DNA of 64,000 nucleotides from assembly GCA_021296265.1 (NCBI GenBank), contig JAGWAT010000006.1:1840-65839 (forward strand), given 5' to 3'. The position numbers and the translations under genes were made by a program. Each line of letters begins with the position of its first letter. Positions within the stretch are counted from its first letter, which is position 1. This DNA comes from Alphaproteobacteria bacterium. GTDB lineage: Bacteria; Pseudomonadota; Alphaproteobacteria; TMED109. The notes below the pieces were generated by a model. It was not told the DNA's origin and did no database searches. It saw only the letters and a program-made list of their open reading frames with translations. Positions 1 through 64,000 of the stretch are shown here, in pieces.

Positions 1-111
1 TGGATGGACGAGATGCTCAACGCGCTTGAGCACACCAATTTCTTCGAGAACCGGTCCACGGAGTACTCGCGGGCCGCGACACGCGGTACCTGGGAAGAGG
101 CGTTCGCCTGA
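1..111 (+). CDS. C-terminal end of an unidentified protein (cut by window edge)
   Basis: The first 37 codons form an open frame from the left edge to a TGA at 109-111, ending in residues GTWEEAFA. Codon choice is like the neighbouring genes, with G or C in most third positions, so it is probably the tail of a real gene. The next gene lies on the opposite strand and ends 14 bases later, so this is a convergent junction. The fragment carries no motif I recognise and I assign no function. Confidence 0.55.
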   Translation, partial: WMDEMLNALEHTNFFENRSTEYSRAATRGTWEEAFA

Positions 112-124
112 CCCGAATTCTCCG

Positions 125-1345
125 CTAACCGACGGCCCGCAAGGTCGTTTCCCCGCGCTGATCTGTCTGCAGGCTTGCCAGTGCCGCCGCCGTACCGCCG
201 CTTCGATGGGGAATGCCTGCATCCCCCAGGGCGAGTTCGGTTGCGCCTAGCGTGCCCAGGATCATCGCCTCGCTCAAGGCCCCCAGGTGACCGATTCGAA
301 AACCATTCGTGGCCCAGCGCCCAATGGCCGCCGCCAGCGCAACCCCGTACTGCTCCCGACACAAGGTCCGGAACGCATCGGGCTGCGCGCCTTCGGGCAG
401 CAGGATCGCTGTCACCGTATCGCTGTGCTCAGCGGGGCGCGTGCTGACGAGCTCGAGGTTCCAGGCCGCCACCGCTGCCCGCACGCTCGCCGCCAACCGG
501 CGGTGGCGCGCGAACACCGTCTCCGGCCCCTCCTCAAACAGCATCTCGAGGGCCGCCGCGAGCCCGTACCAGAGGGGGATGGCCGGAGTGGAGATGAAGC
601 CCAAAGACCCGTCCGCCCCGAGGTGCTCGTTCCAGTCCCAGAAAAAGCGCGGGCACCCTCCCGACTTCCGGGCCGCTTCCAGCGCACGATCCGACAGCAC
701 GTTGAACGCAAGCCCGGGTGGCAGCATGAGTCCCTTCTGGCTCCCACCGACACAGACGTCCACCCGCCACGCATCGTGGTAGTAGGGACTGGAAGCAAAG
801 GACGAGATGACATCCGCAATCAACAGTCCGGGGTGCCCGGCGGCGTCCATTGCGGCCCGTACGGCGGGAAGGTCGCTTCGCACCCCCGTCGACGTCTCAT
901 TGTGGACGACGCATACCGCCTTGATCCTCCCGGATGCATCGGCGCGCAGACTCTCCTCGACCCGGTTCGCATCGACCCCGGTACGCCAGTCGCCCGGCAG
1001 ACAATCGACCTCGAGACCCAGCCGCTCCGCCATCTCCTTCCAGCGCTGCGAGAAGAACCCGGTTTCCGCCATGAGCACGCGGTCTCCCGGGGCCAGCGGG
1101 TTGACCAGGGCCGCCTCCCAGGCCCCGTGGCCCGGTGAACTCATCAGCACCACCGGCGACGTCGTGCCCAGCAGCTCCTTTAGCCGGCCGTAGGCCCGTT
1201 CGGCCACGGCCAGGAACTCCGGGCTTCGATGGTCCGCCTGGGGCGCCGCCATTGCGGACATAATCCGCCGAGGGATGTTGGTCGGCCCCGGCGTGTGCAG
1301 GAATTGCCAGCCGGGGCGTCCCGGCCGATCGGTTGGATCAAACAA
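125..1345 (-). CDS. Class V aminotransferase, alanine/serine-glyoxylate aminotransferase type
   Basis: A 406-residue PLP enzyme of fold type I. The N-terminus has the family signature FLHTPGPTNIP (residues 16-26), a mid-chain segment SSPGHGAWEAAL, and the PLP-lysine motif GGSQKGLMLPPGL, in which the lysine forms the Schiff base. Length and motif order fit the alanine-glyoxylate, serine-glyoxylate and related pyruvate aminotransferases. It is expected to move an amino group to glyoxylate or pyruvate in the cytoplasm; the donor cannot be read from sequence. It starts only 10 bases after the stop of the molybdenum hydroxylase upstream, so the two are probably co-transcribed. Confidence 0.88.
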   Translation of the reverse strand: MFDPTDRPGRPGWQFLHTPGPTNIPRRIMSAMAAPQADHRSPEFLAVAERAYGRLKELLGTTSPVVLMSSPGHGAWEAALVNPLAPGDRVLMAETGFFSQRWKEMAERLGLEVDCLPGDWRTGVDANRVEESLRADASGRIKAVCVVHNETSTGVRSDLPAVRAAMDAAGHPGLLIADVISSFASSPYYHDAWRVDVCVGGSQKGLMLPPGLAFNVLSDRALEAARKSGGCPRFFWDWNEHLGADGSLGFISTPAIPLWYGLAAALEMLFEEGPETVFARHRRLAASVRAAVAAWNLELVSTRPAEHSDTVTAILLPEGAQPDAFRTLCREQYGVALAAAIGRWATNGFRIGHLGALSEAMILGTLGATELALGDAGIPHRSGGTAAALASLQTDQRGETTLRAVG

Positions 1346-1355
1346 GGGAATGTTC

Positions 1356-3665
1356 TCAAGCGGCTCGACGAGAGCCAGTATCGATCAGCGACCAGACGCG
1401 CTCCGGCGTTGCCGGCATATCGACATGCTCGACCCCGTAGGGGCGAAGCGCATCGACAAGCGCGTTGATGATAGCCGGTGGAGCACCGATGGCGCCCGCT
1501 TCCCCGGCCCCTTTCATCCCCAGCGCGTTGGTGGTCGATGGAACCGAATTGTAGGTGAAATCGATGTGCGGCGCGTCGTCCGCGCGCGGCATCGCGTAAT
1601 CCATGAAGGAAGCGCTCAGCAACTGGCCCGATTCGGAATCGTACTGCGTGTGCTCGAGCAATGCCTGCCCGAGACCCTGGACAATCCCGCCGTGGACCTG
1701 GCCTTCGAGGAGCAGCGGGTTGATGACCGTCCCGAAGTCGTCCACCACCGTATAGCGGGCTATCCGCAGTGCCCCGGTTTCGGGGTCAACCTCCACTTCG
1801 CACACGTGGGTGCCGTTCGGGAACGTTGCGGCCGGAGGGCTCCACCGGGCGGCTTCCGAGAGGGGGTCGCCGGCCTCAGCGGCGCGCTGGGACGCCTCGC
1901 CGAGGGACACCTCTAGATCGGTGCCAGGTACGGTGAACCGGCCGTCCCGGAACTCAATGTCGTCCGCCGAGGCCTCCAGCTGATCGGCAGCGAGGCTCCG
2001 GCCACGTTCGATCACCTGGATCGCCGCGTCGGACAGCGCCGCGCCGCCGACCGGCACGGACCGGGACCCGCCGGTCCCGCCCCCGAAGCCGATCGTCGCT
2101 GTGTCGCCCTGCACTATATCGACCTCATCGAACGAGAGGCCCAGACGTTCCGACACGATCTGTCGGTACGCCGTCTCGTGGCCCTGGCCGTTGGACTGAG
2201 TGCCGATCAGCACGCGAGCCCGGCCATCGGCGCCGATCTCGATGGTGGCCTCCTCCGGTCCGCCGCCGGAACAGGCCTCGATGTAGCTGGCCATCCCGAT
2301 CCCGCGCAGCCGGCCGTCACGCTCCGTCGCGGCGCGACGCTGTGCGAAGCCGGCCCAATCCGAGCGCTGGATGGCGTCGTCCATGTTCTGGACGAAATTC
2401 CCGGTGTCGTAAGTCTCGCCCATGGGCGTGGTGAACGGCATCTGGTCCGAACGAATGAAATTGCGGCGGCGAATCTCGTCCGGCGCGAGGCCAAGCTCCC
2501 GCGCCGCCTTGTCCACAATCCGCTCCACCACGAACGCGGCCTCGGGACGCCCCGCCCCCCGGTAGGCGTCCACGGGCGGGGTGTTCGTATACACGCCCAG
2601 CACGTTCGCGTACACGGCAGGCGTCTCGTAGCATCCCGAAAGCATGGCCGTTCCGGCCAGTGTCGGCACGAAGATGCCGAAGTTCGAGCACTGGGCACCG
2701 AGGTTCGCGATCGTGCGCACCCGCAGCCCGAGGAACCGCGCATCGGCGTCCAGCGCCAACTCAGCCTGGGTCACGTGGTCGCGGCCATGGGTGTCCGAAA
2801 GAAACGCCTCGGACCGCTCGGAAATCCAGCGGACCGGGCGACCCACGGCCCGGGCGGCGAAGAGCACGTGAATGTACTCCGGGTAGAGGAAGATCTTCAT
2901 CCCGAAACCGCCGCCGACATCCTCTGTGCGCACCTGAACCGTCCCGGCCTCCACGCCCAGGATGCTCGCGAACTGCCCCTGCAGAAGGTGCACGCCCTGT
3001 GATCCGCAGGTAATCGAGAAACCGCTGCTTTCCTCGTAGCTGGCGACCGCAGCGCGACACTCCATCGGGTTCGGGACCAGGCGATTGTTCACCAGATCGA
3101 GCGAAACCACATGCGCCGCTTGCGCAAACGCGGCATCCGTCTTGGCCTCGTCGCCAAGCGACCAGTCGAAGCACAGGTTGCCCGGAATGCCGTCGTGGAT
3201 CTGGGGAGCGCCCTCGGCCAGGGCGCCGGCGGTGTCCGTGACGGCCGGGCGCTCCTCATAGTCGACCTCGACCAGCTCCGCGGCATCGCGCGCCAGGTTC
3301 GCCGTTTCCGCCACCACGACGGCAACGGGTTCCCCCACGTAGTACACCCGCTCGCCCGCCAGCGCCGGGCGGGACGGCACCAGATTGTCCGATCCGTCGC
3401 GATTCTTGCCCACATACAACGGAGGCAGCGGACCGACCCCCGCCTCCGTCAGGTCGCTGGCGGTAAAAACGCCGAGCACACCCTCGGCCTGCGAAGCGGC
3501 CTCGGTGCGAATGGATCGAATATCAGCGCAGGCCATCGGCGAGCGGACGACCTGCAACCAAGCTTGCGCAGGCAGCGAGAGGTCGGCGGTATAACGTCCC
3601 CTGCCGGTCAGGAATCGGGGATCCTCGGCCCGTTCCACGGGCTGGCCGATGCCGAACTGGGCCAT
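1356..3665 (-). CDS. Xanthine dehydrogenase/CO dehydrogenase family molybdopterin-binding subunit (form II CoxL-like)
   Basis: A 769-residue large subunit of the molybdenum hydroxylase family. The N-terminus (GQPVERAEDPRFLTGRGRY) is typical of CoxL-type subunits. GGGFGMK lies at 251-257 and AYRGAGR at 367-373. The latter is the form II active-site loop, not the AYxCSFR loop of true CO dehydrogenase, so CO oxidation is unlikely. The catalytic glutamate motif GAGEAGAIG is near the C-terminus. Known relatives need a FAD subunit and a 2Fe-2S subunit; neither is next to it. It probably hydroxylates or oxidises an organic carbon substrate. It faces away from the cyclophilin-like gene at 3792, with a 126-bp gap that may hold both promoters. 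Confidence 0.88.
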   Translation of the reverse strand: MAQFGIGQPVERAEDPRFLTGRGRYTADLSLPAQAWLQVVRSPMACADIRSIRTEAASQAEGVLGVFTASDLTEAGVGPLPPLYVGKNRDGSDNLVPSRPALAGERVYYVGEPVAVVVAETANLARDAAELVEVDYEERPAVTDTAGALAEGAPQIHDGIPGNLCFDWSLGDEAKTDAAFAQAAHVVSLDLVNNRLVPNPMECRAAVASYEESSGFSITCGSQGVHLLQGQFASILGVEAGTVQVRTEDVGGGFGMKIFLYPEYIHVLFAARAVGRPVRWISERSEAFLSDTHGRDHVTQAELALDADARFLGLRVRTIANLGAQCSNFGIFVPTLAGTAMLSGCYETPAVYANVLGVYTNTPPVDAYRGAGRPEAAFVVERIVDKAARELGLAPDEIRRRNFIRSDQMPFTTPMGETYDTGNFVQNMDDAIQRSDWAGFAQRRAATERDGRLRGIGMASYIEACSGGGPEEATIEIGADGRARVLIGTQSNGQGHETAYRQIVSERLGLSFDEVDIVQGDTATIGFGGGTGGSRSVPVGGAALSDAAIQVIERGRSLAADQLEASADDIEFRDGRFTVPGTDLEVSLGEASQRAAEAGDPLSEAARWSPPAATFPNGTHVCEVEVDPETGALRIARYTVVDDFGTVINPLLLEGQVHGGIVQGLGQALLEHTQYDSESGQLLSASFMDYAMPRADDAPHIDFTYNSVPSTTNALGMKGAGEAGAIGAPPAIINALVDALRPYGVEHVDMPATPERVWSLIDTGSRRAA

Positions 3666-3791
3666 GGAAGCTCCTTCTTGGGGGCGTTCGTCTGCGCCCG
3701 TTCAATGCCGCATGATAAGGGGCGGCAGACTTCGGACAAGGTGTACCAGGCGGTGCACCGGGTGGTCTCGCGTTTCAGGGGGAAACGACTG

Positions 3792-4175
3792 ATGGAACGC
3801 ATCGTGGTCCGGATCAACGCCGTCGAGCTCGAGATGACACCTCGAGACACACCCACCGCCAGAGCGATACTCCGGGAGCTGCCGCAGCAAGCGGTCGCGC
3901 AGACGTGGGGTGAGGAGGTCTATTTCCACGTACCCGTCTCGGCAGCGCTGGAGGCCGACGCGCGCGACGTCGTCGACAAGGGCGAGATCGCGTTCTGGAC
4001 GGGCGGATCGGCAATCGCCATCGGATACGGACGGACGCCGGTTTCGCGCGGCGACGAGATTCGCCTTGTGACCGCCGTCAATGTCTGGGCCGATGCCGTC
4101 GGCGACCCGGCTGACCTACGGGATGTCAGAGACGGGGATCCGGTCTGGATCGGCCGGGCAAGCGAAGTCGATTAG
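3792..4175 (+). CDS. Cyclophilin-like fold protein (TM1367 family)
   Basis: 127 residues. The frame is open further upstream, but the ATG at 3792 starts where family similarity begins. The segment TWGEEVYFHVPV and the following DKGEIAFWTGGSAIAIGYG match the small bacterial cyclophilin-like beta-barrel family. Function in that family is undefined; members often sit beside catabolic genes. Here it is divergent from the molybdenum hydroxylase and ends tail to tail with the MmgE/PrpD gene, the stops overlapping by three bases (4172-4174). Confidence 0.75.
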   Translation: MERIVVRINAVELEMTPRDTPTARAILRELPQQAVAQTWGEEVYFHVPVSAALEADARDVVDKGEIAFWTGGSAIAIGYGRTPVSRGDEIRLVTAVNVWADAVGDPADLRDVRDGDPVWIGRASEVD

Positions 4176-5452
4176 GCCACGGGATCAGCGAGACCGGCCG
4201 GGGACCCGCCGGCGCTGAGTGCCCGCACCTGATTCACCAGCGGTTCCGGATCCACGCCGCCGAGGGCCAGAAGGTCACGCGCCTTTGCCTCCAGCCGATG
4301 TGGCGACAGCGGTGCGTCAGGGTCGCCAAGTGCATGCTTGCGTTCCGCCTCCAGAACGCGGCCATCTTCCAGCACAACGCGGACCGACGCCCCCCAGGCG
4401 CGAGGGTAGGCCTCGTCGTACGGAGAGCCGGACGCCAGCTCGATCTGACTGGCGAGGTCGGCGTGCCGCGCCCGGGCGGTCGTCCCGAAACTGGCAAACA
4501 CGACTTCCTTGTCGATCAGCGCTGCGGCGATGCAGTGCTGCAGGGAGAACTTGGCTTCGTATTCCGTGCTTGGCCGCACGTTGTCGCAAACGTCGACGGC
4601 GGCCCCGTAGGTGCGCGCCTCGACCTTCCGGAACCGGTCCACCTGCGGGGCCAGTTCAAGTGCCGCATCGATGGCAGGATGCGTGTGCCGGCACGACGGC
4701 CAAGGCTTGATCGACGTCCGGTGGAGCTGCCACGGGACTTCTGGAGCCCGCAGCACCGCCTCCGGATCGGCGTCCGGGCAGGCAGCGGCAAAAAAACCGC
4801 GGGATCCTTCGAGAATCGACGGCGCACCCGTGAAACCGTGTGCGGCAAGCTCGGCGGCCACGACGCCAGCTTCCGCAGCCCGGCCAGCGTGGAGGTGTTT
4901 GCTCATCGCTCCGGACGCGATGAACTCCCACAGCCCGGCCGATTGCGTGCCGGCATTGCCCAGCGCGTGCACCATCGCCCGCGGCTCGAGGCCGAGCAGC
5001 GTGCCGGCCGCGTAGGCGGAACCGAACGGTCCGCAGGTCGCCGTGTTGTGCCAGGTTCGGTAATGCGTCGGGCCGACCGCTGCACCAATGCGGCACATGG
5101 CCTCGAACCCCTTCAGGACCGCCGTGAGAAATGCCCGCCCGTCGGCGCGCGTGGAGCCGGCAAGTGCGCACGCCGCCGGGACCACGACGCACCCCGGATG
5201 CGTGACCGATTCGCGGTGCAGGTCGTCGGCTTCGAGGATGTGCGTGAGCGCGCCGAGCCGAAATGCCTCGCGGCCGGCATCGTGCCCCGCGCCCTCCGCC
5301 CACGCCCTGATGATCCTGCCCGGCTCCGTCGACTGGCCTGCACGGGTGTTCGCAAGGGCGTCCAGAACGTAATGGGAAGCCTTCTCGAGGTCTGCCTCGC
5401 TGATCGGCTTGGCCTCGATGAATTGCACGAGTTGCTCGGTCAGGCTGGGCAT
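4172..5452 (-). CDS. MmgE/PrpD family protein (2-methylcitrate dehydratase-like)
   Basis: About 426 residues from the ATG at 5452; the frame extends to 5551 but that would run into the divergent gene at 5544. The sequence shows the PrpD-type all-helical domain: LDALANTRAGQ, then HILEADDLHRESVTHPGCVVVPAACALA and FEAMCRIGAAVGPTHYRTWHN, and a later KPWPSCRHTHPAID motif. Members include 2-methylcitrate dehydratase and cis-aconitate decarboxylase, but most homologues near catabolic genes act on unknown substrates. No prpB or prpC accompanies it, so a propionate role is not supported here. Confidence 0.85.
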   Translation of the reverse strand: MPSLTEQLVQFIEAKPISEADLEKASHYVLDALANTRAGQSTEPGRIIRAWAEGAGHDAGREAFRLGALTHILEADDLHRESVTHPGCVVVPAACALAGSTRADGRAFLTAVLKGFEAMCRIGAAVGPTHYRTWHNTATCGPFGSAYAAGTLLGLEPRAMVHALGNAGTQSAGLWEFIASGAMSKHLHAGRAAEAGVVAAELAAHGFTGAPSILEGSRGFFAAACPDADPEAVLRAPEVPWQLHRTSIKPWPSCRHTHPAIDAALELAPQVDRFRKVEARTYGAAVDVCDNVRPSTEYEAKFSLQHCIAAALIDKEVVFASFGTTARARHADLASQIELASGSPYDEAYPRAWGASVRVVLEDGRVLEAERKHALGDPDAPLSPHRLEAKARDLLALGGVDPEPLVNQVRALSAGGSPAGLADPVA

Positions 5453-5543
5453 GGGCGATGATCCTGGGAGTGCGTCGTGTCGCCACGCGGGGCCAGCCAG
5501 TATATGTTCGGCGACCGGCTCTTCGACAGTGGAGGAAGCACCC

Positions 5544-6131
5544 ATGACCAAGCGGGTGGAGTTCTATTTCGACGTGGGAAGTCCAAGCGGCTACCTCGCC
5601 TGGTCGCAGTTGCCGGCGATCGCCGGCGAGACCGGTGCGGACATCGAGTACTGTCCCGTGCTGCTGGGTGGAATCTTCAAGGCGACAGGCAACACGTCCC
5701 CGGCTGAAGTTCCGGCCAAGGGACGGTACCTATCCCTTGATCTGGCCCGATTTGCCCGTCGCTACGGCGTACCGCTCGTCTACAACAGTGCCTTCCCGAT
5801 CAACACCATCGGCCTGATGCGCGGTGCCGTGGCCGCTCAGCAGGCCGGGCAGCTCGAAGCCTATCTCGACGTCATCTATCCCGCGTTCTGGGCGCATGAC
5901 GTCGATCTGAGCAGACCGGAAGAAGTGGGCCGTTGTCTCCAGGAAGGTGGGCTGGACGCCGAGTTCCTGATGCGCCGCACGCAGGAGGACGAGGTCAAGA
6001 CAGAGCTCAGGGAACGCTCGGATGCCGCCGTGGAACGCGGGCTGTTCGGGATCCCGACGATGTTCGTCGGCGGCGAGATGTTCTTCGGCCAGGACCGTCT
6101 CGAATTGGTCCGGGAAACGCTGGCAGCATGA
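5544..6131 (+). CDS. DsbA-family 2-hydroxychromene-2-carboxylate isomerase
   Basis: 195 residues of the thioredoxin-fold kappa-GST/DsbA family. The N-terminus FYFDVGSPSGYLAW resembles HCCA isomerase (DFxSPxxYL) and lacks a CxxC dithiol, so it is not a disulfide oxidase. The C-terminal segment GIPTMFVGGEMFFGQDRLELV holds the cis-proline loop (GIPT) typical of these glutathione-dependent isomerases. A Shine-Dalgarno sequence GGAGGAA is placed 7 bases before the ATG. It is divergent from the MmgE/PrpD gene, with a 91-bp gap. HCCA isomerases act in naphthalene breakdown, but homologues are widespread and the substrate here is unknown. Confidence 0.85.
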   Translation: MTKRVEFYFDVGSPSGYLAWSQLPAIAGETGADIEYCPVLLGGIFKATGNTSPAEVPAKGRYLSLDLARFARRYGVPLVYNSAFPINTIGLMRGAVAAQQAGQLEAYLDVIYPAFWAHDVDLSRPEEVGRCLQEGGLDAEFLMRRTQEDEVKTELRERSDAAVERGLFGIPTMFVGGEMFFGQDRLELVRETLAA

Positions 6132-6143
6132 GTCCAACCCGGA

Positions 6144-6172
6144 CTTGAACCTATATTGGCCGGACCCCATCT
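6144..6172 (+). promoter_or_regulatory. Sigma-32 (RpoH) type promoter of hspQ
   Basis: CTTGAAC at 6144-6150, a 14-base spacer, then CCCCATCT at 6165-6172. This is close to the heat-shock consensus CTTGAAA-N13-15-CCCCATNT, with one mismatch in the -35 element. It lies 52 bases upstream of the hspQ start, and hspQ is a known heat-shock gene. A short inverted repeat GTACC-TGTC-GGTAC (6193-6206) lies in the predicted leader. Confidence 0.8.
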
Positions 6173-6224
6173 GGTAAAGTGGGAGTAGTTTAGTACCTGT
6201 CGGTACACGCAAAAGGACACGATC

Positions 6225-6563
6225 ATGCAGAAGCCGCTGAACGTGCGCGCGGAGTTCGGGCTCGGCCAAGTGGTCCGGCACCGAATTTATCCTTTTCGCG
6301 GCGTCGTCTTCGACGTAGACCCGGAATTCAACAATACCGAGGAGTGGTATCAGCAGATTCCGGAAGATCTCCGTCCCCGCAAGGATCAGCCATTTTACCA
6401 CTTGTTCGCGGAAAGTGAGGACGGGCCTTACATCGCTTACGTCAGCCAGCAGAATCTGTTGCCGGACACGAGCAGGCAGCCGTGCCTGCATCCGCAGATT
6501 CCTCGACTGTTCGACGGCCCTGAGAAGGGCCGTTACACCCTCAAGGCCGAAAACGTAAACTGA
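6225..6563 (+). CDS. hspQ: Heat shock protein HspQ
   Basis: 112 residues matching HspQ (YccV, hemimethylated-DNA-binding domain fold) over its length: EFGLGQVVRHRIYPFRGVVF at 10-29, FNNTEEWYQQIPEDLRP, the conserved PFYHLF and YVSQQNLLPD. In enterobacteria HspQ is a heat-shock protein and a specificity factor for Lon protease; the sequence fits that family but does not prove the Lon role here. An AAAGGA ribosome site precedes the ATG. It stands alone behind its own sigma-32 type promoter and is followed by 458 bases without a gene, so it is probably monocistronic. Confidence 0.95.
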   Translation: MQKPLNVRAEFGLGQVVRHRIYPFRGVVFDVDPEFNNTEEWYQQIPEDLRPRKDQPFYHLFAESEDGPYIAYVSQQNLLPDTSRQPCLHPQIPRLFDGPEKGRYTLKAENVN

Positions 6564-7021
6564 CACCCCGAACGTCGGGCTTCCGAACAAAGTCGCGTCC
6601 CATCCCCACACCGCGATCGCGTTCCTGATGCTCCGGCCAGATTCCGCCTGACGACAGACGGGCGGGCCTGCCGGCTTCCCGAGTATGGCGCCATTCGCCC
6701 CGTGATCGGGTGCGCGATTCCCGAGTGTCAGGGACGCGTGCAATCGATTGCGGGACAGCACGCGCACCGACGCAGGCATCGTACCGCCCCGGGACATTTG
6801 CACAGCAGTTGCCGGCCCGACACGGCGCAGAGCACGGCGTCAACGCGCCGTGGCATTCGGCGGGCAACATCGCCAAGTCAGGCCCCGCGGGCTAGGATCG
6901 TGACCAAGACGGAAGCGCCCGATCGAGGGTCGCAGTTCCCATCCTAGGAGGTGGCAACCGCTGGATTTGCACGGACATTCCGGGGAATACAATTCGTGTG
7001 CAAGGACAGGAGACGTCGTCG
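6564..7021. other. Intergenic region without a recognised gene
   Basis: 458 bases between hspQ and the response regulator. Open frames on both strands have no motif and look like chance high-GC frames. The right end must carry the promoter of the two-component operon; AGGAGGT at 6946-6952 is too far from the ATG to act as its ribosome site, whereas ACAGGAGA at about 7005-7012 is well placed. Confidence 0.6.
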
Positions 7022-7708
7022 ATGCACATTCTCATCGTAGAAGACGACACGGTTGCGGCGGAATTCTTAGTCAAAGGCCTCTCTGAGCTCGGCCACGTCG
7101 TTGATCACGCCCCGGATGGATTGACCGGCCTGGACCGGGCTCTCGACACGCAGCCCGACGCCCTGATCGTCGATTGCATGTTGCCCGAACTAGATGGACT
7201 CGCCATGGTCCGGCAGCTGCGCGCCAAGAAGATCGATACCCCCGTACTCTTCCTGTCGGCCCTGCGGGAAGTCGACCACCGGGTGCGCGGCCTGGAGGCG
7301 GGCGGCGACGACTACGTGGTCAAACCGTACGCGTTCGCCGAGGTACGAGCCCGGCTGGATGCCCTGGTGAGGCGGCACTCTTCGGAGGTGACTGCTTCGA
7401 CGCTTCGGCTGGCGGATCTCGAACTTGATCGCCTGAAACGTACCGTCCAGCGCGCCGGCAAGCCGATCGAGTTGCAGCCGCGCGAGTTCCGGATGCTGGA
7501 ATTCCTGCTCGAGAACGCCGGCCAGGTTGTCACGCGTACCATGCTCCTGGAGAAAGTCTGGGGCTACCACTTCGAGCCCAGGACGCGCGTCATCGATGTC
7601 CACATCAGCCGCCTGCGCGCGAAGATCGACCGCGGCTTCCCCGAGCCGCTGCTGCAGACCATCCGGGGAGCTGGCTACTCACTCCGTACATCTAGTACGG
7701 CCCACTGA
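7022..7708 (+). CDS. OmpR-family response regulator
   Basis: 228 residues. An N-terminal receiver domain has acidic residues D8/D9, phosphoacceptor D51 in LIVDCMLPELDG, and K101 in YVVKPYAF. A C-terminal winged-helix OmpR/PhoB domain holds LELDRLKRTVQR, LQPREFRMLEFLLEN and VIDVHISRLRAKID. It acts in the cytoplasm as a transcription factor activated by phosphorylation. The ATG at 7022 is preceded by AGGAGA. Its stop overlaps the kinase start (TGATG), so the pair is translationally coupled. The residues resemble copper/heavy-metal-type and QseB-type regulators, but no target operon is adjacent. Confidence 0.93.
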   Translation: MHILIVEDDTVAAEFLVKGLSELGHVVDHAPDGLTGLDRALDTQPDALIVDCMLPELDGLAMVRQLRAKKIDTPVLFLSALREVDHRVRGLEAGGDDYVVKPYAFAEVRARLDALVRRHSSEVTASTLRLADLELDRLKRTVQRAGKPIELQPREFRMLEFLLENAGQVVTRTMLLEKVWGYHFEPRTRVIDVHISRLRAKIDRGFPEPLLQTIRGAGYSLRTSSTAH

Positions 7709-9141
7709 TGGCGGGCGCCGTACCGCCGCTACCGCGCTTCTCGCTCCTGCGCACGGCCGCGGTCCAGCTCACGCTGCTCTACCTGGTGCTGGTGGCCGTC
7801 ACCGGATCAGCCCTGCTTACCCTGGTCCACACCATGTCCGTCGGGTTGCTGAACCGTGAAACCGACGAGAGCATCCAACGCGAACTGCAATTCCTGTCCG
7901 CCCAGCTGCGGCGCAGCGGGCCCAGGACGCTGCGTCACCTCGTTGAAGACCGGAGTTACGGGCAAACGACCAGTCTCTACCTGCTCTCATTCGCGGGTCA
8001 ACCAACCCTGACCACCGGTAATCTCGACTCGTGGCCGGCCGGCGACATCGATCCCGCCGGATGGGTCAATTTCAGCTATTCACTGCCAGAGCGCGGCGGA
8101 CTGCTCGAAACCCGAGCGGCGCGGGCGCAGATCGTACTGCTCCAGCCAGGGCTGCAGATCCTTGTGGGCCGGGATATCCAAGGGCTGCGAATGATCGAAG
8201 GCCGCTTCACCGAATCCTTCCTCTGGGCTGGAGGCATCGTCCTCGTCCTCGGTTTTGCCGGCGGCGCGCTCATCGCCCGCCAAACGTTGTTGCGCGTAAA
8301 CCGGATCAATTCCGCCGCCCGCAATGTGCTGGTAGGCGACCTGACTCAGCGCATTCCGGAGCGGGGATCCGGCGACGAGCTCGACCGCCTGGCCGGTACG
8401 TTCAACATCATGATGGAGCGGATCGAGGGACTGGTGAAGAACCTCCGGGAGGTCACCGACAACATTGCGCACGATCTCCGCACTCCCCTCCACCGCCTCC
8501 GGAGCGGCCTTGAGGCCGCGCTGCTCGACGCCAACGACTTGACCAAGCAGCAGCATGCCCTGGACCGGGCCATCGCCGAGGCGGACCAGCTGATTGAAAC
8601 CTTCAACGGATTGCTGGAGATCGCGCAACTGGAGAGCGGGGTCAAGCCAAAGTTCGAACGGGTGGATCTGGCTCTGCTGGTGCGGGAGTTGGCGGAGATC
8701 TACGAGCCCGTCGCGGACGAATCGGGCCTTGCACTCTTCGTCCACGCGGAAGAAGCGCCGTGTGTGTGTTCCGGGCACCGCACCCTACTTGCGCAGAGTC
8801 TGTCGAACCTGCTGGACAACGCCATCAAGTACAGCTCGCTAGGCGGCAGCATCCGCATTGTCGTCCGCGTCACTCCCGCCGACGGCAGCGAACTCATCAT
8901 CGCCGACGACGGACCCGGTATCCCCGCGTCGGAACGCCGGCGGGTCCTCGACCGGTTTGTCCGTCTCAGCACGAGCCGGGACCTTCCCGGCAGCGGCCTG
9001 GGGCTTTCCCTGGTGGCCGCAGTCGTCCGCCTTCACGACGGGGCCTTGAGCCTGGAGGACAACGGCCCCGGTCTTCGGATTCGGATCCGGCTGCCCGGCA
9101 CCCAACCGGAAAACCGGGTCGGCCGTCAGCTGCCGGGGTAA
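7708..9141 (+). CDS. Sensor histidine kinase (HAMP, HisKA, HATPase)
   Basis: 477 residues. A membrane segment at about 15-40, a periplasmic loop of about 125 residues, a second membrane segment at about 170-190, a HAMP linker to about 245, the H-box NIAHDLRTPLHRLRS with His255 as phosphoacceptor, then the ATPase domain with N-box SLSNLLDNAIKYS, DDGPGIP and GSGLGLSLVAAVVRLH. This is the EnvZ/CusS-like architecture of an inner-membrane kinase that signals to the overlapping upstream response regulator. The periplasmic loop has no recognised ligand motif, so the signal is unknown. Confidence 0.93.
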   Translation: MAGAVPPLPRFSLLRTAAVQLTLLYLVLVAVTGSALLTLVHTMSVGLLNRETDESIQRELQFLSAQLRRSGPRTLRHLVEDRSYGQTTSLYLLSFAGQPTLTTGNLDSWPAGDIDPAGWVNFSYSLPERGGLLETRAARAQIVLLQPGLQILVGRDIQGLRMIEGRFTESFLWAGGIVLVLGFAGGALIARQTLLRVNRINSAARNVLVGDLTQRIPERGSGDELDRLAGTFNIMMERIEGLVKNLREVTDNIAHDLRTPLHRLRSGLEAALLDANDLTKQQHALDRAIAEADQLIETFNGLLEIAQLESGVKPKFERVDLALLVRELAEIYEPVADESGLALFVHAEEAPCVCSGHRTLLAQSLSNLLDNAIKYSSLGGSIRIVVRVTPADGSELIIADDGPGIPASERRRVLDRFVRLSTSRDLPGSGLGLSLVAAVVRLHDGALSLEDNGPGLRIRIRLPGTQPENRVGRQLPG

Positions 9142-9205
9142 GGCCGTTTCCTTCCCCCGGGCTGCAGGTCGAGACGTGTTAGGGTAGATTTCTTCGGCCA
9201 TTGTC

Positions 9206-9281
9206 GCCGACGTAGCTCAGACGGTAGAGCAACGCATTCGTAATGCGTGGGTCGGGGGTTCAAGTCCCTCCGTCGGCACCA
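9206..9281 (+). tRNA. tRNA-Thr (anticodon CGT), CCA encoded
   Basis: 76 bases fold as a cloverleaf. The acceptor stem GCCGACG pairs with CGTCGGC, the D-arm is GCTC..GAGC, the anticodon stem/loop GCATTCGTAATGC carries CGT, and the T-arm has GGTTCAAGTCC. The 3' ACCA is encoded. It borders a gene-poor segment with two toxin-antitoxin pairs. Confidence 0.96.
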
Positions 9282-9784
9282 CGTGCCATTATCAGAAGTT
9301 GCCGAACATTCCCGCAAACACAACGTAAGCCGCGTAAAAGCATATAGTTATCGCATCCTCCAATTCTTTACGGTCCTCACCGACTCCCGTGAAGTCTTGT
9401 TTCGTGCGTGGGAAAAACGGTAGAAAAGTCGATGGCGCCGGCGCCAAAGTCGATCGAACTCGACCTTGGAATGTAGCGACGCGCTCCGGTCCTGAACTGT
9501 GGGGGACCGGCATCACTTTGGAAGTGACATCAAGAAGCCTCGTCCTCCAATCGTGCGGCATCGACATGGGGGCCACATTGGGGGGGCAGCCCCATGTCAG
9601 TTCCCAAGGAGCTTATGTACGCGAAACCCTTTCCATACGATAGCTGCAGCATTCCCCTATAGAGGCGTCCCAGGTGAGCGCCTTTCGGTCCGTTTCGTTG
9701 GGTCGGGCATTGCCGAGGGAAGCAGCACACAACCGACCAGTTGGACATCCTTGATATATGCGAACACCGTATTAGAAATTTGCC
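9282..9784. other. Intergenic accessory stretch next to tRNA-Thr
   Basis: 503 bases without a gene I can support. It is visibly less GC-rich than the core genes in places. A perfect inverted repeat is inside it (9563-9598). The right end must carry the promoter of the toxin-antitoxin pair; TTGATATATGCG and a TATTAG-like element lie just before the toxin ATG. No integrase and no repeat of the tRNA 3' end was found by eye. Confidence 0.5.
9563..9598. repeat. Perfect 9-bp inverted repeat (hairpin)
   Basis: GACATGGGG at 9563-9571 is the exact reverse complement of CCCCATGTC at 9590-9598, with an 18-base G-rich loop. No T-run follows, so a simple terminator is unlikely. It lies between tRNA-Thr and higBA with no gene attached. 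Confidence 0.6.
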
Positions 9785-10063
9785 ATGGCGATACGGTCGT
9801 TCGCGGACAAAGATACGGAGACCGTTTGGCCTGACCGGCGCGAGCGCCGTTTCCGAGGTGCCCTGGCCCGAGCCAAACGCAGGCCCAATGTTCTCAACGC
9901 GGTTGCCACACTGGACGACCTGCGACACAACCCCGGGGCAAGACTCCACAGGCTCGGAGCTGATCGTGAGGGCCAGTGGGCCATTGCCATCAACGAGCAA
10001 TACCGCGTCGTGTTCGACTGGAACGACGGCCCCGCCAACGTAGAGATAACGGACTATCGCTGA
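9785..10063 (+). CDS. higB: HigB/RelE-type toxin
   Basis: 92 residues of the short HigB (RelE superfamily) mRNA interferase type. The start IRSFADKDTETVW and the later ATLDDLRHNPGARLHRL, GQWAIAINEQYRVVF and NVEITDYR follow the family pattern, including the terminal Tyr. Toxins of this family cut mRNA on the ribosome. The stop overlaps the antitoxin start (TGATG), with toxin first, as is usual for higBA. No clear ribosome site precedes the ATG, so translation may be weak or nearly leaderless. Confidence 0.92.
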   Translation: MAIRSFADKDTETVWPDRRERRFRGALARAKRRPNVLNAVATLDDLRHNPGARLHRLGADREGQWAIAINEQYRVVFDWNDGPANVEITDYR

Positions 10064-10356
10064 TGATCGGACCCATTCACCCGGGCGTAACCCTCCATGA
10101 GGACTTCATGGAGCCGTACGAACTCAGCACCAACAGATTGTCGAAGGCGCTCGGCATTCCACAGAGCCGGATAAGCGACATCGTGCGCGGCCGGCGCGGC
10201 ATCACGGCGGCCACCGCGCTCAGACTCGAGCGGGCCTTCGGCATATCCGGATCGTTCTGGCTCAATCTCCAGTCCCATTACGAGTTAGAGGTTGCCGAGC
10301 GGGACAAAGGATCCGCCATCAGGAAGAGCGTGAAGCGGCTAGCTAGAGCCGCTTGA
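10063..10356 (+). CDS. higA: HigA-type antitoxin (XRE helix-turn-helix)
   Basis: 97 residues. It opens with IGPIHPGVTLHEDFMEPYEL and carries an XRE helix-turn-helix (NRLSKALGIPQSRISDIVRG, then GITAATALRLERAFG) followed by FWLNLQSHYELEVAE, all typical of HigA. It should neutralise the HigB toxin and repress the shared promoter. It is translationally coupled to higB by a one-base overlap of stop and start. The family is very common, so this pair is well supported. Confidence 0.93.
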   Translation: MIGPIHPGVTLHEDFMEPYELSTNRLSKALGIPQSRISDIVRGRRGITAATALRLERAFGISGSFWLNLQSHYELEVAERDKGSAIRKSVKRLARAA

Positions 10357-10448
10357 TCCATTCGAATGGCGATCCTGAGGCAGCCGGGATCGTGCCGCTT
10401 TAGTACTGCAGGCTTGATGTCAGTAGGCCAATGGCCTATATGGTTGGG

Positions 10449-10730
10449 ATGGAGTTCGAGTGGGACGATGCCAAGAACAACGCCTGTTTCGAGCGCCGCG
10501 GCTTTGACTTCGCCTATACCGTCCGCGTGTTCTTCGATCCGCAGCGGATCGTCGTCCAGGACCGCCGACGAGACTATGGCGAGGACCGCTGCCGGCTGCT
10601 CGGCATGATTGACGGGCGCACCTACGTTGTCGTGTACACGGCTCGGAGTTCGGTCGTTCGCATCATTTCAGCTCGCAAGGCCAACCCGAAGGAGGTCGCG
10701 GACTATGAGCACAACGCGCGTCAGGATTGA
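10449..10730 (+). CDS. brnT: BrnT family toxin
   Basis: About 93 residues from the ATG at 10449; ATGs at 10431 and 10440 are also in frame. The sequence MEFEWDDAKNNACFERRGFD, then VFFDP, the RRRDYGEDRCRLLGMIDGRTYVVVYT region and IISARKANPKE match BrnT, a RelE-fold ribonuclease toxin. BrnT usually reads FEWDxxKxxxNxxKHGxxF; here the usual Lys-His is replaced by Glu-Arg. It lies 92 bases after higA, and its end overlaps the XRE antitoxin start by 26 bases. Confidence 0.9.
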   Translation: MEFEWDDAKNNACFERRGFDFAYTVRVFFDPQRIVVQDRRRDYGEDRCRLLGMIDGRTYVVVYTARSSVVRIISARKANPKEVADYEHNARQD

Positions 10731-11040
10731 TCCCAACGATCCGTCCACATTCCCTGAGGGACGGATCAACCGTTCGGTAGTGGACGCGACCACTGAAGCG
10801 GAGATCGCCTTGCAGGAACAGGAAGACGAGGCCGAAGCGTTGCCGGACATGGCACGGTATACGCGCCGGATCCGGCGGCGGCTGGGGCTGAGCCAGATGG
10901 AGATGGCGCGCCGCATCGACGTGTCGCATGAGACGATCCGCAATTGGGAGCAGGGAAAACGCTCCCCGACCGGCGCGGCGCGCGCCCTGTTGCGGATACT
11001 CGACAAGGCCCCGGAGACCGCGCTGCGTGTACTGACGTGA
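10705..11040 (+). CDS. XRE-type antitoxin partner of BrnT
   Basis: 111 residues. The N-terminal half is acidic (ALQEQEDEAEALPDMARY). The C-terminal half is an XRE helix-turn-helix: RRLGLSQMEMARRIDVSHET, IRNWEQGKRSPTGAARALL, then a terminal RILDKAPE. Classical BrnA is a ribbon-helix-helix protein; this one is the helix-turn-helix partner also seen with BrnT. It should bind the toxin and autoregulate. It starts inside brnT, 26 bases before the brnT stop, with AAGGAGGT about 10 bases upstream of the ATG. Confidence 0.85.
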   Translation: MSTTRVRIDPNDPSTFPEGRINRSVVDATTEAEIALQEQEDEAEALPDMARYTRRIRRRLGLSQMEMARRIDVSHETIRNWEQGKRSPTGAARALLRILDKAPETALRVLT

Positions 11041-12143
11041 AATGATGGTGCCATGCTGGCACCCACGAGCCAAAGTGGTCAGTCTCGGCGGTTGCGGGGG
11101 CGCCGTGTCAATGGCGAAACCCGAACGGCACTCGTTCGGCCTTCTGGGACTGTCGACGTGCGTGCAGGGCCGTGAGCATGGCCCGCCGAAAATTCAAACT
11201 GACGTCGTCCATGCGCCGGCCACGAGCCAACGAGCGAAACTTACGGCAAAACGGAAGTGGGAAACATTACGACAAATGAGGTTATTTCATATTATTTAGC
11301 AATCACTTATGCATACACTTCAACGCCCCGTCGGCACCGGCTTGCCATGTGAAACAGCAGGATATCGGTCGCCAATTCACGGGCATCGCACTCCGTCGGT
11401 GCAGGTCCGTCCCGACCCACGCCGGCTTCCCGACGCCGGGCGGCGAATAGCCGGAACCGTACGCGCACGACATCGAAGACTCCGAGGGCGACGGCCCTGT
11501 CACAGATGGCTATCGATCCCGCCGCGGCAAGTGCGACAAGTACTGGGTTGCCCGACCACGACGCCTATCGCGATTCTATCGCCTCAACGCGCACTGTGAT
11601 CACCGAATCAAGATCAGGAATGGCCGCTGCACCCGACATGTCCGGGCGGTCGCACGCTCGTGGCAGCACCGTAGTGCCTGTCAATTCCGAGCTTGATTGG
11701 ACAAGACTGCTGTAGGGTCGACCGGGCGCCACGGCGTGACGCCGTGGGCGAACACGCCGCGGCAATCCTCAAGGATGGCACGATGACTGATGGACCGGCG
11801 TTTCCGCTCGCCGGGCACGACAAGGCGCCATCCCGATGTGGACCGTTGCCGTTCCTGGCCTTACGCGCTCAGCGCTCGCGCCTAGCGACCATCCTGGTCG
11901 AGCGGGCGTTTGGAACCGCATGCGCGAGGCAGCGCGCGTATGCGGCACCTCGGGCATGAGTCAGCTGCATCGGCGACGCCGCTATCGTGACCCACTGGAT
12001 TGTTGATACGAATCAGGTTGCCACCGATTCTTCATCGCAAGTCTGTGACTACTTCCGTCATTCCGAATTGTGATACTACACTCGATAGCAGACGCTGGCC
12101 CTTGTCGTGCTAGGGTGCCAGATCAAAGGGAGGGAGGATTGGT
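11041..12143. other. 1.1-kb stretch without a supportable gene
   Basis: Open frames here are short, change strand and have no recognisable motif. The part around 11230-11310 is clearly AT-richer than the surroundings. A perfect 8-bp inverted repeat with a 3-base loop (CCACGGCG-TGA-CGCCGTGG) lies at 11729-11747. This looks like decayed accessory DNA next to the toxin-antitoxin genes. Confidence 0.5.
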
Positions 12144-12421
12144 ATGCAAGAATTTGAAATCAGGTATGTCGACGTTCAGAGCAATCCTGATACTGGACAC
12201 TCGACAGCCAAGTTCGACGTTCTGGTTTCAGGTTCCACGATGGGGGGGATGGCAGGAGGGCCCCGGGCCTTCTGGCAGTCACCGTCTATCTCCCAACCGG
12301 ATCCGACGACGATCAGGCGCAGCGTGCACTCGCCGGCATCTTGCGGGAAGTTGCCCGCCACCTGGAAACCACTTCCGTCGATGCGGGAGGTCTTGAGGCG
12401 GTGGTGCCGGACGTCGACTAG
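12144..12421 (+). pseudogene. Small unknown gene split by a -1 frame change at a G7 tract
   Basis: A strong ribosome site (AGGGAGGGAGGA, about 12125-12138) precedes an ATG at 12144. The frame reads MQEFEIRYVDVQSNPDTGHS... up to ATG GGG GGG (12240-12248). After the seven Gs at 12242-12248, coding character continues in the -1 frame (LLAVTVYLPTGSDDDQAQR, then ILREVARHLETTS) to a TAG at 12419-12421. Joined, the product would be about 92 residues; without the shift it runs on to 12467 with an unlikely tail. I do not recognise the protein. It may be a one-base deletion, a phase-variable tract, a programmed -1 shift or an assembly error. Confidence 0.55.
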
Positions 12422-12830
12422 CGCAGCGGCCGCCATCTGGAATCCTTTCTTTCTCGGTGTGCGGTGACTGGCCGCGGCACCGCAGTCCTGAAGGAACGTC
12501 CAGCCGGCGCGCCATCATCGCACCGGACGAAGCCGGCAGCCTGCGATTGGCCTGCAACCGGCAGGTCAAGCACGATCAAACGCCTGGATGTTGCCGCCGA
12601 GCCTCTGCTCGTCAGATGAGAAGCGCACGAAACGCTACAAAGCTCAGATCGCGCCGCGGCGGCACTTGCAAACTGACGTAGCCGGCCCGATTGGCAGAAC
12701 GCACGTCCGACGCAGAATCAGGGCGATGGCCCGTCGCCCGCGGTCTTACCTGCCGGACCGGACGGCAGCATGGGCCGAACGAACTTTCAGCAGCCTCGTC
12801 CCGAACCTGGTGGTGGTGTGCCTGCATGCC
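12422..12830. other. Intergenic region without a recognised gene
   Basis: 409 bases between the G7-split gene and the stop of the O-methyltransferase on the other strand. Frames on both strands have no motif. I see no repeat, tRNA or clear terminator. Confidence 0.5.
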
Positions 12831-13520
12831 TCAACACGTGGGTTCATGGGTGTCTTGCCCGAGTTTGCGCGCGATCGTGAGGCCGTCGCCAACGGGCAGC
12901 ATGCACAGTTCGATGCGGGCATCATCCCGGAGCTTGGCGTTGAAGGCGCGAAGCGCCAAGGTGTCATCGGAATTGTCGCGCTCGTCGGCCACCTTTCCGC
13001 TCCAGAGCACGTTGTCCGCCAGGACCAGGCCCCCGGGGCGCAGCAATACGAGACACCGTTCGTAGTACTGGTCGTAGCTTGTCTTGTCTGCATCGATGAA
13101 TGCGAAGTCAAAGGTGCCGCCACGGCCACTGCGGATGAGTCCTTCCAAGGTATCGAGAGCGGGCCCCAGACTGAGCAGTATCTTCGGCCCCACCCCTGCC
13201 TCGGACCAGTAGCGCCGGGCGATCGACGTCCACTCCTCGCTGACATCGCACGCGATGAGCTGACCGTCCTCGGGCAGGGCGAGTGCGACGCTCAGTGCGC
13301 TGTAACCGGTGAACACTCCGATCTCGATCGCGTACCGCGCACCGATGAGACCGGCAAGAAAGCGCATGAGCTGTCCCTGCTCGGGACCAATCTGCATGCC
13401 TGCGTGTTCAAGGGAGGCGGTCTCTGCACGCAAGCGCCGCTGCACGTCGCTTTCCCGGATCGATACCCGGCGCAAGTAAGCTTCGGTGGCGTCGTTCAAA
13501 CGGATGGCGCGGTTCGACAT
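12831..13520 (-). CDS. Class I SAM-dependent O-methyltransferase (CCoAMT-like)
   Basis: 229 residues from the ATG at 13520 (MSNRAIRLND); an in-frame ATG at 13580 adds 20 residues with no similarity. The fold is the caffeoyl-CoA/catechol O-methyltransferase type: LRAETASLEHAGMQIGPEQG, SAM motif EIGVFTGYSALSVALALP, acidic motif FDFAFIDADKTSYDQYY, then LLRPGGLVLADNVLWSG. Such enzymes methylate catechol-like hydroxyls using a divalent metal. Monocistronic, divergent from the SDR cluster. Confidence 0.9.
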   Translation of the reverse strand: MSNRAIRLNDATEAYLRRVSIRESDVQRRLRAETASLEHAGMQIGPEQGQLMRFLAGLIGARYAIEIGVFTGYSALSVALALPEDGQLIACDVSEEWTSIARRYWSEAGVGPKILLSLGPALDTLEGLIRSGRGGTFDFAFIDADKTSYDQYYERCLVLLRPGGLVLADNVLWSGKVADERDNSDDTLALRAFNAKLRDDARIELCMLPVGDGLTIARKLGQDTHEPTC

Positions 13521-13979
13521 GTCATTCGTTCCCGTACACGGGGCGGTGTGAATCTGCCGGGTCCTTCGGGTGCGGGCCACCGACCCGCACGTCCGGCACC
13601 CCTGGCCCGGGAGCGCGGTGCGGGGGCTGCACTGCGAAGATTGCCGGCGGCGAGATCAAAGATGTCGCGGGCACCTCGCGGCGCCAATGGCCGGGAACCT
13701 AGCGCTCCCGGATGCCTGCGCCCGTGGCATGCACGGCAGAACTCGCCACGGCGATCGCTCCGGATCCAGCCCGCCCCAGGAACCGCGACCGGCGAGCGCT
13801 GATCGAACATCCGTATAGTGCTGTCCGCACCGGACGCGGTGAAGCTCTGGGCGGCAGCGCCGATTCCTGCGCCAGTGCGGCAAGCCGACGCCATACGCCC
13901 AGCGGATTGGTGCGAGGGGCGCGTGCGGGGGCAGGACAGGCACCGGGGCCGCGGGGCCGGCTGGGCGGGAGACGGAACA
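13521..13979. other. Divergent intergenic region (O-methyltransferase / SDR cluster)
   Basis: 459 bases that must carry promoters in both directions. No operator, riboswitch or small gene is apparent. Long frames on both strands are explained by high GC. Confidence 0.5.
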
Positions 13980-14810
13980 ATGTACGAGTTGGACGGCAAA
14001 GTGGCGCTGGTAACGGGGGCCGGCGGTGAGCAGGGCATGGGGCGCGCCATTGCCCGGCGTCTGGCGCAGGAAGGCGCAGACGTTGGCATCAACGACATCG
14101 TCGAGCGGCGCGGGGGCTCGTCGGGCTGGGCCGGGCTGCCCGACGTGGCGCGCGAGATTGCAGCCTCGGGTCGGCGGGCGCTGAGCGTCGTCGCCGACGT
14201 GTCAAACGCGCGCGAAGTCGATGCCATGGTCAACCGGGTGCGCGACCATTTTGGCCGGATCGACATTCTGGTGAACAACGCCGGAGCGATCGCCGGACGT
14301 GATCGAGTACCGGTGATCGATCTCGACGAAGCCGAGTGGGATCGCGTGCAAGACGTCAACGCGAAGGGCACTTTTCTCTGCTCCCAAGCGGTCGCGCGCA
14401 TCCTGATCGCACAGGGCGACGGCGGGCGGATCATCAATCTGTCCTCGGTTTCAGGCAAGCGCGGCGTCGCCCGTTTCGCCGCCTACTGTGCGTCCAAGTT
14501 CGCAGTCCGCGGCTTCACCCAGGCACTGGCACAGGAACTCGGGCCGCACATGATCACGGTTAACGCAATTTGCCCGGGATATGTCGAAACCGAGCGGGTT
14601 GCCGAAATCGCCGCCGCGCTGGCTCCCGAAGGCGTCACGACCGAGGCGCATCATGTGGAAATGAGAACACGAGCGGAAACGAACACCCCCTTGGGGCGCG
14701 TGGGCAATGCCGAGGATGTGGCCCGGACCGCTGCGTTTCTGGCATCGGCCGAAGCGGATTTCCTGACCGGTTTGTCGGTCACGGTTGCCGGCGGGGCGGT
14801 GATGGAATGA
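13980..14810 (+). CDS. SDR-family oxidoreductase
   Basis: 276 residues of a classical short-chain dehydrogenase. The NAD(P) motif is TGAGGEQGMGRAIA (TGxxxGxG with an insertion), then NNAG (LVNNAGAIAGRD), catalytic Ser in LSSVSGKRG, and YCASK with Tyr and Lys. The tail LTGLSVTVAGGAVME is usual for the family. The start at 13980 gives MYELDGKVALVTG. The stop overlaps the next SDR start (ATGA), so the two are coupled. They may act in sequence on one hydroxy substrate; the substrate is unknown. Confidence 0.92.
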   Translation: MYELDGKVALVTGAGGEQGMGRAIARRLAQEGADVGINDIVERRGGSSGWAGLPDVAREIAASGRRALSVVADVSNAREVDAMVNRVRDHFGRIDILVNNAGAIAGRDRVPVIDLDEAEWDRVQDVNAKGTFLCSQAVARILIAQGDGGRIINLSSVSGKRGVARFAAYCASKFAVRGFTQALAQELGPHMITVNAICPGYVETERVAEIAAALAPEGVTTEAHHVEMRTRAETNTPLGRVGNAEDVARTAAFLASAEADFLTGLSVTVAGGAVME

Positions 14811-15619
14811 ATTCGGGCACGGCTGAGCGGCGCCTCGACGGCAAGGTGGCGCTGGTAACCGGCGCCGGTGCCCGTGGATCCCTCGTCGGCACGGGGCAGG
14901 CGATCGCGATTCTGTTTGCGCGTCACGGCGCCAAGGTCCTGCTTGCCGACCTGGATCTCGACCGCGCTCGCGCAACCGAACGGCAAATCGCTGAAGAGGA
15001 TGGTGAAGCGTCGGTTTTCGAAGCGGATGTGACTGACGAGCAGGCCTGCTTGGCCCTGACCGAAACTTGCACCGAGCGGTACGGCCGCCTCGACATCTTG
15101 GTCAATAACGTGGGTGCGTTCGGGCCCGGCAAGGTCACGGAAATTGAGAGCGAGGTATGGGCACGCGCCCTTGACGGCAATCTCAAGTCCGCCGCCCTCG
15201 TGTCAAAGTTCGCGGTCCCGCAGATGGCTGCCAGCGGCGGCGGCTCGATCATTCACGTTTCCTCGATCGACGGCTTGCGTGCCGGGGCATCGCACAATGT
15301 TCCCTACTCGGTAGCGAAGGGGGGCCTGATCACGCTGACCAAGGCCATGGCGGTGCATCACGGGCGCGACAACATCCGTGTCAACTGCATCGCGCCCGGA
15401 CACATCCACGCCCCATTCGTGGCGGCCATGACAGAGGAGCAACTGGAGCTGCGGCGCAAGGCCGGGCCGCTCGGCACCGAAGGCAATGCGTGGGATGTCG
15501 CGTGGGCGGCAGTATTCCTGGCGAGCGACGAGGCGCGCTGGATCTCGGGAGTCATCCTGCCCATCGACGCAGGATTGTTGGCGGCAACACCGTTGGCGGT
15601 GATCGAGAACCTGACCTGA
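14807..15619 (+). CDS. SDR-family oxidoreductase (second copy)
   Basis: 270 residues. TGAGARGSLVGTGQAIA carries the nucleotide-binding glycines with an insertion like its upstream neighbour. It then shows VNNVGAFG (in place of NNAG), catalytic Ser in HVSSIDGL, and YSVAKGG with Tyr and Lys. It ends in GVILPIDAG. The ATG overlaps the stop of the first SDR by 4 bases. The two differ clearly in sequence, so this is not a recent duplication. Likely a partner dehydrogenase in the same pathway. Confidence 0.92.
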   Translation: MNSGTAERRLDGKVALVTGAGARGSLVGTGQAIAILFARHGAKVLLADLDLDRARATERQIAEEDGEASVFEADVTDEQACLALTETCTERYGRLDILVNNVGAFGPGKVTEIESEVWARALDGNLKSAALVSKFAVPQMAASGGGSIIHVSSIDGLRAGASHNVPYSVAKGGLITLTKAMAVHHGRDNIRVNCIAPGHIHAPFVAAMTEEQLELRRKAGPLGTEGNAWDVAWAAVFLASDEARWISGVILPIDAGLLAATPLAVIENLT

Positions 15620-16008
15620 CGCCAACCTGCGCTCCCGCGAGTGCTCACACGCTGCCGCGTCTCGGCCGCCGGATGCGCGGTCGCCGCCCCTGCAGAACTC
15701 CCACCCGGGCGACATCTGGATTGGCATCATCGAACGGCCGGGTGCGGAGATGGCGGCATCTACCCAGTGCGGCTCGTCGAGTTGGATCTTCGCCTGGCGG
15801 AATGCGGCTGGACGAGCTCCCTCCTGGTACCGAAGGGATCCTGCCGCACCACCGGGCAGTCGGCCCGGGTATGGTGCTCTGATCGTCATATGGCGAGTCC
15901 TGTTTGCTCAATGCCCGCCGGTCGCCGGCGGGCGCGTTGCCGGAATCGTAGTCCTGGTGCTGCTCCACCGCGCTTGGCCCGATGCGGCGCCCGTCCGGGG
16001 GAAGTCGG
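15620..16008. other. Intergenic region with a strong hairpin
   Basis: 389 bases without a supportable gene. A perfect 9-bp stem with a 3-base loop, GCCCGCCGG-TCG-CCGGCGGGC, lies at 15913-15933. No T-run follows. It could slow transcription between the SDR pair and the next gene. Confidence 0.5.
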
Positions 16009-16926
16009 ATGAACCTGCCTGATCCAGCAACCGTCAACCGCGTGGTATGCGTTGGCGCCGGAACCATCGGCGCCGGCTGGGCCTCCTTGTTCTTGAGCCA
16101 GGGGCTGGCTGTTGTGGCATGCGATCCGGCGGACGGCGCGGAAGACCGCCTACGCACGCTGGTCGCGCGTGCCTGGCCGAGTCTGGATGCGCTGGGACTG
16201 GCTGCGGACGCTGACCCGTCGAAGCTGACGTTCGAGGCTGACCTCGAGGTTGCCTTGGACGGCGCCCAGTTCGTCCAGGAATCTGCACCCGACCATCGGG
16301 ACCTGAAGGTCGAACTGGCCGAACGGATCGATCGATACCTTCCCGACGACGTGGTCATCGCGAGTTCATCCTCGACGTTCTTGCCCAGTGTCCTGGCCAG
16401 CCGCTGCCGTGTGCCGGCGCGGTTCATCGTCGGCCATCCGTTCACGCCGTCCTACTTGATGCCTCTGGTGGAGGTTGTTGGCGGCGACGCAACGGCGGAG
16501 CCCGTGATGGAGTGGGCGATGGCCTTTTATCGCCACGTCGGCAAACGCCCGCTCAGGCTGCGCCGCGAGATCGAGCGCTACGTCTCCAACCGGTTACAGA
16601 GTGTGGTGCGCAAGGAGATCGATTCGCTGGTTGCGGCCGGCATCTGCGACTACCACCAAGCTGACCAGGCGTTGATTTACGGACCGGGACTCCGCTGGGC
16701 GTTCATGGGCCCGATCCTCGGTATGCACTTTACGGGCGGCGAGGGCGGCATCAGGGGCAATATCGCGCATTTCGGTTGGTCGGGCCCGCCGGAACTTGAG
16801 AAGGTGGCGATCGGGGCGGTCGATGAGATGACCGGCAACCGCGATGCGGACACCCTGGAGCGGTGGCGCGACCGGAACTTGATCGCATTGCTAAGGGCCC
16901 TGGAACCCCTCGATCCAAGTGTCTAG
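16009..16926 (+). CDS. 3-hydroxyacyl-CoA dehydrogenase family protein
   Basis: 305 residues. The N-terminal Rossmann domain has VCVGAGTIGAGWASLFLSQG and an acidic residue after the second strand (ACDPADG) pointing to NAD. QESAPDHRDLK, IASSSSTFLPS and the HPFTPSYLMPLVEVVGG segment (catalytic His in GHPF) follow, then the C-terminal domain with NRLQSVVRKEIDSLV. The short two-domain form matches L-carnitine, L-gulonate and hydroxyacyl-CoA dehydrogenases. Start ATG 16009 follows a purine-rich GGGGGAAG. The context suggests small-molecule catabolism, not classical beta-oxidation. Confidence 0.88.
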   Translation: MNLPDPATVNRVVCVGAGTIGAGWASLFLSQGLAVVACDPADGAEDRLRTLVARAWPSLDALGLAADADPSKLTFEADLEVALDGAQFVQESAPDHRDLKVELAERIDRYLPDDVVIASSSSTFLPSVLASRCRVPARFIVGHPFTPSYLMPLVEVVGGDATAEPVMEWAMAFYRHVGKRPLRLRREIERYVSNRLQSVVRKEIDSLVAAGICDYHQADQALIYGPGLRWAFMGPILGMHFTGGEGGIRGNIAHFGWSGPPELEKVAIGAVDEMTGNRDADTLERWRDRNLIALLRALEPLDPSV

Positions 16927-17093
16927 ACGGACACCCGGCGGACACCTAGGCCGGTCTCTGGACCCCCTGTTCGACTGGTCGTCGCTGGTACTGCGACCGG
17001 GCGGGCAATCGCCGAACCGCCTCCCGGTGGCAATTTGCTTTCGCCAGCGGCATTCGGTCTGATACCGGGCCGCACAAGTCGGGGGGGCACACC

Positions 17094-18770
17094 ATGACCA
17101 AGATGACCGGTGGCCGGTATCTCGCTGAAACCGTTCACGGCTACGGCATCACCCATGCATTCTTCGTACCTTACATCGCCCCCCGGGCGTTGATGGAGAT
17201 GGAGAAACTCGGCATCAGACGCGTGCAGACTCACGGCGAAAAGGCAGCCGCCTACATGGCCGACGCCTATGCGCGCGCGCGCCGCGGCCCCGGCCTCTGC
17301 ATGGCGCAGTCGGTAGGCGCGATGAATCTTGCCGCCGGATTGCAGGACCCCTTCCTGGCCTGTTCACCGGTCATCGCGATCACCGGGCGGGAACGTCAGA
17401 TCAGCCAGCAGCGCCACGCCTATCAGGAGGTTGATCACGCCGGCCCGTTCTCCTCGGTGACCAAGTACAGCGCCACGCTATCCACGCCCGACCAGCTGCC
17501 GGTCTACCTGCCGCAGGCGTTTCGCGCGGCGACGTCGGGCACGCCCGGCCCGGCGCATTTGGATTTGGAAGGATTAGCCGGTCAGTTCGTCGTGGATGTG
17601 GAAGCCGAACTTGACGTCGTGGTCGACGAGACGTTCGCCCGCGTCCCGCCGTTCCGGCCCGAGGCAGACGCGGACACAGTGGCGGCCGCGCTCACTGTGC
17701 TCGCCCGTGCGGAACGACCGGTGATCGTGGCAGGCGGCGGCGTGACCGCATCCGACGCGGGTGCCGAACTACGCGCGCTCGCGGAGAAACTCTCGATTCC
17801 GGTGGCCACGTCGCTCAACGCCAAAACCATGTTCCCGAGCGACCACCCGCTCGCGCTCGGGGTGCCCGGATCCTATTCCCGCGCCTGTACCAACCAGGCC
17901 CTGTGCGAAGCGGATCTGGTGTTCTTTGTCGGCAGCCACGCCGGCGGCCAGGTCACCAACGGCTACACGGTCCCGCCGCGCGGCACGCCGGCCATCCAGC
18001 TGGACATCAATCCCGCAGAACTCGGGCGCAACTATCCCCTCGAGGTCGGTCTGCAGGGCGACGTGCGCAACTCGCTCCGCCGCATGCTGGACCGCGCCGA
18101 ACCCGTCTCGTCCCGACAGACCTGGATCGACCGAGTGCAGGAACTGGTGGAGGCCTGGAAGCAAGGCGTCAGCGCCCTCGCCGCCTCCGACAATCTGCCG
18201 ATGCGTCCCGAGCGCCTGTGCCGGGAGCTCTCGAACCTGCTGCCGGCCGACGCGATTCTCGTGTCAGACACCGGGCATTCCGGTGTCTGGACCGGGACCA
18301 TGCTCGACCTGAAGCACCCCGACCAACGCTACTTGCGCTGCGCCGGGTCCCTGGGCTGGGGCCTGCCGGCAGCCGCGGGTGCCAAGTGCGCACAGCCGGA
18401 TCGGCCGGTCGTCTGTTTCACCGGTGACGGCGGCATTTGGTACCACATCGGCGAGCTGGACACGGCGCGCAAGTCCGGCATCAACATCGTCGTCGTAGTC
18501 AACAACAATCATTCGCTGAACCAGGAAAAGAACGGTGTCGAAGGAGTGTATGGCGGCCGAACCGCCGGGTCCGACGAACTCTGGCTGTTCCCCGAAACCG
18601 AATTCGCGAAGGTCGCCGAGTCGATGGGCTGCTTCGGCACCACGGTGCACAGGCCGAGCGAACTGCCAGGCGCGCTCGAACAGGCGTTCGCGGCGGGAAA
18701 ACCCGCGGTCGTGGACGTGAAAACCGACGTCGACGGGATTGCGCCGCGGGCCTGGGTCCCGCCCGCCTGA
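17094..18770 (+). CDS. Thiamine diphosphate-dependent enzyme (acetolactate synthase-like)
   Basis: 558 residues with the three-domain ThDP decarboxylase/synthase layout. The N-terminal pyrimidine-binding domain has the conserved Glu in QTHGEKAAAYMADAYAR and GPGLCMAQSVGAMNLAAGL. The central domain has RPVIVAGGGVTASDAG. The C-terminal domain has the diphosphate/Mg motif GDGGIWYHIGELDTA ending in NN (VVNNNHSLNQ). Family members include acetolactate synthase, oxalyl-CoA decarboxylase and benzoylformate decarboxylase; the substrate here cannot be assigned. No small regulatory subunit follows, which argues against biosynthetic acetolactate synthase. Confidence 0.9.
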   Translation: MTKMTGGRYLAETVHGYGITHAFFVPYIAPRALMEMEKLGIRRVQTHGEKAAAYMADAYARARRGPGLCMAQSVGAMNLAAGLQDPFLACSPVIAITGRERQISQQRHAYQEVDHAGPFSSVTKYSATLSTPDQLPVYLPQAFRAATSGTPGPAHLDLEGLAGQFVVDVEAELDVVVDETFARVPPFRPEADADTVAAALTVLARAERPVIVAGGGVTASDAGAELRALAEKLSIPVATSLNAKTMFPSDHPLALGVPGSYSRACTNQALCEADLVFFVGSHAGGQVTNGYTVPPRGTPAIQLDINPAELGRNYPLEVGLQGDVRNSLRRMLDRAEPVSSRQTWIDRVQELVEAWKQGVSALAASDNLPMRPERLCRELSNLLPADAILVSDTGHSGVWTGTMLDLKHPDQRYLRCAGSLGWGLPAAAGAKCAQPDRPVVCFTGDGGIWYHIGELDTARKSGINIVVVVNNNHSLNQEKNGVEGVYGGRTAGSDELWLFPETEFAKVAESMGCFGTTVHRPSELPGALEQAFAAGKPAVVDVKTDVDGIAPRAWVPPA

Positions 18771-18846
18771 GGCACGGTCTGCTACCGTGAACCTCGGCTG
18801 ACCACCGACCGGAGAAGGGCGTAACCCCGGAAAGGAGCGCGCCGCC

Positions 18847-20187
18847 ATGACCGGCACCCTCAGCAGACGCCGCTTCCTCGGCACTGGATCGGCGGCGGCT
18901 GCCGCGCTGGCCGCCCCGTACATCAAGCGGGCTCAGTCCGCAGGGCGGCTCGAACTCGGAGTGCAGGACCACTGGGTGCCGGGCGTCAACTCGGTGGTGG
19001 AGAAAATCTGCACCAATTGGGGGCGGCAGAACAACGTCGACGTCAGGGTCGATTTCATCACGAGCGTCGGCAATAAGCTGGCATTGACGGCGCAAGCCGA
19101 AGCCCGCGCCGGCACCGGCCACGACATCTTCCAGATGGGGCTGTGGGGTCCGAGCATCCAACGGACCAAGCTCGAGCCGCTGGATGAGGTCATTGCCGAC
19201 ATCGAGGCCGACGTCGGCCCGATGGACCCGGCGGCGAGATATTGCTTCTACATTGACGGGGCGTGGAGGTCGTCGCCAGTGGCCGTTATGGGCCAGACGC
19301 ATGCGTGCAACAGCCGGATCGACCATTTCCGCGATATCGCCGGCATCGATCTGCCTGACATCTTTCCGGCTGGCCCGCGCGATCCCCGAAAAGTCGCGAC
19401 CTGGACCTACGACACTCTGCTGGTCGCCGCGCAGAAACTGCATGCCGAGGGGTTGGGGTTCGGCGCCGCGCTGTCGCCGACGGCGGACGGCACGTTCTGG
19501 CTGGCGCCCCTGTTCGCAGCGTTCGGCTCGGTTCTGGTCAACGCTGACCGCGAGATCACGGTGGACAGTGACGAAACCCGGGCGGTGCTCGAATACATGA
19601 AAGAGCTCAGCCAGTCCATGTCCGATACGGTCTACGCGTGGGATGACGCGAGCAACAACCGCTGGATGCTCTCGGGCCGTGGTTCCATGGTGATCAATCC
19701 TCCCAGCCCGTGGGCCGTGGCGAAACGCGACGCGCCCGAACTCGCCCCGCTGATCTGGCACCATGATCTGCCCGCCGGGCCGCGCGGGCGCTTTCGGCAT
19801 CTGATCCCGAACGGTTGGGGCATCTGGCACTTCTCGCCAAACAAAGACGCAGCAAAGGACCTGCTGCGGCACATGGCAACGCGCGAGGTAGCGGAGCAGC
19901 TGGTCACCGCGAGCAAGGGCTACGAAGCGATCATCTTCGATTCGTTCCGCGATTTCGGTGTCGTGGAGGAAGCAGGGCCGCCCGCAGGCACGCTCTACAA
20001 CTACGCGCCGCGCGGCGATGAACAGCTCATCCTGTGCGGAACGCCGGCGCCCAACGATGTCGCCGCTCAAATCTTCACCCAAGGCATCTTCGGCAACCTG
20101 GTGGCGCGGGTCACCGCCCACCACGAATCCTTCGACGACGCTATTTCCTGGGCCGAGAACGAACTCGAGGGCTTCCTGCGCGGGTGA
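18847..20187 (+). CDS. Tat-exported extracellular solute-binding protein (ABC family 1)
   Basis: 446 residues. The N-terminus has a twin-arginine signal SRRRFLGTGSAAAAALAAP. The mature protein has the family 1 binding-protein pattern: FITSVGNKLALTAQAEARAG, DIFQMGLWG, later MLSGRGSMVINPPSPWAVA and IPNGWGIWHFSPNKDAAKDL. It should bind a substrate in the periplasm for an ABC importer, but no permease or ATPase gene lies next to it. It follows the ThDP enzyme by 76 bases with AAAGGAG upstream of the ATG. The ligand may be the precursor of the pathway encoded upstream. Confidence 0.88.
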   Translation: MTGTLSRRRFLGTGSAAAAALAAPYIKRAQSAGRLELGVQDHWVPGVNSVVEKICTNWGRQNNVDVRVDFITSVGNKLALTAQAEARAGTGHDIFQMGLWGPSIQRTKLEPLDEVIADIEADVGPMDPAARYCFYIDGAWRSSPVAVMGQTHACNSRIDHFRDIAGIDLPDIFPAGPRDPRKVATWTYDTLLVAAQKLHAEGLGFGAALSPTADGTFWLAPLFAAFGSVLVNADREITVDSDETRAVLEYMKELSQSMSDTVYAWDDASNNRWMLSGRGSMVINPPSPWAVAKRDAPELAPLIWHHDLPAGPRGRFRHLIPNGWGIWHFSPNKDAAKDLLRHMATREVAEQLVTASKGYEAIIFDSFRDFGVVEEAGPPAGTLYNYAPRGDEQLILCGTPAPNDVAAQIFTQGIFGNLVARVTAHHESFDDAISWAENELEGFLRG

Positions 20188-20200
20188 CCGGCAGCAACCA

Positions 20201-20228
20201 CCCGGCGCGGGACCATCGCGCCGGGTTT
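20201..20228 (+). terminator. Possible intrinsic terminator
   Basis: CCCGGCGCG (20201-20209) and CGCGCCGGG (20217-20225) form a perfect 9-bp stem with a 7-base loop, followed by only TTT. The short T-run makes it a weak terminator, perhaps attenuating read-through into the DUF1330 gene. Confidence 0.5.
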
Positions 20229-20248
20229 GACCGACGGGAGGGCGAGAC

Positions 20249-20539
20249 ATGGTCGCTTACGTGATGGGGACGGTGACGGTCACCGACAGATCGTGGGTAG
20301 AGGATTACGTCCCGAAAGTGCAGGCGCAGGTCGAATCGTATGGTGGGCGCTACATCGCGCGCAACACCGAAATCGAAAAACTCGAAGGCCCGGCGGAGGT
20401 GCCGAGCGTAGCGGTCATCATCGAGTTCCCGTCTCTCGCCCGCGCCCGCGATTGGTATCACTCGGCCGAATACCAGCCGCAGCTCCGGGCTCGGCAAGCC
20501 GGCTCGATCGGCAACCTGATCCTGCTGGACGGTCTGTAG
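20249..20539 (+). CDS. DUF1330 domain-containing protein
   Basis: 96 residues with a dimeric alpha/beta barrel fold of the DUF1330 family: AYVMGTVTVTDRSWVEDYV, VESYGGRYIARN, SVAVIIEFPSLARARDWYHS and the terminal YQPQLRARQAGSIGNLILLDG. The function of the family is unknown; structures suggest small-molecule binding. It follows the solute-binding protein after a hairpin and may belong to the same catabolic set. GGGAGGG lies 7-13 bases before the ATG. Confidence 0.88.
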   Translation: MVAYVMGTVTVTDRSWVEDYVPKVQAQVESYGGRYIARNTEIEKLEGPAEVPSVAVIIEFPSLARARDWYHSAEYQPQLRARQAGSIGNLILLDGL

Positions 20540-20653
20540 GATCCAGCGGGTCGGACCGCCCGTCGTCGAGGGCTGTAGCCGGTCCGGCGTGCGGGCATCC
20601 TTGGGCAGCGCCTTGCCATCCTTGCAGGGAATGCGACGGCGGCGCGCGTTCGG

Positions 20654-21508
20654 TCAGGCAGTCTCCTCTCCGAAGAAGGCACGCAATTCCGTGGTGACCC
20701 AGTCGGGCCGCTCTTCCGGAATCCAGTGGCCGCAGTCATCCACCACGCCACCACGCACATCGTCCGCGACGCGCCGCCACGATTCGATCGCTGCCTCTCC
20801 ACGTCCGCGCCCCTTGGCGCCCCCGTAGCACAGGACCGGCATTCTCAGTTTGCCCTGGGACAAGAACGATTGGTTGTCGGTGACGTCCTGCGGGGTGGCG
20901 CAATAGAGGTGAAAGCCGGCACGCATTGCCCCGGGCTGTCGGTAGGTGCGCACGTATTCGCGTTGCGCCGCTTCCGATATGGCGTCGGGTCGAGCGCCCC
21001 AGTGTCGGAAGAAAAAGCCCAGGTAGATGTCTTCACGGCCCCGGGTCAGCGCTTCGGGGAAGTCCGGTTCCCAGTGCAGGCCGTGATGCCAGCGATTCTG
21101 AAACATCGCTGAAGTGCCATCTCCCGGCACGGGAACATCGAACACCGCGAGGCGTTTCACGGCCTCCCGGTGCTGCGCCGCCAGCGCGAACGCGACCGGC
21201 CCGCCCCAGTCGTGCCCGACGACGAAGAGCTCCTGCTCACCGAGCACGTTGTGGACCAGGCGCCAGACATCCTGCGCCAGGGTCTTCTTGTCGTAGCCGC
21301 CAGCGGGGCGCGACGAATCCCCCAATCCCCGCAGGTCCGGCGCGATGACACGGTAGTCCCCGGCCAGGCCCACCATCACCTCGCGCCACATGTACCAGGT
21401 CTGTGGCCAGCCATGGAGAAGGACCACCGCCGGTCCCCGACCCGCAGTGACGTAATGCAGTCGAACGTCGCCCACGTCGGCGAAATGGTGTCGTAGCGAT
21501 CCCGGCAT
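20654..21508 (-). CDS. Alpha/beta hydrolase (epoxide hydrolase/haloacid dehalogenase-like)
   Basis: 284 residues. It has the oxyanion segment LLHGWPQTWYMWR, DLRGLGDSSRP, and the nucleophile elbow VGHDWGG with Asp rather than Ser, which places it with epoxide hydrolases and haloalkane or fluoroacetate dehalogenases. The catalytic His is in DCGHWIPEERPD. The cap domain contains RWHHGLHWEPDFPEAL. Soluble enzyme. The start ATG at 21508 begins MPGSLRHHFADVGD. It is on the same strand as the liv genes but 204 bases after livF, so operon membership is uncertain. Confidence 0.9.
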   Translation of the reverse strand: MPGSLRHHFADVGDVRLHYVTAGRGPAVVLLHGWPQTWYMWREVMVGLAGDYRVIAPDLRGLGDSSRPAGGYDKKTLAQDVWRLVHNVLGEQELFVVGHDWGGPVAFALAAQHREAVKRLAVFDVPVPGDGTSAMFQNRWHHGLHWEPDFPEALTRGREDIYLGFFFRHWGARPDAISEAAQREYVRTYRQPGAMRAGFHLYCATPQDVTDNQSFLSQGKLRMPVLCYGGAKGRGRGEAAIESWRRVADDVRGGVVDDCGHWIPEERPDWVTTELRAFFGEETA

Positions 21509-21712
21509 CAGGCTGGGTCTGTGGCAATCGAGTCGGTGTGCGCGAGGGCGTCTGGCGGTTTACCGGCTGCCGCCCCGGCGACTGACGTTGGCAAGCTGTT
21601 CCTGCCTCCTGTCATAGCGCTGTCCGCGAGGCTGGCAACGCAGTCCAGAGTCCGCTCCAGTTGCACCCCTCCGACAGCTGGTTCCCCGGAACCGTTCCAT
21701 ACGCGCTGCCGA

Positions 21713-22360
21713 TCAGCCGTCGCGCCAAGGTTCGACTGCGCCGCGCTCGATCACGTACGTGTATTCGAAAAGGCTGCCCGCCCGCTCCATTTCCGATTCG
21801 GAGATCAGGACGGTCGTGCCCTCCCGCTGGAGATTCGCCAAGACTTCGGCCAGCCGAAGGGCCAGCGCCGGGGCCACCCCCTCGAAGGGCTCGTCGAGCA
21901 GTAGCATCGTACCCCCGGCGACCAGGGCACGGGCCAGCGCCACCAGCTTCTGCTGACCTCCCGACAGTTGCTCCACCCGGCGCGCGCGCATGTCGGCAAC
22001 CTCGGAAATAAACGTGTAGGCCCGCGCGCACCGGGCCGCGCCGTCCGCATGCCGGGATCCCCACGCCGGCAGCAGGAGGTTTTCCTCGACGGTCAGGCCC
22101 GGAATCAGGCGACGATCCTCGGGCATGTACCCGATCCCCTGGCGGGTACGCCGGTGCGCGGGGGTCGCGGTGATGTCCTCGCCGTCGAGCAGGATCTGGC
22201 CAGCACGGGTACGGATCAGCCCCATGACGGCACGCATCAGGGTCGTCTTGCCAGCGCCGTTGCGTCCGACCAGCCCCGTGAAGCCCTGCACCGTCAGATC
22301 AACCCCGTGCAGGATCGTGCTGCCACCGAAATTGACCGTCAGATTCCGGATCTCAAGCAT
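21713..22360 (-). CDS. livF: Branched-chain amino acid type ABC transporter ATPase LivF
   Basis: 215 residues with Walker A GRNGAGKTT, signature QLSGGQQKLVALARAL, Walker B MLLLDEPFEG and the switch His region. It lacks the C-terminal extra helix of some LivF, so it is on the short side (usual 230-240). It works in the cytoplasm, paired with LivG, to drive HAAT-type import. Its start lies within the end of livG on the same strand (8-bp overlap at 22353-22360), indicating coupled translation. The substrate may be branched-chain amino acids, amides, urea or aromatic acids. Confidence 0.9.
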   Translation of the reverse strand: MLEIRNLTVNFGGSTILHGVDLTVQGFTGLVGRNGAGKTTLMRAVMGLIRTRAGQILLDGEDITATPAHRRTRQGIGYMPEDRRLIPGLTVEENLLLPAWGSRHADGAARCARAYTFISEVADMRARRVEQLSGGQQKLVALARALVAGGTMLLLDEPFEGVAPALALRLAEVLANLQREGTTVLISESEMERAGSLFEYTYVIERGAVEPWRDG

Positions 22361-23123
22361 CGGGTGGATGTCCCGGCCGCCGGCCGACCACGTGCTCGAT
22401 CACCGCCGGATCCTCGAGGACCACTCTCGGCGTACCGTCCGCCAGCACGCGTCCCTCGCGAAATGCGATCACCCGGTCGGCGTAACGACCGACCACTTCC
22501 ATGTCGTGTTCGACAAACAGCACCGTCGCCGCCGACTTTCGGAGTGCGTCGATGACGTTGCCCATCACGTCGAACTTCTCCTTCGTGCTGATGCCGCTCG
22601 TCGGCTCGTCCAGCAGGATCATCGCCGGTTGTCCCACCATCGCCATGGCGATGTCGAGGAGTTTGCGCACCCCCTGCGGCAGCCGGTCGACCCGTGTCGC
22701 CGCCGACTCCGCTATCCGGTAACGTTCCATGATCGCCGTCGCTTCGTTCTCGACTTCCGGCCGCACGAGGGGCTGCCACCAGGGCGGGCGGCGGTGGCCG
22801 AACACGCCGACGGCAAGCAGCAGGTTTTCGTACACGGTGAGGCCGGGGAACAGCTGCGGAATCTGGAACGAGCGATGGATCCCGGCCTCGGTGGCCTCGC
22901 CCACGGTGCACCCGGTGATGTCCTTGCCCCGGAACAGGATCTGTCCCAGGTCCGGTGTCAGGTAGCCGGTGACCATGTTGCAGAACGTTGTCTTCCCGGC
23001 CCCGTTGGCACCGATCACGCCCACGATCTCGCCCGCCGTCACCGATACGTTGACGTCTTCCGCGGCGATCACGGCGCCGAACCGCTTCCCGAGGCTGCGG
23101 GTCTCGAGCAGGACTTCAGGCAT
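22353..23123 (-). CDS. livG: Branched-chain amino acid type ABC transporter ATPase LivG
   Basis: 256 residues from the ATG at 23123 (MPEVLLETRSLGKRF). Walker A is GANGAGKTT, followed by GIHRSFQIPQLFPGLTVYEN, which is the LivG type. The signature loop is LPQGVRKLLDIAMAM, with LPQG in place of LSxG; Walker B is ILLDEPTSG and the H-loop is FVEHDMEVV. It starts inside the last codons of livM, so the operon order is livH-livM-livG-livF. Confidence 0.92.
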   Translation of the reverse strand: MPEVLLETRSLGKRFGAVIAAEDVNVSVTAGEIVGVIGANGAGKTTFCNMVTGYLTPDLGQILFRGKDITGCTVGEATEAGIHRSFQIPQLFPGLTVYENLLLAVGVFGHRRPPWWQPLVRPEVENEATAIMERYRIAESAATRVDRLPQGVRKLLDIAMAMVGQPAMILLDEPTSGISTKEKFDVMGNVIDALRKSAATVLFVEHDMEVVGRYADRVIAFREGRVLADGTPRVVLEDPAVIEHVVGRRPGHPPDA

Positions 23124-24078
23124 CGCGGCCGCGCAACCGGTCGGCCAGCGACCAAAGACCGCCCGGCAGGAAGAGGATGACCAGGAGCAGGGTGATGCCC
23201 AGCAGCATCTGCCACGCGTCGGGGGCGTACTGGAGGGCAAACGTACGCACCAGCTCGAAGACCGCCTGCGCGATGAAGGGCGCGGCGACGTTCCCTGATC
23301 CGCCGAGGATCGCCACGAACACGAACTCGCCCGACTTGGTCCAATAGGCCGTGTCCTCCGGGGTCACATGGCCGATGAGCAGGACCGTGAACACGCCACC
23401 GAGCGCCGCGAGCTTCGCGGCTGCGATATAGGCGATGTGGACGGCCCCCCGGGCGGATACGCCCAGGTACCGGAGCCGCAGCTCGTTCTCGCGCACGCCC
23501 TGGCCGGCATAGCCGATGGGACTGGCGAGCATTCGGTCCACCCACCAGGCCACCACGGCCGTGGAGATCACGATGAAGCCGAACAGCACGAACGTCAGTC
23601 GCCCGGCCTCGGGGTCCGGTGCGAAACCGAGCAAGGTGGGCACCCCCACGCTGAACCCGTCGGTGCTGCCCAGCACTACCGTCTTCGCCAGGATGCCGAA
23701 CAGGATCATCGAGAACGCCAGATTCAGCATCGCAAAAAAGATGCCGCGGTGGCCCCGGACGATGTAGCCGAGCGCCCAGGCGACCGCCCCTGCCGAGGCG
23801 ATTCCCGCAACGCTCATCACCAGCATGTCCGTGATGCCGAGAAACTGGTTGGCAAGCGCCGCCGCATACCCACCGATCGCGAAGAACAGGCCCTGTCCGA
23901 ACGACACGAGGCCGAACCGGATCAGGATCAGCAGGCCCAGCACCACCAGTCCGCCGCCGAGTGACACCGCCACGGTGTGCGCCGCCCAGGCCGGGAGCAG
24001 CGGCCACAGCGCGAGCAGCACCACAGTCGCCACCGTGATCCCCACCGTGGTGAGGCGCACGCTTCGGAGGAGCGTCAT
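23116..24078 (-). CDS. livM: Branched-chain amino acid type ABC permease LivM
   Basis: 320 residues from the ATG at 24078; the longer open frame to 24366 is not needed. The protein is strongly hydrophobic with about 8-9 membrane segments (LLILIRFGLVSFGQGLFFAI, VRGHRGIFFAMLNLAFSMIL) and the EAA-like cytoplasmic loop around AAKLAALGGVFT. The C-terminus WQMLLGITLLLVILFLPGGL is typical of LivM. The start overlaps the livH stop (ATGA). It forms the inner-membrane channel with LivH. Confidence 0.92.
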   Translation of the reverse strand: MTLLRSVRLTTVGITVATVVLLALWPLLPAWAAHTVAVSLGGGLVVLGLLILIRFGLVSFGQGLFFAIGGYAAALANQFLGITDMLVMSVAGIASAGAVAWALGYIVRGHRGIFFAMLNLAFSMILFGILAKTVVLGSTDGFSVGVPTLLGFAPDPEAGRLTFVLFGFIVISTAVVAWWVDRMLASPIGYAGQGVRENELRLRYLGVSARGAVHIAYIAAAKLAALGGVFTVLLIGHVTPEDTAYWTKSGEFVFVAILGGSGNVAAPFIAQAVFELVRTFALQYAPDAWQMLLGITLLLVILFLPGGLWSLADRLRGRDA

Positions 24079-24974
24079 ATCCGGCGGGCCTTCGGCTTGC
24101 CGAACAGCCCCTCCGGCCGCACCGCCAGCACCAGCGTCATGACCACGAACACCACGAACAGCTCGAGCTCCGGCCGGAAGAATACGGCGGCCGTCCGGCC
24201 CAGCCCGACCAGCAGTGCACCGACGGCCGCGCCCTCGACCGAACCCAGTCCGCCGATGACCACGACCGCGAACGCCAGCACGATCAGTTCGACGCCGATG
24301 CCGGGCACGACGGAAATCAACGGGGCGCTGAGGGCGCCGCCGAGCGCCCCGAGCATCGCTCCGCACAGGAAGGTCACCGTGAAGAACCGGGTCACGTTGA
24401 TCCCTAGGGCGGCTGCGATCTCACGGTCGTGAATGACCGCAATGAGCAGCTTGCCTGGTCGGGTCCGATGGATCGCGCCCCAGATCCCGAGACCAATCAG
24501 GGCCACCACGGGCACGAGCAGCAAGTCGTACCCCACGTACGGAATCCCGGCCACGGATACCGTGCCGAACAGGAAGCGCGGCTGGAACGCGATGTAGGAT
24601 TCCGGCCCGAAGATCAGCTTCATCACGTCTTCGAGGACCAGGAACACGGCGTAGGTGGCCAGCACGATCACGATTTCGTCGCGGCCGTAGACCCAGCGCA
24701 GGACCCCGCGCTCGATCAGCAGCCCGACGACGATGCCGACGACGACGGCGGCCACCAGCATGATGGCAAGCAGCTCGAATCCTGCATCGGGGGCGCCGTT
24801 GACGTACATTCCAACGGCCCAGGCCGCGGTGTACGCTCCCAGCGCGTACAGGCTTCCGTGCGCCACGTTCAGGACATTCATCACCCCAAAAATCAGGGTG
24901 AGGCCGATCGAGACAATGAACAGCCAGGATGCATAGACCAAGCTGTCAACGACGATCGCGGCCAGCTCAATCAT
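24075..24974 (-). CDS. livH: Branched-chain amino acid type ABC permease LivH
   Basis: 299 residues from the ATG at 24974 (MIELAAIVVDSLVYASWLFI). Many membrane segments are present, with the LivH hallmark GLTLIFGVMNVLNVAHGSLY, then RHDREIAAALGIN-like loop (AVIHDREIAAALGIN) and FAVVVIGGLGSVEGAAVGAL. It is first in livHMGF. No periplasmic binding protein of the LivK type lies upstream or downstream, so the ligand-binding partner is encoded elsewhere. It is divergent from dusA with a 78-bp gap. Confidence 0.92.
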   Translation of the reverse strand: MIELAAIVVDSLVYASWLFIVSIGLTLIFGVMNVLNVAHGSLYALGAYTAAWAVGMYVNGAPDAGFELLAIMLVAAVVVGIVVGLLIERGVLRWVYGRDEIVIVLATYAVFLVLEDVMKLIFGPESYIAFQPRFLFGTVSVAGIPYVGYDLLLVPVVALIGLGIWGAIHRTRPGKLLIAVIHDREIAAALGINVTRFFTVTFLCGAMLGALGGALSAPLISVVPGIGVELIVLAFAVVVIGGLGSVEGAAVGALLVGLGRTAAVFFRPELELFVVFVVMTLVLAVRPEGLFGKPKARRI

Positions 24975-25052
24975 CACGGGTCTCCGCGCTGTCCGCACCC
25001 AGCACGAGCCGCGCAGGCCCCGATCCGTGCGCTCGGCGCACATTGCAGGAAG

Positions 25053-26039
25053 ATGATGCTTGAAGCAACTGCCCGGCTCGATCGTCCTCGGGCCCTGGAC
25101 CGGCGGCTTTCCGTGGCCCCGATGATGCAACGGACCGATCGCCATTTCCGGCGGTTCATGCGTCGGTTGACGCGCTGCACCCTGCTCTACACGGAAATGA
25201 TTCCACTCGGCGCGATCTTGCACGGGCCGCGCGAGCGGCGCCTGCGGCTCGAACCGGCCGAGCAGCCGGTCGCGCTGCAGGTCGGGGGCAGCGATCCGGC
25301 CGGCCTATCGACTGCCGCCAAGCTCGCCGAGCGCTACGGGTACCGGGAGATCAATCTCAACTGCGGCTGTCCCAGCAACGCAGTTCAGGACGGCGGCTTT
25401 GGCGTCGTCCTGATGCGGACGCCCGCGCGCACGGCTGAATGCGTGCGGGCGATGGTTGAGAACACGGATCTGCCGGTCACGGTCAAGGCCCGAATCGGTC
25501 TCGACACTGACCGCAGCGAGGCCTTCCTGGACGATTTCGTGGGCGCCGCCGCCGATGCCGGGTGCCGCAGTTTCATCATTCATGCGCGCTCGGCCTGGCT
25601 GACCGGGCTGAATCCGCAGCAAAACCGGACGATTCCACCGCTCGACTACGCGCGCGTCCGACGCCTCGCCCGCAGCCACGCCGACCTCGACATCGTCGTG
25701 AACGGCGGCATCCAGTCACTATCGGAAGTGACAGGCTTTCTCGCCGAGGGATTCAGCGGCGTCATGGTCGGGCGGGCCGCTTGGGATCACCCGTGGCTGT
25801 TCGCCGAGGCCGATCAGCGGGTGTTCGGGGCGCATGCCCCGCCGTTGACGCGTGAAGAGGCCCTCCGCGCCCATGCCCCCTACATCGCCCGCGCCCTCGC
25901 GGACGGCGAGCCGTTCCACCGCCTGGCGCGCCCGTTGGCAGGGCTGTACAGGCGCCAGCCAGGCGCCCGGCGATGGCGGCGGGCGCTCGCGGAACACCAA
26001 TCCCTGCATGACGCGCTGGGTTCCATGGCCGTCGCGTGA
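25053..26039 (+). CDS. dusA: tRNA-dihydrouridine(20/20a) synthase DusA
   Basis: About 328 residues from the ATG at 25053 (an ATG also at 25056; AGGAAG lies just upstream). It shows the Dus pattern: SVAPMMQRTDRHFRRFMR, TEMIPLGAIL, INLNCGCPSNAVQDGGFGVV with the catalytic Cys, VKARIGLD, FIIHARSAWLTGLNPQQNR and VVNGGIQS for FMN binding. The sequence ending in H-A-R-x-A-W-L-x-G-L-x-P-x-x-N is specific to DusA. It reduces U20/U20a in the D-loop of tRNAs using FMN and NADPH. The open frame extends far upstream, but that part overlaps livH on the other strand. Confidence 0.94.
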   Translation: MMLEATARLDRPRALDRRLSVAPMMQRTDRHFRRFMRRLTRCTLLYTEMIPLGAILHGPRERRLRLEPAEQPVALQVGGSDPAGLSTAAKLAERYGYREINLNCGCPSNAVQDGGFGVVLMRTPARTAECVRAMVENTDLPVTVKARIGLDTDRSEAFLDDFVGAAADAGCRSFIIHARSAWLTGLNPQQNRTIPPLDYARVRRLARSHADLDIVVNGGIQSLSEVTGFLAEGFSGVMVGRAAWDHPWLFAEADQRVFGAHAPPLTREEALRAHAPYIARALADGEPFHRLARPLAGLYRRQPGARRWRRALAEHQSLHDALGSMAVA

Positions 26040-26048
26040 CGGCCGCCC

Positions 26049-29000
26049 CTAGGTTTCCGTCCGGGCCCCGCGCTTGTACGTAACCGGAGCCGGTACATCG
26101 GCGCCAACGGTCCGGCGTTCGGCCTCGAAGTTCGCGAACAGCTGCATGATCGGTGGCAGGACCAGCAGGTTGAGCAGCGTCGACGATGCCAGGCCGCCAA
26201 TGATGATCGCTGCCATCGGCCCCATGATCTCGTGGCCGGGATTGTCCGCGTCAAGAGCGATCGGGAGCATGGCCAGCGCGGTTACGAGTGCCGTCATCAG
26301 GATCGACGGCAACCGTTCCACGGCGCCACGGACAACCGTGTCGATCGTCCAGGGAGCGCCTTCCACCACGACGAGGTGCCGGTAGTGCGACACCAGCATG
26401 ATCGAGTTCCGCAGCGTGATCCCGAACAACGTGACGAAGCCGACGAGGGATCCCAGTGACACGACGCCACCCGTGAGGAACGCCGCCACGACCCCACCTA
26501 CCAGCGCGAAGGGGAGATTCGCGAGCACGAGTAGCAGTGCCCGGCCCCGCCCCAGCGCCATTCTGGTCAGAATCATGATGCCCACGCCAGCCAGCACGGC
26601 AGCGAAGAGCAGTTCCTCCCGCGAGCGGCGTTGCTCGAGTGCCGTTCCCGCCAGATCGAAATACACGCCGCGCGGGAGGATGTCCGCTCCTGCAAGCGTC
26701 TCCTCGACCCCGCGGACCACCGCTTCCACGTCCGTGTCATGGATGTGGGCCGTCACGACCTGCAGCCGGCGGCCGCCATCGCGAAGAATGGTGTAGCGCC
26801 CGCGGCCCATCCGGATATCGGCAAACGCACCCAGGGGCTCCAGAACCCCATCGGGGCGCCGCACCAGTAGATCCTCCAGGGCAAACGGGTTCGCGCGATC
26901 GCTTGCCTCGAACACGAGAGTGACCGGGAACGGAAGACCGTCGCGAAACACCGTTCCGAGTTCCAGGCCGCCGTACGTCGCCTCGACGGCCTCGACGACG
27001 TCGGCCGGTGCGATACCGGCCTGTCCGAGGCGCTGCCAGTCCATGTGGACTTCAGCCTGGGGGCGCCCCAACGCTGCACGCACGCGCACTTGGCCGAGCC
27101 CAGGCACATCCTCCAGGAGGTCAGCGACCCCCGCAGCGGCGGCATCGAGCACGGCGAGATCCGGGCCAAAAACCCGGATGACCAGCGGTGCGGCGTAACC
27201 GGAGACCGTCTCGTCGACGCGTTCGATCAGGAACGTGTTCAGTTCCGATGCGAGACCCGGTGTCCGATCGAGAATTTCGCGAATCTGGTCGAATACCGCC
27301 TGCTGCTCAGCGCCCGACAGCGGTTCAAGTTCGACTTCGTATTCGGCGTAGTGACTCCCGTAGGTATCAGCCCCCCGCTCGGCGCGCCCGGCCCACTGCG
27401 ACATGGATCGCACCCCCTCCACCTGCAGGACCTGGCGGGTCAGGCGCGTGCCGGCGCGGATCGTCTCCTCGAGGGATGTGCCGGGCAGCCCGGACGTGTG
27501 AATCATGTAGTGCCCCTCGCGAAGCTCCGGGAGGAACGAGCTACCGAGGCTGGGCAGCAGCGCCACGCCGAACAGCGATCCGCCGAGAGCAACGACGATC
27601 GTCGCGCCCGGGACCCGCCCGAGGAGACGCAGTACCCAGCCGTAGGCCGGGGCCAGCAGACGAATGAGCGGCGGCGAGCGATAAACTCCGCGGGTCGCGA
27701 GCAGGGTTCGGCAGAGGGCCGGCGTTAGCGTCAGGGCGACCACCAGGGACGCAAAAATCGCCAGGATGTAGGCGAGGCCCAACGGCGCGAACATGCGGCC
27801 CGCGACCCCGGACACGGCAAAGAGCGGGACAAACACGAGCATCACGATGGCGCTCGCATGCACCATCGAACCGCGCACCTCCATCGACGCGTCAAACACC
27901 ACGTCGTCCAGCCGTGGCGGCGACGGAAGCGACAGTCTCTGCCGCAGTCGCCGCAGGATGTTCTCGGTGTCGATGATGGCGTCGTCGACCACCTCGCCGA
28001 GAGCGATGGCCAACCCTCCGATGACCATGATGTTGAACGTCGTACCGGTCTCTAGCATCCCGAGCGCAGCGGCAATCAGGGACACTGGAATCGCGCTCGC
28101 CGTGATGATCGCGGCCCGCACGTCGAACAGGAACGCCAGCAACACCAGCACGACCAGCCCGGCCCCGATTGCCAGATGCGCGGAAATGCTCCCCACGGAT
28201 CGCTCGACGTAGTGCGCCGGGCGAAACAGATCCCGGTGCACGAATACCCCAACTGCGGCAAGGGCCGGCGTCAGATTGTCGAGGGCCTGATCCAGGCCCC
28301 GGGTCACGGCCACGGTGCTCGACCGGAACTGGCCGATCACCATGAGCAGCACCGCGGGCTCGCCTCCCACCGTCGCCATGCTGATCGGGTGGGCGGCGCC
28401 GAAGCCGATGTCGGCGACATCGGTCAGGGGAATCCGGATGCCATCCCCCCTCGTGACGTGGAGCGCCCTGAGGGCGGCTTCCGACAACCCCCCTTCGCCG
28501 ACGACCACCGCGAGCGTCTGGTTGGGCGTGTCGATCCGGCCGGTACTCCGATAGCCGGCGGTCCGTACCGCGCGCGTCAGATCGTTGATCGTGACCTCCG
28601 CATGGGCCAGGCGCTCCGGATCGGGCCGGACCTGCAGGGCTTCGAAATCACCCCCGAAGACGTTGACGTCGGCAACACCCGGTACTTCCAGCAGGTGCGG
28701 CAACACCACGCGCTCGATCGTGGAGCGGAGGCGTTCCGGGTCCCGCTCGGCCGTGAAGCCGACGGTCATGACCGTCGCCGCGCTAGAGGACAGAGGGACG
28801 ATGGTGGGCGTGGCGGCCGACCGGTGAAGCTGGCCCGCCGCGACGGCGAGACGCGCCGCCACGGCTGCTCGATTGATTTCGTCGCGGGTGCCGTCCTCAA
28901 ATGTCAGATTGACAATCGACAGTCCGCTGATCGATTCCGAAAACGTGCCGATCAGGCGCGGCAGGCCCCGCAGGACCTCCTCGAGCGGGCGGGTGACCCC

Positions 29001-29189
29001 GGTTTCCACCTGTTCGGCAGTCAGGCCGGGCGCCTCCGTCTGCACGATCACCTGCCGCGGGGCGAACTCCGGGAAAATGTCGAAGGCCCCTTCGGACAGG
29101 CGCCACAGCCCCGCCGCCACCAAGGCAGCGGCCAGCGTCACCACGATCCCCGGATGCCGGATCGAGAATCTGACGATCAGGGCAAGCAC
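26049..29189 (-). CDS. RND-family efflux pump, CusA/CzcA-like inner-membrane subunit
   Basis: 1046 residues, the usual RND length. Residues 1-30 form TM1 (IVRFSIRHPGIVVTLAAALV), followed by FPEFAPRQVIVQTEAPGL and a large periplasmic loop. TM4 holds GEVVDDAIIDTENILRRL with charged residues for proton relay, as in heavy-metal-efflux pumps. The second half repeats the layout, ending with GFVTLFGITLRNSIMLVSHY. It likely pumps a metal cation or toxic compound out together with the adaptor and TolC-type protein encoded immediately upstream. The start is GTG, 4 bases after the adaptor stop. Cation specificity is not readable. Confidence 0.9.
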   Translation of the reverse strand: MLALIVRFSIRHPGIVVTLAAALVAAGLWRLSEGAFDIFPEFAPRQVIVQTEAPGLTAEQVETGVTRPLEEVLRGLPRLIGTFSESISGLSIVNLTFEDGTRDEINRAAVAARLAVAAGQLHRSAATPTIVPLSSSAATVMTVGFTAERDPERLRSTIERVVLPHLLEVPGVADVNVFGGDFEALQVRPDPERLAHAEVTINDLTRAVRTAGYRSTGRIDTPNQTLAVVVGEGGLSEAALRALHVTRGDGIRIPLTDVADIGFGAAHPISMATVGGEPAVLLMVIGQFRSSTVAVTRGLDQALDNLTPALAAVGVFVHRDLFRPAHYVERSVGSISAHLAIGAGLVVLVLLAFLFDVRAAIITASAIPVSLIAAALGMLETGTTFNIMVIGGLAIALGEVVDDAIIDTENILRRLRQRLSLPSPPRLDDVVFDASMEVRGSMVHASAIVMLVFVPLFAVSGVAGRMFAPLGLAYILAIFASLVVALTLTPALCRTLLATRGVYRSPPLIRLLAPAYGWVLRLLGRVPGATIVVALGGSLFGVALLPSLGSSFLPELREGHYMIHTSGLPGTSLEETIRAGTRLTRQVLQVEGVRSMSQWAGRAERGADTYGSHYAEYEVELEPLSGAEQQAVFDQIREILDRTPGLASELNTFLIERVDETVSGYAAPLVIRVFGPDLAVLDAAAAGVADLLEDVPGLGQVRVRAALGRPQAEVHMDWQRLGQAGIAPADVVEAVEATYGGLELGTVFRDGLPFPVTLVFEASDRANPFALEDLLVRRPDGVLEPLGAFADIRMGRGRYTILRDGGRRLQVVTAHIHDTDVEAVVRGVEETLAGADILPRGVYFDLAGTALEQRRSREELLFAAVLAGVGIMILTRMALGRGRALLLVLANLPFALVGGVVAAFLTGGVVSLGSLVGFVTLFGITLRNSIMLVSHYRHLVVVEGAPWTIDTVVRGAVERLPSILMTALVTALAMLPIALDADNPGHEIMGPMAAIIIGGLASSTLLNLLVLPPIMQLFANFEAERRTVGADVPAPVTYKRGARTET

Positions 29190-29193
29190 GAAA

Positions 29194-30321
29194 TCAGTCG
29201 TCGTCCTCGCGCATGATGTCGGCCCGAAACTCCTCGGCCAGCAACATCTGGCCGCCCCGGATCACGACGCGCACGCCGGACTCCAGGACCGGCTCCGGTA
29301 CAAACCAGCTGCGATCGAGGCGACGCAGGCCGCTCAGGGGCCGGCGGCCATACCGTCCGCCGCCGAGGTCGCAGTAGACCCAGACACCCTCACCATGGAA
29401 CAGGACTGCGCCCGCTGGCAGGACGAAGCCAGGCTCCGCGGCATCGGCCGCCACGAACGACACCTCGACCCGGAGCCCAGGGCGCAGACCGCCCCCCTCG
29501 GCCAGCAGCACGACCGCGTCAGGCCCCATGCCGGCCACTTCCGCGTAGCCGGGTCCGAGTGGCTCGGCGGGGCGAACCGTATCGCCGGCCCGCAGTTCTG
29601 CTCGGAATTCGCGACCACTCAACGGTTTCGGAAAGGCCGCCTGGACCAGCGCCTGGCTGCGGTCGGCCAACGCCTCCAGCAACGGAGCCCGGTCGGCCGC
29701 CGCGCTGGAGAAATTGGCACCCCACGCGTGCCGGATCTGCCGCAAGGTCCGGGCCCGGGCGGCCGTCTGTTCCGCCCGCACCATCTCCTCGTCGCGCAAT
29801 GCGCGCTCCGCGAGGTCCACGTCTGCGAGCAACACGAGCCCGCTTTCGTGGGCCTGCCGGAGGCGTTCGAGCCGGGCACGCAGGGGCTTTAGCCGGGCCT
29901 CCGACTGGTCAAGGACCAGTTCCGTGCCACGCAAGGCGGCGACCTCGCGGAGCAGGGGCGCCACATCGAGGACGGCACCGAGACTCGTGTGCCGATCGAC
30001 CCAGTTGGTCGCGCGCACCGGGGTCGCCACGATGCCGTTGGCCTCGGCCACCCCGGGCGGAAAAATCAGGACGCGCTCATCGTCGTCGAGTTCCAGCAGC
30101 GCCACGGGGGAATCATCGTCGTCATCGTCATCCCCGTCGTCATCGTCGTGCTCCCGCGCCGCTTCGTCGATCCCGAACTCGGCGTTCTCTTCCTCCTGGA
30201 TGTGCGGCAGCAGGCCAAAGCTGACGGCCGCCAGAACCTCCTCCGGGGCAAACCGCTGGAGCCCGTGCACGGCGGCATAGCCTCCCAAGAAGGCGGCGAC
30301 CAGTGCCAAAACTAGGCGCAC
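29194..30321 (-). CDS. RND periplasmic adaptor with an Asp-rich segment
   Basis: 375 residues with a GTG start. An N-terminal membrane anchor or signal (LVLALVAAFLGGYAAVHG) is followed at 57-70 by E-H-D4-G-D7, an unusual acidic run encoded by a GAC/GAT microsatellite around 30113-30148. Then come ERVLIFPPGVAEANGIVATPV, a helical hairpin of about 125-200 rich in Arg/Leu/Glu, and barrel segments such as LPAGAVLFHGEGVWVYCDLGG. The C-terminus ends in DDD. This is an HlyD/CusB-like membrane fusion protein linking pump and outer-membrane channel. The acidic run could bind metal (inference). Confidence 0.82.
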   Translation of the reverse strand: MRLVLALVAAFLGGYAAVHGLQRFAPEEVLAAVSFGLLPHIQEEENAEFGIDEAAREHDDDDGDDDDDDDSPVALLELDDDERVLIFPPGVAEANGIVATPVRATNWVDRHTSLGAVLDVAPLLREVAALRGTELVLDQSEARLKPLRARLERLRQAHESGLVLLADVDLAERALRDEEMVRAEQTAARARTLRQIRHAWGANFSSAAADRAPLLEALADRSQALVQAAFPKPLSGREFRAELRAGDTVRPAEPLGPGYAEVAGMGPDAVVLLAEGGGLRPGLRVEVSFVAADAAEPGFVLPAGAVLFHGEGVWVYCDLGGGRYGRRPLSGLRRLDRSWFVPEPVLESGVRVVIRGGQMLLAEEFRADIMREDDD

Positions 30322-30340
30322 GGCGCGAGCTCCCCCGGTC

Positions 30341-31708
30341 TCATCCCGTGTCTTCCGAGGCCAGGCGCCACGGCGCGCCGCGGGGCGCTGAAGCGTCGCT
30401 GAAAATGCGTTCCACCGCGAACTCGAGGTCGATCAGCGCCATCTGCCTCCGCCGTTCCGCCGCCGCCGCCGCCCGGCGGGCCGCCAGCAGCCGAAGGTCG
30501 GCATCGGGCCGGGCAACGGCTGGCAACGTACGCTGACGGATCGCGGCGTCGGTTTGCCGCAGGTATGCCGTCGCGGCCTCGATCTCGGCGTTGGCCGATA
30601 CGGCTTCCCGACTGGCCGTGGCCAGCTGTGTCCAGGCCGCTTCGGCTTCCGCGAGCACCTGGGCCTGCACCTCTTCGAAGGCCAAGCGTGCCTCATCCCG
30701 ATGCGCGAGCGCAATGGCCACCTTCGCGTCGGTGATGTCGGGCACCGGCACCATGGCGCCGGCCAGGCGCAGCACCAGGTCCTTCTGGTCCCACAGGATG
30801 CCCGGCTCGAGGGCAAGGTCCGGAGTCAAGGCAGCGAGCGTGACCCGGAGGCGCGCTTCTGCTGCTCCGTAGCCGGCAATCGCCACGAGCACGTCGGAGC
30901 GGCGGACCAAGGCCCGGCGGAGCATCGCGTCAAACTGGGCGGGATCAACTTCCGAAGGCAGCACCCCGGCCATCGGCGGGCGGACTTCCCGCCCCTGGAC
31001 TGCGGTCCGCGAGACCCCGAGGGCGGCGGCCAGCTCGGTTTCGGCCTCCGTGGCGCGCGATCGCACGGCATCGAGCGCCAGCCTGGCCGCCTGCGCCCGG
31101 GCGGCCGCAAGCTGCGCATCTGTCAGGCGGGCGACGCCGGCTTGGACTCCCTGCAGCAGCGCCGCTTCCACCTGGGAGCGCAGTTCCACTTCCTCCTCGG
31201 CGAACGCAATCTCAAGACGGGTGTGCTCAATCCGGACCAGCGCCTTCAGGATCTGGTCGCGCACCTGCCACCCGACGCGGTCCAGCGCCCACTGCGCGGC
31301 CACGCGCTCGGCGACGGCCGCGTCGGTCTTGGCGGTCCGCAGCGCTTCGCGCGTGAAGGGCCGCTCCACAGACAATCCCAGTGTCCACGGCGCCCCTTCC
31401 GTGTGGTACTCGATCTCCGACGCGTACACGAACGGCCGGTTCACCTGCGTCAACTGCACGTCCGCCATCGCGCGGGCTAGACGGGCCTCCGCGCGCCGAC
31501 GAGCCGGCGCGTTGTCGATGGCGGCCAACACGAGGACCTCGGCATCGATCGGCCCGTCCCCCCCGGGCAGGACCATCTGGAGCCGGTCGAACGCGGTCAC
31601 GTTGGGGTTTAGCGGCCGGGCCGGGACCTCCGGCCCCTGACACGCCGCCACCGCGAGCGCGCCGGCCACCGCCAACACCGGCGCACGGTGGCTTCGAACC
31701 TGGCTCAT
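30341..31708 (-). CDS. TolC-family outer-membrane efflux lipoprotein
   Basis: 455 residues. A lipoprotein signal with lipobox AVAAC lies near residue 23 (LAVAGALAVAACQGPE). Long amphipathic, Ala-rich helices follow in two halves (RAEARLARAMADVQLTQVN; ARAQAARLALDAVRSRATEA; AYLRQTDAAIRQRTLPAVAR), the pattern of TolC/OEP channels. It should form the outer-membrane duct for the RND pump. An ATG at 31708 and a GTG at 31711 are both possible starts. It ends 19 bases before the adaptor GTG and begins 5 bases after a small hypothetical gene. Confidence 0.88.
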   Translation of the reverse strand: MSQVRSHRAPVLAVAGALAVAACQGPEVPARPLNPNVTAFDRLQMVLPGGDGPIDAEVLVLAAIDNAPARRRAEARLARAMADVQLTQVNRPFVYASEIEYHTEGAPWTLGLSVERPFTREALRTAKTDAAVAERVAAQWALDRVGWQVRDQILKALVRIEHTRLEIAFAEEEVELRSQVEAALLQGVQAGVARLTDAQLAAARAQAARLALDAVRSRATEAETELAAALGVSRTAVQGREVRPPMAGVLPSEVDPAQFDAMLRRALVRRSDVLVAIAGYGAAEARLRVTLAALTPDLALEPGILWDQKDLVLRLAGAMVPVPDITDAKVAIALAHRDEARLAFEEVQAQVLAEAEAAWTQLATASREAVSANAEIEAATAYLRQTDAAIRQRTLPAVARPDADLRLLAARRAAAAAERRRQMALIDLEFAVERIFSDASAPRGAPWRLASEDTG

Positions 31709-31713
31709 CACGG

Positions 31714-31920
31714 CTAGTCCTCGCTCCGCACGGCCTCCGCAAGCCGCCGCTTCGCGCGACCAGCAAGACGCCCGAGCCGGCGCGCGGGCGACGGGTCGCT
31801 GGCGATTTCACGTGCTTGTTGAACCGCCGTGGCGGCCGTCTCGGCCGCCGCTCGCTGCACGCGCGGATCGGCCGCCGCCCGGCGGATCAACAGGCGTACA
31901 ACTGGCCCGATGAATGCCAT
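31714..31920 (-). CDS. Small hypothetical protein at the head of the RND operon
   Basis: 68 residues from the ATG at 31920 (MAFIGPVVRLLIRRAAADPR), rich in Ala and Arg, with a possible short hydrophobic start and an amphipathic helix. Its TAG ends 5 bases before the TolC-type start, suggesting it is the first gene of the efflux operon. No clear ribosome site precedes the ATG, and no family is recognised. Coding status is moderately supported by the tight spacing. Confidence 0.45.
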   Translation of the reverse strand: MAFIGPVVRLLIRRAAADPRVQRAAAETAATAVQQAREIASDPSPARRLGRLAGRAKRRLAEAVRSED

Positions 31921-32054
31921 AGGGGGGCAGCATACCACCACGCACTCGCCACCGGCCCGCCGAACCCCGCAAACCAGGCCCCGACAGTCGTCCAACCGGG
32001 TGCCGTCCATGATGCTAAACTTCTGTTCTCTTGTCGCTGACTACCACGGTGCCC

Positions 32055-32645
32055 ATGTTGTACCAATCCACGCCACCACTCATCGCGACGGCCGTGCTGA
32101 CCCTTTTCCTCACCGTTGGCGCAGCACCTACCGGCCATGCGGCCGAGTACATGATCGACCCGGGACACTCGTTCATTCAGTTCCGCACGCAGCATCTCGG
32201 CTTCAGTTGGCTGGTCGGACGCTTCAACCGCTTCGACGGGGGTATGAGCTACGACCCCGCGGCCGGCGCCGACACGCAAGGGATCCGCGTGACGATCGAT
32301 GCCGCCAGCCTCGACACCAATCACGCGGAACGTGACAAGCATCTCCGCGGCGCCGATTTCTTCAACGTCGAGGAGTTCCCGACCGTGACCTTTGTCAGCA
32401 CCGGCTTTGCCGGAGGCCCCGGCGGCGGCACGCTGACCGGCGACCTGACCCTGCTGGGAGTCACCAAGTCCATCTCGTTCGACGTGCGCCTGATCGGCGA
32501 GGGCGACGATCCCTGGGGCGGCTACCGGGCCGGCTTCGAAGGCACCTATGTCCTCAAGCGCCGGGACTTTGGCATGGACTACAACCTCGGTCCCGCCGCG
32601 GAAGACGTCGAGATCCAGCTGATGATCGAGGCGATCCGGCAGTAG
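32055..32645 (+). CDS. YceI family periplasmic lipid-binding protein
   Basis: 196 residues from the ATG at 32055 (an upstream in-frame start at 32031 is possible). A cleavable signal peptide (LIATAVLTLFLTVGAAPTGHA) precedes the YceI lipocalin-like beta barrel: YMIDPGHSFIQFRTQHLGFS, RGADFFNVEEFPTVTFVST, GDLTLLGVTKSISFDV and RRDFGMDYNLG. YceI proteins bind polyisoprenoid or quinone-like lipids in the periplasm. The cytochrome b561 gene starts 23 bases downstream, a pairing seen widely. Confidence 0.93.
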   Translation: MLYQSTPPLIATAVLTLFLTVGAAPTGHAAEYMIDPGHSFIQFRTQHLGFSWLVGRFNRFDGGMSYDPAAGADTQGIRVTIDAASLDTNHAERDKHLRGADFFNVEEFPTVTFVSTGFAGGPGGGTLTGDLTLLGVTKSISFDVRLIGEGDDPWGGYRAGFEGTYVLKRRDFGMDYNLGPAAEDVEIQLMIEAIRQ

Positions 32646-32668
32646 CCCAACAAGCACCAGGCAGGGCT

Positions 32669-33205
32669 GTGCTGTTCAATACCGGCGCGCGCTACGGAAT
32701 CGCGAGCAAGGTACTGCACTGGCTCATCGCGGCAGGGATCATTGGGTTGACCGGGCTCGGCGCCTGGATGGTCGACCTCAGCTACTTTGACAGCTGGTAC
32801 AACCGCGCGCCGGCGCTCCACCGGTCGGGCGGCATGATCGTGCTGGGCTTGGCACTCTTGTTCGCGTTCTGGAAGATTGCGTCGCCCTCGCCACCGCTCC
32901 AGGCCGAACTTCGGGCCTGGGAGCGCTCCGGCGCCCGAGCGATGCACCTCCTGTTACTCGCCGCGATGTTCGTCGTGCCGGCATCGGGCTACGTGATCTC
33001 CACGTCCGCCGGCAGCGGCTTCCATTTCCTGGGTCTCTGGGAAATCCCGGCACTCCTGCCCCGCTCGGAAACCGTGCGGGACCTCGCCATCACCATTCAT
33101 TACGTGGCGGCTTACGGCCTGCTGCCAGTCATTGCGATACACGCGGGCGCCGCGCTGAAGCATCAGTTCATCGACAAGCACGGAACCCTGCGGCGGATGC
33201 TCTGA
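32669..33205 (+). CDS. Cytochrome b561
   Basis: 178 residues with a GTG start. Four membrane segments carry conserved His residues for two b hemes: KVLHWLIAAGIIGLTGLGAW, HRSGGMIVLGLALLFAFW, GARAMHLLLLAAMFVVPASGY and the last around TIHYVAAYGLLPVIAIHAGAALKHQ. This is the short bacterial CybB type, which moves electrons between quinol and periplasmic acceptors. Clustered with YceI in one transcript, 23 bases apart. Confidence 0.93.
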   Translation: MLFNTGARYGIASKVLHWLIAAGIIGLTGLGAWMVDLSYFDSWYNRAPALHRSGGMIVLGLALLFAFWKIASPSPPLQAELRAWERSGARAMHLLLLAAMFVVPASGYVISTSAGSGFHFLGLWEIPALLPRSETVRDLAITIHYVAAYGLLPVIAIHAGAALKHQFIDKHGTLRRML

Positions 33206-33255
33206 GTGCGCCGGCTGCCCCCCGGGGCCGCGATGGGGGCGCGGGCTGGGCGCGG

Positions 33256-34047
33256 CTAGCGGCCGCGGAACACCGGTTTCCGCTTCTCGACGAAGGCCTT
33301 CGACGCCTCCAGATGATCCTCCGTGAAACCGGAACGGCTGTGGTTGCGGGCTTCCATGTCAAGCGCCTCGGACAGCGACGCCGTCCAAGCGCCGTTCAGG
33401 TTCTGCTTCATGTACGCCAGGGCCACGCGCGGTCCCGAAGCCAGCCCTTCGGCCAGCGCCCGCGTCTCAGCCTCCAGCGTGTCGGCAGCAACGACCCGGT
33501 TCAGAATGCCGAGCTTGCGGGCCTCGGTGGCCGGAACCCGGGCAGCAGTGAGATACATTTCCTTGGCCTTGCCGGCACCCACCAGTCGCGCCAGGAACCA
33601 GGATCCCCCGAAGTCACCGGACAACCCGACCTGAGCGAACGCCGTCGTGAGCAGCGCGGTCTCGTCGGCAACCCGGAGATCGCAGGCCAGCGCGACCGAA
33701 AGCCCGGCCCCCGCCGCCGGCCCCCGGATCATGGCGATCACCGGTTTCGGCATCTCGTAGATAACGCGGCTTACCTCCATGCGGCGCCGCAATGCCTGCG
33801 TACGGCCCTCCAGACTGTCGTCCTGAAGGGACCCCTCGGCCATACCCTTGACGTCCCCGCCGGCGCAAAACCCGCGGCCGGCACCGGTCAGCACCACGCA
33901 GCCGGTGTCCCGGTCGGCAGCCAACCGCTGCATCGAAGCCAGGAGATCATCCAGCATCTCGTTGCTCATCGCGTTCAAGCGATCCGGGCGATTCAGGGTC
34001 AGCCACGCGACGCCCCGGTCGCGCGTTTCCAGGAGATGTTCAGACAT
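33256..34047 (-). CDS. Enoyl-CoA hydratase/isomerase family protein
   Basis: 263 residues of the crotonase fold. LTLNRPDRLNAMSNEM is the N-terminal signature. The oxyanion-hole loops are GRGFCAGGDVKGMAEG and IRGPAAGAGLSVALACDLRV. The active-site helix reads FAQVGLSGDFGGSWFLARLV, with Asp in the SGDFGG position as in PaaG-type isomerases instead of the Glu of classical hydratases. The C-terminus EKRKPVFRGR is common. It could be an isomerase or hydratase of an unusual acyl-CoA. It follows the VOC/malonyl-CoA decarboxylase group on the same strand after about 95 bases. Confidence 0.9.
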   Translation of the reverse strand: MSEHLLETRDRGVAWLTLNRPDRLNAMSNEMLDDLLASMQRLAADRDTGCVVLTGAGRGFCAGGDVKGMAEGSLQDDSLEGRTQALRRRMEVSRVIYEMPKPVIAMIRGPAAGAGLSVALACDLRVADETALLTTAFAQVGLSGDFGGSWFLARLVGAGKAKEMYLTAARVPATEARKLGILNRVVAADTLEAETRALAEGLASGPRVALAYMKQNLNGAWTASLSEALDMEARNHSRSGFTEDHLEASKAFVEKRKPVFRGR

Positions 34048-34142
34048 CAGTGGTTTGCCTCCGAGGTCCCTCGACCTGCTTTGCCGTTACCGTTCAGGGA
34101 GGTCGCGGATCGACCCGGCTCCCCGCAAGATTCCTCGATCGG

Positions 34143-34907
34143 TCACACCAGCGCAAATCGCATACCGGCGACCTGTATCACATTGCCCGCTTGCGGAACG
34201 CCCAGCGCACGGGCATGGGCCAATGCCGCATCAGCGTCCTCGGCCCGCAACTCCACCCCGGCCAAACCTTCCCCTCGCCCATCGGAAGCCGCGACAAATC
34301 GCAGGTCCGCGTTTGCCAGCGGCAACGTTGCCACGCCCGCTTCACTGCGCACCAACGGGACCTCCGCGATGGCGCTCCAACGCTCCGCCAAGGTGTCCGG
34401 ATCAGGACTCTGGACTTCCGCCGCCACGATCGCCGACACCACGTGCGTCCTGACATATGGCTGCCAATCCGGGCCCGCCGGATGCCAAGGGCCGTCCCCC
34501 GCATCGCCATCCGCCTGCCGATCGATCTCGAAGAATGCGCCGCCGGTATCCTTCGGATGGAGCTGCATGCCCTGAAATCGATCGTAGTCAAGATGATTAG
34601 CGACCCGGATCCCCAGCTCGTCGACCCGCTTCCGGCGCCGGTCCAGATCGTCGCACTGCGTGATGACCATGTAGCCGCCATCCCCGCCGCGCCGCTCCAA
34701 GTAACGGCCCGCCGCGGTGCCGGGCCGGGTGGGTGCCACCACCTCCAGGAACTGGTTGCCCACTGGCATCAGGGCGTTGACAAGGCCGTACTCGGCGACG
34801 GCGGCGTCGACGTAGCAGATCTCCAGTCCGAAGACCTGCCGCAACCCGGCGACCACCGGATCCAGGTCGGCGGCAACCAGACAGATTTGCCGAAGTCTGA
34901 GCTGCAT
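34143..34907 (-). CDS. VOC-superfamily (glyoxalase-like) protein
   Basis: 254 residues. The ATG at 34907 has a GGGGGGAA ribosome site; an upstream ATG at 34931 is also in frame but lacks one. The paired beta-alpha-beta modules of the vicinal oxygen chelate fold can be seen: RQICLVAADLDPVVAGLRQV and YVDAAVAEYGLVNALMPVGN in the first half, and FVAASDGRGEGLAGVELRAE in the second. A metal site and substrate cannot be assigned. It lies just after the small ORF coupled to malonyl-CoA decarboxylase. Confidence 0.8.
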   Translation of the reverse strand: MQLRLRQICLVAADLDPVVAGLRQVFGLEICYVDAAVAEYGLVNALMPVGNQFLEVVAPTRPGTAAGRYLERRGGDGGYMVITQCDDLDRRRKRVDELGIRVANHLDYDRFQGMQLHPKDTGGAFFEIDRQADGDAGDGPWHPAGPDWQPYVRTHVVSAIVAAEVQSPDPDTLAERWSAIAEVPLVRSEAGVATLPLANADLRFVAASDGRGEGLAGVELRAEDADAALAHARALGVPQAGNVIQVAGMRFALV

Positions 34908-34938
34908 CGCGGCATTCCCCCCTGAGGCCATGGCAGTT

Positions 34939-35118
34939 CTACCCGCCGAGCGCGACCGGGCTGCCGGAGCGCGCGGATGTGACCGGGGCCTGCAGGGTCG
35001 CAGGTGGGCGGACCAGGCGTTTCGCCACCCCTTCCGGCGCGGCCACCAGGGAGCGCGCCAAGGCGAAACCCTTCATATTCCGGTTGGCGGTCACGCGCGG
35101 ACGGCGGGTAGCGGTCAT
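34939..35118 (-). CDS. 59-residue small protein coupled to malonyl-CoA decarboxylase
   Basis: A 60-codon frame on the minus strand, starting at an ATG (35118) that overlaps the mcd stop as ATGA and preceded by AGGAGAGGAAA, a strong ribosome site inside the end of mcd. The product starts MTATRRPRVTANRNMKGF and continues with FALARSLVAAPEGVAKRLVR before a Pro/Ala/Ser-rich tail ending in ALGG and a TAG. It is basic (Arg/Lys) and has no signal peptide or known domain. The overlap and the ribosome site argue that it is made. I do not recognise a family. Confidence 0.6.
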   Translation of the reverse strand: MTATRRPRVTANRNMKGFALARSLVAAPEGVAKRLVRPPATLQAPVTSARSGSPVALGG

Positions 35119-36467
35119 CGCGGTTTCCTCTCCTGTTTCCCGGCCAGCGCGCGCACCGACGACGACATCGCGATCCGCCCCTCACCCTTATAGGCCTCGT
35201 GGTTGGCCTCGATCAGGTCGCTCCGGTAGAGATAGTTGATCATCACGCCCGCTGACTGGGCGCGCCCGGTCTCGGACACGTTCGCCAGCCAGTTCAGCCG
35301 CTCCATGCGCGCGCCGTTGGAGAGATGGAAATGCGCGACCGGATCGGCCGCCCGTCCCTCGCGTTTCGCATGGACGAGATAGCGCGCCACCGTTCGCAAG
35401 ACCGGCCCCTTCGCCCCCTCGGCAGTTTCAGGGTCCTCCCACCACTGCGGTTTCGCCAGGGCGGCCTCGACGCCTTCGTCGGGATTTTGCTCGAGCCACC
35501 GCCCGAAACCGGGGATCGGAGACAGCGTGGCGAAGGTCTTCAGGTTGGGCAGCTCGGCGCGCAGATCGTCCACCACGCGCTTGATGAGGAAATCTCCGAG
35601 CGCGATGCCAGCCAGGCCGCGCTGGGCGTTGGAGATCGAATAGAAGACCGCCGTATTCGCTCGCGACGCGTCGCCGACCGGGCTCTCCTCGTCAAGTAGC
35701 GCGTGGACGTTGTCCGCAAGTCCCGTTTCCAGCGCGACCTCGACGAAGATCAGCGGTTCGTCCGGCATGCTCGGATGGAAGAAGGCATAGCAGCGGCGGT
35801 CGGAGTCGAGCCGATTCTTCAGGTCCTGCCAGCTTCGGATGGCATGCACGGCTTCATAGTTGATGAGCCTTTCCAAGAGCGAGGCCGGGGCGTTCCAGTC
35901 GATCCGCCTGAGCTCCAGGAAACCCGCATCGAACCAGCTCGCGAGCAGCCGCTTCAAGTCCTTCTCCAGGCCCGGAAGCGCCGCATCCTCGGGCGCAAAC
36001 CGCATCAGGTCGTAGCGCAAGTCGACCAGGAACTTCACGCCGCCAGCAAGCGCATTGAACTGCCTCAACAGGCGTTCGCGCGGAGCGCTCAATGCATCCC
36101 GGAGCGCATCCTCCGCAGCGGCCCGACCCTCTGGCGGCACCGTCGCCAGGGCCGCCATGGCCTGTTCGACCGAGGCCGGGTCCCGGTCGAACTCTGTCGC
36201 CAGGATGGTGAGGTAGCGGCGGCGGCCGGTCTGCGACAACTGGAGATAGGCCCTGCCGAGCTCGGCGGCACGATTGCGCGCCGAGACCTCCCCGCCCCTG
36301 CCTTCGAGACAGGCCCAGAGGCGTTCGCGAATGCGTTCTGCATCCCCCTTCGTCAGATCCGGGTCCGGGTCGAGTCCGTCACCGCCGATCAGGCCGCGTA
36401 CGGCCTCCTTCAACCCCGCGAGCGTGCGGTCGAACAGTCGGGAGACCTCTGCTTCGGACTGACTCAT
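35115..36467 (-). CDS. Malonyl-CoA decarboxylase
   Basis: 450 residues, the usual bacterial size. An N-terminal helical domain of about 140 residues is followed by the catalytic GNAT-like domain with LRRIDWNAPASLLERLINYE, CYAFFHPSMPDEPLIFVEVA, SISNAQRGLAGIALGDFLIK, the catalytic Ser region TFATLSPIPGFGRWL and the His motif HFHLSNGARMERLNWLAN. It turns malonyl-CoA into acetyl-CoA and CO2 in the cytoplasm. Its ATG overlaps the stop of the decayed nnrD upstream (ATGA), and its own stop overlaps a 59-codon gene. Confidence 0.95.
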   Translation of the reverse strand: MSQSEAEVSRLFDRTLAGLKEAVRGLIGGDGLDPDPDLTKGDAERIRERLWACLEGRGGEVSARNRAAELGRAYLQLSQTGRRRYLTILATEFDRDPASVEQAMAALATVPPEGRAAAEDALRDALSAPRERLLRQFNALAGGVKFLVDLRYDLMRFAPEDAALPGLEKDLKRLLASWFDAGFLELRRIDWNAPASLLERLINYEAVHAIRSWQDLKNRLDSDRRCYAFFHPSMPDEPLIFVEVALETGLADNVHALLDEESPVGDASRANTAVFYSISNAQRGLAGIALGDFLIKRVVDDLRAELPNLKTFATLSPIPGFGRWLEQNPDEGVEAALAKPQWWEDPETAEGAKGPVLRTVARYLVHAKREGRAADPVAHFHLSNGARMERLNWLANVSETGRAQSAGVMINYLYRSDLIEANHEAYKGEGRIAMSSSVRALAGKQERKPR

Positions 36468-36765
36468 GTTGCGTGCAACCGGCGATGAACCGCCGGCACC
36501 ATGTTCGGCAAATCCTCGGCAATCAACCCCGTCCCGAACGCGGCCGCCGCCTCCCCGTGCAGCCAGGTTGGCGCAACAGCCGCATTGAACGCGGTCATGC
36601 CCTGCGCGATCACGCCGAGGACCCTGCCGGCCCGCACATCGCGACCACCCCGTCCGGCAGGGCCAACGCGGTGTCCGCGCCCTTTATCAATATGGTCAAG
36701 CCGCCGGCCACCGCGGCTCCGCGCGCTCTTGCGAGCCGATCACCCTCGAACGAAAAGCACCCTGG
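36464..36765 (-). pseudogene. Remnant of NAD(P)H-hydrate dehydratase (nnrD), C-terminal part
   Basis: Two frames on the minus strand together match the end of ADP-dependent NAD(P)HX dehydratase. The first (about 36765-36612) reads EGDRLARARGAAVAGGLTIL then IKGADTALALPDGVVAM and hits a TGA. The second frame (-1) reads GVIAQGMTAFNAAVAPTWLH, GEAAAAFGTGLIAEDLPNMV and ends at the TGA overlapping the mcd ATG. The stretch between them, which should hold the GTGDVLAG-type phosphate loop, is deleted. The N-terminal two thirds are missing; the aminotransferase ends about 90 bases upstream. A full nnrD is probably elsewhere. Confidence 0.75.
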
Positions 36766-36853
36766 CGCGGGCGGTTCCTGGCGCGCCGGCCGGAGACTGG
36801 CAGGCCAGCCTTGACGGGGCTGTCCCGCGCCGATCGCGCCACCGAGACCGGCT

Positions 36854-37696
36854 CTACAGCGGCTCCGTCTCGGCAAACGCCCAGTAGGCCTCGCGCGCCG
36901 CGCGATACAGGGGGCCCACCGGGAACTCGTGGTCGTCGACGCGGGTAATCGGCAAGACCTTGCCCCAATTGCCCGTGCTGAAGACCTCGTCCGCCCCCAG
37001 CACGTCGTCGACCGACACCGTCCGTTCGACCACCTCGATGCCGCGGTCCGCCAGGAGATCCGCCACCCGCTGCTTGGTGATGCCGTTGAGAAACGTCCGG
37101 TTCCAGACGGGCGTAATCGCCGCTCCATCCCGACCCAGCCAGATATTGGCCGAAGCGAGCTCGGCCACGTTGCCGTCCCCGTCCAGCATCAGTGCATTGT
37201 CGAACCCCCGCCGCTCGGCGTCCTGCAGGGCCCGTGACCCGTTGGGATAGAGACAGGAGGCCTTGGCCTCGGTTGGGGCCATGTCCGGGCCGGGCCGCCG
37301 GTACGGGCTTACGGTCACGGCCCTCCCGGTCGGCGCCGGCATCGTCATCCGCATGAGCGACAGCAGGAAACGGGTGCTGCCCGGCTCGGGCGTGAGAAAT
37401 CCCCGCGCAGCGTACAGGGACGGGCGGATATAGAGTTCGGCGCCGGTCTCGAAGCGACGCGCTCCTTCGCGCGCGAGGGCCTCTATCGTCGGCGCGTCGA
37501 CCGGCTGGTCCAGCCCCATGACGACCGCCGAACGCAGCAGTCGTTCGCAGTGACGGCGAAGGTCGGGGACGCAGTTGTTGAACAGCCGCGCACCGTCGAA
37601 GACGGCCGTGCCGTGCATGTAGCTCTGGCTGAGCGCGCCGATCAGTGGCGGGTCGCCCTCGTACCACGTTTCGTCGGCATAAACGAGACTGTCCAT
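36854..37696 (-). CDS. Class IV aminotransferase (branched-chain amino acid type)
   Basis: 280 residues from the ATG at 37696; one at 37720 is also possible. It shows [30 protein letters not shown] and LYIRPSLYA; the PLP-lysine lies around [16 protein letters not shown], followed by [28 protein letters not shown] and [13 protein letters not shown]. This is the fold type IV pattern of IlvE, D-amino acid aminotransferase and aminodeoxychorismate lyase; IlvE-like is favoured but not proven. It is divergent from the 2Fe-2S subunit gene at 37899. Confidence 0.88.
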
Positions 37697-37898
37697 CGTT
37701 CGCTCCACAGCCCACGCCATGAGCCGTCGCAACTGCCGCCTGACCGGGCCAAACGCCACGATTTGGAGTTGCGGGCCTCGCAAAGTACCATGGGCGGGCT
37801 GTCGACGTGGCGGCGGCTCCCGGATGGAGGGGTTGTCACGCCGACCACCGGTTTCGGGCCTGCGACGCGGGCCCGGACACAACGAGGAGGAAGTTGAC

Positions 37899-38348
37899 AT
37901 GAATTTGACTGTCAACGGCAGCCCGCAGGAATTCGGCGGCGACCCGAACATGCCCCTGCTTTGGTACGTCCGAGATGTTCTCGGGCTTACCGGGAGCAAG
38001 TTCGCGTGCGGCACCGGCCTTTGCGGGTCGTGCACCGTCCATGTGGGCGGTGAAGCGGTACGGGCGTGCGTTACACCTGTATCGGCCGCTGAGGGGATGG
38101 AAGTGACCACGATCGAAGGCCTGGACGCGGAGGGCAACCACCCCGTGCAGCGCGCCTGGCGTGCCCACAACGTCCCGCAGTGCGGCTACTGTCAGTCTGG
38201 CCAGATCATGCAAGCGGCGGCCCTGCTTTCCCAGAACCCGGATCCCTCGGATCAGGAAATCTTGGACGGCATGAGCGGCAACATCTGTCGGTGCGGCACG
38301 TACCAGCGGATTTTCGCCGCCGTGAAAACGGCAGCGAAGGAGGTCTGA
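37899..38348 (+). CDS. (2Fe-2S)-binding subunit, isoquinoline 1-oxidoreductase alpha type
   Basis: 149 residues. A plant-ferredoxin-like cluster is coordinated by C37, C42, C45 and C57 ([11 protein letters not shown]), and a second [2Fe-2S] cluster by C95, C98, C130 and C132 (CGYC, CRC) in the helical domain. This is the small subunit of a two-component molybdenum hydroxylase. A GAGGAGGAAG ribosome site precedes the ATG. Two bases separate it from the large subunit gene. The enzyme passes electrons from the Mo site to an outside acceptor. Confidence 0.95.
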
Positions 38349-38350
38349 CC

Positions 38351-40639
38351 ATGACGATGCTTACTAATCTGAGCCGACGGACGGTTCTCAAGGGCATTGC
38401 CGGAACCGGTGGTTTCGTCATTGGCGCCCGCATCGGTGCCGACCAGCTGCTGGGCCTTCCCGCCAACGCAGCCGAAGGGAAGCTCGACGCAAACCTCTTC
38501 GTCGCGGTCGACGGTGACGGTTCCGTAACCATCACCTGTGCCCGATCCGAAATGGGTCAGGGTGTCCGCACCTCGCTCCCGATGATCATCGCCGACGAGA
38601 TGGAAGCCGACTGGGCTCGTTGCTCGGTCGTGCAGGCTGACGCTGAACAGAAGTGGAATGACTTCGGCCAGGAGCTCGACACTGACGGCTCCCGTTCGGT
38701 CCGCCGGGACATCAACCACCTCCGCGCAGCCGGCGCTGGCGCTCGCAAGATGCTCGAAATGGCTGCCGCCGAGATGTGGGGGGTGCCAGCTGAAGAGTGT
38801 GTCGCGCAGAACCACCGCGTGAGCCACGCTCCAAGCGGCCGCTCCGCCGACTTCGGCGAGCTCGTCGCCACGGCTTCCGGCCTTGAGGCCCCGGACCCGG
38901 CAACGGTCCAGGTCAAGGACCGGAGCGACTGGAAGTACATCGCCAACGAATCCGCCTACACGCCGGACGCCTACGTCGACCTGGTCGACATGACCACCGG
39001 CAAGGGCATGTTCGGTGCCGACACGATGCTCGACGGCATGAAGACCGCCGTCGTCGCACGGTCGCCGGTGTACCGAGGCAAGGTGGAGAGCTACGACGAC
39101 TCCGCCGCCATGGCCATCACGGGCGTGCGCGGAACGGTCGAGATCCCGATGCCGGAGTTGCCGATTGCGTTCAAGCAGCTGGGTGGTGTCGCGGTGATCG
39201 CCGACAACACGTGGGCTGCCCTGGAAGGCCGCAAGGCGCTCCAGGTCCAGTGGGCCGAGTCCGAGAACAGCGCGCTTGACAGCCCGTCGTACGACGACGC
39301 GCTGCGCAAGGCGGCGTCTGAGCCCGGCACGACGATCCGTGAACGCGGCAGCTACGAGCTGGCCCGGGACAAGGCGTCGGCGAAGGAGTTCACCCGCGAC
39401 TACTTCGTGCCGTTCTTCATCCACACACCGATGGAGCCGCCGGCAGCGGTCGCCAACTACCAGGACGGCAAGGTCGAGATCTGGGCAGCCTCCCAGCATC
39501 CGATGGCGGTTCGGGACACGATCGCCGAGGTGCTCGGCATCGAGAAGGAAGACGTGCTGGTGCACATCACCCTCCTCGGTGGCGGGTTCGGCCGGAAATC
39601 CAAGGCGGACTACGCTGTGGAAGCGGCCTACCTCTCACGCGAGGTCGGTGCCCCGGTGCGGCTGGTCTGGACTCGTGAAGACGAAGTCCGGAACGGCTAC
39701 TACCACGCTGCAAGTGCACAGAGCATCAGCGCCGTGATCGACGCCGGACGGGTGTCCGGATGGCGTCACGGTGTTGCGTTCCCGTCCATCCTGGGCCTGT
39801 GGGTCCCGGAACAGAAGATCGGGTTCAACATTGAGCACGGTCTCGGCCTGATTGACATGCCCTACAACTCGATCGAGAACATTCGCATCGAGAACGGGGA
39901 TGCCAACCTGCACACCCGGATCGGCTGGTACCGCTCCGTGAACAACATCCAGCACTCCTTCGCGATCAACAGCTTCGCGAATGAGCTGGCACACGAAATC
40001 GGCCGCGACCCGGTCGAGTTCCAGTTGGAGCTGATCGGCGAACCGGCGATCATCGACCTGACGCAAGAGAAGGTCGAGGACTACTGGAACTATGGTGACC
40101 CGATCGAGGACTACCCGATCGACACCGGGCGTCTGGCCGCCGTCCTGCGGAAGGCGCGCGACGTTTCCGGTTACGGGAAGGCGCTTCCGAAGGGGCACGG
40201 CCTCGGCCTCGCGGTGCACCGTTCGTTCCTGTCCTACATCGCCCAGGCGGTGCGGGTGCAGGTCGCGGACGACGGCAACTACACCGTCACGCGGGTCGAC
40301 ACGGTGCTGGACTGCGGTCTGGGCGCTAACCCCGAACGGATCCGGGCCCAGTGCGAGGGCGCTGCCGTCTACGGCAACACCATTGCCAGGTTCGGCCAGA
40401 TCACGTACGGCCAGGGCGCGGTGAACGAGAGCAACTTCCACGACTACCCAGTGTCGCGGATCGACGACTCTCCGCTCAACGTGCATCTCCACCGGATCGA
40501 GAACGACCACATTCCGAGTGGTGTCGGCGAACCGATGGTGCCGCCGTTCGCTCCGGCTCTGGCCAACGCGATCTTCGCCGCGACCGGCAAGCGGATTCGC
40601 AATCTGCCGATCCGGCCGGAAGACATCGCCGCCGGCTGA
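38351..40639 (+). CDS. Molybdopterin-binding large subunit, isoquinoline 1-oxidoreductase beta type
   Basis: 762 residues. A twin-arginine signal (LSRRTVLKGIAGTGGFVIGA) indicates export, so the complex is periplasmic, as known for IorAB-type aldehyde or N-heterocycle oxidoreductases. Motifs include CARSEMGQGVRTSLPMIIAD, HITLLGGGFGRKSKADYAVE and GVGEPMVPPFAPALANAIFA with the catalytic Glu. It matches the beta subunit family closely in size. No cytochrome subunit follows; a strong terminator ends the operon. The substrate may be an aldehyde or N-heterocyclic aromatic (inference from family). Confidence 0.93.
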   Translation: MTMLTNLSRRTVLKGIAGTGGFVIGARIGADQLLGLPANAAEGKLDANLFVAVDGDGSVTITCARSEMGQGVRTSLPMIIADEMEADWARCSVVQADAEQKWNDFGQELDTDGSRSVRRDINHLRAAGAGARKMLEMAAAEMWGVPAEECVAQNHRVSHAPSGRSADFGELVATASGLEAPDPATVQVKDRSDWKYIANESAYTPDAYVDLVDMTTGKGMFGADTMLDGMKTAVVARSPVYRGKVESYDDSAAMAITGVRGTVEIPMPELPIAFKQLGGVAVIADNTWAALEGRKALQVQWAESENSALDSPSYDDALRKAASEPGTTIRERGSYELARDKASAKEFTRDYFVPFFIHTPMEPPAAVANYQDGKVEIWAASQHPMAVRDTIAEVLGIEKEDVLVHITLLGGGFGRKSKADYAVEAAYLSREVGAPVRLVWTREDEVRNGYYHAASAQSISAVIDAGRVSGWRHGVAFPSILGLWVPEQKIGFNIEHGLGLIDMPYNSIENIRIENGDANLHTRIGWYRSVNNIQHSFAINSFANELAHEIGRDPVEFQLELIGEPAIIDLTQEKVEDYWNYGDPIEDYPIDTGRLAAVLRKARDVSGYGKALPKGHGLGLAVHRSFLSYIAQAVRVQVADDGNYTVTRVDTVLDCGLGANPERIRAQCEGAAVYGNTIARFGQITYGQGAVNESNFHDYPVSRIDDSPLNVHLHRIENDHIPSGVGEPMVPPFAPALANAIFAATGKRIRNLPIRPEDIAAG

Positions 40640-40651
40640 CCCAAGACGGAA

Positions 40652-40680
40652 ACCGGGGCGGGGTCCTGCCTCGCCCCGGT
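40652..40680 (+). repeat. Inverted repeat just after the molybdoenzyme operon
   Basis: ACCGGGGCG and CGCCCCGGT flank an 11-base loop at 40652-40680, a perfect 9-bp stem without a T-run. It lies 12 bases after the stop and may protect the 3' end or assist the terminator that follows. Confidence 0.5.
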
Positions 40681-40700
40681 ACTCCGATGCGAACTCGAAA

Positions 40701-40733
40701 GCCGGACGGGCACTGCCCGTCCGGCCTTTTTTC
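40701..40733 (+). terminator. Strong intrinsic terminator
   Basis: GCCGGACGGGCA and TGCCCGTCCGGC form a perfect 12-bp stem with a very short loop, directly followed by TTTTTT. It ends the iorAB-like operon. Confidence 0.92.
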
Positions 40734-40898
40734 TGCCCTGCGTGTCGCCGGCCCCGCCCGCTCCGGGTTCCCGATGATCCGAGGCAGCGCCTCCCCCCAG
40801 CCGGTCATCCGGCTCCGCTGCCCACCGCCGTCTAGCCGGCTTGACCCCGGCACCCACCCGGCACCAACATTGCGATTGGACCCATCAACCGGGGCTGA

Positions 40899-41495
40899 TC
40901 AACCGACCGTGGTCTCGATCCTGTTCTTCCAGATCTCAGTTGCGCGCTCAACGCGCCTCGAGGCGGGTTCAAGATCTTCTAGGTGCGCGCTCAGACGGCC
41001 ACACAAAGACTCGATGCACGTACGAGTTACCTCCGCCCTGACACCCATTGTCACGCCTGCCTGGACGAAATCCCTGGCGGACAACCGATTCCGCTTGCCC
41101 GCCAGCAAGAGCGCCAGCTGGTCGTTCTCAAAGCCAGGAAAGTCCCGTGTCGTCACAGTGTCATAGGTCGGCGCGAACCGGACGGACGAGAAATTCTGCC
41201 CGCCGTCAGGGGCAACCCTGAGGACGGCCATGTTCTTCAAGTGGAAATCGCCATTGGCGATGAGTCACGCGAATACGGCCCGACCAAGTAGCACCAAGAT
41301 ATCTGCTTCGGCGTTGCTGGAAACGCCGCGCAGCGCCCGTGCCACTTGCTCGATGGAACCCTCATACTTATCCGAAGGTGCAACGTCACGAATCGACGCC
41401 ATATCCTCCAGGGAGATCTTCCGACGGTCGTTGTCTGAGCGACGGATGTCGAAGCGCTCGATCAATAGGGCGTCGGGCAGCTCACCCGACTGCAC
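40899..41495 (-). pseudogene. Broken HipA-like serine/threonine kinase (C-terminal half)
   Basis: On the minus strand, two in-frame pieces separated by a TGA at 41265-41267 read LPDALLIERFDIRRSDN, SDKYEGSIEQVARALRG, LLGRAVFA then stop, then LIANGDFHLKNMAVLRV, FAPTYDTVTTRDFPGF and LLAGKRNRLSARDFV. This matches the HipA C-terminal kinase domain including the NGDxHLKN catalytic motif. The N-terminal half and any HipB partner are absent. It is therefore a toxin-antitoxin relic. Confidence 0.75.
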
Positions 41496-41576
41496 GCCCC
41501 ACGAACAGGCCCCTCCTGCGTGCCTCCGCTACAGGCGCGACTTGGCAAATCGATCCGTTCAGTGCACCATGCGGAT

Positions 41577-41891
41577 ATGCAATCGGTGCTCCGAATCGTG
41601 ACTGGCTGGATCGTGGCTGGGGGCTTGGTCGCCTATGCCCACGCCGGCGAAGTAGTTCCCGTCGAGGGGTTCAACGAGCTTCGAGTCTGCGCCTGTGACT
41701 GTGTCAACCAGTATGAGTTGCGGGTAGATCGATCGGGGGATACCGACGTGATCTGCCGAGGCCTCAGGGACGACGGTGAATGGACCGACGTCAAGCAGTC
41801 GCGCTATACGCCAGCAGACAATTCCGGATTACTGTTTCACACGCGGGACCGCTACACGCGTTTCGTCTGCGAAGAACGTTCCCGTCTATGA
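41577..41891 (+). CDS. Small secreted Cys-containing hypothetical protein
   Basis: 104 residues from the ATG at 41577. A clear signal peptide (VLRIVTGWIVAGGLVAYAHA, cleavage near AHA-G) precedes a mature part with several cysteines: CACDC, C in DVICRG and C in FVCEE. It probably is a periplasmic protein stabilised by disulfides. No family recognised. Its end overlaps the tail of the hydratase on the opposite strand by six bases. Confidence 0.55.
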   Translation: MQSVLRIVTGWIVAGGLVAYAHAGEVVPVEGFNELRVCACDCVNQYELRVDRSGDTDVICRGLRDDGEWTDVKQSRYTPADNSGLLFHTRDRYTRFVCEERSRL

Positions 41892-42722
41892 GCTGGCTTG
41901 TGCGGCTGTAGGCTGGCCCTCAAGCGCAAGTGTCACGGTGCCGAGTGCATCGTTCGTCACCGTGATCTGATCTCCCGAACCCAACGGAAACGGCTCGCCG
42001 GGGCAACCGAGCAGCACCACGTCCCCGGGTTCCAGTTGCCGACGCCGAACATTGAGATGGGTCGCGACCCACGACAGGATTTCATAGGGATGCGCCAAGT
42101 ACGCCGACGTGCTGGCCACCCCGACCTCACGTTCATCGAGCGCCGTCCTGAATTCGAGGGAGTCGCAATCGAGTACCTTCAGATCATCGATCTCCTGGCC
42201 GAGCACGCAGGCGGCTGACCCGGCCAGGTCCGCAATCCCGAGACCAATGGTGTACTCCGCCAGTCCGGAAACATGGCGGTCATCAAAGATGCCTATCGCC
42301 AATGCCACAGCACCGACGCAACCGGCAACTGATTCTCGGTCCCACGGGCCGTCGTCCGCCCCCATCGGCTTCCCGATTCGGAGCGCAAGTTCGGCACCGG
42401 CCTCCGGGCTGTGCCGCTCGCTCTCGGGTAGCGTGGATGGCGAACTGAGCACGTCCTGACGCCAGATCGGCCCCACGATCGGATGCACGATGTCGTGCTG
42501 TTTCTGGGCAGCATCGGTGGTCAACGCGATGCGCCAGCCCCCCGGCTCGGTACCTCGGGAACGCATGCGTCGGATGATCGAATCCTGGACCCGGTAGGCC
42601 TCCACCATGGTCTGCGGCGTCAAGCTCTTGTCCCAGGCGCCATCGTATGCCGTACCATCGGCCCGATCGGCCAGAAGACGCTCCACCAACCGGTGGACGC
42701 GGATCTCTTCCAACATGCCCAT
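41886..42722 (-). CDS. 2-keto-4-pentenoate hydratase-like protein (FAH superfamily)
   Basis: 278 residues. The sequence shows EAYRVQDSIIRRMRSRGTEP, GWRIALTT, the acidic metal-binding Glu in GAELALRIG, GIFDDRH, ADLAGSAACVLGQEIDDL and PLGSGDQITVT, matching the MhpD/DmpE hydratase fold. Such enzymes hydrate 2-hydroxypenta-2,4-dienoate after meta-cleavage of catechols. It lies 15 bases after a paralogue, so the two form an operon with the CDGSH gene. Confidence 0.85.
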   Translation of the reverse strand: MGMLEEIRVHRLVERLLADRADGTAYDGAWDKSLTPQTMVEAYRVQDSIIRRMRSRGTEPGGWRIALTTDAAQKQHDIVHPIVGPIWRQDVLSSPSTLPESERHSPEAGAELALRIGKPMGADDGPWDRESVAGCVGAVALAIGIFDDRHVSGLAEYTIGLGIADLAGSAACVLGQEIDDLKVLDCDSLEFRTALDEREVGVASTSAYLAHPYEILSWVATHLNVRRRQLEPGDVVLLGCPGEPFPLGSGDQITVTNDALGTVTLALEGQPTAAQASS

Positions 42723-42737
42723 CGCCGCCCAGTCCCC

Positions 42738-43526
42738 TCAAGCCTCGAGAGTGAATTCGACGGCTTCCAGGCCGTCTACTTCCCAACGGACCGTCTCGCC
42801 GGGCTGTGGCCAGACGGTCACTGCCAAGCTGCCCGTCATGACGATGGCGCCGGCATCGAGGCTGCGCCCACGTCTCGCCAGCGAGTTTCCCAGCAGAGCG
42901 AGCACCTGCAGCGGCCCGCCGAGCACGTTTTCGCCCACGCCCTCCCCTGCCGGCTGCCCGTCGATGGTCAGGCGTCCCGAAACGGCTGCGAGGTCGACGG
43001 TCGGCGTGTAGGCGACTTCCTGACCGATCACACAGCCGTAATTCATCGCGTTGTCTGCGACGAGAAGTCCGATGGTCGCGTCCGCGCCCGCATCCCGGTC
43101 ATCCACGATTTCGATTCCGGCCATATACCCGCCAACAGCCTCCGACACTGTGGCCGCGGTAAAGGGAGCTTGATCGGGCACGAGCGATTCGCGCATTCGG
43201 AGGACGATCTCGCCCTCCGCACCCAAATGCCGGTATCTCGTCGGGTCCAGTCGAGCGGCTGACGAATATACAAGCGGGCGGAAGATCGCGCCCTCCGCCG
43301 GTTCGTCAACCCCGAACATCTCCTGCATCGCCGGGTTGGTGAGGGCAACCTTCCAGCCGGCTACCGGACCATCCCCGGCATCCAAATGCAGCTGGATCAG
43401 TGCATCCTGCACCCGGTATGCAGAGTCGCGATCCGAGGGCACGGCTCCGGCCGGGAGTTCGTCCTGGGACCGCAGCGCCCGTCGGTGCTCCAGCAGCAGT
43501 GCCGCCGACTGCTCGGTAGTCCACAT
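42738..43526 (-). CDS. 2-keto-4-pentenoate hydratase-like protein (second paralogue)
   Basis: 262 residues from the ATG at 43526 (MWTTEQSAALLLEHRRALRS). It has YRVQDALIQLHLDAGDGPVA, GWKVALTNP, the Glu of GAEGEIVLRM, AGIEIVDDRDAG, ADNAMNYGCVIGQEV and LGGPLQVLALL, a full FAH/hydratase domain. It is clearly homologous to, but diverged from, the downstream gene. In related pathways a hydratase and a decarboxylase subunit of this superfamily work as a complex, so the pair might be a hetero-oligomer (inference). It starts 2 bases after the CDGSH gene stop. Confidence 0.86.
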   Translation of the reverse strand: MWTTEQSAALLLEHRRALRSQDELPAGAVPSDRDSAYRVQDALIQLHLDAGDGPVAGWKVALTNPAMQEMFGVDEPAEGAIFRPLVYSSAARLDPTRYRHLGAEGEIVLRMRESLVPDQAPFTAATVSEAVGGYMAGIEIVDDRDAGADATIGLLVADNAMNYGCVIGQEVAYTPTVDLAAVSGRLTIDGQPAGEGVGENVLGGPLQVLALLGNSLARRGRSLDAGAIVMTGSLAVTVWPQPGETVRWEVDGLEAVEFTLEA

Positions 43527-43528
43527 GG

Positions 43529-43768
43529 TCACAGGAGGTTGTGCGTGCCGTCGCAATACGGGGAATCGCCCGTCGACTTGCACCCGCACAGGAACACGGT
43601 CTCCGTTTTCTCCGCCTTCCAGACGAACGGTGAAAATTCGGTTTCCCGGTGTGAGCCGTCACACCAAGGCTGGTTGGCGCTTCGGCCGCAAGCACACCAG
43701 GCGTAATTTTTTCCGGCCTCTAACTCGACACTGTACGGCTCAGACTGGGCAACGATTGGGGAACTCAT
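43529..43768 (-). CDS. Double CDGSH iron-sulfur domain protein
   Basis: 79 residues with two CDGSH-type [2Fe-2S] motifs in tandem: CACGRSANQPWCDGSH and CGCKSTGDSPYCDGTH. Each has the three-Cys, one-His ligand set of mitoNEET-like clusters. The bacterial double form is typically about 75-80 residues, matching. Such proteins are thought to act in redox sensing or cluster/electron transfer. The start ATG at 43768 has a purine-rich AGGAGGAT upstream. First gene of an operon with two hydratase paralogues. Confidence 0.93.
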   Translation of the reverse strand: MSSPIVAQSEPYSVELEAGKNYAWCACGRSANQPWCDGSHRETEFSPFVWKAEKTETVFLCGCKSTGDSPYCDGTHNLL

Positions 43769-44039
43769 TCGCAATCCTCCTTGCGGCGGCAGTGTACTTG
43801 GCCAACCTAGGTCCGCAACGCCGGAGCGACCCTGATCCACAACGAGCAGGCAAATTGGCGTCTGGCCAGTCAGCGGCACTCGCAAGCAGGCCCGGCGAGA
43901 GGGTCCGACCATGAGCTTCGAGCCGGCTCTGCGCGAGGGCTAGCCAAGGCCAGGGCGAACATCGATCGCCACGCCAACTCCGATCACGCTGATGCGGCGG
44001 CGGAAAGTAGGGGCTGGACAGGTGATGTAATCTGCGGGG

Positions 44040-44360
44040 ATGGCTCGTTCCGCTGGCAAGAGATACACGCGAATAGCCCGAGGCTGGGCCGGCCTCACCA
44101 TCGCCATTGGCCTGTTGGTCGCGCAAGTCGCCTTCAGCCACCATGCGGTGGAGTACGGCCACGACGAGCATTCGCACGACGAGCACGGGTCTTGCGTGTT
44201 CCCGCTGGTTTCTGCGGAGCTTTTTCTTCTCCCTCTAGCTCTGCCGGATCGCGCACCCAGCCTTCTCGAGCCACCAGCCATAACCAGTTCGCTTCCGGTC
44301 GCAACCCGCGCATCGAGAGCGAACTGCATACGTGCTCCTCCGACGTCCCCCCTGACCTGA
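44040..44360 (+). CDS. Small His-rich exported protein heading the metal locus
   Basis: 106 residues. A membrane/signal segment (GLTIAIGLLVAQVAFS) is followed by a His/Asp/Glu cluster (HHAVEYGHDEHSHDEHGSC), then a less hydrophilic part FPLVSAELFLLPLAL. GCGGGG lies close before the ATG. The His cluster could bind zinc or another transition metal. It precedes the His-rich porin and ABC genes, all plus strand, so a metal-related role is inferred. No named family. Confidence 0.55.
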   Translation: MARSAGKRYTRIARGWAGLTIAIGLLVAQVAFSHHAVEYGHDEHSHDEHGSCVFPLVSAELFLLPLALPDRAPSLLEPPAITSSLPVATRASRANCIRAPPTSPLT

Positions 44361-44475
44361 AATCTACAAGCTCGGGTGCCAGTGCCCGACTCAACAGCAT
44401 GGACCTCGCATGTGCTCGCCGCAGGGTGGGTGTGCGCATGGACCATTGCCCTCGCGTGTACGTACGGAGAACACC

Positions 44476-46014
44476 ATGTCAATCCTTCGTGGACTAGCCA
44501 GACTCTTGTTTCTGGCAACTCCGATCATTCTGATTGCACTTCCAGCGCAATCGGAAACAGACCAGGCGCCCACCGCAGCAGAACTCGCTGCGGAAATCCA
44601 AGCGCTGAAACAAGACTACGAAACCCGCATCCGGAACTTGGAGGCCCAGCTTGATGCCATCAATGCGCAATCTGCTGCGCCCCAGCCGCCGGTAAGCGGC
44701 ATCCGCAGCCAGGACAACACCTTTAATCCTGCCATCGGGGTCATTCTCAATGCCGCCGTGGCGAACTTTTCGGCGCCGGCATCGGAGATCTCAGGGTTTC
44801 AGCTCGGGCACGAAAGCGAACGTGGTCAAGAGGGTATCGCCCTGATCGAGACCGAATTCAATTTCTCCGCCAACATCGACGACAAGTTCTTCGGTAGTAC
44901 CACTATCGGTGTTCATACCGATGAGGGCGCAGAAACTTTCGAAATCGAGGAGGCCTATGTCCAGACCCTGCCTAGCGCCGGCCTGCCGGACGGTCTTCGC
45001 GTCAAAGCTGGGCGCGCGTTCTGGACGTTGGGATACATGAACGAACATCATCCCCACGCGGATGATTTCGCTGATCGGCCGCTGCCCTACCGGGTGTTCA
45101 TTGACAAGTCATACAACGACAACGGCCTGGAATTTGCCTACGTGTTTCCGACCGACATGTTCGCGGAAACCGGCGTTGGCCTGTTCCGGGGCGACGATTT
45201 CCCCTTTGGTGGCTCGGACGACGGCATCGGCGCCTCCTCTGCCTACGCCCGGCTCGGCGGTGATATCGGCTCCAACCAGTCGTTTCGGATCGGCGCGTAC
45301 GTGTTGAACGGTTCAGCCGCCATGCGCGGGGGTGGCCACGCCCATGGTGCGGAAGGCGATGCCCACGGGGAAGAGGACGAGCACGGGCACGAAGACGAGA
45401 TGCACGCGGACGAGGATGAGGACGAGCACGGGCATGAAGACGACATGCACGCGGACGAAGATGAGGACGAGCACGGACACGAGGACGAGATGCACGCGGG
45501 GGAGGACGAGCACGAAGGTGAACACCACGATCCGTTCGCGGAAGGCTTGTTCACCGGGGACTCGACGCTCTACGGCTTCGACGTCCGCTACACGTGGGCT
45601 CCCACCGGCAATCCCCGCGAGCAGGAAATCACCCTTCAGGGCGAGTATTTCTGGCGGGCCGAGGATGGCTACTACGCCGTCACGGAAGGCGACGAAACGG
45701 AATTCACTCAAGTCGACGGGACAAGCAGTGGCTGGTACGTGCAAGGCACCTACAAGTTCAGCCGTGCCTGGCGAATCGGTGCCCGTTACTCACGCCTCGA
45801 TCCGATCAGTGCGGCCGACGTGACGAGCGATGACGAGTACGAGGTCGAACACAGCCCCTCCACCGTCTCGGTAATGGGCGACTGGACCAACAGCGAGTTC
45901 GGCCGGATCCGACTGCAGTTCAACCGGGAATCCGTCCACCACGAGGAGACTGACAACCAGCTGTACCTGCAGTACATCATGAGCCTTGGCGCCCACGCAG
46001 CGCATGCGTACTGA
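44476..46014 (+). CDS. Outer-membrane porin-like protein with His/Asp/Glu repeats
   Basis: 512 residues from the ATG at 44476. A signal peptide (LARLLFLATPIILIALPAQS) is followed by a coiled coil (LAAEIQALKQDYETRIRNLE) and a beta-barrel-like sequence ending in an aromatic-rich terminal region (RESVHHEETDNQLYLQYIMS). Residues 301-345 are three near-perfect 15-residue repeats of DEHGHEDEMHADEDE, with more His/Glu on both sides, likely in an external or periplasmic loop that gathers metal. It lies just upstream of ZnuA-like and ZnuB-like genes, suggesting a TonB-independent outer-membrane zinc entry route (inference). Confidence 0.75.
   Translation: MSILRGLARLLFLATPIILIALPAQSETDQAPTAAELAAEIQALKQDYETRIRNLEAQLDAINAQSAAPQPPVSGIRSQDNTFNPAIGVILNAAVANFSAPASEISGFQLGHESERGQEGIALIETEFNFSANIDDKFFGSTTIGVHTDEGAETFEIEEAYVQTLPSAGLPDGLRVKAGRAFWTLGYMNEHHPHADDFADRPLPYRVFIDKSYNDNGLEFAYVFPTDMFAETGVGLFRGDDFPFGGSDDGIGASSAYARLGGDIGSNQSFRIGAYVLNGSAAMRGGGHAHGAEGDAHGEEDEHGHEDEMHADEDEDEHGHEDDMHADEDEDEHGHEDEMHAGEDEHEGEHHDPFAEGLFTGDSTLYGFDVRYTWAPTGNPREQEITLQGEYFWRAEDGYYAVTEGDETEFTQVDGTSSGWYVQGTYKFSRAWRIGARYSRLDPISAADVTSDDEYEVEHSPSTVSVMGDWTNSEFGRIRLQFNRESVHHEETDNQLYLQYIMSLGAHAAHAY
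45376..45510 (+). repeat. Three tandem 45-bp in-frame repeats
   Basis: Units at 45376-45420, 45421-45465 and 45466-45510, each encoding D-E-H-G-H-E-D-(E/D)-M-H-A-(D/G)-E-D-E. The copies differ at a handful of bases. Being in frame and in the porin, they could expand or contract without disrupting the protein. Confidence 0.93.
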
Positions 46015-46027
46015 TCAGGGCCGAGCG

Positions 46028-46957
46028 ATGCAGTTGAAACGACTCGCGCGGGCACTCTGTGTCATCGCGCTGGCCGTGCCGGGGATGGTCAAACCATCCC
46101 CGGCCTCCGCTGAAGTACAGATTTTCGCCTGCGAACCGGAGTGGGCGGCTCTGGCCTCGGAAATCGGAGGCGACGTGGCGCACGTCTACTCGGCGACGCA
46201 TGGCCGCCAAGATCCGCACTACATCCGGGCACGCCCCAGTCTCATTGCCCAGGTACGCCAGGCCGATCTCCTGTTTTGCTCCGGGGCAGGCCTGGAGGAA
46301 GGCTGGCTCCCGGTGCTGCTGCAGCGTGGAGCACGGGTGACCATCCAGCGTGATCAACCCGGTCACCTGATGGCGAGCGAGCATGTCCGAATGCTGAACC
46401 CTCCCAGCCTCGTTGACCGCAGCCAAGGGCACGTGCATGCGGAGGGCAATCCACACGTGCAGCTCCTGCCGGAGAACATTGCTTTCCTTGCGACCGAGCT
46501 GGCCCGCCGGCTCACGGTGATCGACCCGGACAACGCCGAGATGTATCGCCGTCAGCTGTCGATTTTCCAAGAGCGTTGGAAGGACGCTACTGCCAACTGG
46601 ATGGAACGGAAGTCTCATCTGGAAGGCATGCCCGTCGTTGTGCGCCACGAAGCGTGGGCCTATCTGTTCGAGTGGACCGGCATCAAGCAAGTTGCGTCGA
46701 TCGAACGCCTGCCAGGTGTCCCGCCGACCGCCAACCATCTGCAATTGGTGTTGGAACTGGCCCGAAATGCAGGTGCCGTCGCCATTCTCCGTGCTCCGTA
46801 CGAGCCTTCCGAGGGGATGGAGTGGCTTTCCGACAAGGCCGGAATCCCGATTGTCGATCTGCCCTTTACCGTCGGGGGGCAGGAGGGTGTCGATGACCTG
46901 TTTGACCTCTTTGAAGTGACGATCACACTGCTTGAAGAAGTGCGTGATCAATACTGA
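46028..46957 (+). CDS. ZnuA-like metal ABC transporter substrate-binding protein
   Basis: 309 residues from the ATG at 46028. A signal peptide (LARALCVIALAVPGMVKPSP) precedes a cluster A-I binding protein: CEPEWAALASEIGGDVAHVY, TATHG-like ATHGRQDPHYIRARPSLIAQ with His ligands, SQGHVHAEGNPHVQLLPENI and VVRHEAWAYLFEWTGIKQV. The three His positions fit Zn/Mn sites. It starts 14 bases after the porin stop, so is co-transcribed with it. Confidence 0.9.
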   Translation: MQLKRLARALCVIALAVPGMVKPSPASAEVQIFACEPEWAALASEIGGDVAHVYSATHGRQDPHYIRARPSLIAQVRQADLLFCSGAGLEEGWLPVLLQRGARVTIQRDQPGHLMASEHVRMLNPPSLVDRSQGHVHAEGNPHVQLLPENIAFLATELARRLTVIDPDNAEMYRRQLSIFQERWKDATANWMERKSHLEGMPVVVRHEAWAYLFEWTGIKQVASIERLPGVPPTANHLQLVLELARNAGAVAILRAPYEPSEGMEWLSDKAGIPIVDLPFTVGGQEGVDDLFDLFEVTITLLEEVRDQY

Positions 46958-47732
46958 GATCCTTGAGATCGTCCTGCCGGCGTTCGCGACCGGCCTCCTG
47001 TGTACGGCGCTGCATGCGCCCCTTGGCATTGAGGTCTTGAGGCGGGGAATCGTCTTCATCGACCTTGCCACGGCACAGGTGGCCGGCGTCGCGATCGTCG
47101 CGCTGAATATCTGGGTCATGGATCCGTCGTGGGCGGGAACGCAGGTCGCGGCATTTGGGGCGGCAGTGGCGTTCGCCTTCCTGTTCCGGTGGATTGAACG
47201 GACCATCCCCGACGAGCAGGAGGCGGCCATCGGCAGCTGCTTCATCGTCGCGGCATCGGTGACACTGCTGCTGCTCGTCAACAGCCCGCACGGAGGGGAA
47301 AAGCTCGAGCACGTTCTCTCGGGCCAGATCCTGTTCACGTCATGGTCGGACCTGGCGGCATTCCTGCCGGTGTACCTGCTGGTCGCGGGACTGTGGCTGG
47401 GGTATCCGGCTCTCCGGACCGGACAGGGTTTCTTCCTACTGTTTGCACTTGCGGTCACCGCATCCGTTCAATTGCTGGGCGTGTACGTCGTCTTCGCGAG
47501 CCTGATTCTGCCGGCAATGGCCGGGCGCCGGGCGGACGGCTCGTACAATCTGTGGCGTGCCCTGTTGAGCGGCGGCGTTGCGGTCATTGCCGGAATCCTG
47601 GCATCGACCGCCGCTGACCTTCCCGCCGGGCCGTTCCTCGTGCTCTGTTTTGCCGTCTCCGCCATCGTGGCCCGCGTGATTACCCACTGGATGTCCCGCC
47701 CCACTTCCCGGTCCGATCTCCACCAGGCCTGA
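46944..47732 (+). CDS. ZnuB-like metal ABC transporter permease
   Basis: 262 residues from a GTG at 46944 overlapping the ZnuA-like gene end; a TTG at 46932 is also possible. About 7-8 membrane segments: EIVLPAFATGLLCTALHAPL, LATAQVAGVAIVAL, AAIGSCFIVAASVTLLLL, LFALAVTASVQLLGVYVVFA and SLILPAMAGRR, the ABC-3 family permease pattern. It should form the inner-membrane path for the metal. No matching ATPase (ZnuC) gene is found next to it; the following 0.5 kb holds an AbiEii remnant. Confidence 0.88.
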   Translation: MINTEILEIVLPAFATGLLCTALHAPLGIEVLRRGIVFIDLATAQVAGVAIVALNIWVMDPSWAGTQVAAFGAAVAFAFLFRWIERTIPDEQEAAIGSCFIVAASVTLLLLVNSPHGGEKLEHVLSGQILFTSWSDLAAFLPVYLLVAGLWLGYPALRTGQGFFLLFALAVTASVQLLGVYVVFASLILPAMAGRRADGSYNLWRALLSGGVAVIAGILASTAADLPAGPFLVLCFAVSAIVARVITHWMSRPTSRSDLHQA

Positions 47733-47787
47733 CCGGGAGCGACCCGCCAGACCAGCCAGGAATGCATCCGGATGCTCCGCCGCCGGC

Positions 47788-48290
47788 GCGCGCTTGCCCA
47801 TCCAGATCGATGTCGGTTTCGGCGACGTGATCACGCCTGAGCCAATCGAGATCGAATATCCCGCCCTTCTCGACGCGCCGGGCGCCCATCCTGCGCGCGT
47901 ATCCGCCAGAAACCGTCGTCGCCGAGAAAGCTGAAGCGATCGTATCGCTCGGTATCGGGAACAGCCGCATGAAGGATTTCTACGACCTCTGGATGATCGC
48001 GCAGACATTCGCGTTCGAACGCGACGACCTGGCGGCGGCCATCCGTCGGACCTTCCAGCGGCGCCGAACCCCTTTGCCGGAACAAGTACCTGTCGGCTTC
48101 AGCGATAGTTTTGCCCTAGAGAGAAACCCAGTGGCGGGCTTTCCTCGCGCGCGACCGCCTTGAAGCAACATCCGCTTCACTCGTCCAGGTCATTGATGAT
48201 CTACGCGCCTTCCTGCAGCCCATGCTGACCCGCGCTGAGGTTGCGTCATGGCCTCCCGGAGGCCCCTGGACTGAGGTGAAGTGCCGATAA
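47788..48290 (+). pseudogene. Remnant of AbiEii/AbiGii nucleotidyltransferase toxin
   Basis: Three successive frames give the C-terminal half of an AbiEii-type protein. Frame 1 (about 47788-47880) reads LPIQIDVGFGDVITPEPIEI. Frame 2 (about 47891-48110) reads LRAYPPETVVAEKAEAIVSL, GIGNSRMKDFYDLWMIAQTF and AAAIRRTFQRRRTPLPEQVP. Frame 3 (about 48129-48290) reads QWRAFLARDRLEATSASLVQ and VIDDLRAFLQPML to a TAA. At least two frameshifts and loss of the N-terminal nucleotidyltransferase motifs make it nonfunctional. No AbiEi partner lies beside it. Confidence 0.75.
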
Positions 48291-48586
48291 CCGGCAAGCC
48301 TGTCGTTCACCCTCGCCCGCAGCCGCCAGCTGTCCGCCGAGAGCCCGTGGATCGCGCCCGGGCACCTCGCCGAAACAGCCAACGCCGTCCGGGGCTGATC
48401 GGGCGCAGCGTGCTCCTTCCTGGCGAGTGATCAGGCAAGAGGCACGCCACACCGCACGGTCATCTCGGCACCAGCGTTGCATGCGCCGGAAGCGGCAGCG
48501 GAAAGAGGAAGACCGACATCCCGCAAGGTGGAATGCCGGTCTCGGTGATGACGGGGGTACGAATGATGGCACCCGGGATCCAGTTC
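48291..48586. other. Intergenic region upstream of the SOS cassette
   Basis: About 300 bases without a gene I can support; the right end leads into the imuA promoter. Confidence 0.5.
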
Positions 48587-48614
48587 TTGACACATCATTA
48601 AGAGAACATATAAA
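48587..48614 (+). promoter_or_regulatory. Sigma-70 type promoter of imuA-imuB-dnaE2
   Basis: TTGACA at 48587-48592, a 16-base spacer and TATAAA at 48609-48614. The LexA box overlaps the -10 element. A start site near 48621 is predicted, so the GTG at 48656 fits as initiation codon. Confidence 0.8.
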
Positions 48615-48618
48615 GAAC
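48604..48618 (+). promoter_or_regulatory. LexA operator (alphaproteobacterial GAAC-N7-GAAC)
   Basis: GAAC at 48604-48607 and GAAC at 48615-48618 with seven bases (ATATAAA) between them, the exact direct-repeat operator of alphaproteobacterial LexA. Position over the -10 element predicts strong repression that is lifted by RecA-driven LexA cleavage after DNA damage. Confidence 0.93.
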
Positions 48619-48655
48619 ATTCAGATTTCAGATGCACCGACCAGGTGGGTACGTC

Positions 48656-49459
48656 GTGGACAAGAACTCCCGTTTCGTCGCACTGGCAGCCTTGCGCCAA
48701 CGAATCTCGGCACTGGAACGGCCAACCCAAAAGCGCGTATCTGTCGAACCGGATACCGCATGGCTTCCGGGGATCAAGACGCTGGATGGCGCCCTTCCCC
48801 CCCACGGGCTGACCCTGGGCGCCCTGCACGAAGCAGCCGGCGCCACCGGTGCAGACCGACCGTCAGCCGCAGCCTTCCTCGCCGCCCTTCTGCAGCGACT
48901 GTCGCGCCGCGCCGGACGCGAGACCGTCCTAGTCTGCGAGAGCGGCGCAGGTCGATCCGGCCGTCTGTACGGCTGGGGATGGCGCGACCTCGGCGGCAAT
49001 CCAGCCGCACTGCTGATGGTCCGGGCCCGGCATGACAAGGAGGTCCTATGGGTCATGGAAGAGGGATTGCGCTCCAAAGCCCTGGCGGCGGTGTTCGCGG
49101 CCATCAGGAGCACCGGTTTCACCATGGCCCGGCGGCTGTCGCTGGCCGCCCAGGAAGGCATGACGCCCGCCTTGCTGCTGCGCGACGACGGACTCGTTCC
49201 AACCAGCGCAGCGGCCACGCGATGGCTGATCAGGACTCTCCCCTCCGCTCACGACCCGCTCGACATCCGCGCTCCCGGAGCACCCCGTTGGCAGCTCGGA
49301 CTCGTCCGTTGCCGGGGCGGGCGGCCGGCTCGGTGCGATGTGGAATGGCACCATGAGACGAGTGCTTTCCGTGTGGTTGCCGCGCTGGGCCATCGACCGG
49401 CGGCAGCGCTCGCTGATCAGCAGAGCACACTCCGCTCCGCACTCCTTCGAGCCGGTTAA
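48656..49459 (+). CDS. imuA: SOS mutagenesis protein ImuA
   Basis: 267 residues from a GTG at 48656 that follows AGGTGGG by 8 bases; an ATG at 48632 lies 13 bases after the LexA box with no ribosome site and is less likely. It is a RecA/SulA-like protein: LAALRQRISALERP, WLPGIKTLDGALPPHGLTLG, FLAALLQRLSRRAGRETVLV, then MEEGLRSKALAAVFAAIRST and SLAAQEGMTPALLLRD. ImuA bridges to ImuB and DnaE2 in damage-induced mutagenesis. The 3' end overlaps imuB by about 107 bases. Confidence 0.9.
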   Translation: MDKNSRFVALAALRQRISALERPTQKRVSVEPDTAWLPGIKTLDGALPPHGLTLGALHEAAGATGADRPSAAAFLAALLQRLSRRAGRETVLVCESGAGRSGRLYGWGWRDLGGNPAALLMVRARHDKEVLWVMEEGLRSKALAAVFAAIRSTGFTMARRLSLAAQEGMTPALLLRDDGLVPTSAAATRWLIRTLPSAHDPLDIRAPGAPRWQLGLVRCRGGRPARCDVEWHHETSAFRVVAALGHRPAAALADQQSTLRSALLRAG

Positions 49460-50897
49460 ATCTTCCCCGCTGGTACTGGCGGCCTCCGGTCCACGCGGGA
49501 TGGTGCTGACGGCCATCGATCAGCGGGCCGAACAGGCCGGCCTGCTGCCCGGCATGCGTCTGGTGGATGCCCGTGCCCTGGTGGCCGGGGTCGCCGTGGG
49601 AACGGCGGACCCGGTCGCCGACCAGCAGGTCCTGATGCGGTTGGGATTGTGGTGCGGCCGCTTCACACCCCGCGTCGCATGCGACGGCACCGACGGTCTT
49701 CTGCTCGATGTCACCGGTTGTTCCCATCTGTTCGGGGGCGAGCCGGCGATGATGCAAACCGTTTCGAAACGGCTGACAGGTTTCGGACTGGAGACCCGCC
49801 TGGGGATCACCGATACCCCGGGCGCGGCCCGGGCCTTGGCCCGCTTCGCCCCTGAGTGCCAACGCATCGTTCCCCCCGGCTCCCTCCGGGAAGCCCTGGA
49901 ACCCCTGCCCGTCGAAGCGCTTGGCGTGACGCGCGATGATGCCCTGACACTGCACCACCTGGGGTTGACCACTATCGGGGCGATCACTCGATTGCCGCGC
50001 ACAGCCCTGCTGCGCAGGTTCCCACCCTGCAGGACCGGGAACGGATTGCTTCAGCACCTCGACCGGGTTCTCGGAGACCGGAACGAACATCTCTCCCCTC
50101 TGGTCCCGCCGCCGGTTTATCGCTGGCGCCTCGATTTTGCGGAGCCGGTCATGCACAGAGAGGGATTGGAAACCGCGCTGGTCGACGTGATGACCCGCGC
50201 CACGGCTGCGCTGAAACGCGACCAACGCGGTGCAAGACGACTTGTGCTCTGGTGTTTCGGGATCGATGGAAGCGTAACCGAACGCACCGTGGCGGCATCC
50301 CGGCCGACCCGGGACGCGGATCACCTCCAGCGTCTGTTTGTGAGCGAACTTGAAACCGTGGATCCCGGGTTCGGGATCGATGCCATCGTGCTGCACGCGA
50401 CCTCGGTTGAACCGCTGGTAGCCCGGCAGCTTTTGCTCGACGACGGCCAGCAGGACAATCTTGACCTGCTCATCGACCGGCTCGTGGCGCGCCTGGGAGC
50501 TGGCGCTGTCCGGTGTCCGGTTGCCACCGAGCACCGCTTCCCGGAACAGGCCGAATGCCTTGCCAGACCTGGCGAAGCCTCAACCTTCCCGTCTTCGTAC
50601 CCGGACGTCCCCCCGCGCCCGTTGCGTCTGTTTGAACGCCCGGAGCCCCTGCAGGTCATCGCCCTGATCCCGGATGGCCCGCCGCGCCTGTTCATTTGGC
50701 GACGAGTGCGCTTCCACATCGCCCGGGCCGCCGGCCCTGAGCGCATCGCCCCGGAATGGTGGACGCCGGACAGCTGCCAGGCAACGCGCGACTACTGGCG
50801 CGTCGAAGACACGGATGGCCATCGCTACTGGCTCTACCGTGCTGACCTCCATGGCAACGGCGTCCCGCGCTGGTTTCTCCACGGCCTGTACGGATGA
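49353..50897 (+). CDS. imuB: ImuB, catalytically inactive Y-family polymerase-like protein
   Basis: 514 residues from the ATG at 49353 (MRRVLSVWLPRWAIDRRQRS), which fits the conserved LSVWLPRWAIDR start. It keeps Y-family palm/little-finger features (CDGTDGLLLDVTGCSHLFGG, LGITDTPGAARALARFAPEC) but lacks the conserved catalytic carboxylates of true translesion polymerases, as known for ImuB. ImuB links the beta clamp to DnaE2 and ImuA. The C-terminus ends YRADLHGNGVPRWFLHGLYG. Confidence 0.93.
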   Translation: MRRVLSVWLPRWAIDRRQRSLISRAHSAPHSFEPVKSSPLVLAASGPRGMVLTAIDQRAEQAGLLPGMRLVDARALVAGVAVGTADPVADQQVLMRLGLWCGRFTPRVACDGTDGLLLDVTGCSHLFGGEPAMMQTVSKRLTGFGLETRLGITDTPGAARALARFAPECQRIVPPGSLREALEPLPVEALGVTRDDALTLHHLGLTTIGAITRLPRTALLRRFPPCRTGNGLLQHLDRVLGDRNEHLSPLVPPPVYRWRLDFAEPVMHREGLETALVDVMTRATAALKRDQRGARRLVLWCFGIDGSVTERTVAASRPTRDADHLQRLFVSELETVDPGFGIDAIVLHATSVEPLVARQLLLDDGQQDNLDLLIDRLVARLGAGAVRCPVATEHRFPEQAECLARPGEASTFPSSYPDVPPRPLRLFERPEPLQVIALIPDGPPRLFIWRRVRFHIARAAGPERIAPEWWTPDSCQATRDYWRVEDTDGHRYWLYRADLHGNGVPRWFLHGLYG

Positions 50898-53800
50898 CGC
50901 GCCCTTGTACGCCGAATTACAGACGACCACCAACTTCAGCTTCCTCCGGGGCGGCTCCCATCCCGAGGAGCTGGTGGAACGGGCGGTGGCACTGGGACTG
51001 ACGGCGATCGGCATCACCGACCGGCATTCGCTGGCCGGCATCGTGCGGGCCCACGTGGCTGCCAGGGAGGCAGGAATCCGCCTGCTGGCTGGTGCCCGCC
51101 TTGATCTCGAGGACGGCCTTTCCCTGCTGTGCTACCCGCGCGACCGTGCAGCCTATGGTCGCCTTTGCCGCTTGCTGACATTGGGACAGCGGCGCGCAGA
51201 CAAGGGCAAGTGTCAGCTCCGTCTGAGCGACCTCTGCGCCCATGCCGAGGACCAGGTCCTCATCGTTCTACCCTCTCCCGGCCCGCCCGTGGACACCTTC
51301 GCCGAAAGCCTGACCACGTTGCGCAACCGGCTCACAGGGCCGTGCTACCTGGCCGCTCACATGCTCTACCGAGGCGATGACCGAGCCCGCATCGCCCGGC
51401 TGGGCGGGCTCGCTGACCGCCATGACATGCCGCTGATCGCCACCAACGACGTTTTCTACCACCTCCCTGAACGCCGCCCGCTGCAGGATGTTCTGACGAC
51501 CATCCGCGAACACACGACCGTCCAGAACGCGGGCTACCTGCTGCACGCCAACGCGGAGCGTCATCTGAAGAGCCCGGCCGAGATGACGCGCCTCTTTGCC
51601 GGGAACGAAGCGCTGATCGCCCGCACCATCGAGATGGCCGGATTGATCGATTTCCGTCTCGACGAGCTGGCATACGAATACCCGGACGAGCCCGTGCCGG
51701 TCGGCAAGACCCCGCAGCAGCACCTGGAAGAGCTGACCTGGGAAGGAGCCGTCCGACACTTCCCCGACGGGATTCCCGAGGCCCTCCGCAGCACCCTGGA
51801 ACACGAACTCGCACTCATCGATCAACTCGCCTATGCCTGCTATTTCCTCACGGTGTACGACATCGTGCAGTTCGCCAGGCAGCAGGACATTCTCTGCCAG
51901 GGACGCGGCTCGGCAGCCAATTCGGCGATCTGCTACTGCCTGGGCATTACCGCCGTCAATCCGACCGAGATCGACCTGCTGTTCGAGCGCTTCATCTCTC
52001 CCGAGCGCCGAGAGCCGCCCGACATCGACATCGATTTCGAGCATGAACGCCGCGAGGAGGTCATCCAGTACATCTACGAACGGTACGGTCGAGACCGTGC
52101 GGCCCTGGCCGCGACCGTGATCACTTACCGCGCCCGCAGCGCCGCCCGTGAAGTCGGCAAGGCCATGGGCCTATCCGAAGATGCGGCGTCGGCCCTCGCC
52201 GATTCCCTCAGGCAAAAGGGAGGATTCTCTGAAAAGCGCGTCCGTGAGGCCGGTTTCGACCCCGCCGATCCGGCCCTTCGCATGACCCTTGCCCTGGCTT
52301 CCCAGCTGATGGGGTTTCCCCGCCACCTTTCGCAGCACGTCGGCGGGTTTGTGCTGAGCCGTACCCCCTTGTGCGAAATGGTGCCGATCGGCAATGCGGC
52401 CATGCCGGATCGCACGTTTGTCGAATGGGACAAGGACGACCTGGAAGCTCTCGGATTCATGAAAGTCGACGTGCTCGCCCTCGGCATGTTGACCTGCATT
52501 CGCAAGGCGTTCGCATTGCTGAAACGCCACCGGGGCATCGACCTGAAGCTCTCCGACGTGCCGCGCGAAGACCCGGCGGTTTACGACATGCTTTGCCGGG
52601 CTGACTCCATTGGCGTGTTCCAGGTCGAAAGCCGCGCCCAGATGAACATGCTGCCACGTCTCAGGCCGCGCTGCTTCTACGACCTGGTGATCGAAGTCGC
52701 GATCGTCCGTCCCGGTCCAATCCAGGGTGACATGGTGCATCCCTATCTGCGGCGACGCGACGGCCTCGAACCGGTGGTTTACCCCAAACCCAACCCGGAT
52801 CATGGCCCGCCGGACGAACTGCAAAGAGTGCTGGAAAAAACCCTGGGGGTTCCGTTGTTTCAGGAGCAGGCGATGCGCATTGCGATTACGGCCGCCTGCT
52901 TCAGTCCCGACGAGGCCAATGCCCTGCGTCACTCGATGGCCACCTTCCGGAAACGCGGAACCCTGCACCTGCTCCGCGAGAAGATGCTCGGCCGCATGAT
53001 CAGGCGCGGCTACGACCCGGAGCTTGCGGCCCGCTGCTTCCGCCAGATCGAGGGCTTCGGCGAGTACGGGTTCCCGGAGTCCCATGCCGCCAGTTTCGCG
53101 CACCTCGCCTACGTGTCGTCATGGCTCAAGTGCCACCATCCCGAAACGTTTGCCTGTGCCTTGCTGAACGCACAGCCCATGGGCTTCTATGCGCCGGCGC
53201 AAATCGTGCGCGACGCTCGCGAGCATGGTGTTGAGGTACGGTCCGCCGACATCAACATGAGCCATTGGGACAATTCGCTGGAGCCGACACCCGACGGGCA
53301 TCTGGCGCTCAGGCTTGGCATGCGCCAGATCGGGGGATTGCGCGAACGCGACGCTGATCTCGTGGTCAAGGAACGCAGCCGACGGTACGTCAGTGTCGCC
53401 GATGTTCGCCATCGCACCGGCATGTCGGATACTGCTCTCAAGTGCCTGGCCGAAGCGGACGCCTTCCGTTCCATCGGCCTCGATCGACGACAGGCGCTGT
53501 GGGATGTCCTCGAGGACACGCCCGAACTGCCCCTGTTCGCAGCCCATCTCGAAGCCGGCGACGCTTCAGACATTCCGTTGCCGGTAATGCCGCCGGGCGA
53601 ACAGGTTCTTGCCGATTATCGAGCCCTGCGCCTGTCCCTGAAGGCGCATCCCGTCTCTTTCCTGCGTGGGAAACTTGCGGGCTCAGGCGCCCTGCCGGCC
53701 GAACAGATCAATCGGCACGCCCGCGACGGCCAGCGAGCCACCACTGCCGGCATCGTCCTAGCGCGGCAACGCCCCGGCAGCGCCAAGGGGGTCATCTTCA

Positions 53801-54099
53801 TGACCCTGGAAGACGAAACCGGCGTCGTCAACATCGTGGCCTGGCCCCGAATCACCGAAAGGTTCCGCCGGGCCGTGATGACCAGCCGGCTGGCACTGGT
53901 CAGGGGACGCATTCAGCGCACCGGAAACATCGTCCATCTGGTCGCCGACAGCCTTGAGGACATCACGGGCTGGCTTTCCCTGCTGTCGGAAAACACCGTG
54001 ACGGCTGCCCGGAACCGAACACACCATGCCGCTATCCCCACGACCGCGCGCCATCCGAGGAACCAGCGTGTCATTCCGAGATCTCGAGATTTCCATTGA
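50851..54099 (+). CDS. dnaE2: Error-prone DNA polymerase DnaE2
   Basis: About 1082 residues from the ATG at 50851, which overlaps the end of imuB; the similarity proper begins at [20 protein letters not shown]. It has the PHP domain ([20 protein letters not shown]), palm motifs [20 protein letters not shown] and [20 protein letters not shown], and the fingers [10 protein letters not shown]. The second half includes [40 protein letters not shown] and an OB-fold ending. DnaE2 is a C-family polymerase dedicated to damage-induced mutagenesis, working with ImuA and ImuB. Confidence 0.95.
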   Translation: [1082 protein letters not shown]

Positions 54100-54457
54100 A
54101 CGCCGGCCACACCGAGCCCAGCTGCGTTTCGGCACAAGTCGTGTCCGGCTTGCAACACCGCGTGCCGCACGACAGGCGCAACGACGAACCCCATCGATCA
54201 AGAGCCCGAGACAGGCAGGAAACAACCCGGCGGCGCGCACGCGCCGGCAGCCACTGCACGACGCCTCGACTTATCGCCAAATCAAGCATGTACAAGCCAT
54301 TCTTCCTAGCACCGTTGACACCGACTAGAGCAAACCGAAAGATCTGGTTCCGTGGCTCAGCCGCAGCCAATCCGCCCCCTACATGATCACAAGTCGCGGG
54401 TAGGCGACGGCGCGCATCGGCTGGCTGGACGCAGGCGCAACGACGAAAAGAGAGACC
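54100..54457. other. Intergenic region after dnaE2
   Basis: 358 bases without a recognised gene, hairpin or repeat. Short frames on both strands have no motif. Confidence 0.5.
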
Positions 54458-54898
54458 ATGGCTCAACAGTTGACCGCACAACGGGTAACCCTGATTTCCC
54501 TCGGCGTCGACGATCTTGAACGATCCGGCACCTTCTACAAAGCCCTCGGCTGGCAGGCAGCGGAAGAATTGCCGGAGGTGAGATTCTATCGGCTGAAAGG
54601 CCTGATGCTTGGCCTGATCAGTATCGATGCCCTGTCGGCGGACCAAGGACAACCCAGAGCTGGCCTCGGCAAAGGGGCCATGACCTTGGCGCAGAACTAC
54701 CGCTCGCCGGCCGAAGTGGACACGGCGTTTGCCGCCGCGGTCGCGGCGGGGGCCACTGTCCTGAAGCAGCCGGACCAAGCCTATTGGGGCGGTTACTCAG
54801 GTTATTTTGCCGATCCGGATAGCCACGTCTGGGAAATTGCGCACAACCCCTTCTGGCCGCTTGATGCCGAGGGCTATCTCGCGGAAGAGCGCAGCTAG
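54458..54898 (+). CDS. VOC family protein
   Basis: 146 residues of a glyoxalase-like single-domain protein: QRVTLISLGVDDLERSGTFY, KALGW, LMLGLISI, and GYSGYFADPDSHVWEIAHNP. Two modules of the vicinal oxygen chelate fold are present. The His/Glu positions are near those of metal-binding VOC enzymes, but function cannot be assigned. GAGAGA lies before the ATG. It stands alone, 358 bases after dnaE2, which argues against SOS co-regulation. Confidence 0.88.
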   Translation: MAQQLTAQRVTLISLGVDDLERSGTFYKALGWQAAEELPEVRFYRLKGLMLGLISIDALSADQGQPRAGLGKGAMTLAQNYRSPAEVDTAFAAAVAAGATVLKQPDQAYWGGYSGYFADPDSHVWEIAHNPFWPLDAEGYLAEERS

Positions 54899-55561
54899 CG
54901 AAAGGTGATCGTGTGCCAGCTGCGGAAACCAAGATGCGTTCGGGCGCTCTGTCTGCAGTGATTCGTCGCACACCCCACGCAACCACGGGCAGTCAACTCC
55001 TCCGGTCAGGAGAAATTTCAGACTTCCCCGTTCATCCCTGCTCGACAACCGATTTCTTCGCGTCCTCGAATAGAAGCGGCTAGGCGGGCCGTGATCGCCC
55101 GCCTCGGGTTCCGACCGGGCGCTGCGACCTCTGAGATCGACATTCGCGGCCGGCAAGCGGCGACATGCCGCCCCTACCCTCACGACCGACCCGATGCAGA
55201 ATGGCGCCACATTACAAACGAGTGTCGCATCGGTTTTGCTCTGGCCGATACCGGTCGTGCGCACCAGGTGGGTCCATCGACCGTGATCTTCCGCAACGGT
55301 TTCGACTGCAGGCGGCCTTCCGGAACCCAGTGCTGACTCGATCGCGGCGCTGATCTCGTCGGCCCGCGTCACACCAACGCCGGCAGAATTGCAATGTTCC
55401 GGCGTGACTTCACGATCAGAAGGTGATGCTTGCGACCATCGACGGATGAACCGGGAGCAACCCGGCGGTTGACCCGTTGTGCTCCCCGTCCACATGCGCC
55501 GCGGGGACACCTCAACCGCTTCCCGCGCCATGTGCACCGACGGCTTCAGATTTTCTGGACT
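54899..55561. other. Intergenic region before the NCS2 permease
   Basis: 663 bases without a supportable gene. Frames on both strands are long because of high GC but lack motifs. The permease frame extends into it, yet the extension has Arg/Pro/His-rich, non-conserved content. I see no repeat or tRNA. Confidence 0.5.
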
Positions 55562-57373
55562 ATGTTCTCCGCTTCGGCCGGTATCCGCTATCACCGGCAT
55601 AGCAATCCCAGGTCCCTCTGGTTCGAGTTCCACTATGGCTTCAGACCCATCCGCCACGGAGTCCGCTACGAGGCCGACGAACGTCCCTCTGTCCCCCTCA
55701 CGATCGGTCTGGGCCTTCAGTACACCGTCTTGTCCATTGCCGGCGTCGTGCCGATTCCGGCGGTGCTCATCACGATCGCCGGCAAAAGTGATGCCTACCT
55801 GAACTGGGCGGTGTTCGCGGCGCTGGTGGTAAGCGGAATCGCCACAGTCGTCCAAGCCCTCCGTATCGGCAGGTTTGGGGCCGGTTACATCCTGGTGATG
55901 GGCAGCACTTCGGCCTTCCTGGCGGTCAGCGTCACGGCGCTCGAGCAAGGCGGACCAGGACTGTTAGCCACCCTGATCGTCTTCTCTTCATTCGTGCAGT
56001 TCTTTCTCGGTGCGAAGATGGCCATGCTGCGGCGGATCTTCACGCCCACCGTGGCCGGCACGGTGCTCATGCTGATCCCGATAACCATCTCGCCGATCGT
56101 CTTCCGGAAGCTCACGGACGTTCCTGATGGCGCCGCGCAACTTACCGCGCCGATCACCGCATTCGTGACTTTGGCTGCCATCATTCTGGTTGCACTGCGA
56201 TTTTCGGGCGCCTTGCGCGTCTGTGCCCCTGCCATCGGCATTATTGCAGTAGGCGTCGTCGGGATCGCGTTTGGTCTCTATGACATCGGTCGTGTGATTG
56301 ACGCTCCGTGGATCGGCCTCCCCGAATTCAGCTCCTATCCGGGCCTCGACCTGAGCTTCGATGCCACGTTCTGGTCCCTGCTTCCGGGATTCCTGATCAT
56401 TACCCTGGTCGGGGCCATGGACACGTTGGGCGATGCTATCGCGATTCAACGCGCCTCGTGGCGTCGGCCGCGAGCCATCGATTTCCGAGCGATCCAGGGG
56501 GCCATCAACGCGGACGGTCTCGGCAACCTCCTGTCCGGCCGCGGCGGGACGGTTCCCAATACAACGTACGGCAACGGTATTGCGATGACCGAGCTGACCG
56601 GTATCGCTGCCCGGTCCGTTGGGGTATGCGTCAGCATCCTGTTTGTCGCGCTGGCGTTCCTGCCGAAACCGGTTGCCGCGATCTTGGCGCTGCCGGGACC
56701 TGTCGTGGGAGCCTACTTCGCGGCAGCCATCGCCCTCTTGTTTATCTTCGGCGTGCAGATCCTCATTGAGGACGGGCTGGACTACCGAAAAAGCCTGATC
56801 GTCGGTTTCGCCTTCTCCGTGGGTCTCGCCTTCCAGTACGACATGGTCTATCCGGAACTCCAGCAGGGTGCCTGGGGCGAATTGTTGGGGCACGGCATGA
56901 CGGCAGGAGGGATCACCGCAATCCTCCTGTCCGGTTTTCTTGATCTGACCACCAGGAGGCCGACGAGGTTGCGTACCGCTCTGTCCGCAAACGCTCTGGC
57001 CGAAATTGACAAGTTTCTGTCGGACTTCGCTCAGCGGGCACAGTACGACGAGCAGATGACGGTCCGGCTGCGCGCGGCCGGTGAGGAAGCGTTGCACATC
57101 CTTCTTGGCAACGAAGCTCAGGACCAAGACCGCGAATTGCTGCTGATAGCGAGCACAGATGAACTATCCGCGGACCTTGAGTTCATTGCCAGTGGATCCG
57201 GCACAAACCTGGAGGATCAGCTCGCGATGTTGAACGAGGGCGTAACAGATATTCCGAATGAAGCAGAGACACCCCTCCGACTGTTGCGACACTATGCGAC
57301 ATCGGTGCAGCATCGCCAATACCACGACACCGACATCTTGACAGTTCGGCTGCAACCTAAGGGAACGAACTGA
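55562..57373 (+). CDS. NCS2-type xanthine/uracil permease with C-terminal ATPase-like domain
   Basis: 603 residues from the ATG at 55562. Residues up to about 465 form an NCS2/SLC23-type permease with many membrane segments (LTIGLGLQYTVLSIAGVVPI, ILVMGSTSAFLAVSVTALEQ) and the nucleobase motif region GLGNLLSGRGGTVPNTTYGN. Residues about 475-600 resemble a HATPase_c_2 domain (RLRAAGEEALHILLGN; LRLLRHYATSVQHRQYHDTD) as in anti-sigma-type kinases, but the Asp/Gly ATP motif is degenerate. This is an unusual fusion; the soluble part may sense or bind a regulator. Substrate is probably a purine or pyrimidine (inference). Confidence 0.83.
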   Translation: MFSASAGIRYHRHSNPRSLWFEFHYGFRPIRHGVRYEADERPSVPLTIGLGLQYTVLSIAGVVPIPAVLITIAGKSDAYLNWAVFAALVVSGIATVVQALRIGRFGAGYILVMGSTSAFLAVSVTALEQGGPGLLATLIVFSSFVQFFLGAKMAMLRRIFTPTVAGTVLMLIPITISPIVFRKLTDVPDGAAQLTAPITAFVTLAAIILVALRFSGALRVCAPAIGIIAVGVVGIAFGLYDIGRVIDAPWIGLPEFSSYPGLDLSFDATFWSLLPGFLIITLVGAMDTLGDAIAIQRASWRRPRAIDFRAIQGAINADGLGNLLSGRGGTVPNTTYGNGIAMTELTGIAARSVGVCVSILFVALAFLPKPVAAILALPGPVVGAYFAAAIALLFIFGVQILIEDGLDYRKSLIVGFAFSVGLAFQYDMVYPELQQGAWGELLGHGMTAGGITAILLSGFLDLTTRRPTRLRTALSANALAEIDKFLSDFAQRAQYDEQMTVRLRAAGEEALHILLGNEAQDQDRELLLIASTDELSADLEFIASGSGTNLEDQLAMLNEGVTDIPNEAETPLRLLRHYATSVQHRQYHDTDILTVRLQPKGTN

Positions 57374-57708
57374 ATCCGGGTGCGCGGATTTAGTGGTGGG
57401 CCGCAGGGGACGTGGCGGGCACTTCCATCGAAGTATCCCGCGTATCGGGCATTTCATTCCAGGGGACACTTGGGTGAAGGTAGTGCCAACACTTGCCTTC
57501 GTGGCGTGACACGCGGAGGTATCTCGCGCCTTGTGGCCAACGAGGGCAACACGCTCGTGAACACGTCGCCGGCGGTCCTGGCTGCCATCGCCGGAACATG
57601 CGGCGGAGCGGGCCAATCGGCGTGGTCGATGGCCGTCGCTACCGCCCCGCGAAGTACCAGCAACGGGACCGGCAGGTCGAGAGTCATTTGCAACTTGGGA
57701 GGGGGACG
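57374..57708. other. Intergenic region between permease and VOC gene
   Basis: 335 bases. No recognised gene, tRNA, terminator or repeat. Confidence 0.5.
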
Positions 57709-58098
57709 ATGATCAGTCGGATCGATCACGTGGTCGTCAACTGCCGTGACGTCGAAGCCATGGCAGATTGGTATGAGCGGGTGTTGGGGTTCGAACGAGA
57801 GGAATTCTTCGGCCCAATTCGACGGATCGCGCTCAAGTTTGGCCAGCAAAAGATCAATCTACGTCCAAGCGGGGCAAGCAGCTGGATGACAGGGGAGGTC
57901 GATCCGCCGGGCGCACTGGATCTGTGCTTCATCACGGACGGCCCCATCGGTGCCGCCATTGAGCGTTTGGGCATACAGGGCATCGACATCATCCACGGCC
58001 CCGTCGCCCAGAGGGGAGCCTTGGGGGAGATGACCTCAGTCTACTTCCGCGACCCGGAGGGCAATTTGCTCGAGATTGCTTCTTACGGAACGAATTAG
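57709..58098 (+). CDS. VOC family protein (glyoxalase/dioxygenase superfamily)
   Basis: 129 residues from the ATG at 57709, preceded by GGAGGGGGA. SRIDHVVVNCRDVEAMADWY, ERVLGFEREE, RIALKFGQQKINLRP, LDLCFITD and VYFRDPEGNLLEIASYGTN are typical of single-domain VOC proteins; His and terminal Glu are the usual metal ligands. The open frame extends upstream but without conservation. It is a different gene from the VOC protein at 54458 (low similarity). Confidence 0.9.
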   Translation: MISRIDHVVVNCRDVEAMADWYERVLGFEREEFFGPIRRIALKFGQQKINLRPSGASSWMTGEVDPPGALDLCFITDGPIGAAIERLGIQGIDIIHGPVAQRGALGEMTSVYFRDPEGNLLEIASYGTN

Positions 58099-58253
58099 CC
58101 GTCCAGGCGTCAAGCTATTGCCCTGGTCCTGGACAGGGCCTCCCTGCCATTGCCTAGGGTGCAGGAATCGTGATCGTATAGCCCCTTTGGCCGAAGGCCG
58201 GCGCCACGAGAATTGCTGTGCCGGAACCTGAGCCTCGAACAAGGATGCCTTGA

Positions 58254-59012
58254 ATGTCCGAAACGAGCAGGAATTCCAGCGCCTCCCCCGAGGTGGTGCG
58301 TGATCTCGCCGCAAGCGGGACGTTGCGCGCCGCCATCAACATGTCCAACTTCCTGCTGGTGACCGGCCGGACGAGAAGCGGCGAACCAGAGGGTGTGTCG
58401 CCGGACATGGCGCGAGAATTGGCCCGTCAACTCGGTGTCCGGCTTGAATTACTGCCATACGGGACACCGGGCGAGATTGCCGACGACGCAGGAACCGGTG
58501 TCTGGGATATCGCAAACATCGGGACCGAACCAAAGCGCGCCGAAAAGATCGATTTCACAGCCGCCTATTGCGAGATACAGGCGACGTACTTGGTGCCTGC
58601 CGGCTCGCGGATCAAGGCAATCGAGGAGGTGGACCGCCTAGGGGTGCGCGTCGCGGTTTCGGCGCGCAGTGCCTACGACCTGTGGCTGGAACGCCATGTC
58701 CGGCATGCCGAACTCGTGCGCGCTGAGGGCCTGGATGCGTCACTTGAACTCTTCGTACACAAAGGTCTGGACGCCCTTGCCGGGCTGCGGCCCCGACTGG
58801 TCTCCGATGCCGAGAAGCTGCCAGGTGCCCGAATACTTGACGGCCAGTTCACCGCGGTCCAGCAAGCCATGGGATGCACGCGCGGGCGGCACGCGGGTGC
58901 AGCCTTTCTCAGGGAATTCGTGGAAACGTCGAAAGCCTCAGGGTTCGTCGCAGGCCTGATCGCGAAGCACGGCGTCCAAGGCCGCCTATCGGTCGCGCCA
59001 CTGGCCCAATAG
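58254..59012 (+). CDS. Family 3 solute-binding-like protein lacking a signal peptide
   Basis: 252 residues. The domain matches polar amino-acid-type binding proteins: LRAAINMSNFLLVTGRTRSG, EGVSPDMARELARQLGVRLE, WDIANIGTEPKRAEKIDFTA and SRIKAIEEVDRLGVRVAVSA. The N-terminus MSETSRNSSASPEVVRDLAA is polar, with no hydrophobic core or lipobox, so it is expected to remain in the cytoplasm. No permease or ATPase is adjacent. It may be a cytoplasmic binding or sensing protein, or an enzyme reusing this fold. Confidence 0.8.
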   Translation: MSETSRNSSASPEVVRDLAASGTLRAAINMSNFLLVTGRTRSGEPEGVSPDMARELARQLGVRLELLPYGTPGEIADDAGTGVWDIANIGTEPKRAEKIDFTAAYCEIQATYLVPAGSRIKAIEEVDRLGVRVAVSARSAYDLWLERHVRHAELVRAEGLDASLELFVHKGLDALAGLRPRLVSDAEKLPGARILDGQFTAVQQAMGCTRGRHAGAAFLREFVETSKASGFVAGLIAKHGVQGRLSVAPLAQ

Positions 59013-59222
59013 CCGACCACGATTCTGCCCGTCGACAGCTATGGCCGGCGGTCTCTCGAGACGCTGCTCTATCTCTGCTTCACCTGAGCGGCCGGCGGAC
59101 ACCCCGCCACAAGAGCACGAACCGCACCCGTGTGCGATTGTGACCGATTTCAACGATCTCCGGGATTCGAGGGAAGGGGCCTGCGCCGTGGTGGCTGACG
59201 CCGCCAACGCGAGACAACCGCC

Positions 59223-59849
59223 CTAATGCCGATAGACGAAGAATGTCGCATCGTGCTGGATTGCGGCCCGGGGTAGCGCCGTGACGGGTCCGGCCGTGTC
59301 GATGAGTGTCCAGAGGCCGGCGCCGGTGAGCGCATCGATCTTGGCTCTGAAGCCGCCTCCGGAAAGCGCTGCTTCCGTGCAGCAAAAGATCAGTACACCG
59401 TTTGTCGCAGTCACCCGTATGAGTTCGTTCAGCGACTCAGGCGGCGCATGGCCCGGCGTAAAGACACCGGTGCAGACGATCGCCTGGAACGTGCCGTCCC
59501 CGAAATCCAACGATTCGCCAAGGACGCGTCGACGGAGGTCCCGGTACACGCCCTTCCGAGCAGCAACCCGCAGCATTCCCTCTGAGAGATCGACCCCGAC
59601 AAGATTGGCATAACCGAGAGACGCCAGGGTCGCCCCGATGAAACCGCTGCCGCAGCCGGCGTCCAAGATCGGTGTATCCCCTTGTGCGACATGACGCCCG
59701 CACAGACCCGCCGCCAGCGGGGCATAGTTGTAGCCTCCCGACGAGACGTCGGCATCATAGCTCTCTGCCCAATCGTCGTAGATATGTCGGCTTTCTGCCG
59801 TGGAACGAGCCTCGTAGACCCGACTAAGCCAACTGTCGAGATTGCTCAC
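59223..59849 (-). CDS. Class I SAM-dependent methyltransferase
   Basis: 208 residues from a GTG at 59849 with GAGGAAA just upstream. ESRHIYDDWAESYDADVSSG is a common N-terminus of small methyltransferases; SAM motif I is ILDAGCGSGFIGATLASLGY, followed by VGVDLSEGMLRVAARKG and AIVCTGVFTPGHAPPESLNE. It ends in FFVYRH. The methyl acceptor is unknown. Convergent with the solute-binding-like gene and divergent from the enoyl-CoA hydratase. Confidence 0.9.
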   Translation of the reverse strand: MSNLDSWLSRVYEARSTAESRHIYDDWAESYDADVSSGGYNYAPLAAGLCGRHVAQGDTPILDAGCGSGFIGATLASLGYANLVGVDLSEGMLRVAARKGVYRDLRRRVLGESLDFGDGTFQAIVCTGVFTPGHAPPESLNELIRVTATNGVLIFCCTEAALSGGGFRAKIDALTGAGLWTLIDTAGPVTALPRAAIQHDATFFVYRH

Positions 59850-60374
59850 CGAGTTTCCTCCAACCGCGCCGCTTGCCTCGGCAGGCCTCCCAACCATAGA
59901 TGAGCATCGGCCCGTCTGACGACGAGCGGCTGGCGGGTAGCCTGCGCGGCGCGTGCGGGATGCACCCCGCCATGATTCTGGATTGACGCCCGCAAGCAGT
60001 ACGTGCTCAGCGCCAGCGTGGTGGTTCCGTACAGGCTGCTGGGCAAAGCCGGCGTGCTGGTCGTATCGATGCCGCCGGCATGCTCGGTCCCTGGCCACGG
60101 ACGCCGCGCCTGCATCGGGCGGGGCTATCGCCGGCGTGAATTTCTGAGCAGTTGCCCCCGGCGATGTCTGTCGGGCCCATCGGCAACCGCACGCGCAGCG
60201 ACCGCGTTCGACCAGGTCGGTCTTGGCATTCGCCGGCACCGGTACAGTGGTCGTCAGCACCGGTTGTTGTTGCGCCGGGCCGCTGGATGGATCTTGCGAC
60301 AAGCGGCCCATCCAGCGGCCAAGCTGCCCGCCATTCGGCGATCTTTCCGCCATTCGATACAAAGCGATTCCACC
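59850..60374. other. Divergent intergenic region without a gene
   Basis: 525 bases between the methyltransferase and enoyl-CoA hydratase starts. Open frames span it on both strands but their residues are Arg/Ala/Gly-rich and not conserved. Promoters for both flanking genes must be here. Confidence 0.5.
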
Positions 60375-61175
60375 ATGACTCACGAATTCGTCGCCGTCGC
60401 GCGCGAGGGTCGCGTCGCTACCGTCATGTTTGACCGGGGGAACCGGTTCAATTCGCTGTCATTGCAGGCGATCGAGGAACTGACCGCAGTGGCGCTCAGC
60501 TTCTCCGACGACCTGGAAATCTCAGCCATCGTGTTGCGTACGCCGGATGGCAGCGGTTTTTCGGCTGGGCGTGATCTCTCGGACCCTGCGATGGAGCGCC
60601 GTCGGAGCCAGCCCATGCTGGCTTGGCGGCATCTGGCCGGAGCGGGCAAGCGCCTGTGCGCCGCATGGGAAGGCTTGGAGCAATTCACGATCGCCGCCGT
60701 GGAACGCTTTGCGATCGGTGGCGGACTTGCACTGGCGGCCGCTCTCGACTTGCGCGTGATGGGCAAGGGCGCGCATTTCCGCGCCCCGGAGGTTGCGCTC
60801 GGCCTGTCAATGAGCTGGGGCACGATCCCGCGGCTCGTAGCACTGGTCGGACCAGCACGCACGAAGCAGATTCTTTGCCTTGGCAACGACCGCATCGAAT
60901 CGGCAGACGCGCTCACCTGGGGTCTGGCGCAGGAAATCGTGGACGACGGCCACGCGGCGGCAAGCGCGCTCGAGATCGCCTCGCGCGCCGCCGCTATGCC
61001 CCCGGTGCCGCTCCGCATGACCAAATCGACCGTCAATGCGGTGGCTGGCGCACTTGCCGGCGCCGCCATTCATATGGACACCGAAGAGGTCATGCTGACG
61101 GAGCTGACCGAGGACTTTGCCGAAGGCGTCTCCGCCTTCCGCGAATCCCGCCCGCCACGTTTCCGGGGGACGTAG
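60375..61175 (+). CDS. Enoyl-CoA hydratase/isomerase family protein
   Basis: 266 residues from the ATG at 60375. Crotonase fold: VMFDRGNRFNSLSLQAIEEL, oxyanion loops GSGFSAGRDLSDPAM and ERFAIGGGLALAAALDLRVM, and the helix APEVALGLSMSWGTIPRLVA with the Glu of PEVALGL. It ends in SRPPRFRGT. The frame extends upstream to 60003 without conserved residues. The substrate is unknown; the first acidic catalytic residue is replaced relative to classical hydratases, so an isomerase or hydrolase role is possible. Confidence 0.9.
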   Translation: MTHEFVAVAREGRVATVMFDRGNRFNSLSLQAIEELTAVALSFSDDLEISAIVLRTPDGSGFSAGRDLSDPAMERRRSQPMLAWRHLAGAGKRLCAAWEGLEQFTIAAVERFAIGGGLALAAALDLRVMGKGAHFRAPEVALGLSMSWGTIPRLVALVGPARTKQILCLGNDRIESADALTWGLAQEIVDDGHAAASALEIASRAAAMPPVPLRMTKSTVNAVAGALAGAAIHMDTEEVMLTELTEDFAEGVSAFRESRPPRFRGT

Positions 61176-61382
61176 AAGGAGGCAGACCACAAGCGCAACG
61201 TGCGATACACCAAGGGTTCTGGCCAACCCGGACTGACGGTGCAGGGCGAAGAATTCCCACAACGCCGTGCGCCTCATCGCGCCCGGACGGTGTCCGGGCC
61301 GCTCGTCCGCTCGGCACACGCGTACCGGCTACGCGTCCGACTGCCTTATCCGGACTTCGGCCCAGTCCACGCGCGGTCTAGT

Positions 61383-61459
61383 TGGCAGGAGTGGAGGGAC
61401 TCGAACCCCCAACCCCCGGTTTTGGAGACCGGTGCTCTAGCCAATTGAGCTACACTCCT
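61383..61459 (-). tRNA. tRNA-Trp (anticodon CCA), CCA encoded
   Basis: Read on the minus strand: acceptor stem AGGAGTG/CACTCCT, D-arm GCTCAATTGGCTAGAGC, anticodon loop CTCCAAA with CCA, T-arm GGTTCGAGTCC. The 3' GCCA is encoded (61383-61386). Confidence 0.96.
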
Positions 61460-61758
61460 GAAGCCAGCGTCACCTACCTTAAGTTCCCGCGCGGCATCGT
61501 GCCAGCAGGTTTATTGCGAACCCGGCCGCGCGCGTCAATCGTCGCCCTCTCTTCGGGCCCGGGCTCGACCCAATCCATGATTCTTGCCCGCGCTGCGCCA
61601 AGCGCAGCAATCCGATCGCCGACGCAGAGCAACCCGCAGCCGAAGGCGATTAACGAATCCGGGGGGCGTCGCCACTTGCGGCTGTACCTCAAGATTTCGA
61701 GCACGCGCACCTGGCGACAGATGCTTCCACAGTGCTACGGGCCGTGTGCCGCACGCCC

Positions 61759-62403
61759 TCATTGGTCGTCCGACAGGCGATCCAAGCGCTTCTCGATGGC
61801 GGCCAGTTGCGCTCGAAGCTCCTCGATCTCCTGTTCTTTCGTTCCTGGCCGCGCACCTTCTCCTGACGGCGTGCGGGCGTCCGGAGGACTTTCCCGCCCG
61901 CCGAGCGGGGGTGTGAACAGCTGCATGGAGCGCTGAAACATCTCTGCGTTCTGCCGGCCAAACTCCACGAACTGCTGCACGGCAGCGCTGGAGGTCTCGC
62001 CGCCGAACAGACTCTGCATCTGTTCGACGACCTGCTTCTGATTGGCAGCGAAGGCATCGATGCTGTGTTCTACGTAGGATCGGAACTGTGGACCGAAACC
62101 GGCGTCGTAAGCCTGCAAGACCTGCCGCAGGTAGTTCAGGGGCAGCATGTTGTGCCCCTTGGTCTCCTCCTCGGAAATGATCTGGGCGAGGACTGAGCAC
62201 GTAAGGTCCCGGCCGGACTTGGCGTCCTCCACCACAAAGGCTTCACCCTGCTTGACCATGGTGTGGAGGTCGTCCAGCGTCACGAAACTCGCGGTAGCGG
62301 TGTTGTAGAGACGCCGATTGACGTACTTCCGAATGACCGTGGGCTGGACGTCGCCCGATGCTTCCGTCGCCGCGGTCCCCGCCGATTCGTTTCCTTGGGG
62401 CAT
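61759..62403 (-). CDS. phaR: Polyhydroxyalkanoate synthesis repressor PhaR
   Basis: 214 residues from the ATG at 62403. The N-terminal PHB/PHA accumulation regulator domain reads VIRKYVNRRLYNTATASFVT, LDDLHTMVKQGEAFVVEDAK, SGRDLTCSVLAQIISEEETK, then NMLPLNYLRQVLQAYDAGFG. The C-terminal tail is a coiled coil (QEIEELRAQLAAIEKRLDRL). PhaR represses phasin and itself and binds PHA granules. It faces phaP across a promoter region with inverted TGC/GCA repeats. Confidence 0.93.
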   Translation of the reverse strand: MPQGNESAGTAATEASGDVQPTVIRKYVNRRLYNTATASFVTLDDLHTMVKQGEAFVVEDAKSGRDLTCSVLAQIISEEETKGHNMLPLNYLRQVLQAYDAGFGPQFRSYVEHSIDAFAANQKQVVEQMQSLFGGETSSAAVQQFVEFGRQNAEMFQRSMQLFTPPLGGRESPPDARTPSGEGARPGTKEQEIEELRAQLAAIEKRLDRLSDDQ

Positions 62404-62644
62404 GCAAGGCTCCGGGGGGGGGCCACGGCGAGACGAGGCGATTGTATTATGCACTGCAGAACCTGTCCGCGGCAACCAAAACACGTTCAACGCACCGGGG
62501 GCAGTGGTTCGGCGCGCTGTCCCGCAGCCGTTACCCGACCGCGAGAGTTTCCGATATCGGCTGACTGGTCAATGGCTTGAGTCAGTTGATTCCAGGTCAG
62601 ACGACGGTCGAACCGAACCGCCCTTCCGTTCGTGAGGCAACACA

Positions 62645-62655
62645 TTGCAGTGCAA
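62645..62655. promoter_or_regulatory. Candidate PhaR operator 1
   Basis: TTGCAGTGCAA, a perfect palindrome around a central G, 11 bases upstream of the -35 element of phaP. PhaR proteins bind TGC/GCA-rich inverted repeats in other alphaproteobacteria and in betaproteobacteria. Confidence 0.5.
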
Positions 62656-62665
62656 AAAACTCCTC

Positions 62666-62694
62666 TTGACAGACAGTTCTGCTTCCCTTAAATT
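62666..62694 (+). promoter_or_regulatory. Promoter of the phasin gene
   Basis: TTGACA at 62666-62671, a 17-base spacer and TAAATT at 62689-62694. It lies about 85 bases upstream of the phaP ATG. Confidence 0.7.
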
Positions 62695-62696
62695 CT

Positions 62697-62711
62697 TTTT
62701 GCATCGCAAAA
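62697..62711. promoter_or_regulatory. Candidate PhaR operator 2
   Basis: TTTTGC-ATC-GCAAAA, a perfect 6-bp inverted repeat with a 3-base centre, just downstream of the -10 element. Together with the upstream palindrome it brackets the promoter, the layout expected for repression by PhaR. Confidence 0.55.
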
Positions 62712-62779
62712 TGACTGGCTGAATTCGTCAGTCTTCCGCCCAGGATCCGCCGATCCGACCCGCCGAACGGAGAACAATC

Positions 62780-63301
62780 ATGACCACCACCGAGACTCAC
62801 GCCAAGAAGGTTGCCAGCGAAACGGCAGAGAAGATTGCCGCCGCCGGTAAGGAAACCCTGGAGACCGTCATGAAAATGGGGGCCGACGCGACCGCGGAGA
62901 GCTACAAGAATGCCACCGCATTCGGCCGGGAGCACCTCCACAAGACCAGGGACAGCTACAGCAAGGCGACCGTGTATGGCAAGGACAACCTTGACGCCAT
63001 GTCGGAATCCGCCGCCGCAGTGGTTGCCGGCTGGGAAGCCTATTACGCAGGCGTCGTCGACTACACCAAGAGCGCGATGGCCGAGCACATGGACATGGTA
63101 CAGCGATATTTCACGGTAAAGACACCGCAGGAGCTCATGGACCTGCAGGTCGAAGCCGCCAATCTGGCCGTCAACCGCGCCGTGGCCCAGTCGACAAAAA
63201 TGAACGAGATCGCTGCGGAAACGATGACCAAGGCGCTCGAGCCCATCAAGGGCCGAATCGACAGCACCGTTAAGTCGTTCGTCACCCCCCGCGCAGCCTG
63301 A
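62780..63301 (+). CDS. phaP: Phasin family protein
   Basis: 173 residues, helical and Ala/Lys/Glu-rich, as in granule-coating phasins: AKKVASETAEKIAAAGKETL, MKMGADATAESYKNATAFGR, AMSESAAAVVAGWEAYYAGV, DMVQRYFTVKTPQELMDLQV. Phasins coat PHA granules and control their size. The AACGGAGAAC before the ATG carries a ribosome site. It stands behind a promoter bracketed by inverted repeats and opposite phaR. Confidence 0.92.
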   Translation: MTTTETHAKKVASETAEKIAAAGKETLETVMKMGADATAESYKNATAFGREHLHKTRDSYSKATVYGKDNLDAMSESAAAVVAGWEAYYAGVVDYTKSAMAEHMDMVQRYFTVKTPQELMDLQVEAANLAVNRAVAQSTKMNEIAAETMTKALEPIKGRIDSTVKSFVTPRAA

Positions 63302-63339
63302 CGCCTGGCCCCGGCCGTTCCCGGGGCGAGGCACTCGAG

Positions 63340-63366
63340 GGGCATGGCGCCGCCGGCGGCATGCCC
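63340..63366 (+). terminator. Possible terminator after phaP
   Basis: GGGCATG (63340-63346) pairs with CATGCCC (63360-63366), with further GC pairing inside the loop. Only short T-containing sequence follows, so efficiency is uncertain. Confidence 0.4.
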
Positions 63367-63461
63367 TTCCTCAAGGGCACGTTCCTACCTAGACTTCAGT
63401 CGAAGCAACCGGTCCAGCGAATGCCCTGGTCAGTCAGACATTTCATGAACAGGGGCAAATC

Positions 63462-64000
63462 ATGAGCAGAGTTGCTCTCGTGACCGGTGGAACCCGGGGA
63501 ATCGGCGCCGCCACCGCCATCGCCCTCAAGGCCGAGGGATGCATCGTGGTCGTTGTCTACGGCCGGGACGACGAGAAAGCCAAGCACTTCCACAACGAGA
63601 CCGGAATCCCCGTCTACAAGTGGGACGTGTCGGATTTCGAAGCCTGCCAGGCAGGGGTCGCCAAAGTGGAGGCCGAACAGGGCCCGGTCGAGATCCTGAT
63701 CAACAACGCCGGTATCACGCGGGACGCCACCATGCACCGCATGGACTACGACCAGTGGCGCCAGGTCATCGAGACCAACATCGGTTCATGCTTCAACATG
63801 TCGCGGGCCGTCATCGCCAGCATGCGAAAACGCAAGTTCGGCCGGATCGTCAATGTGGGCTCGATCAACGGCCAGGCCGGACAATACGGCCAGGTCAATT
63901 ACGCCGCGGCCAAGTCAGGCATTCACGGGTTCACCAAGGCGCTCGCGCAGGAAGGCGCTGCCCACGGCATCACCGTCAATGCGATTGCCCCGGGGTACAT
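63462..64000 (+). CDS. phaB: Acetoacetyl-CoA reductase PhaB (cut by window edge)
   Basis: The first 179 or so residues of an SDR with the PhaB pattern: SRVALVTGGTRGIGAATAIA, NNAGITRDATMHRMDYDQWR, then GSINGQAGQYGQVNYAAAKS with the catalytic Ser, Tyr and Lys. PhaB reduces acetoacetyl-CoA to (R)-3-hydroxybutyryl-CoA for PHA synthesis, normally with NADPH. An AGGGGC lies before the ATG. The 3' end lies beyond the window. Confidence 0.93.
   Translation, partial: MSRVALVTGGTRGIGAATAIALKAEGCIVVVVYGRDDEKAKHFHNETGIPVYKWDVSDFEACQAGVAKVEAEQGPVEILINNAGITRDATMHRMDYDQWRQVIETNIGSCFNMSRAVIASMRKRKFGRIVNVGSINGQAGQYGQVNYAAAKSGIHGFTKALAQEGAAHGITVNAIAPGY

Follow-up and report, generated by a model that had tools for sequence, protein, structure and literature searches.

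A candidate zinc-acquisition cassette that couples a dedicated porin to an ABC-3-fold permease encoded without an ATPase

How could a metal permease of the ABC type serve an operon that encodes no ATPase? This question is raised by a short locus in a 64,000-nucleotide stretch of alphaproteobacterial DNA, hereafter called the window. A sequence-only reading had recognized here a small His-rich exported protein, a porin carrying His/Asp/Glu repeats, a ZnuA-like binding protein and a ZnuB-like permease, followed by a decayed toxin gene, and had proposed that together they carry a transition metal across both membranes by a route of its own, from which ZnuC was missing. All four open reading frames were indeed confirmed on the plus strand, head to tail and in the order first described, the GTG codon of the permease overlapping the stop codon of the binding protein (SBP) gene (Table 1). 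The toxin gene proved to be a truncated AbiEii, and no ATPase gene was found within the four-gene operon. The gene set and the operon linkage of the porin to the Znu-like genes support the proposed route; as we read the sequences, the cassette is probably a zinc-acquisition system with a dedicated porin and an ATPase-free inner-membrane step.

Table 1. Positions, in window coordinates, of the cassette genes, of their sequence landmarks and of the downstream remnant.
Feature	Position	Strand	Remarks
Small exported His-rich protein	44040..44360	+	106 aa; C-terminal R-A-P-P motif; start chosen by homology
Outer-membrane porin	44476..46014	+	512 aa; ATG 44476 start set by homologues
Conserved porin loop NExHxHxxDFxDxPL	45040..45087	+	aa 189-204; from alignment
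Three 15-residue His/Asp/Glu repeats	45379..45513	+	porin aa 302-346
Porin C-terminus GAHAAHAY	45988..46011	+	from alignment of homologues
ZnuA-like periplasmic binding protein (SBP)	46028..46957	+	309 aa; PF01297 E=3.8e-37; start by homology
ABC-3-type (ZnuB-like) permease	46944..47732	+	262 aa; GTG 46944 by homology; PF00950 E=1.1e-15
Permease site where ordinary ABC-3 permeases have ~19 extra residues (coupling loop)	47394..47424	+	
Truncated AbiEii toxin remnant	47969-48160		PF08843 E=2.2e-7; C-terminal piece; downstream of operon

The arrangement had been considered unusual, which was not borne out by its distribution. Scanning 85,000 species genomes with a profile confirmed at least 552 relatives of the permease, and among 397 evenly sampled Pseudomonadota genomes, each at least 90% complete, 37 carried a permease of the cassette type. 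The ATPase-less cassette was found in Alpha-, Beta- and Gammaproteobacteria, Dadabacteria, Desulfobacterota, Planctomycetes, Lentisphaeria and Campylobacterota. Within the genus of the window each of the six remaining genomes has it, and so do several further members of the family. Vibrio campbellii, for example, has the porin, the SBP and the permease without an ATPase, as does a plasmid of Sulfurovum mangrovi (Campylobacterota), where a small exported protein also precedes them. In 95 loci examined, the permease was present in 95, the SBP in 94, the porin in 93 and the small protein, located 5' of the porin, in 48; the operon was conserved without an internal ATPase in about 93 of them. The same proportion holds for the linkage of the porin to the ZnuA- and ZnuB-like genes, and the finding that would have spoken against the earlier reading, porin homologues lacking Znu partners, was not borne out. 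A more distant tier of permeases, partly without the porin, is also ATPase-less by neighborhood, and one relative (L070) contains broken extra copies.

The absence of the ATPase was examined with an ABC-ATPase profile built for this analysis, 20 canonical ABC-3 permeases from the same genomes serving as controls. An ABC ATPase was encoded within 1.5 kb of all 20 canonical permeases, versus only 3 of the 95 cassette loci. Two of these three ATPases are on the opposite strand, and the third, at locus L058, is a ZnuC that belongs to an ordinary znu locus about 3 kb from the cassette. Altogether, ATPases near the cassette (17 of 95 loci) were rejected as its partners; none lies inside the cassette, and most score as unrelated LolD or other types. 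These comparisons indicate that absence of the ATPase is a conserved trait of the whole clade and not a decay.

The permease itself offered a structural counterpart to this absence. Its AlphaFold2 model (pLDDT 93.5) has the full importer fold of the ABC-3 (type II importer) kind, the nearest solved structures being PsaBC (7kyp, TM 0.69), followed by BhuUV, HI1471 and BtuCD; significant matches in the fold search were to ABC importers only, and ZnuB (9oko) was its sole sequence match in the PDB. PF00950 matched the window permease in two pieces. Across 38 genomes the cassette permeases skip positions ~143-169 of the ABC-3 profile, whereas canonical copies match it end to end. In a joint alignment the gap corresponded to a block of 19 residues, with the canonical consensus 'WRpLLaltvdedlArveGvpv', and the invariant Gly and Pro that flank it were 62-64 residues apart in 59 of 59 cassette permeases, as against 82 or 94 in 22 of 22 canonical ones. 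At the deletion site the model contains only a tight turn (helices 135-154, 156-159 and 161-179). We take the deleted block to be the cytoplasmic loop that contains the coupling helix in type II importers, the counterpart of that in FecCD/BtuC. This assignment, which draws on knowledge of the family together with the alignment, means that the coupling loop is absent from all 59 aligned cassette permeases. In PsaBC, it is the coupling helices that join the permease to the ATPase (PMC11779740). The reported lack of ZnuC therefore holds for the operon, but not as a simple loss, since the ATPase is missing clade-wide and the coupling loop is gone as well.

The putative metal site has also changed. 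MntC requires a membrane triad of Asp47, His51 and Asp94 (PMC8487065), and PsaC uses Asp46 and His50, as cited in PMC11779740. In all 59 cassette permeases Gln46 replaces the triad His (His in 21 of 22 canonical sequences) and Glu94 replaces the second Asp (Asp in 22 of 22); Asp41 is invariant, although in the alignment used it is shifted by one position relative to the canonical Asp. The triad Asp-His-Asp has become Asp-Gln-Glu, and a His25 that is new relative to canonical permeases occurs in 58 of 59 sequences, such that His25, Asp41, Gln46 and Glu94 are diagnostic of the cassette permeases. In the phylogeny these form one clade with full support (100/100), whose branch is 3.8 changes per site long. 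Within the genus, the permease had a dN/dS of 0.09-0.24 and the SBP one of 0.17-0.27, and neither gene had stop codons. Such low ratios and the lack of stops indicate that the cassette is under purifying selection and is no relic.

The SBP retains the features of its class. It belongs to cluster A-I, having the PF01297 domain and the three zinc-site histidines, His64, His143 and His207, which are kept in 102 of 102 aligned sequences; an additional His137 is equally invariant, and Cys35 and Cys84 are present in 97-100 of the 102. As for regulation, sites resembling the Zur box (two mismatches or fewer) were found upstream of 11 of 86 loci, compared to 1.4 in shuffled sequences. Perfect boxes occurred in five related lineages, namely three Alphaproteobacteria (L085, L086, L103), Thalassotalea (L145) and Vibrio (L071), and these point to zinc; no Zur box was evident upstream in the window itself or in Shewanella (L131), so that the search for a Zur box succeeded in relatives only. 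Other upstream palindromes were seen in L065, L067, L093 and the same-genus L062. Upstream Fur and NikR-like boxes were at chance level, and no riboswitch was found upstream of the relatives in Rfam. In five loci a regulator of the Fur family adjoins the cassette, and in seven a set of DUF3299, FtsX/MacB-like and LolD-like ATPase genes lies nearby; neighbors of the DUF3299/FtsX type are Zur-regulated in Pseudomonas. Zinc would then also be the substrate in the species of the window, by extension from these lineages.

At the outer membrane, the AlphaFold2 model of the porin (pLDDT 81.5) is a barrel of 16 strands with an N-terminal periplasmic coiled coil, and a structure search returned OprP (2o4v, E=5e-13) as the best solved fold. 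Against Pfam and NCBIfam the porin gave chance matches only, PF07396 of the OprO/OprP family being unmatched up to E=1. Alignment of homologues revealed two invariant pairs of histidines, His192 and His194 in the NExHxHxxDFxDxPL motif and His507 and His510 near the C-terminus. In the model the motif is located between strands 174-182 and 214-223, an outer loop that likely stands where porins usually have their pore-constricting loop. The three 15-residue repeats noted earlier (EHGHEDEMHADEDED, EHGHEDDMHADEDED and EHGHEDEMHAGEDEH) are exact, but they are not conserved across homologues, and the repeat is, by alignment, a variable accessory outside the conserved core, which consists of the gene set, the absence of the ATPase and the invariant porin histidines. 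Structure prediction placed the repeats in a disordered loop (residues 289-337, pLDDT<50), probably extracellular as judged by the strand count with both termini periplasmic. Since the acidic His-rich stretch ranges from long to absent depending on the homologue, its role is probably that of an accessory that collects metal. The small exported protein matched no family in Pfam or NCBIfam; nearly invariant in its alignment are one His, a Cys (in most sequences) and R[AG]PP.

These results can be assembled into a working model. Zn2+ would enter through the dedicated OprP-like porin, along its lining of invariant histidines and in some species helped by the acidic His-rich outer loop, and would then be caught by the ZnuA-like SBP and handed over to the ABC-3-fold permease. 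Loss of the coupling loop, together with the fact that the permease is never encoded with an ATPase, suggests that the membrane potential or a coupled ion probably drives import, the SBP supplying affinity and direction. Thermodynamically, it is plausible for Zn2+ to enter down the membrane potential, as it is with ZIP proteins. Both transport by the cassette and its energy source are what we infer from the gene content and the conserved residues.

Other explanations were weighed against this model. The permease may belong to an ordinary ABC importer for zinc that borrows its ATPase in trans, and precedent exists in some sugar ABC importers, which are known to share ATPases. A possible donor is at hand, for a znuC does occur elsewhere in the host genome (2.5 Mb, 77 contigs, 93.8% complete): contig 51 contains a complete ordinary set, znuA divergent from znuC-znuB, and contig 45 a Mn/Zn-type ABC locus. 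Nonetheless, the surface on which such an ATPase would act, the coupling loop, is lacking in every aligned cassette permease, and a canonical ABC-3 permease is absent from 13 of the 38 genomes with the cassette. In these 13, a ZnuC query gave only background scores of 64-80 bits, as opposed to 160-470 bits where ZnuC exists, a test that excludes ZnuC but not every ABC-3 ATPase, since those of Mn type score 65-95 bits with this query. In the genomes examined, the divergent Mn-type ATPases were always encoded next to a canonical permease of their own. Sharing of ZnuC is therefore considered unlikely, although the cassette permease could be served in trans by an ATPase that is unrelated or very divergent. 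Eight of the 13 genomes have no ZIP protein either, which, judged by gene content, leaves the cassette as their sole recognizable dedicated zinc importer. This also weighs against the view that the SBP and the permease act as a zinc sensor, or as a docking site from which zinc passes to periplasmic proteins, with the porin alone engaged in transport. The cassette does encode no energy source, and its metal-site residues differ from those of ordinary permeases, as that view would have it; however, the (nearly) invariant membrane-embedded Asp, Gln, Glu and His are as expected of a permeation path, and the fold is that of a full importer, making this role very doubtful.

It is also conceivable that the ATPase-less mechanism is as modeled, but that at least part of the family transports another metal (Mn, Cu, Co or Fe), given that a Zur box is not seen at every locus and that the SBP has two conserved cysteines. 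We regard this as quite improbable in view of the perfect Zur boxes in five lineages, the adjacent Fur-family regulators, the DUF3299/FtsX-type neighbors and the invariant three-His site of the SBP. Lastly, the AbiEii remnant and the broken copies in L070 might suggest the leftover of a decaying znu operon beside a dead toxin gene. This possibility is negligible and was refuted by the conservation data: the selective constraint noted above, the lack of stops in the window and its same-genus relatives, and an architecture shared across several phyla.

An ATP-independent zinc route of this kind, if true, would mean that an ABC importer fold has turned into a secondary transporter or a channel fed by an SBP, and would let the part played by the ATPase in ABC import be tested directly in a natural system. 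It would explain the zinc supply of many marine and symbiotic bacteria that lack ZnuABC, provide zinc with a dedicated, TonB-independent outer-membrane porin, and require correction of hundreds of 'metal ABC transporter permease' annotations. In the open-access literature, to which the search was confined, neither an ABC-3 permease without an ATPase nor this porin operon was found described.

The cassette was also compared with known systems. It shares with the ZnuABC, PsaABC and MntABC importers a homologous permease fold and a homologous SBP with three zinc-site histidines, but differs from them in having no ATPase gene, in the deletion of the ~19-residue coupling loop, in the Asp-Gln-Glu triad instead of Asp-His-Asp, and in forming a separate clade. 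Despite its homology to ZnuB and ZnuA, therefore, the cassette, as deduced from its sequences, falls outside the ABC transporters with respect to both the ATPase and the coupling loop. Its porin resembles OprO/OprP in the 16-stranded barrel and the N-terminal coiled coil, but has no Pfam membership, and the His motifs and operon partners suggest metal over phosphate. The Zur-regulated clusters of the PA4063-PA4066 or zrg type likewise serve zinc acquisition in Gram-negative bacteria, but comprise different proteins, encode their own ATPase and have no ABC-3 permease. TRAP and TTT transporters combine a periplasmic SBP with a membrane carrier and use no ATPase (PMC8276074). The same working principle is proposed for the cassette, even though the membrane fold and substrates are unrelated and no sequence or structural match was found; it is most likely an SBP-dependent, ATP-independent importer like the TRAP carriers, but built on an ABC fold. 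On balance we lean, by a modest degree, towards the broader view that it represents a new SBP-dependent, ATP-independent class beside TRAP and TTT, which arose once from an ABC-3 importer through loss of the ATPase and the coupling loop and, with its own porin, now serves as the main zinc importer in many Gram-negative phyla.

In same-genus genomes, six loci (L059-L063 and L070) have the gene order porin1-SBP1-porin2-SBP2-permease (SBP, the ZnuA-like binding protein), with porin2 truncated or frame-broken; one genome, G023, carries additional broken copies approximately 19 kb away. Among the distant-tier loci, i.e., those with remoter permease relatives, L175 and L183 consist of SBP and permease pairs with no porin. 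An open reading frame (ORF) near these pairs resembles a MoxR/CbbQ-type ATPase.

Within the cassette proteins, two SBP cysteines, Cys35 and Cys84, are nearly invariant, whereas ordinary ZnuA lacks both; they could possibly form a disulfide or provide an additional metal ligand close to the site. An almost invariant R[AG]PP motif closes the C-terminus of the small exported proteins, and CxxC occurs in many of them (alignment A4); they may act as periplasmic zinc chaperones.

The decayed toxin gene proposed in the sequence-only reading was borne out as an AbiEii C-terminal remnant. Farther 3', three ORFs look like an ImuA-ImuB-DnaE2 mutagenesis cassette, of which the middle one matches IMS Y-family polymerase families and the outer two were assigned by eye; the same trio lies 3' of the porin-SBP-permease cassette in most same-genus relatives.

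Features in the window and at locus L058 of G023
Feature	Position	Strand	Basis
CDGSH iron-sulfur protein, adjoining the small His-rich gene	43529-43912	-	PF09360 match
SBP Cys35	46130
SBP Cys84	46277
AbiEii type IV toxin, C-terminal remnant	47969-48160	+	PF08843 match
ImuA-ImuB-DnaE2-like trio, 3' of operon	48632-54099	+	Family match (middle ORF); by eye (others)
Ordinary znuA/znuBC locus	L058 2579-5294

In G023, approximately 3 kb separates an ordinary znuA/znuBC locus from the ATPase-less cassette (L058); thus, both kinds coexist side by side.
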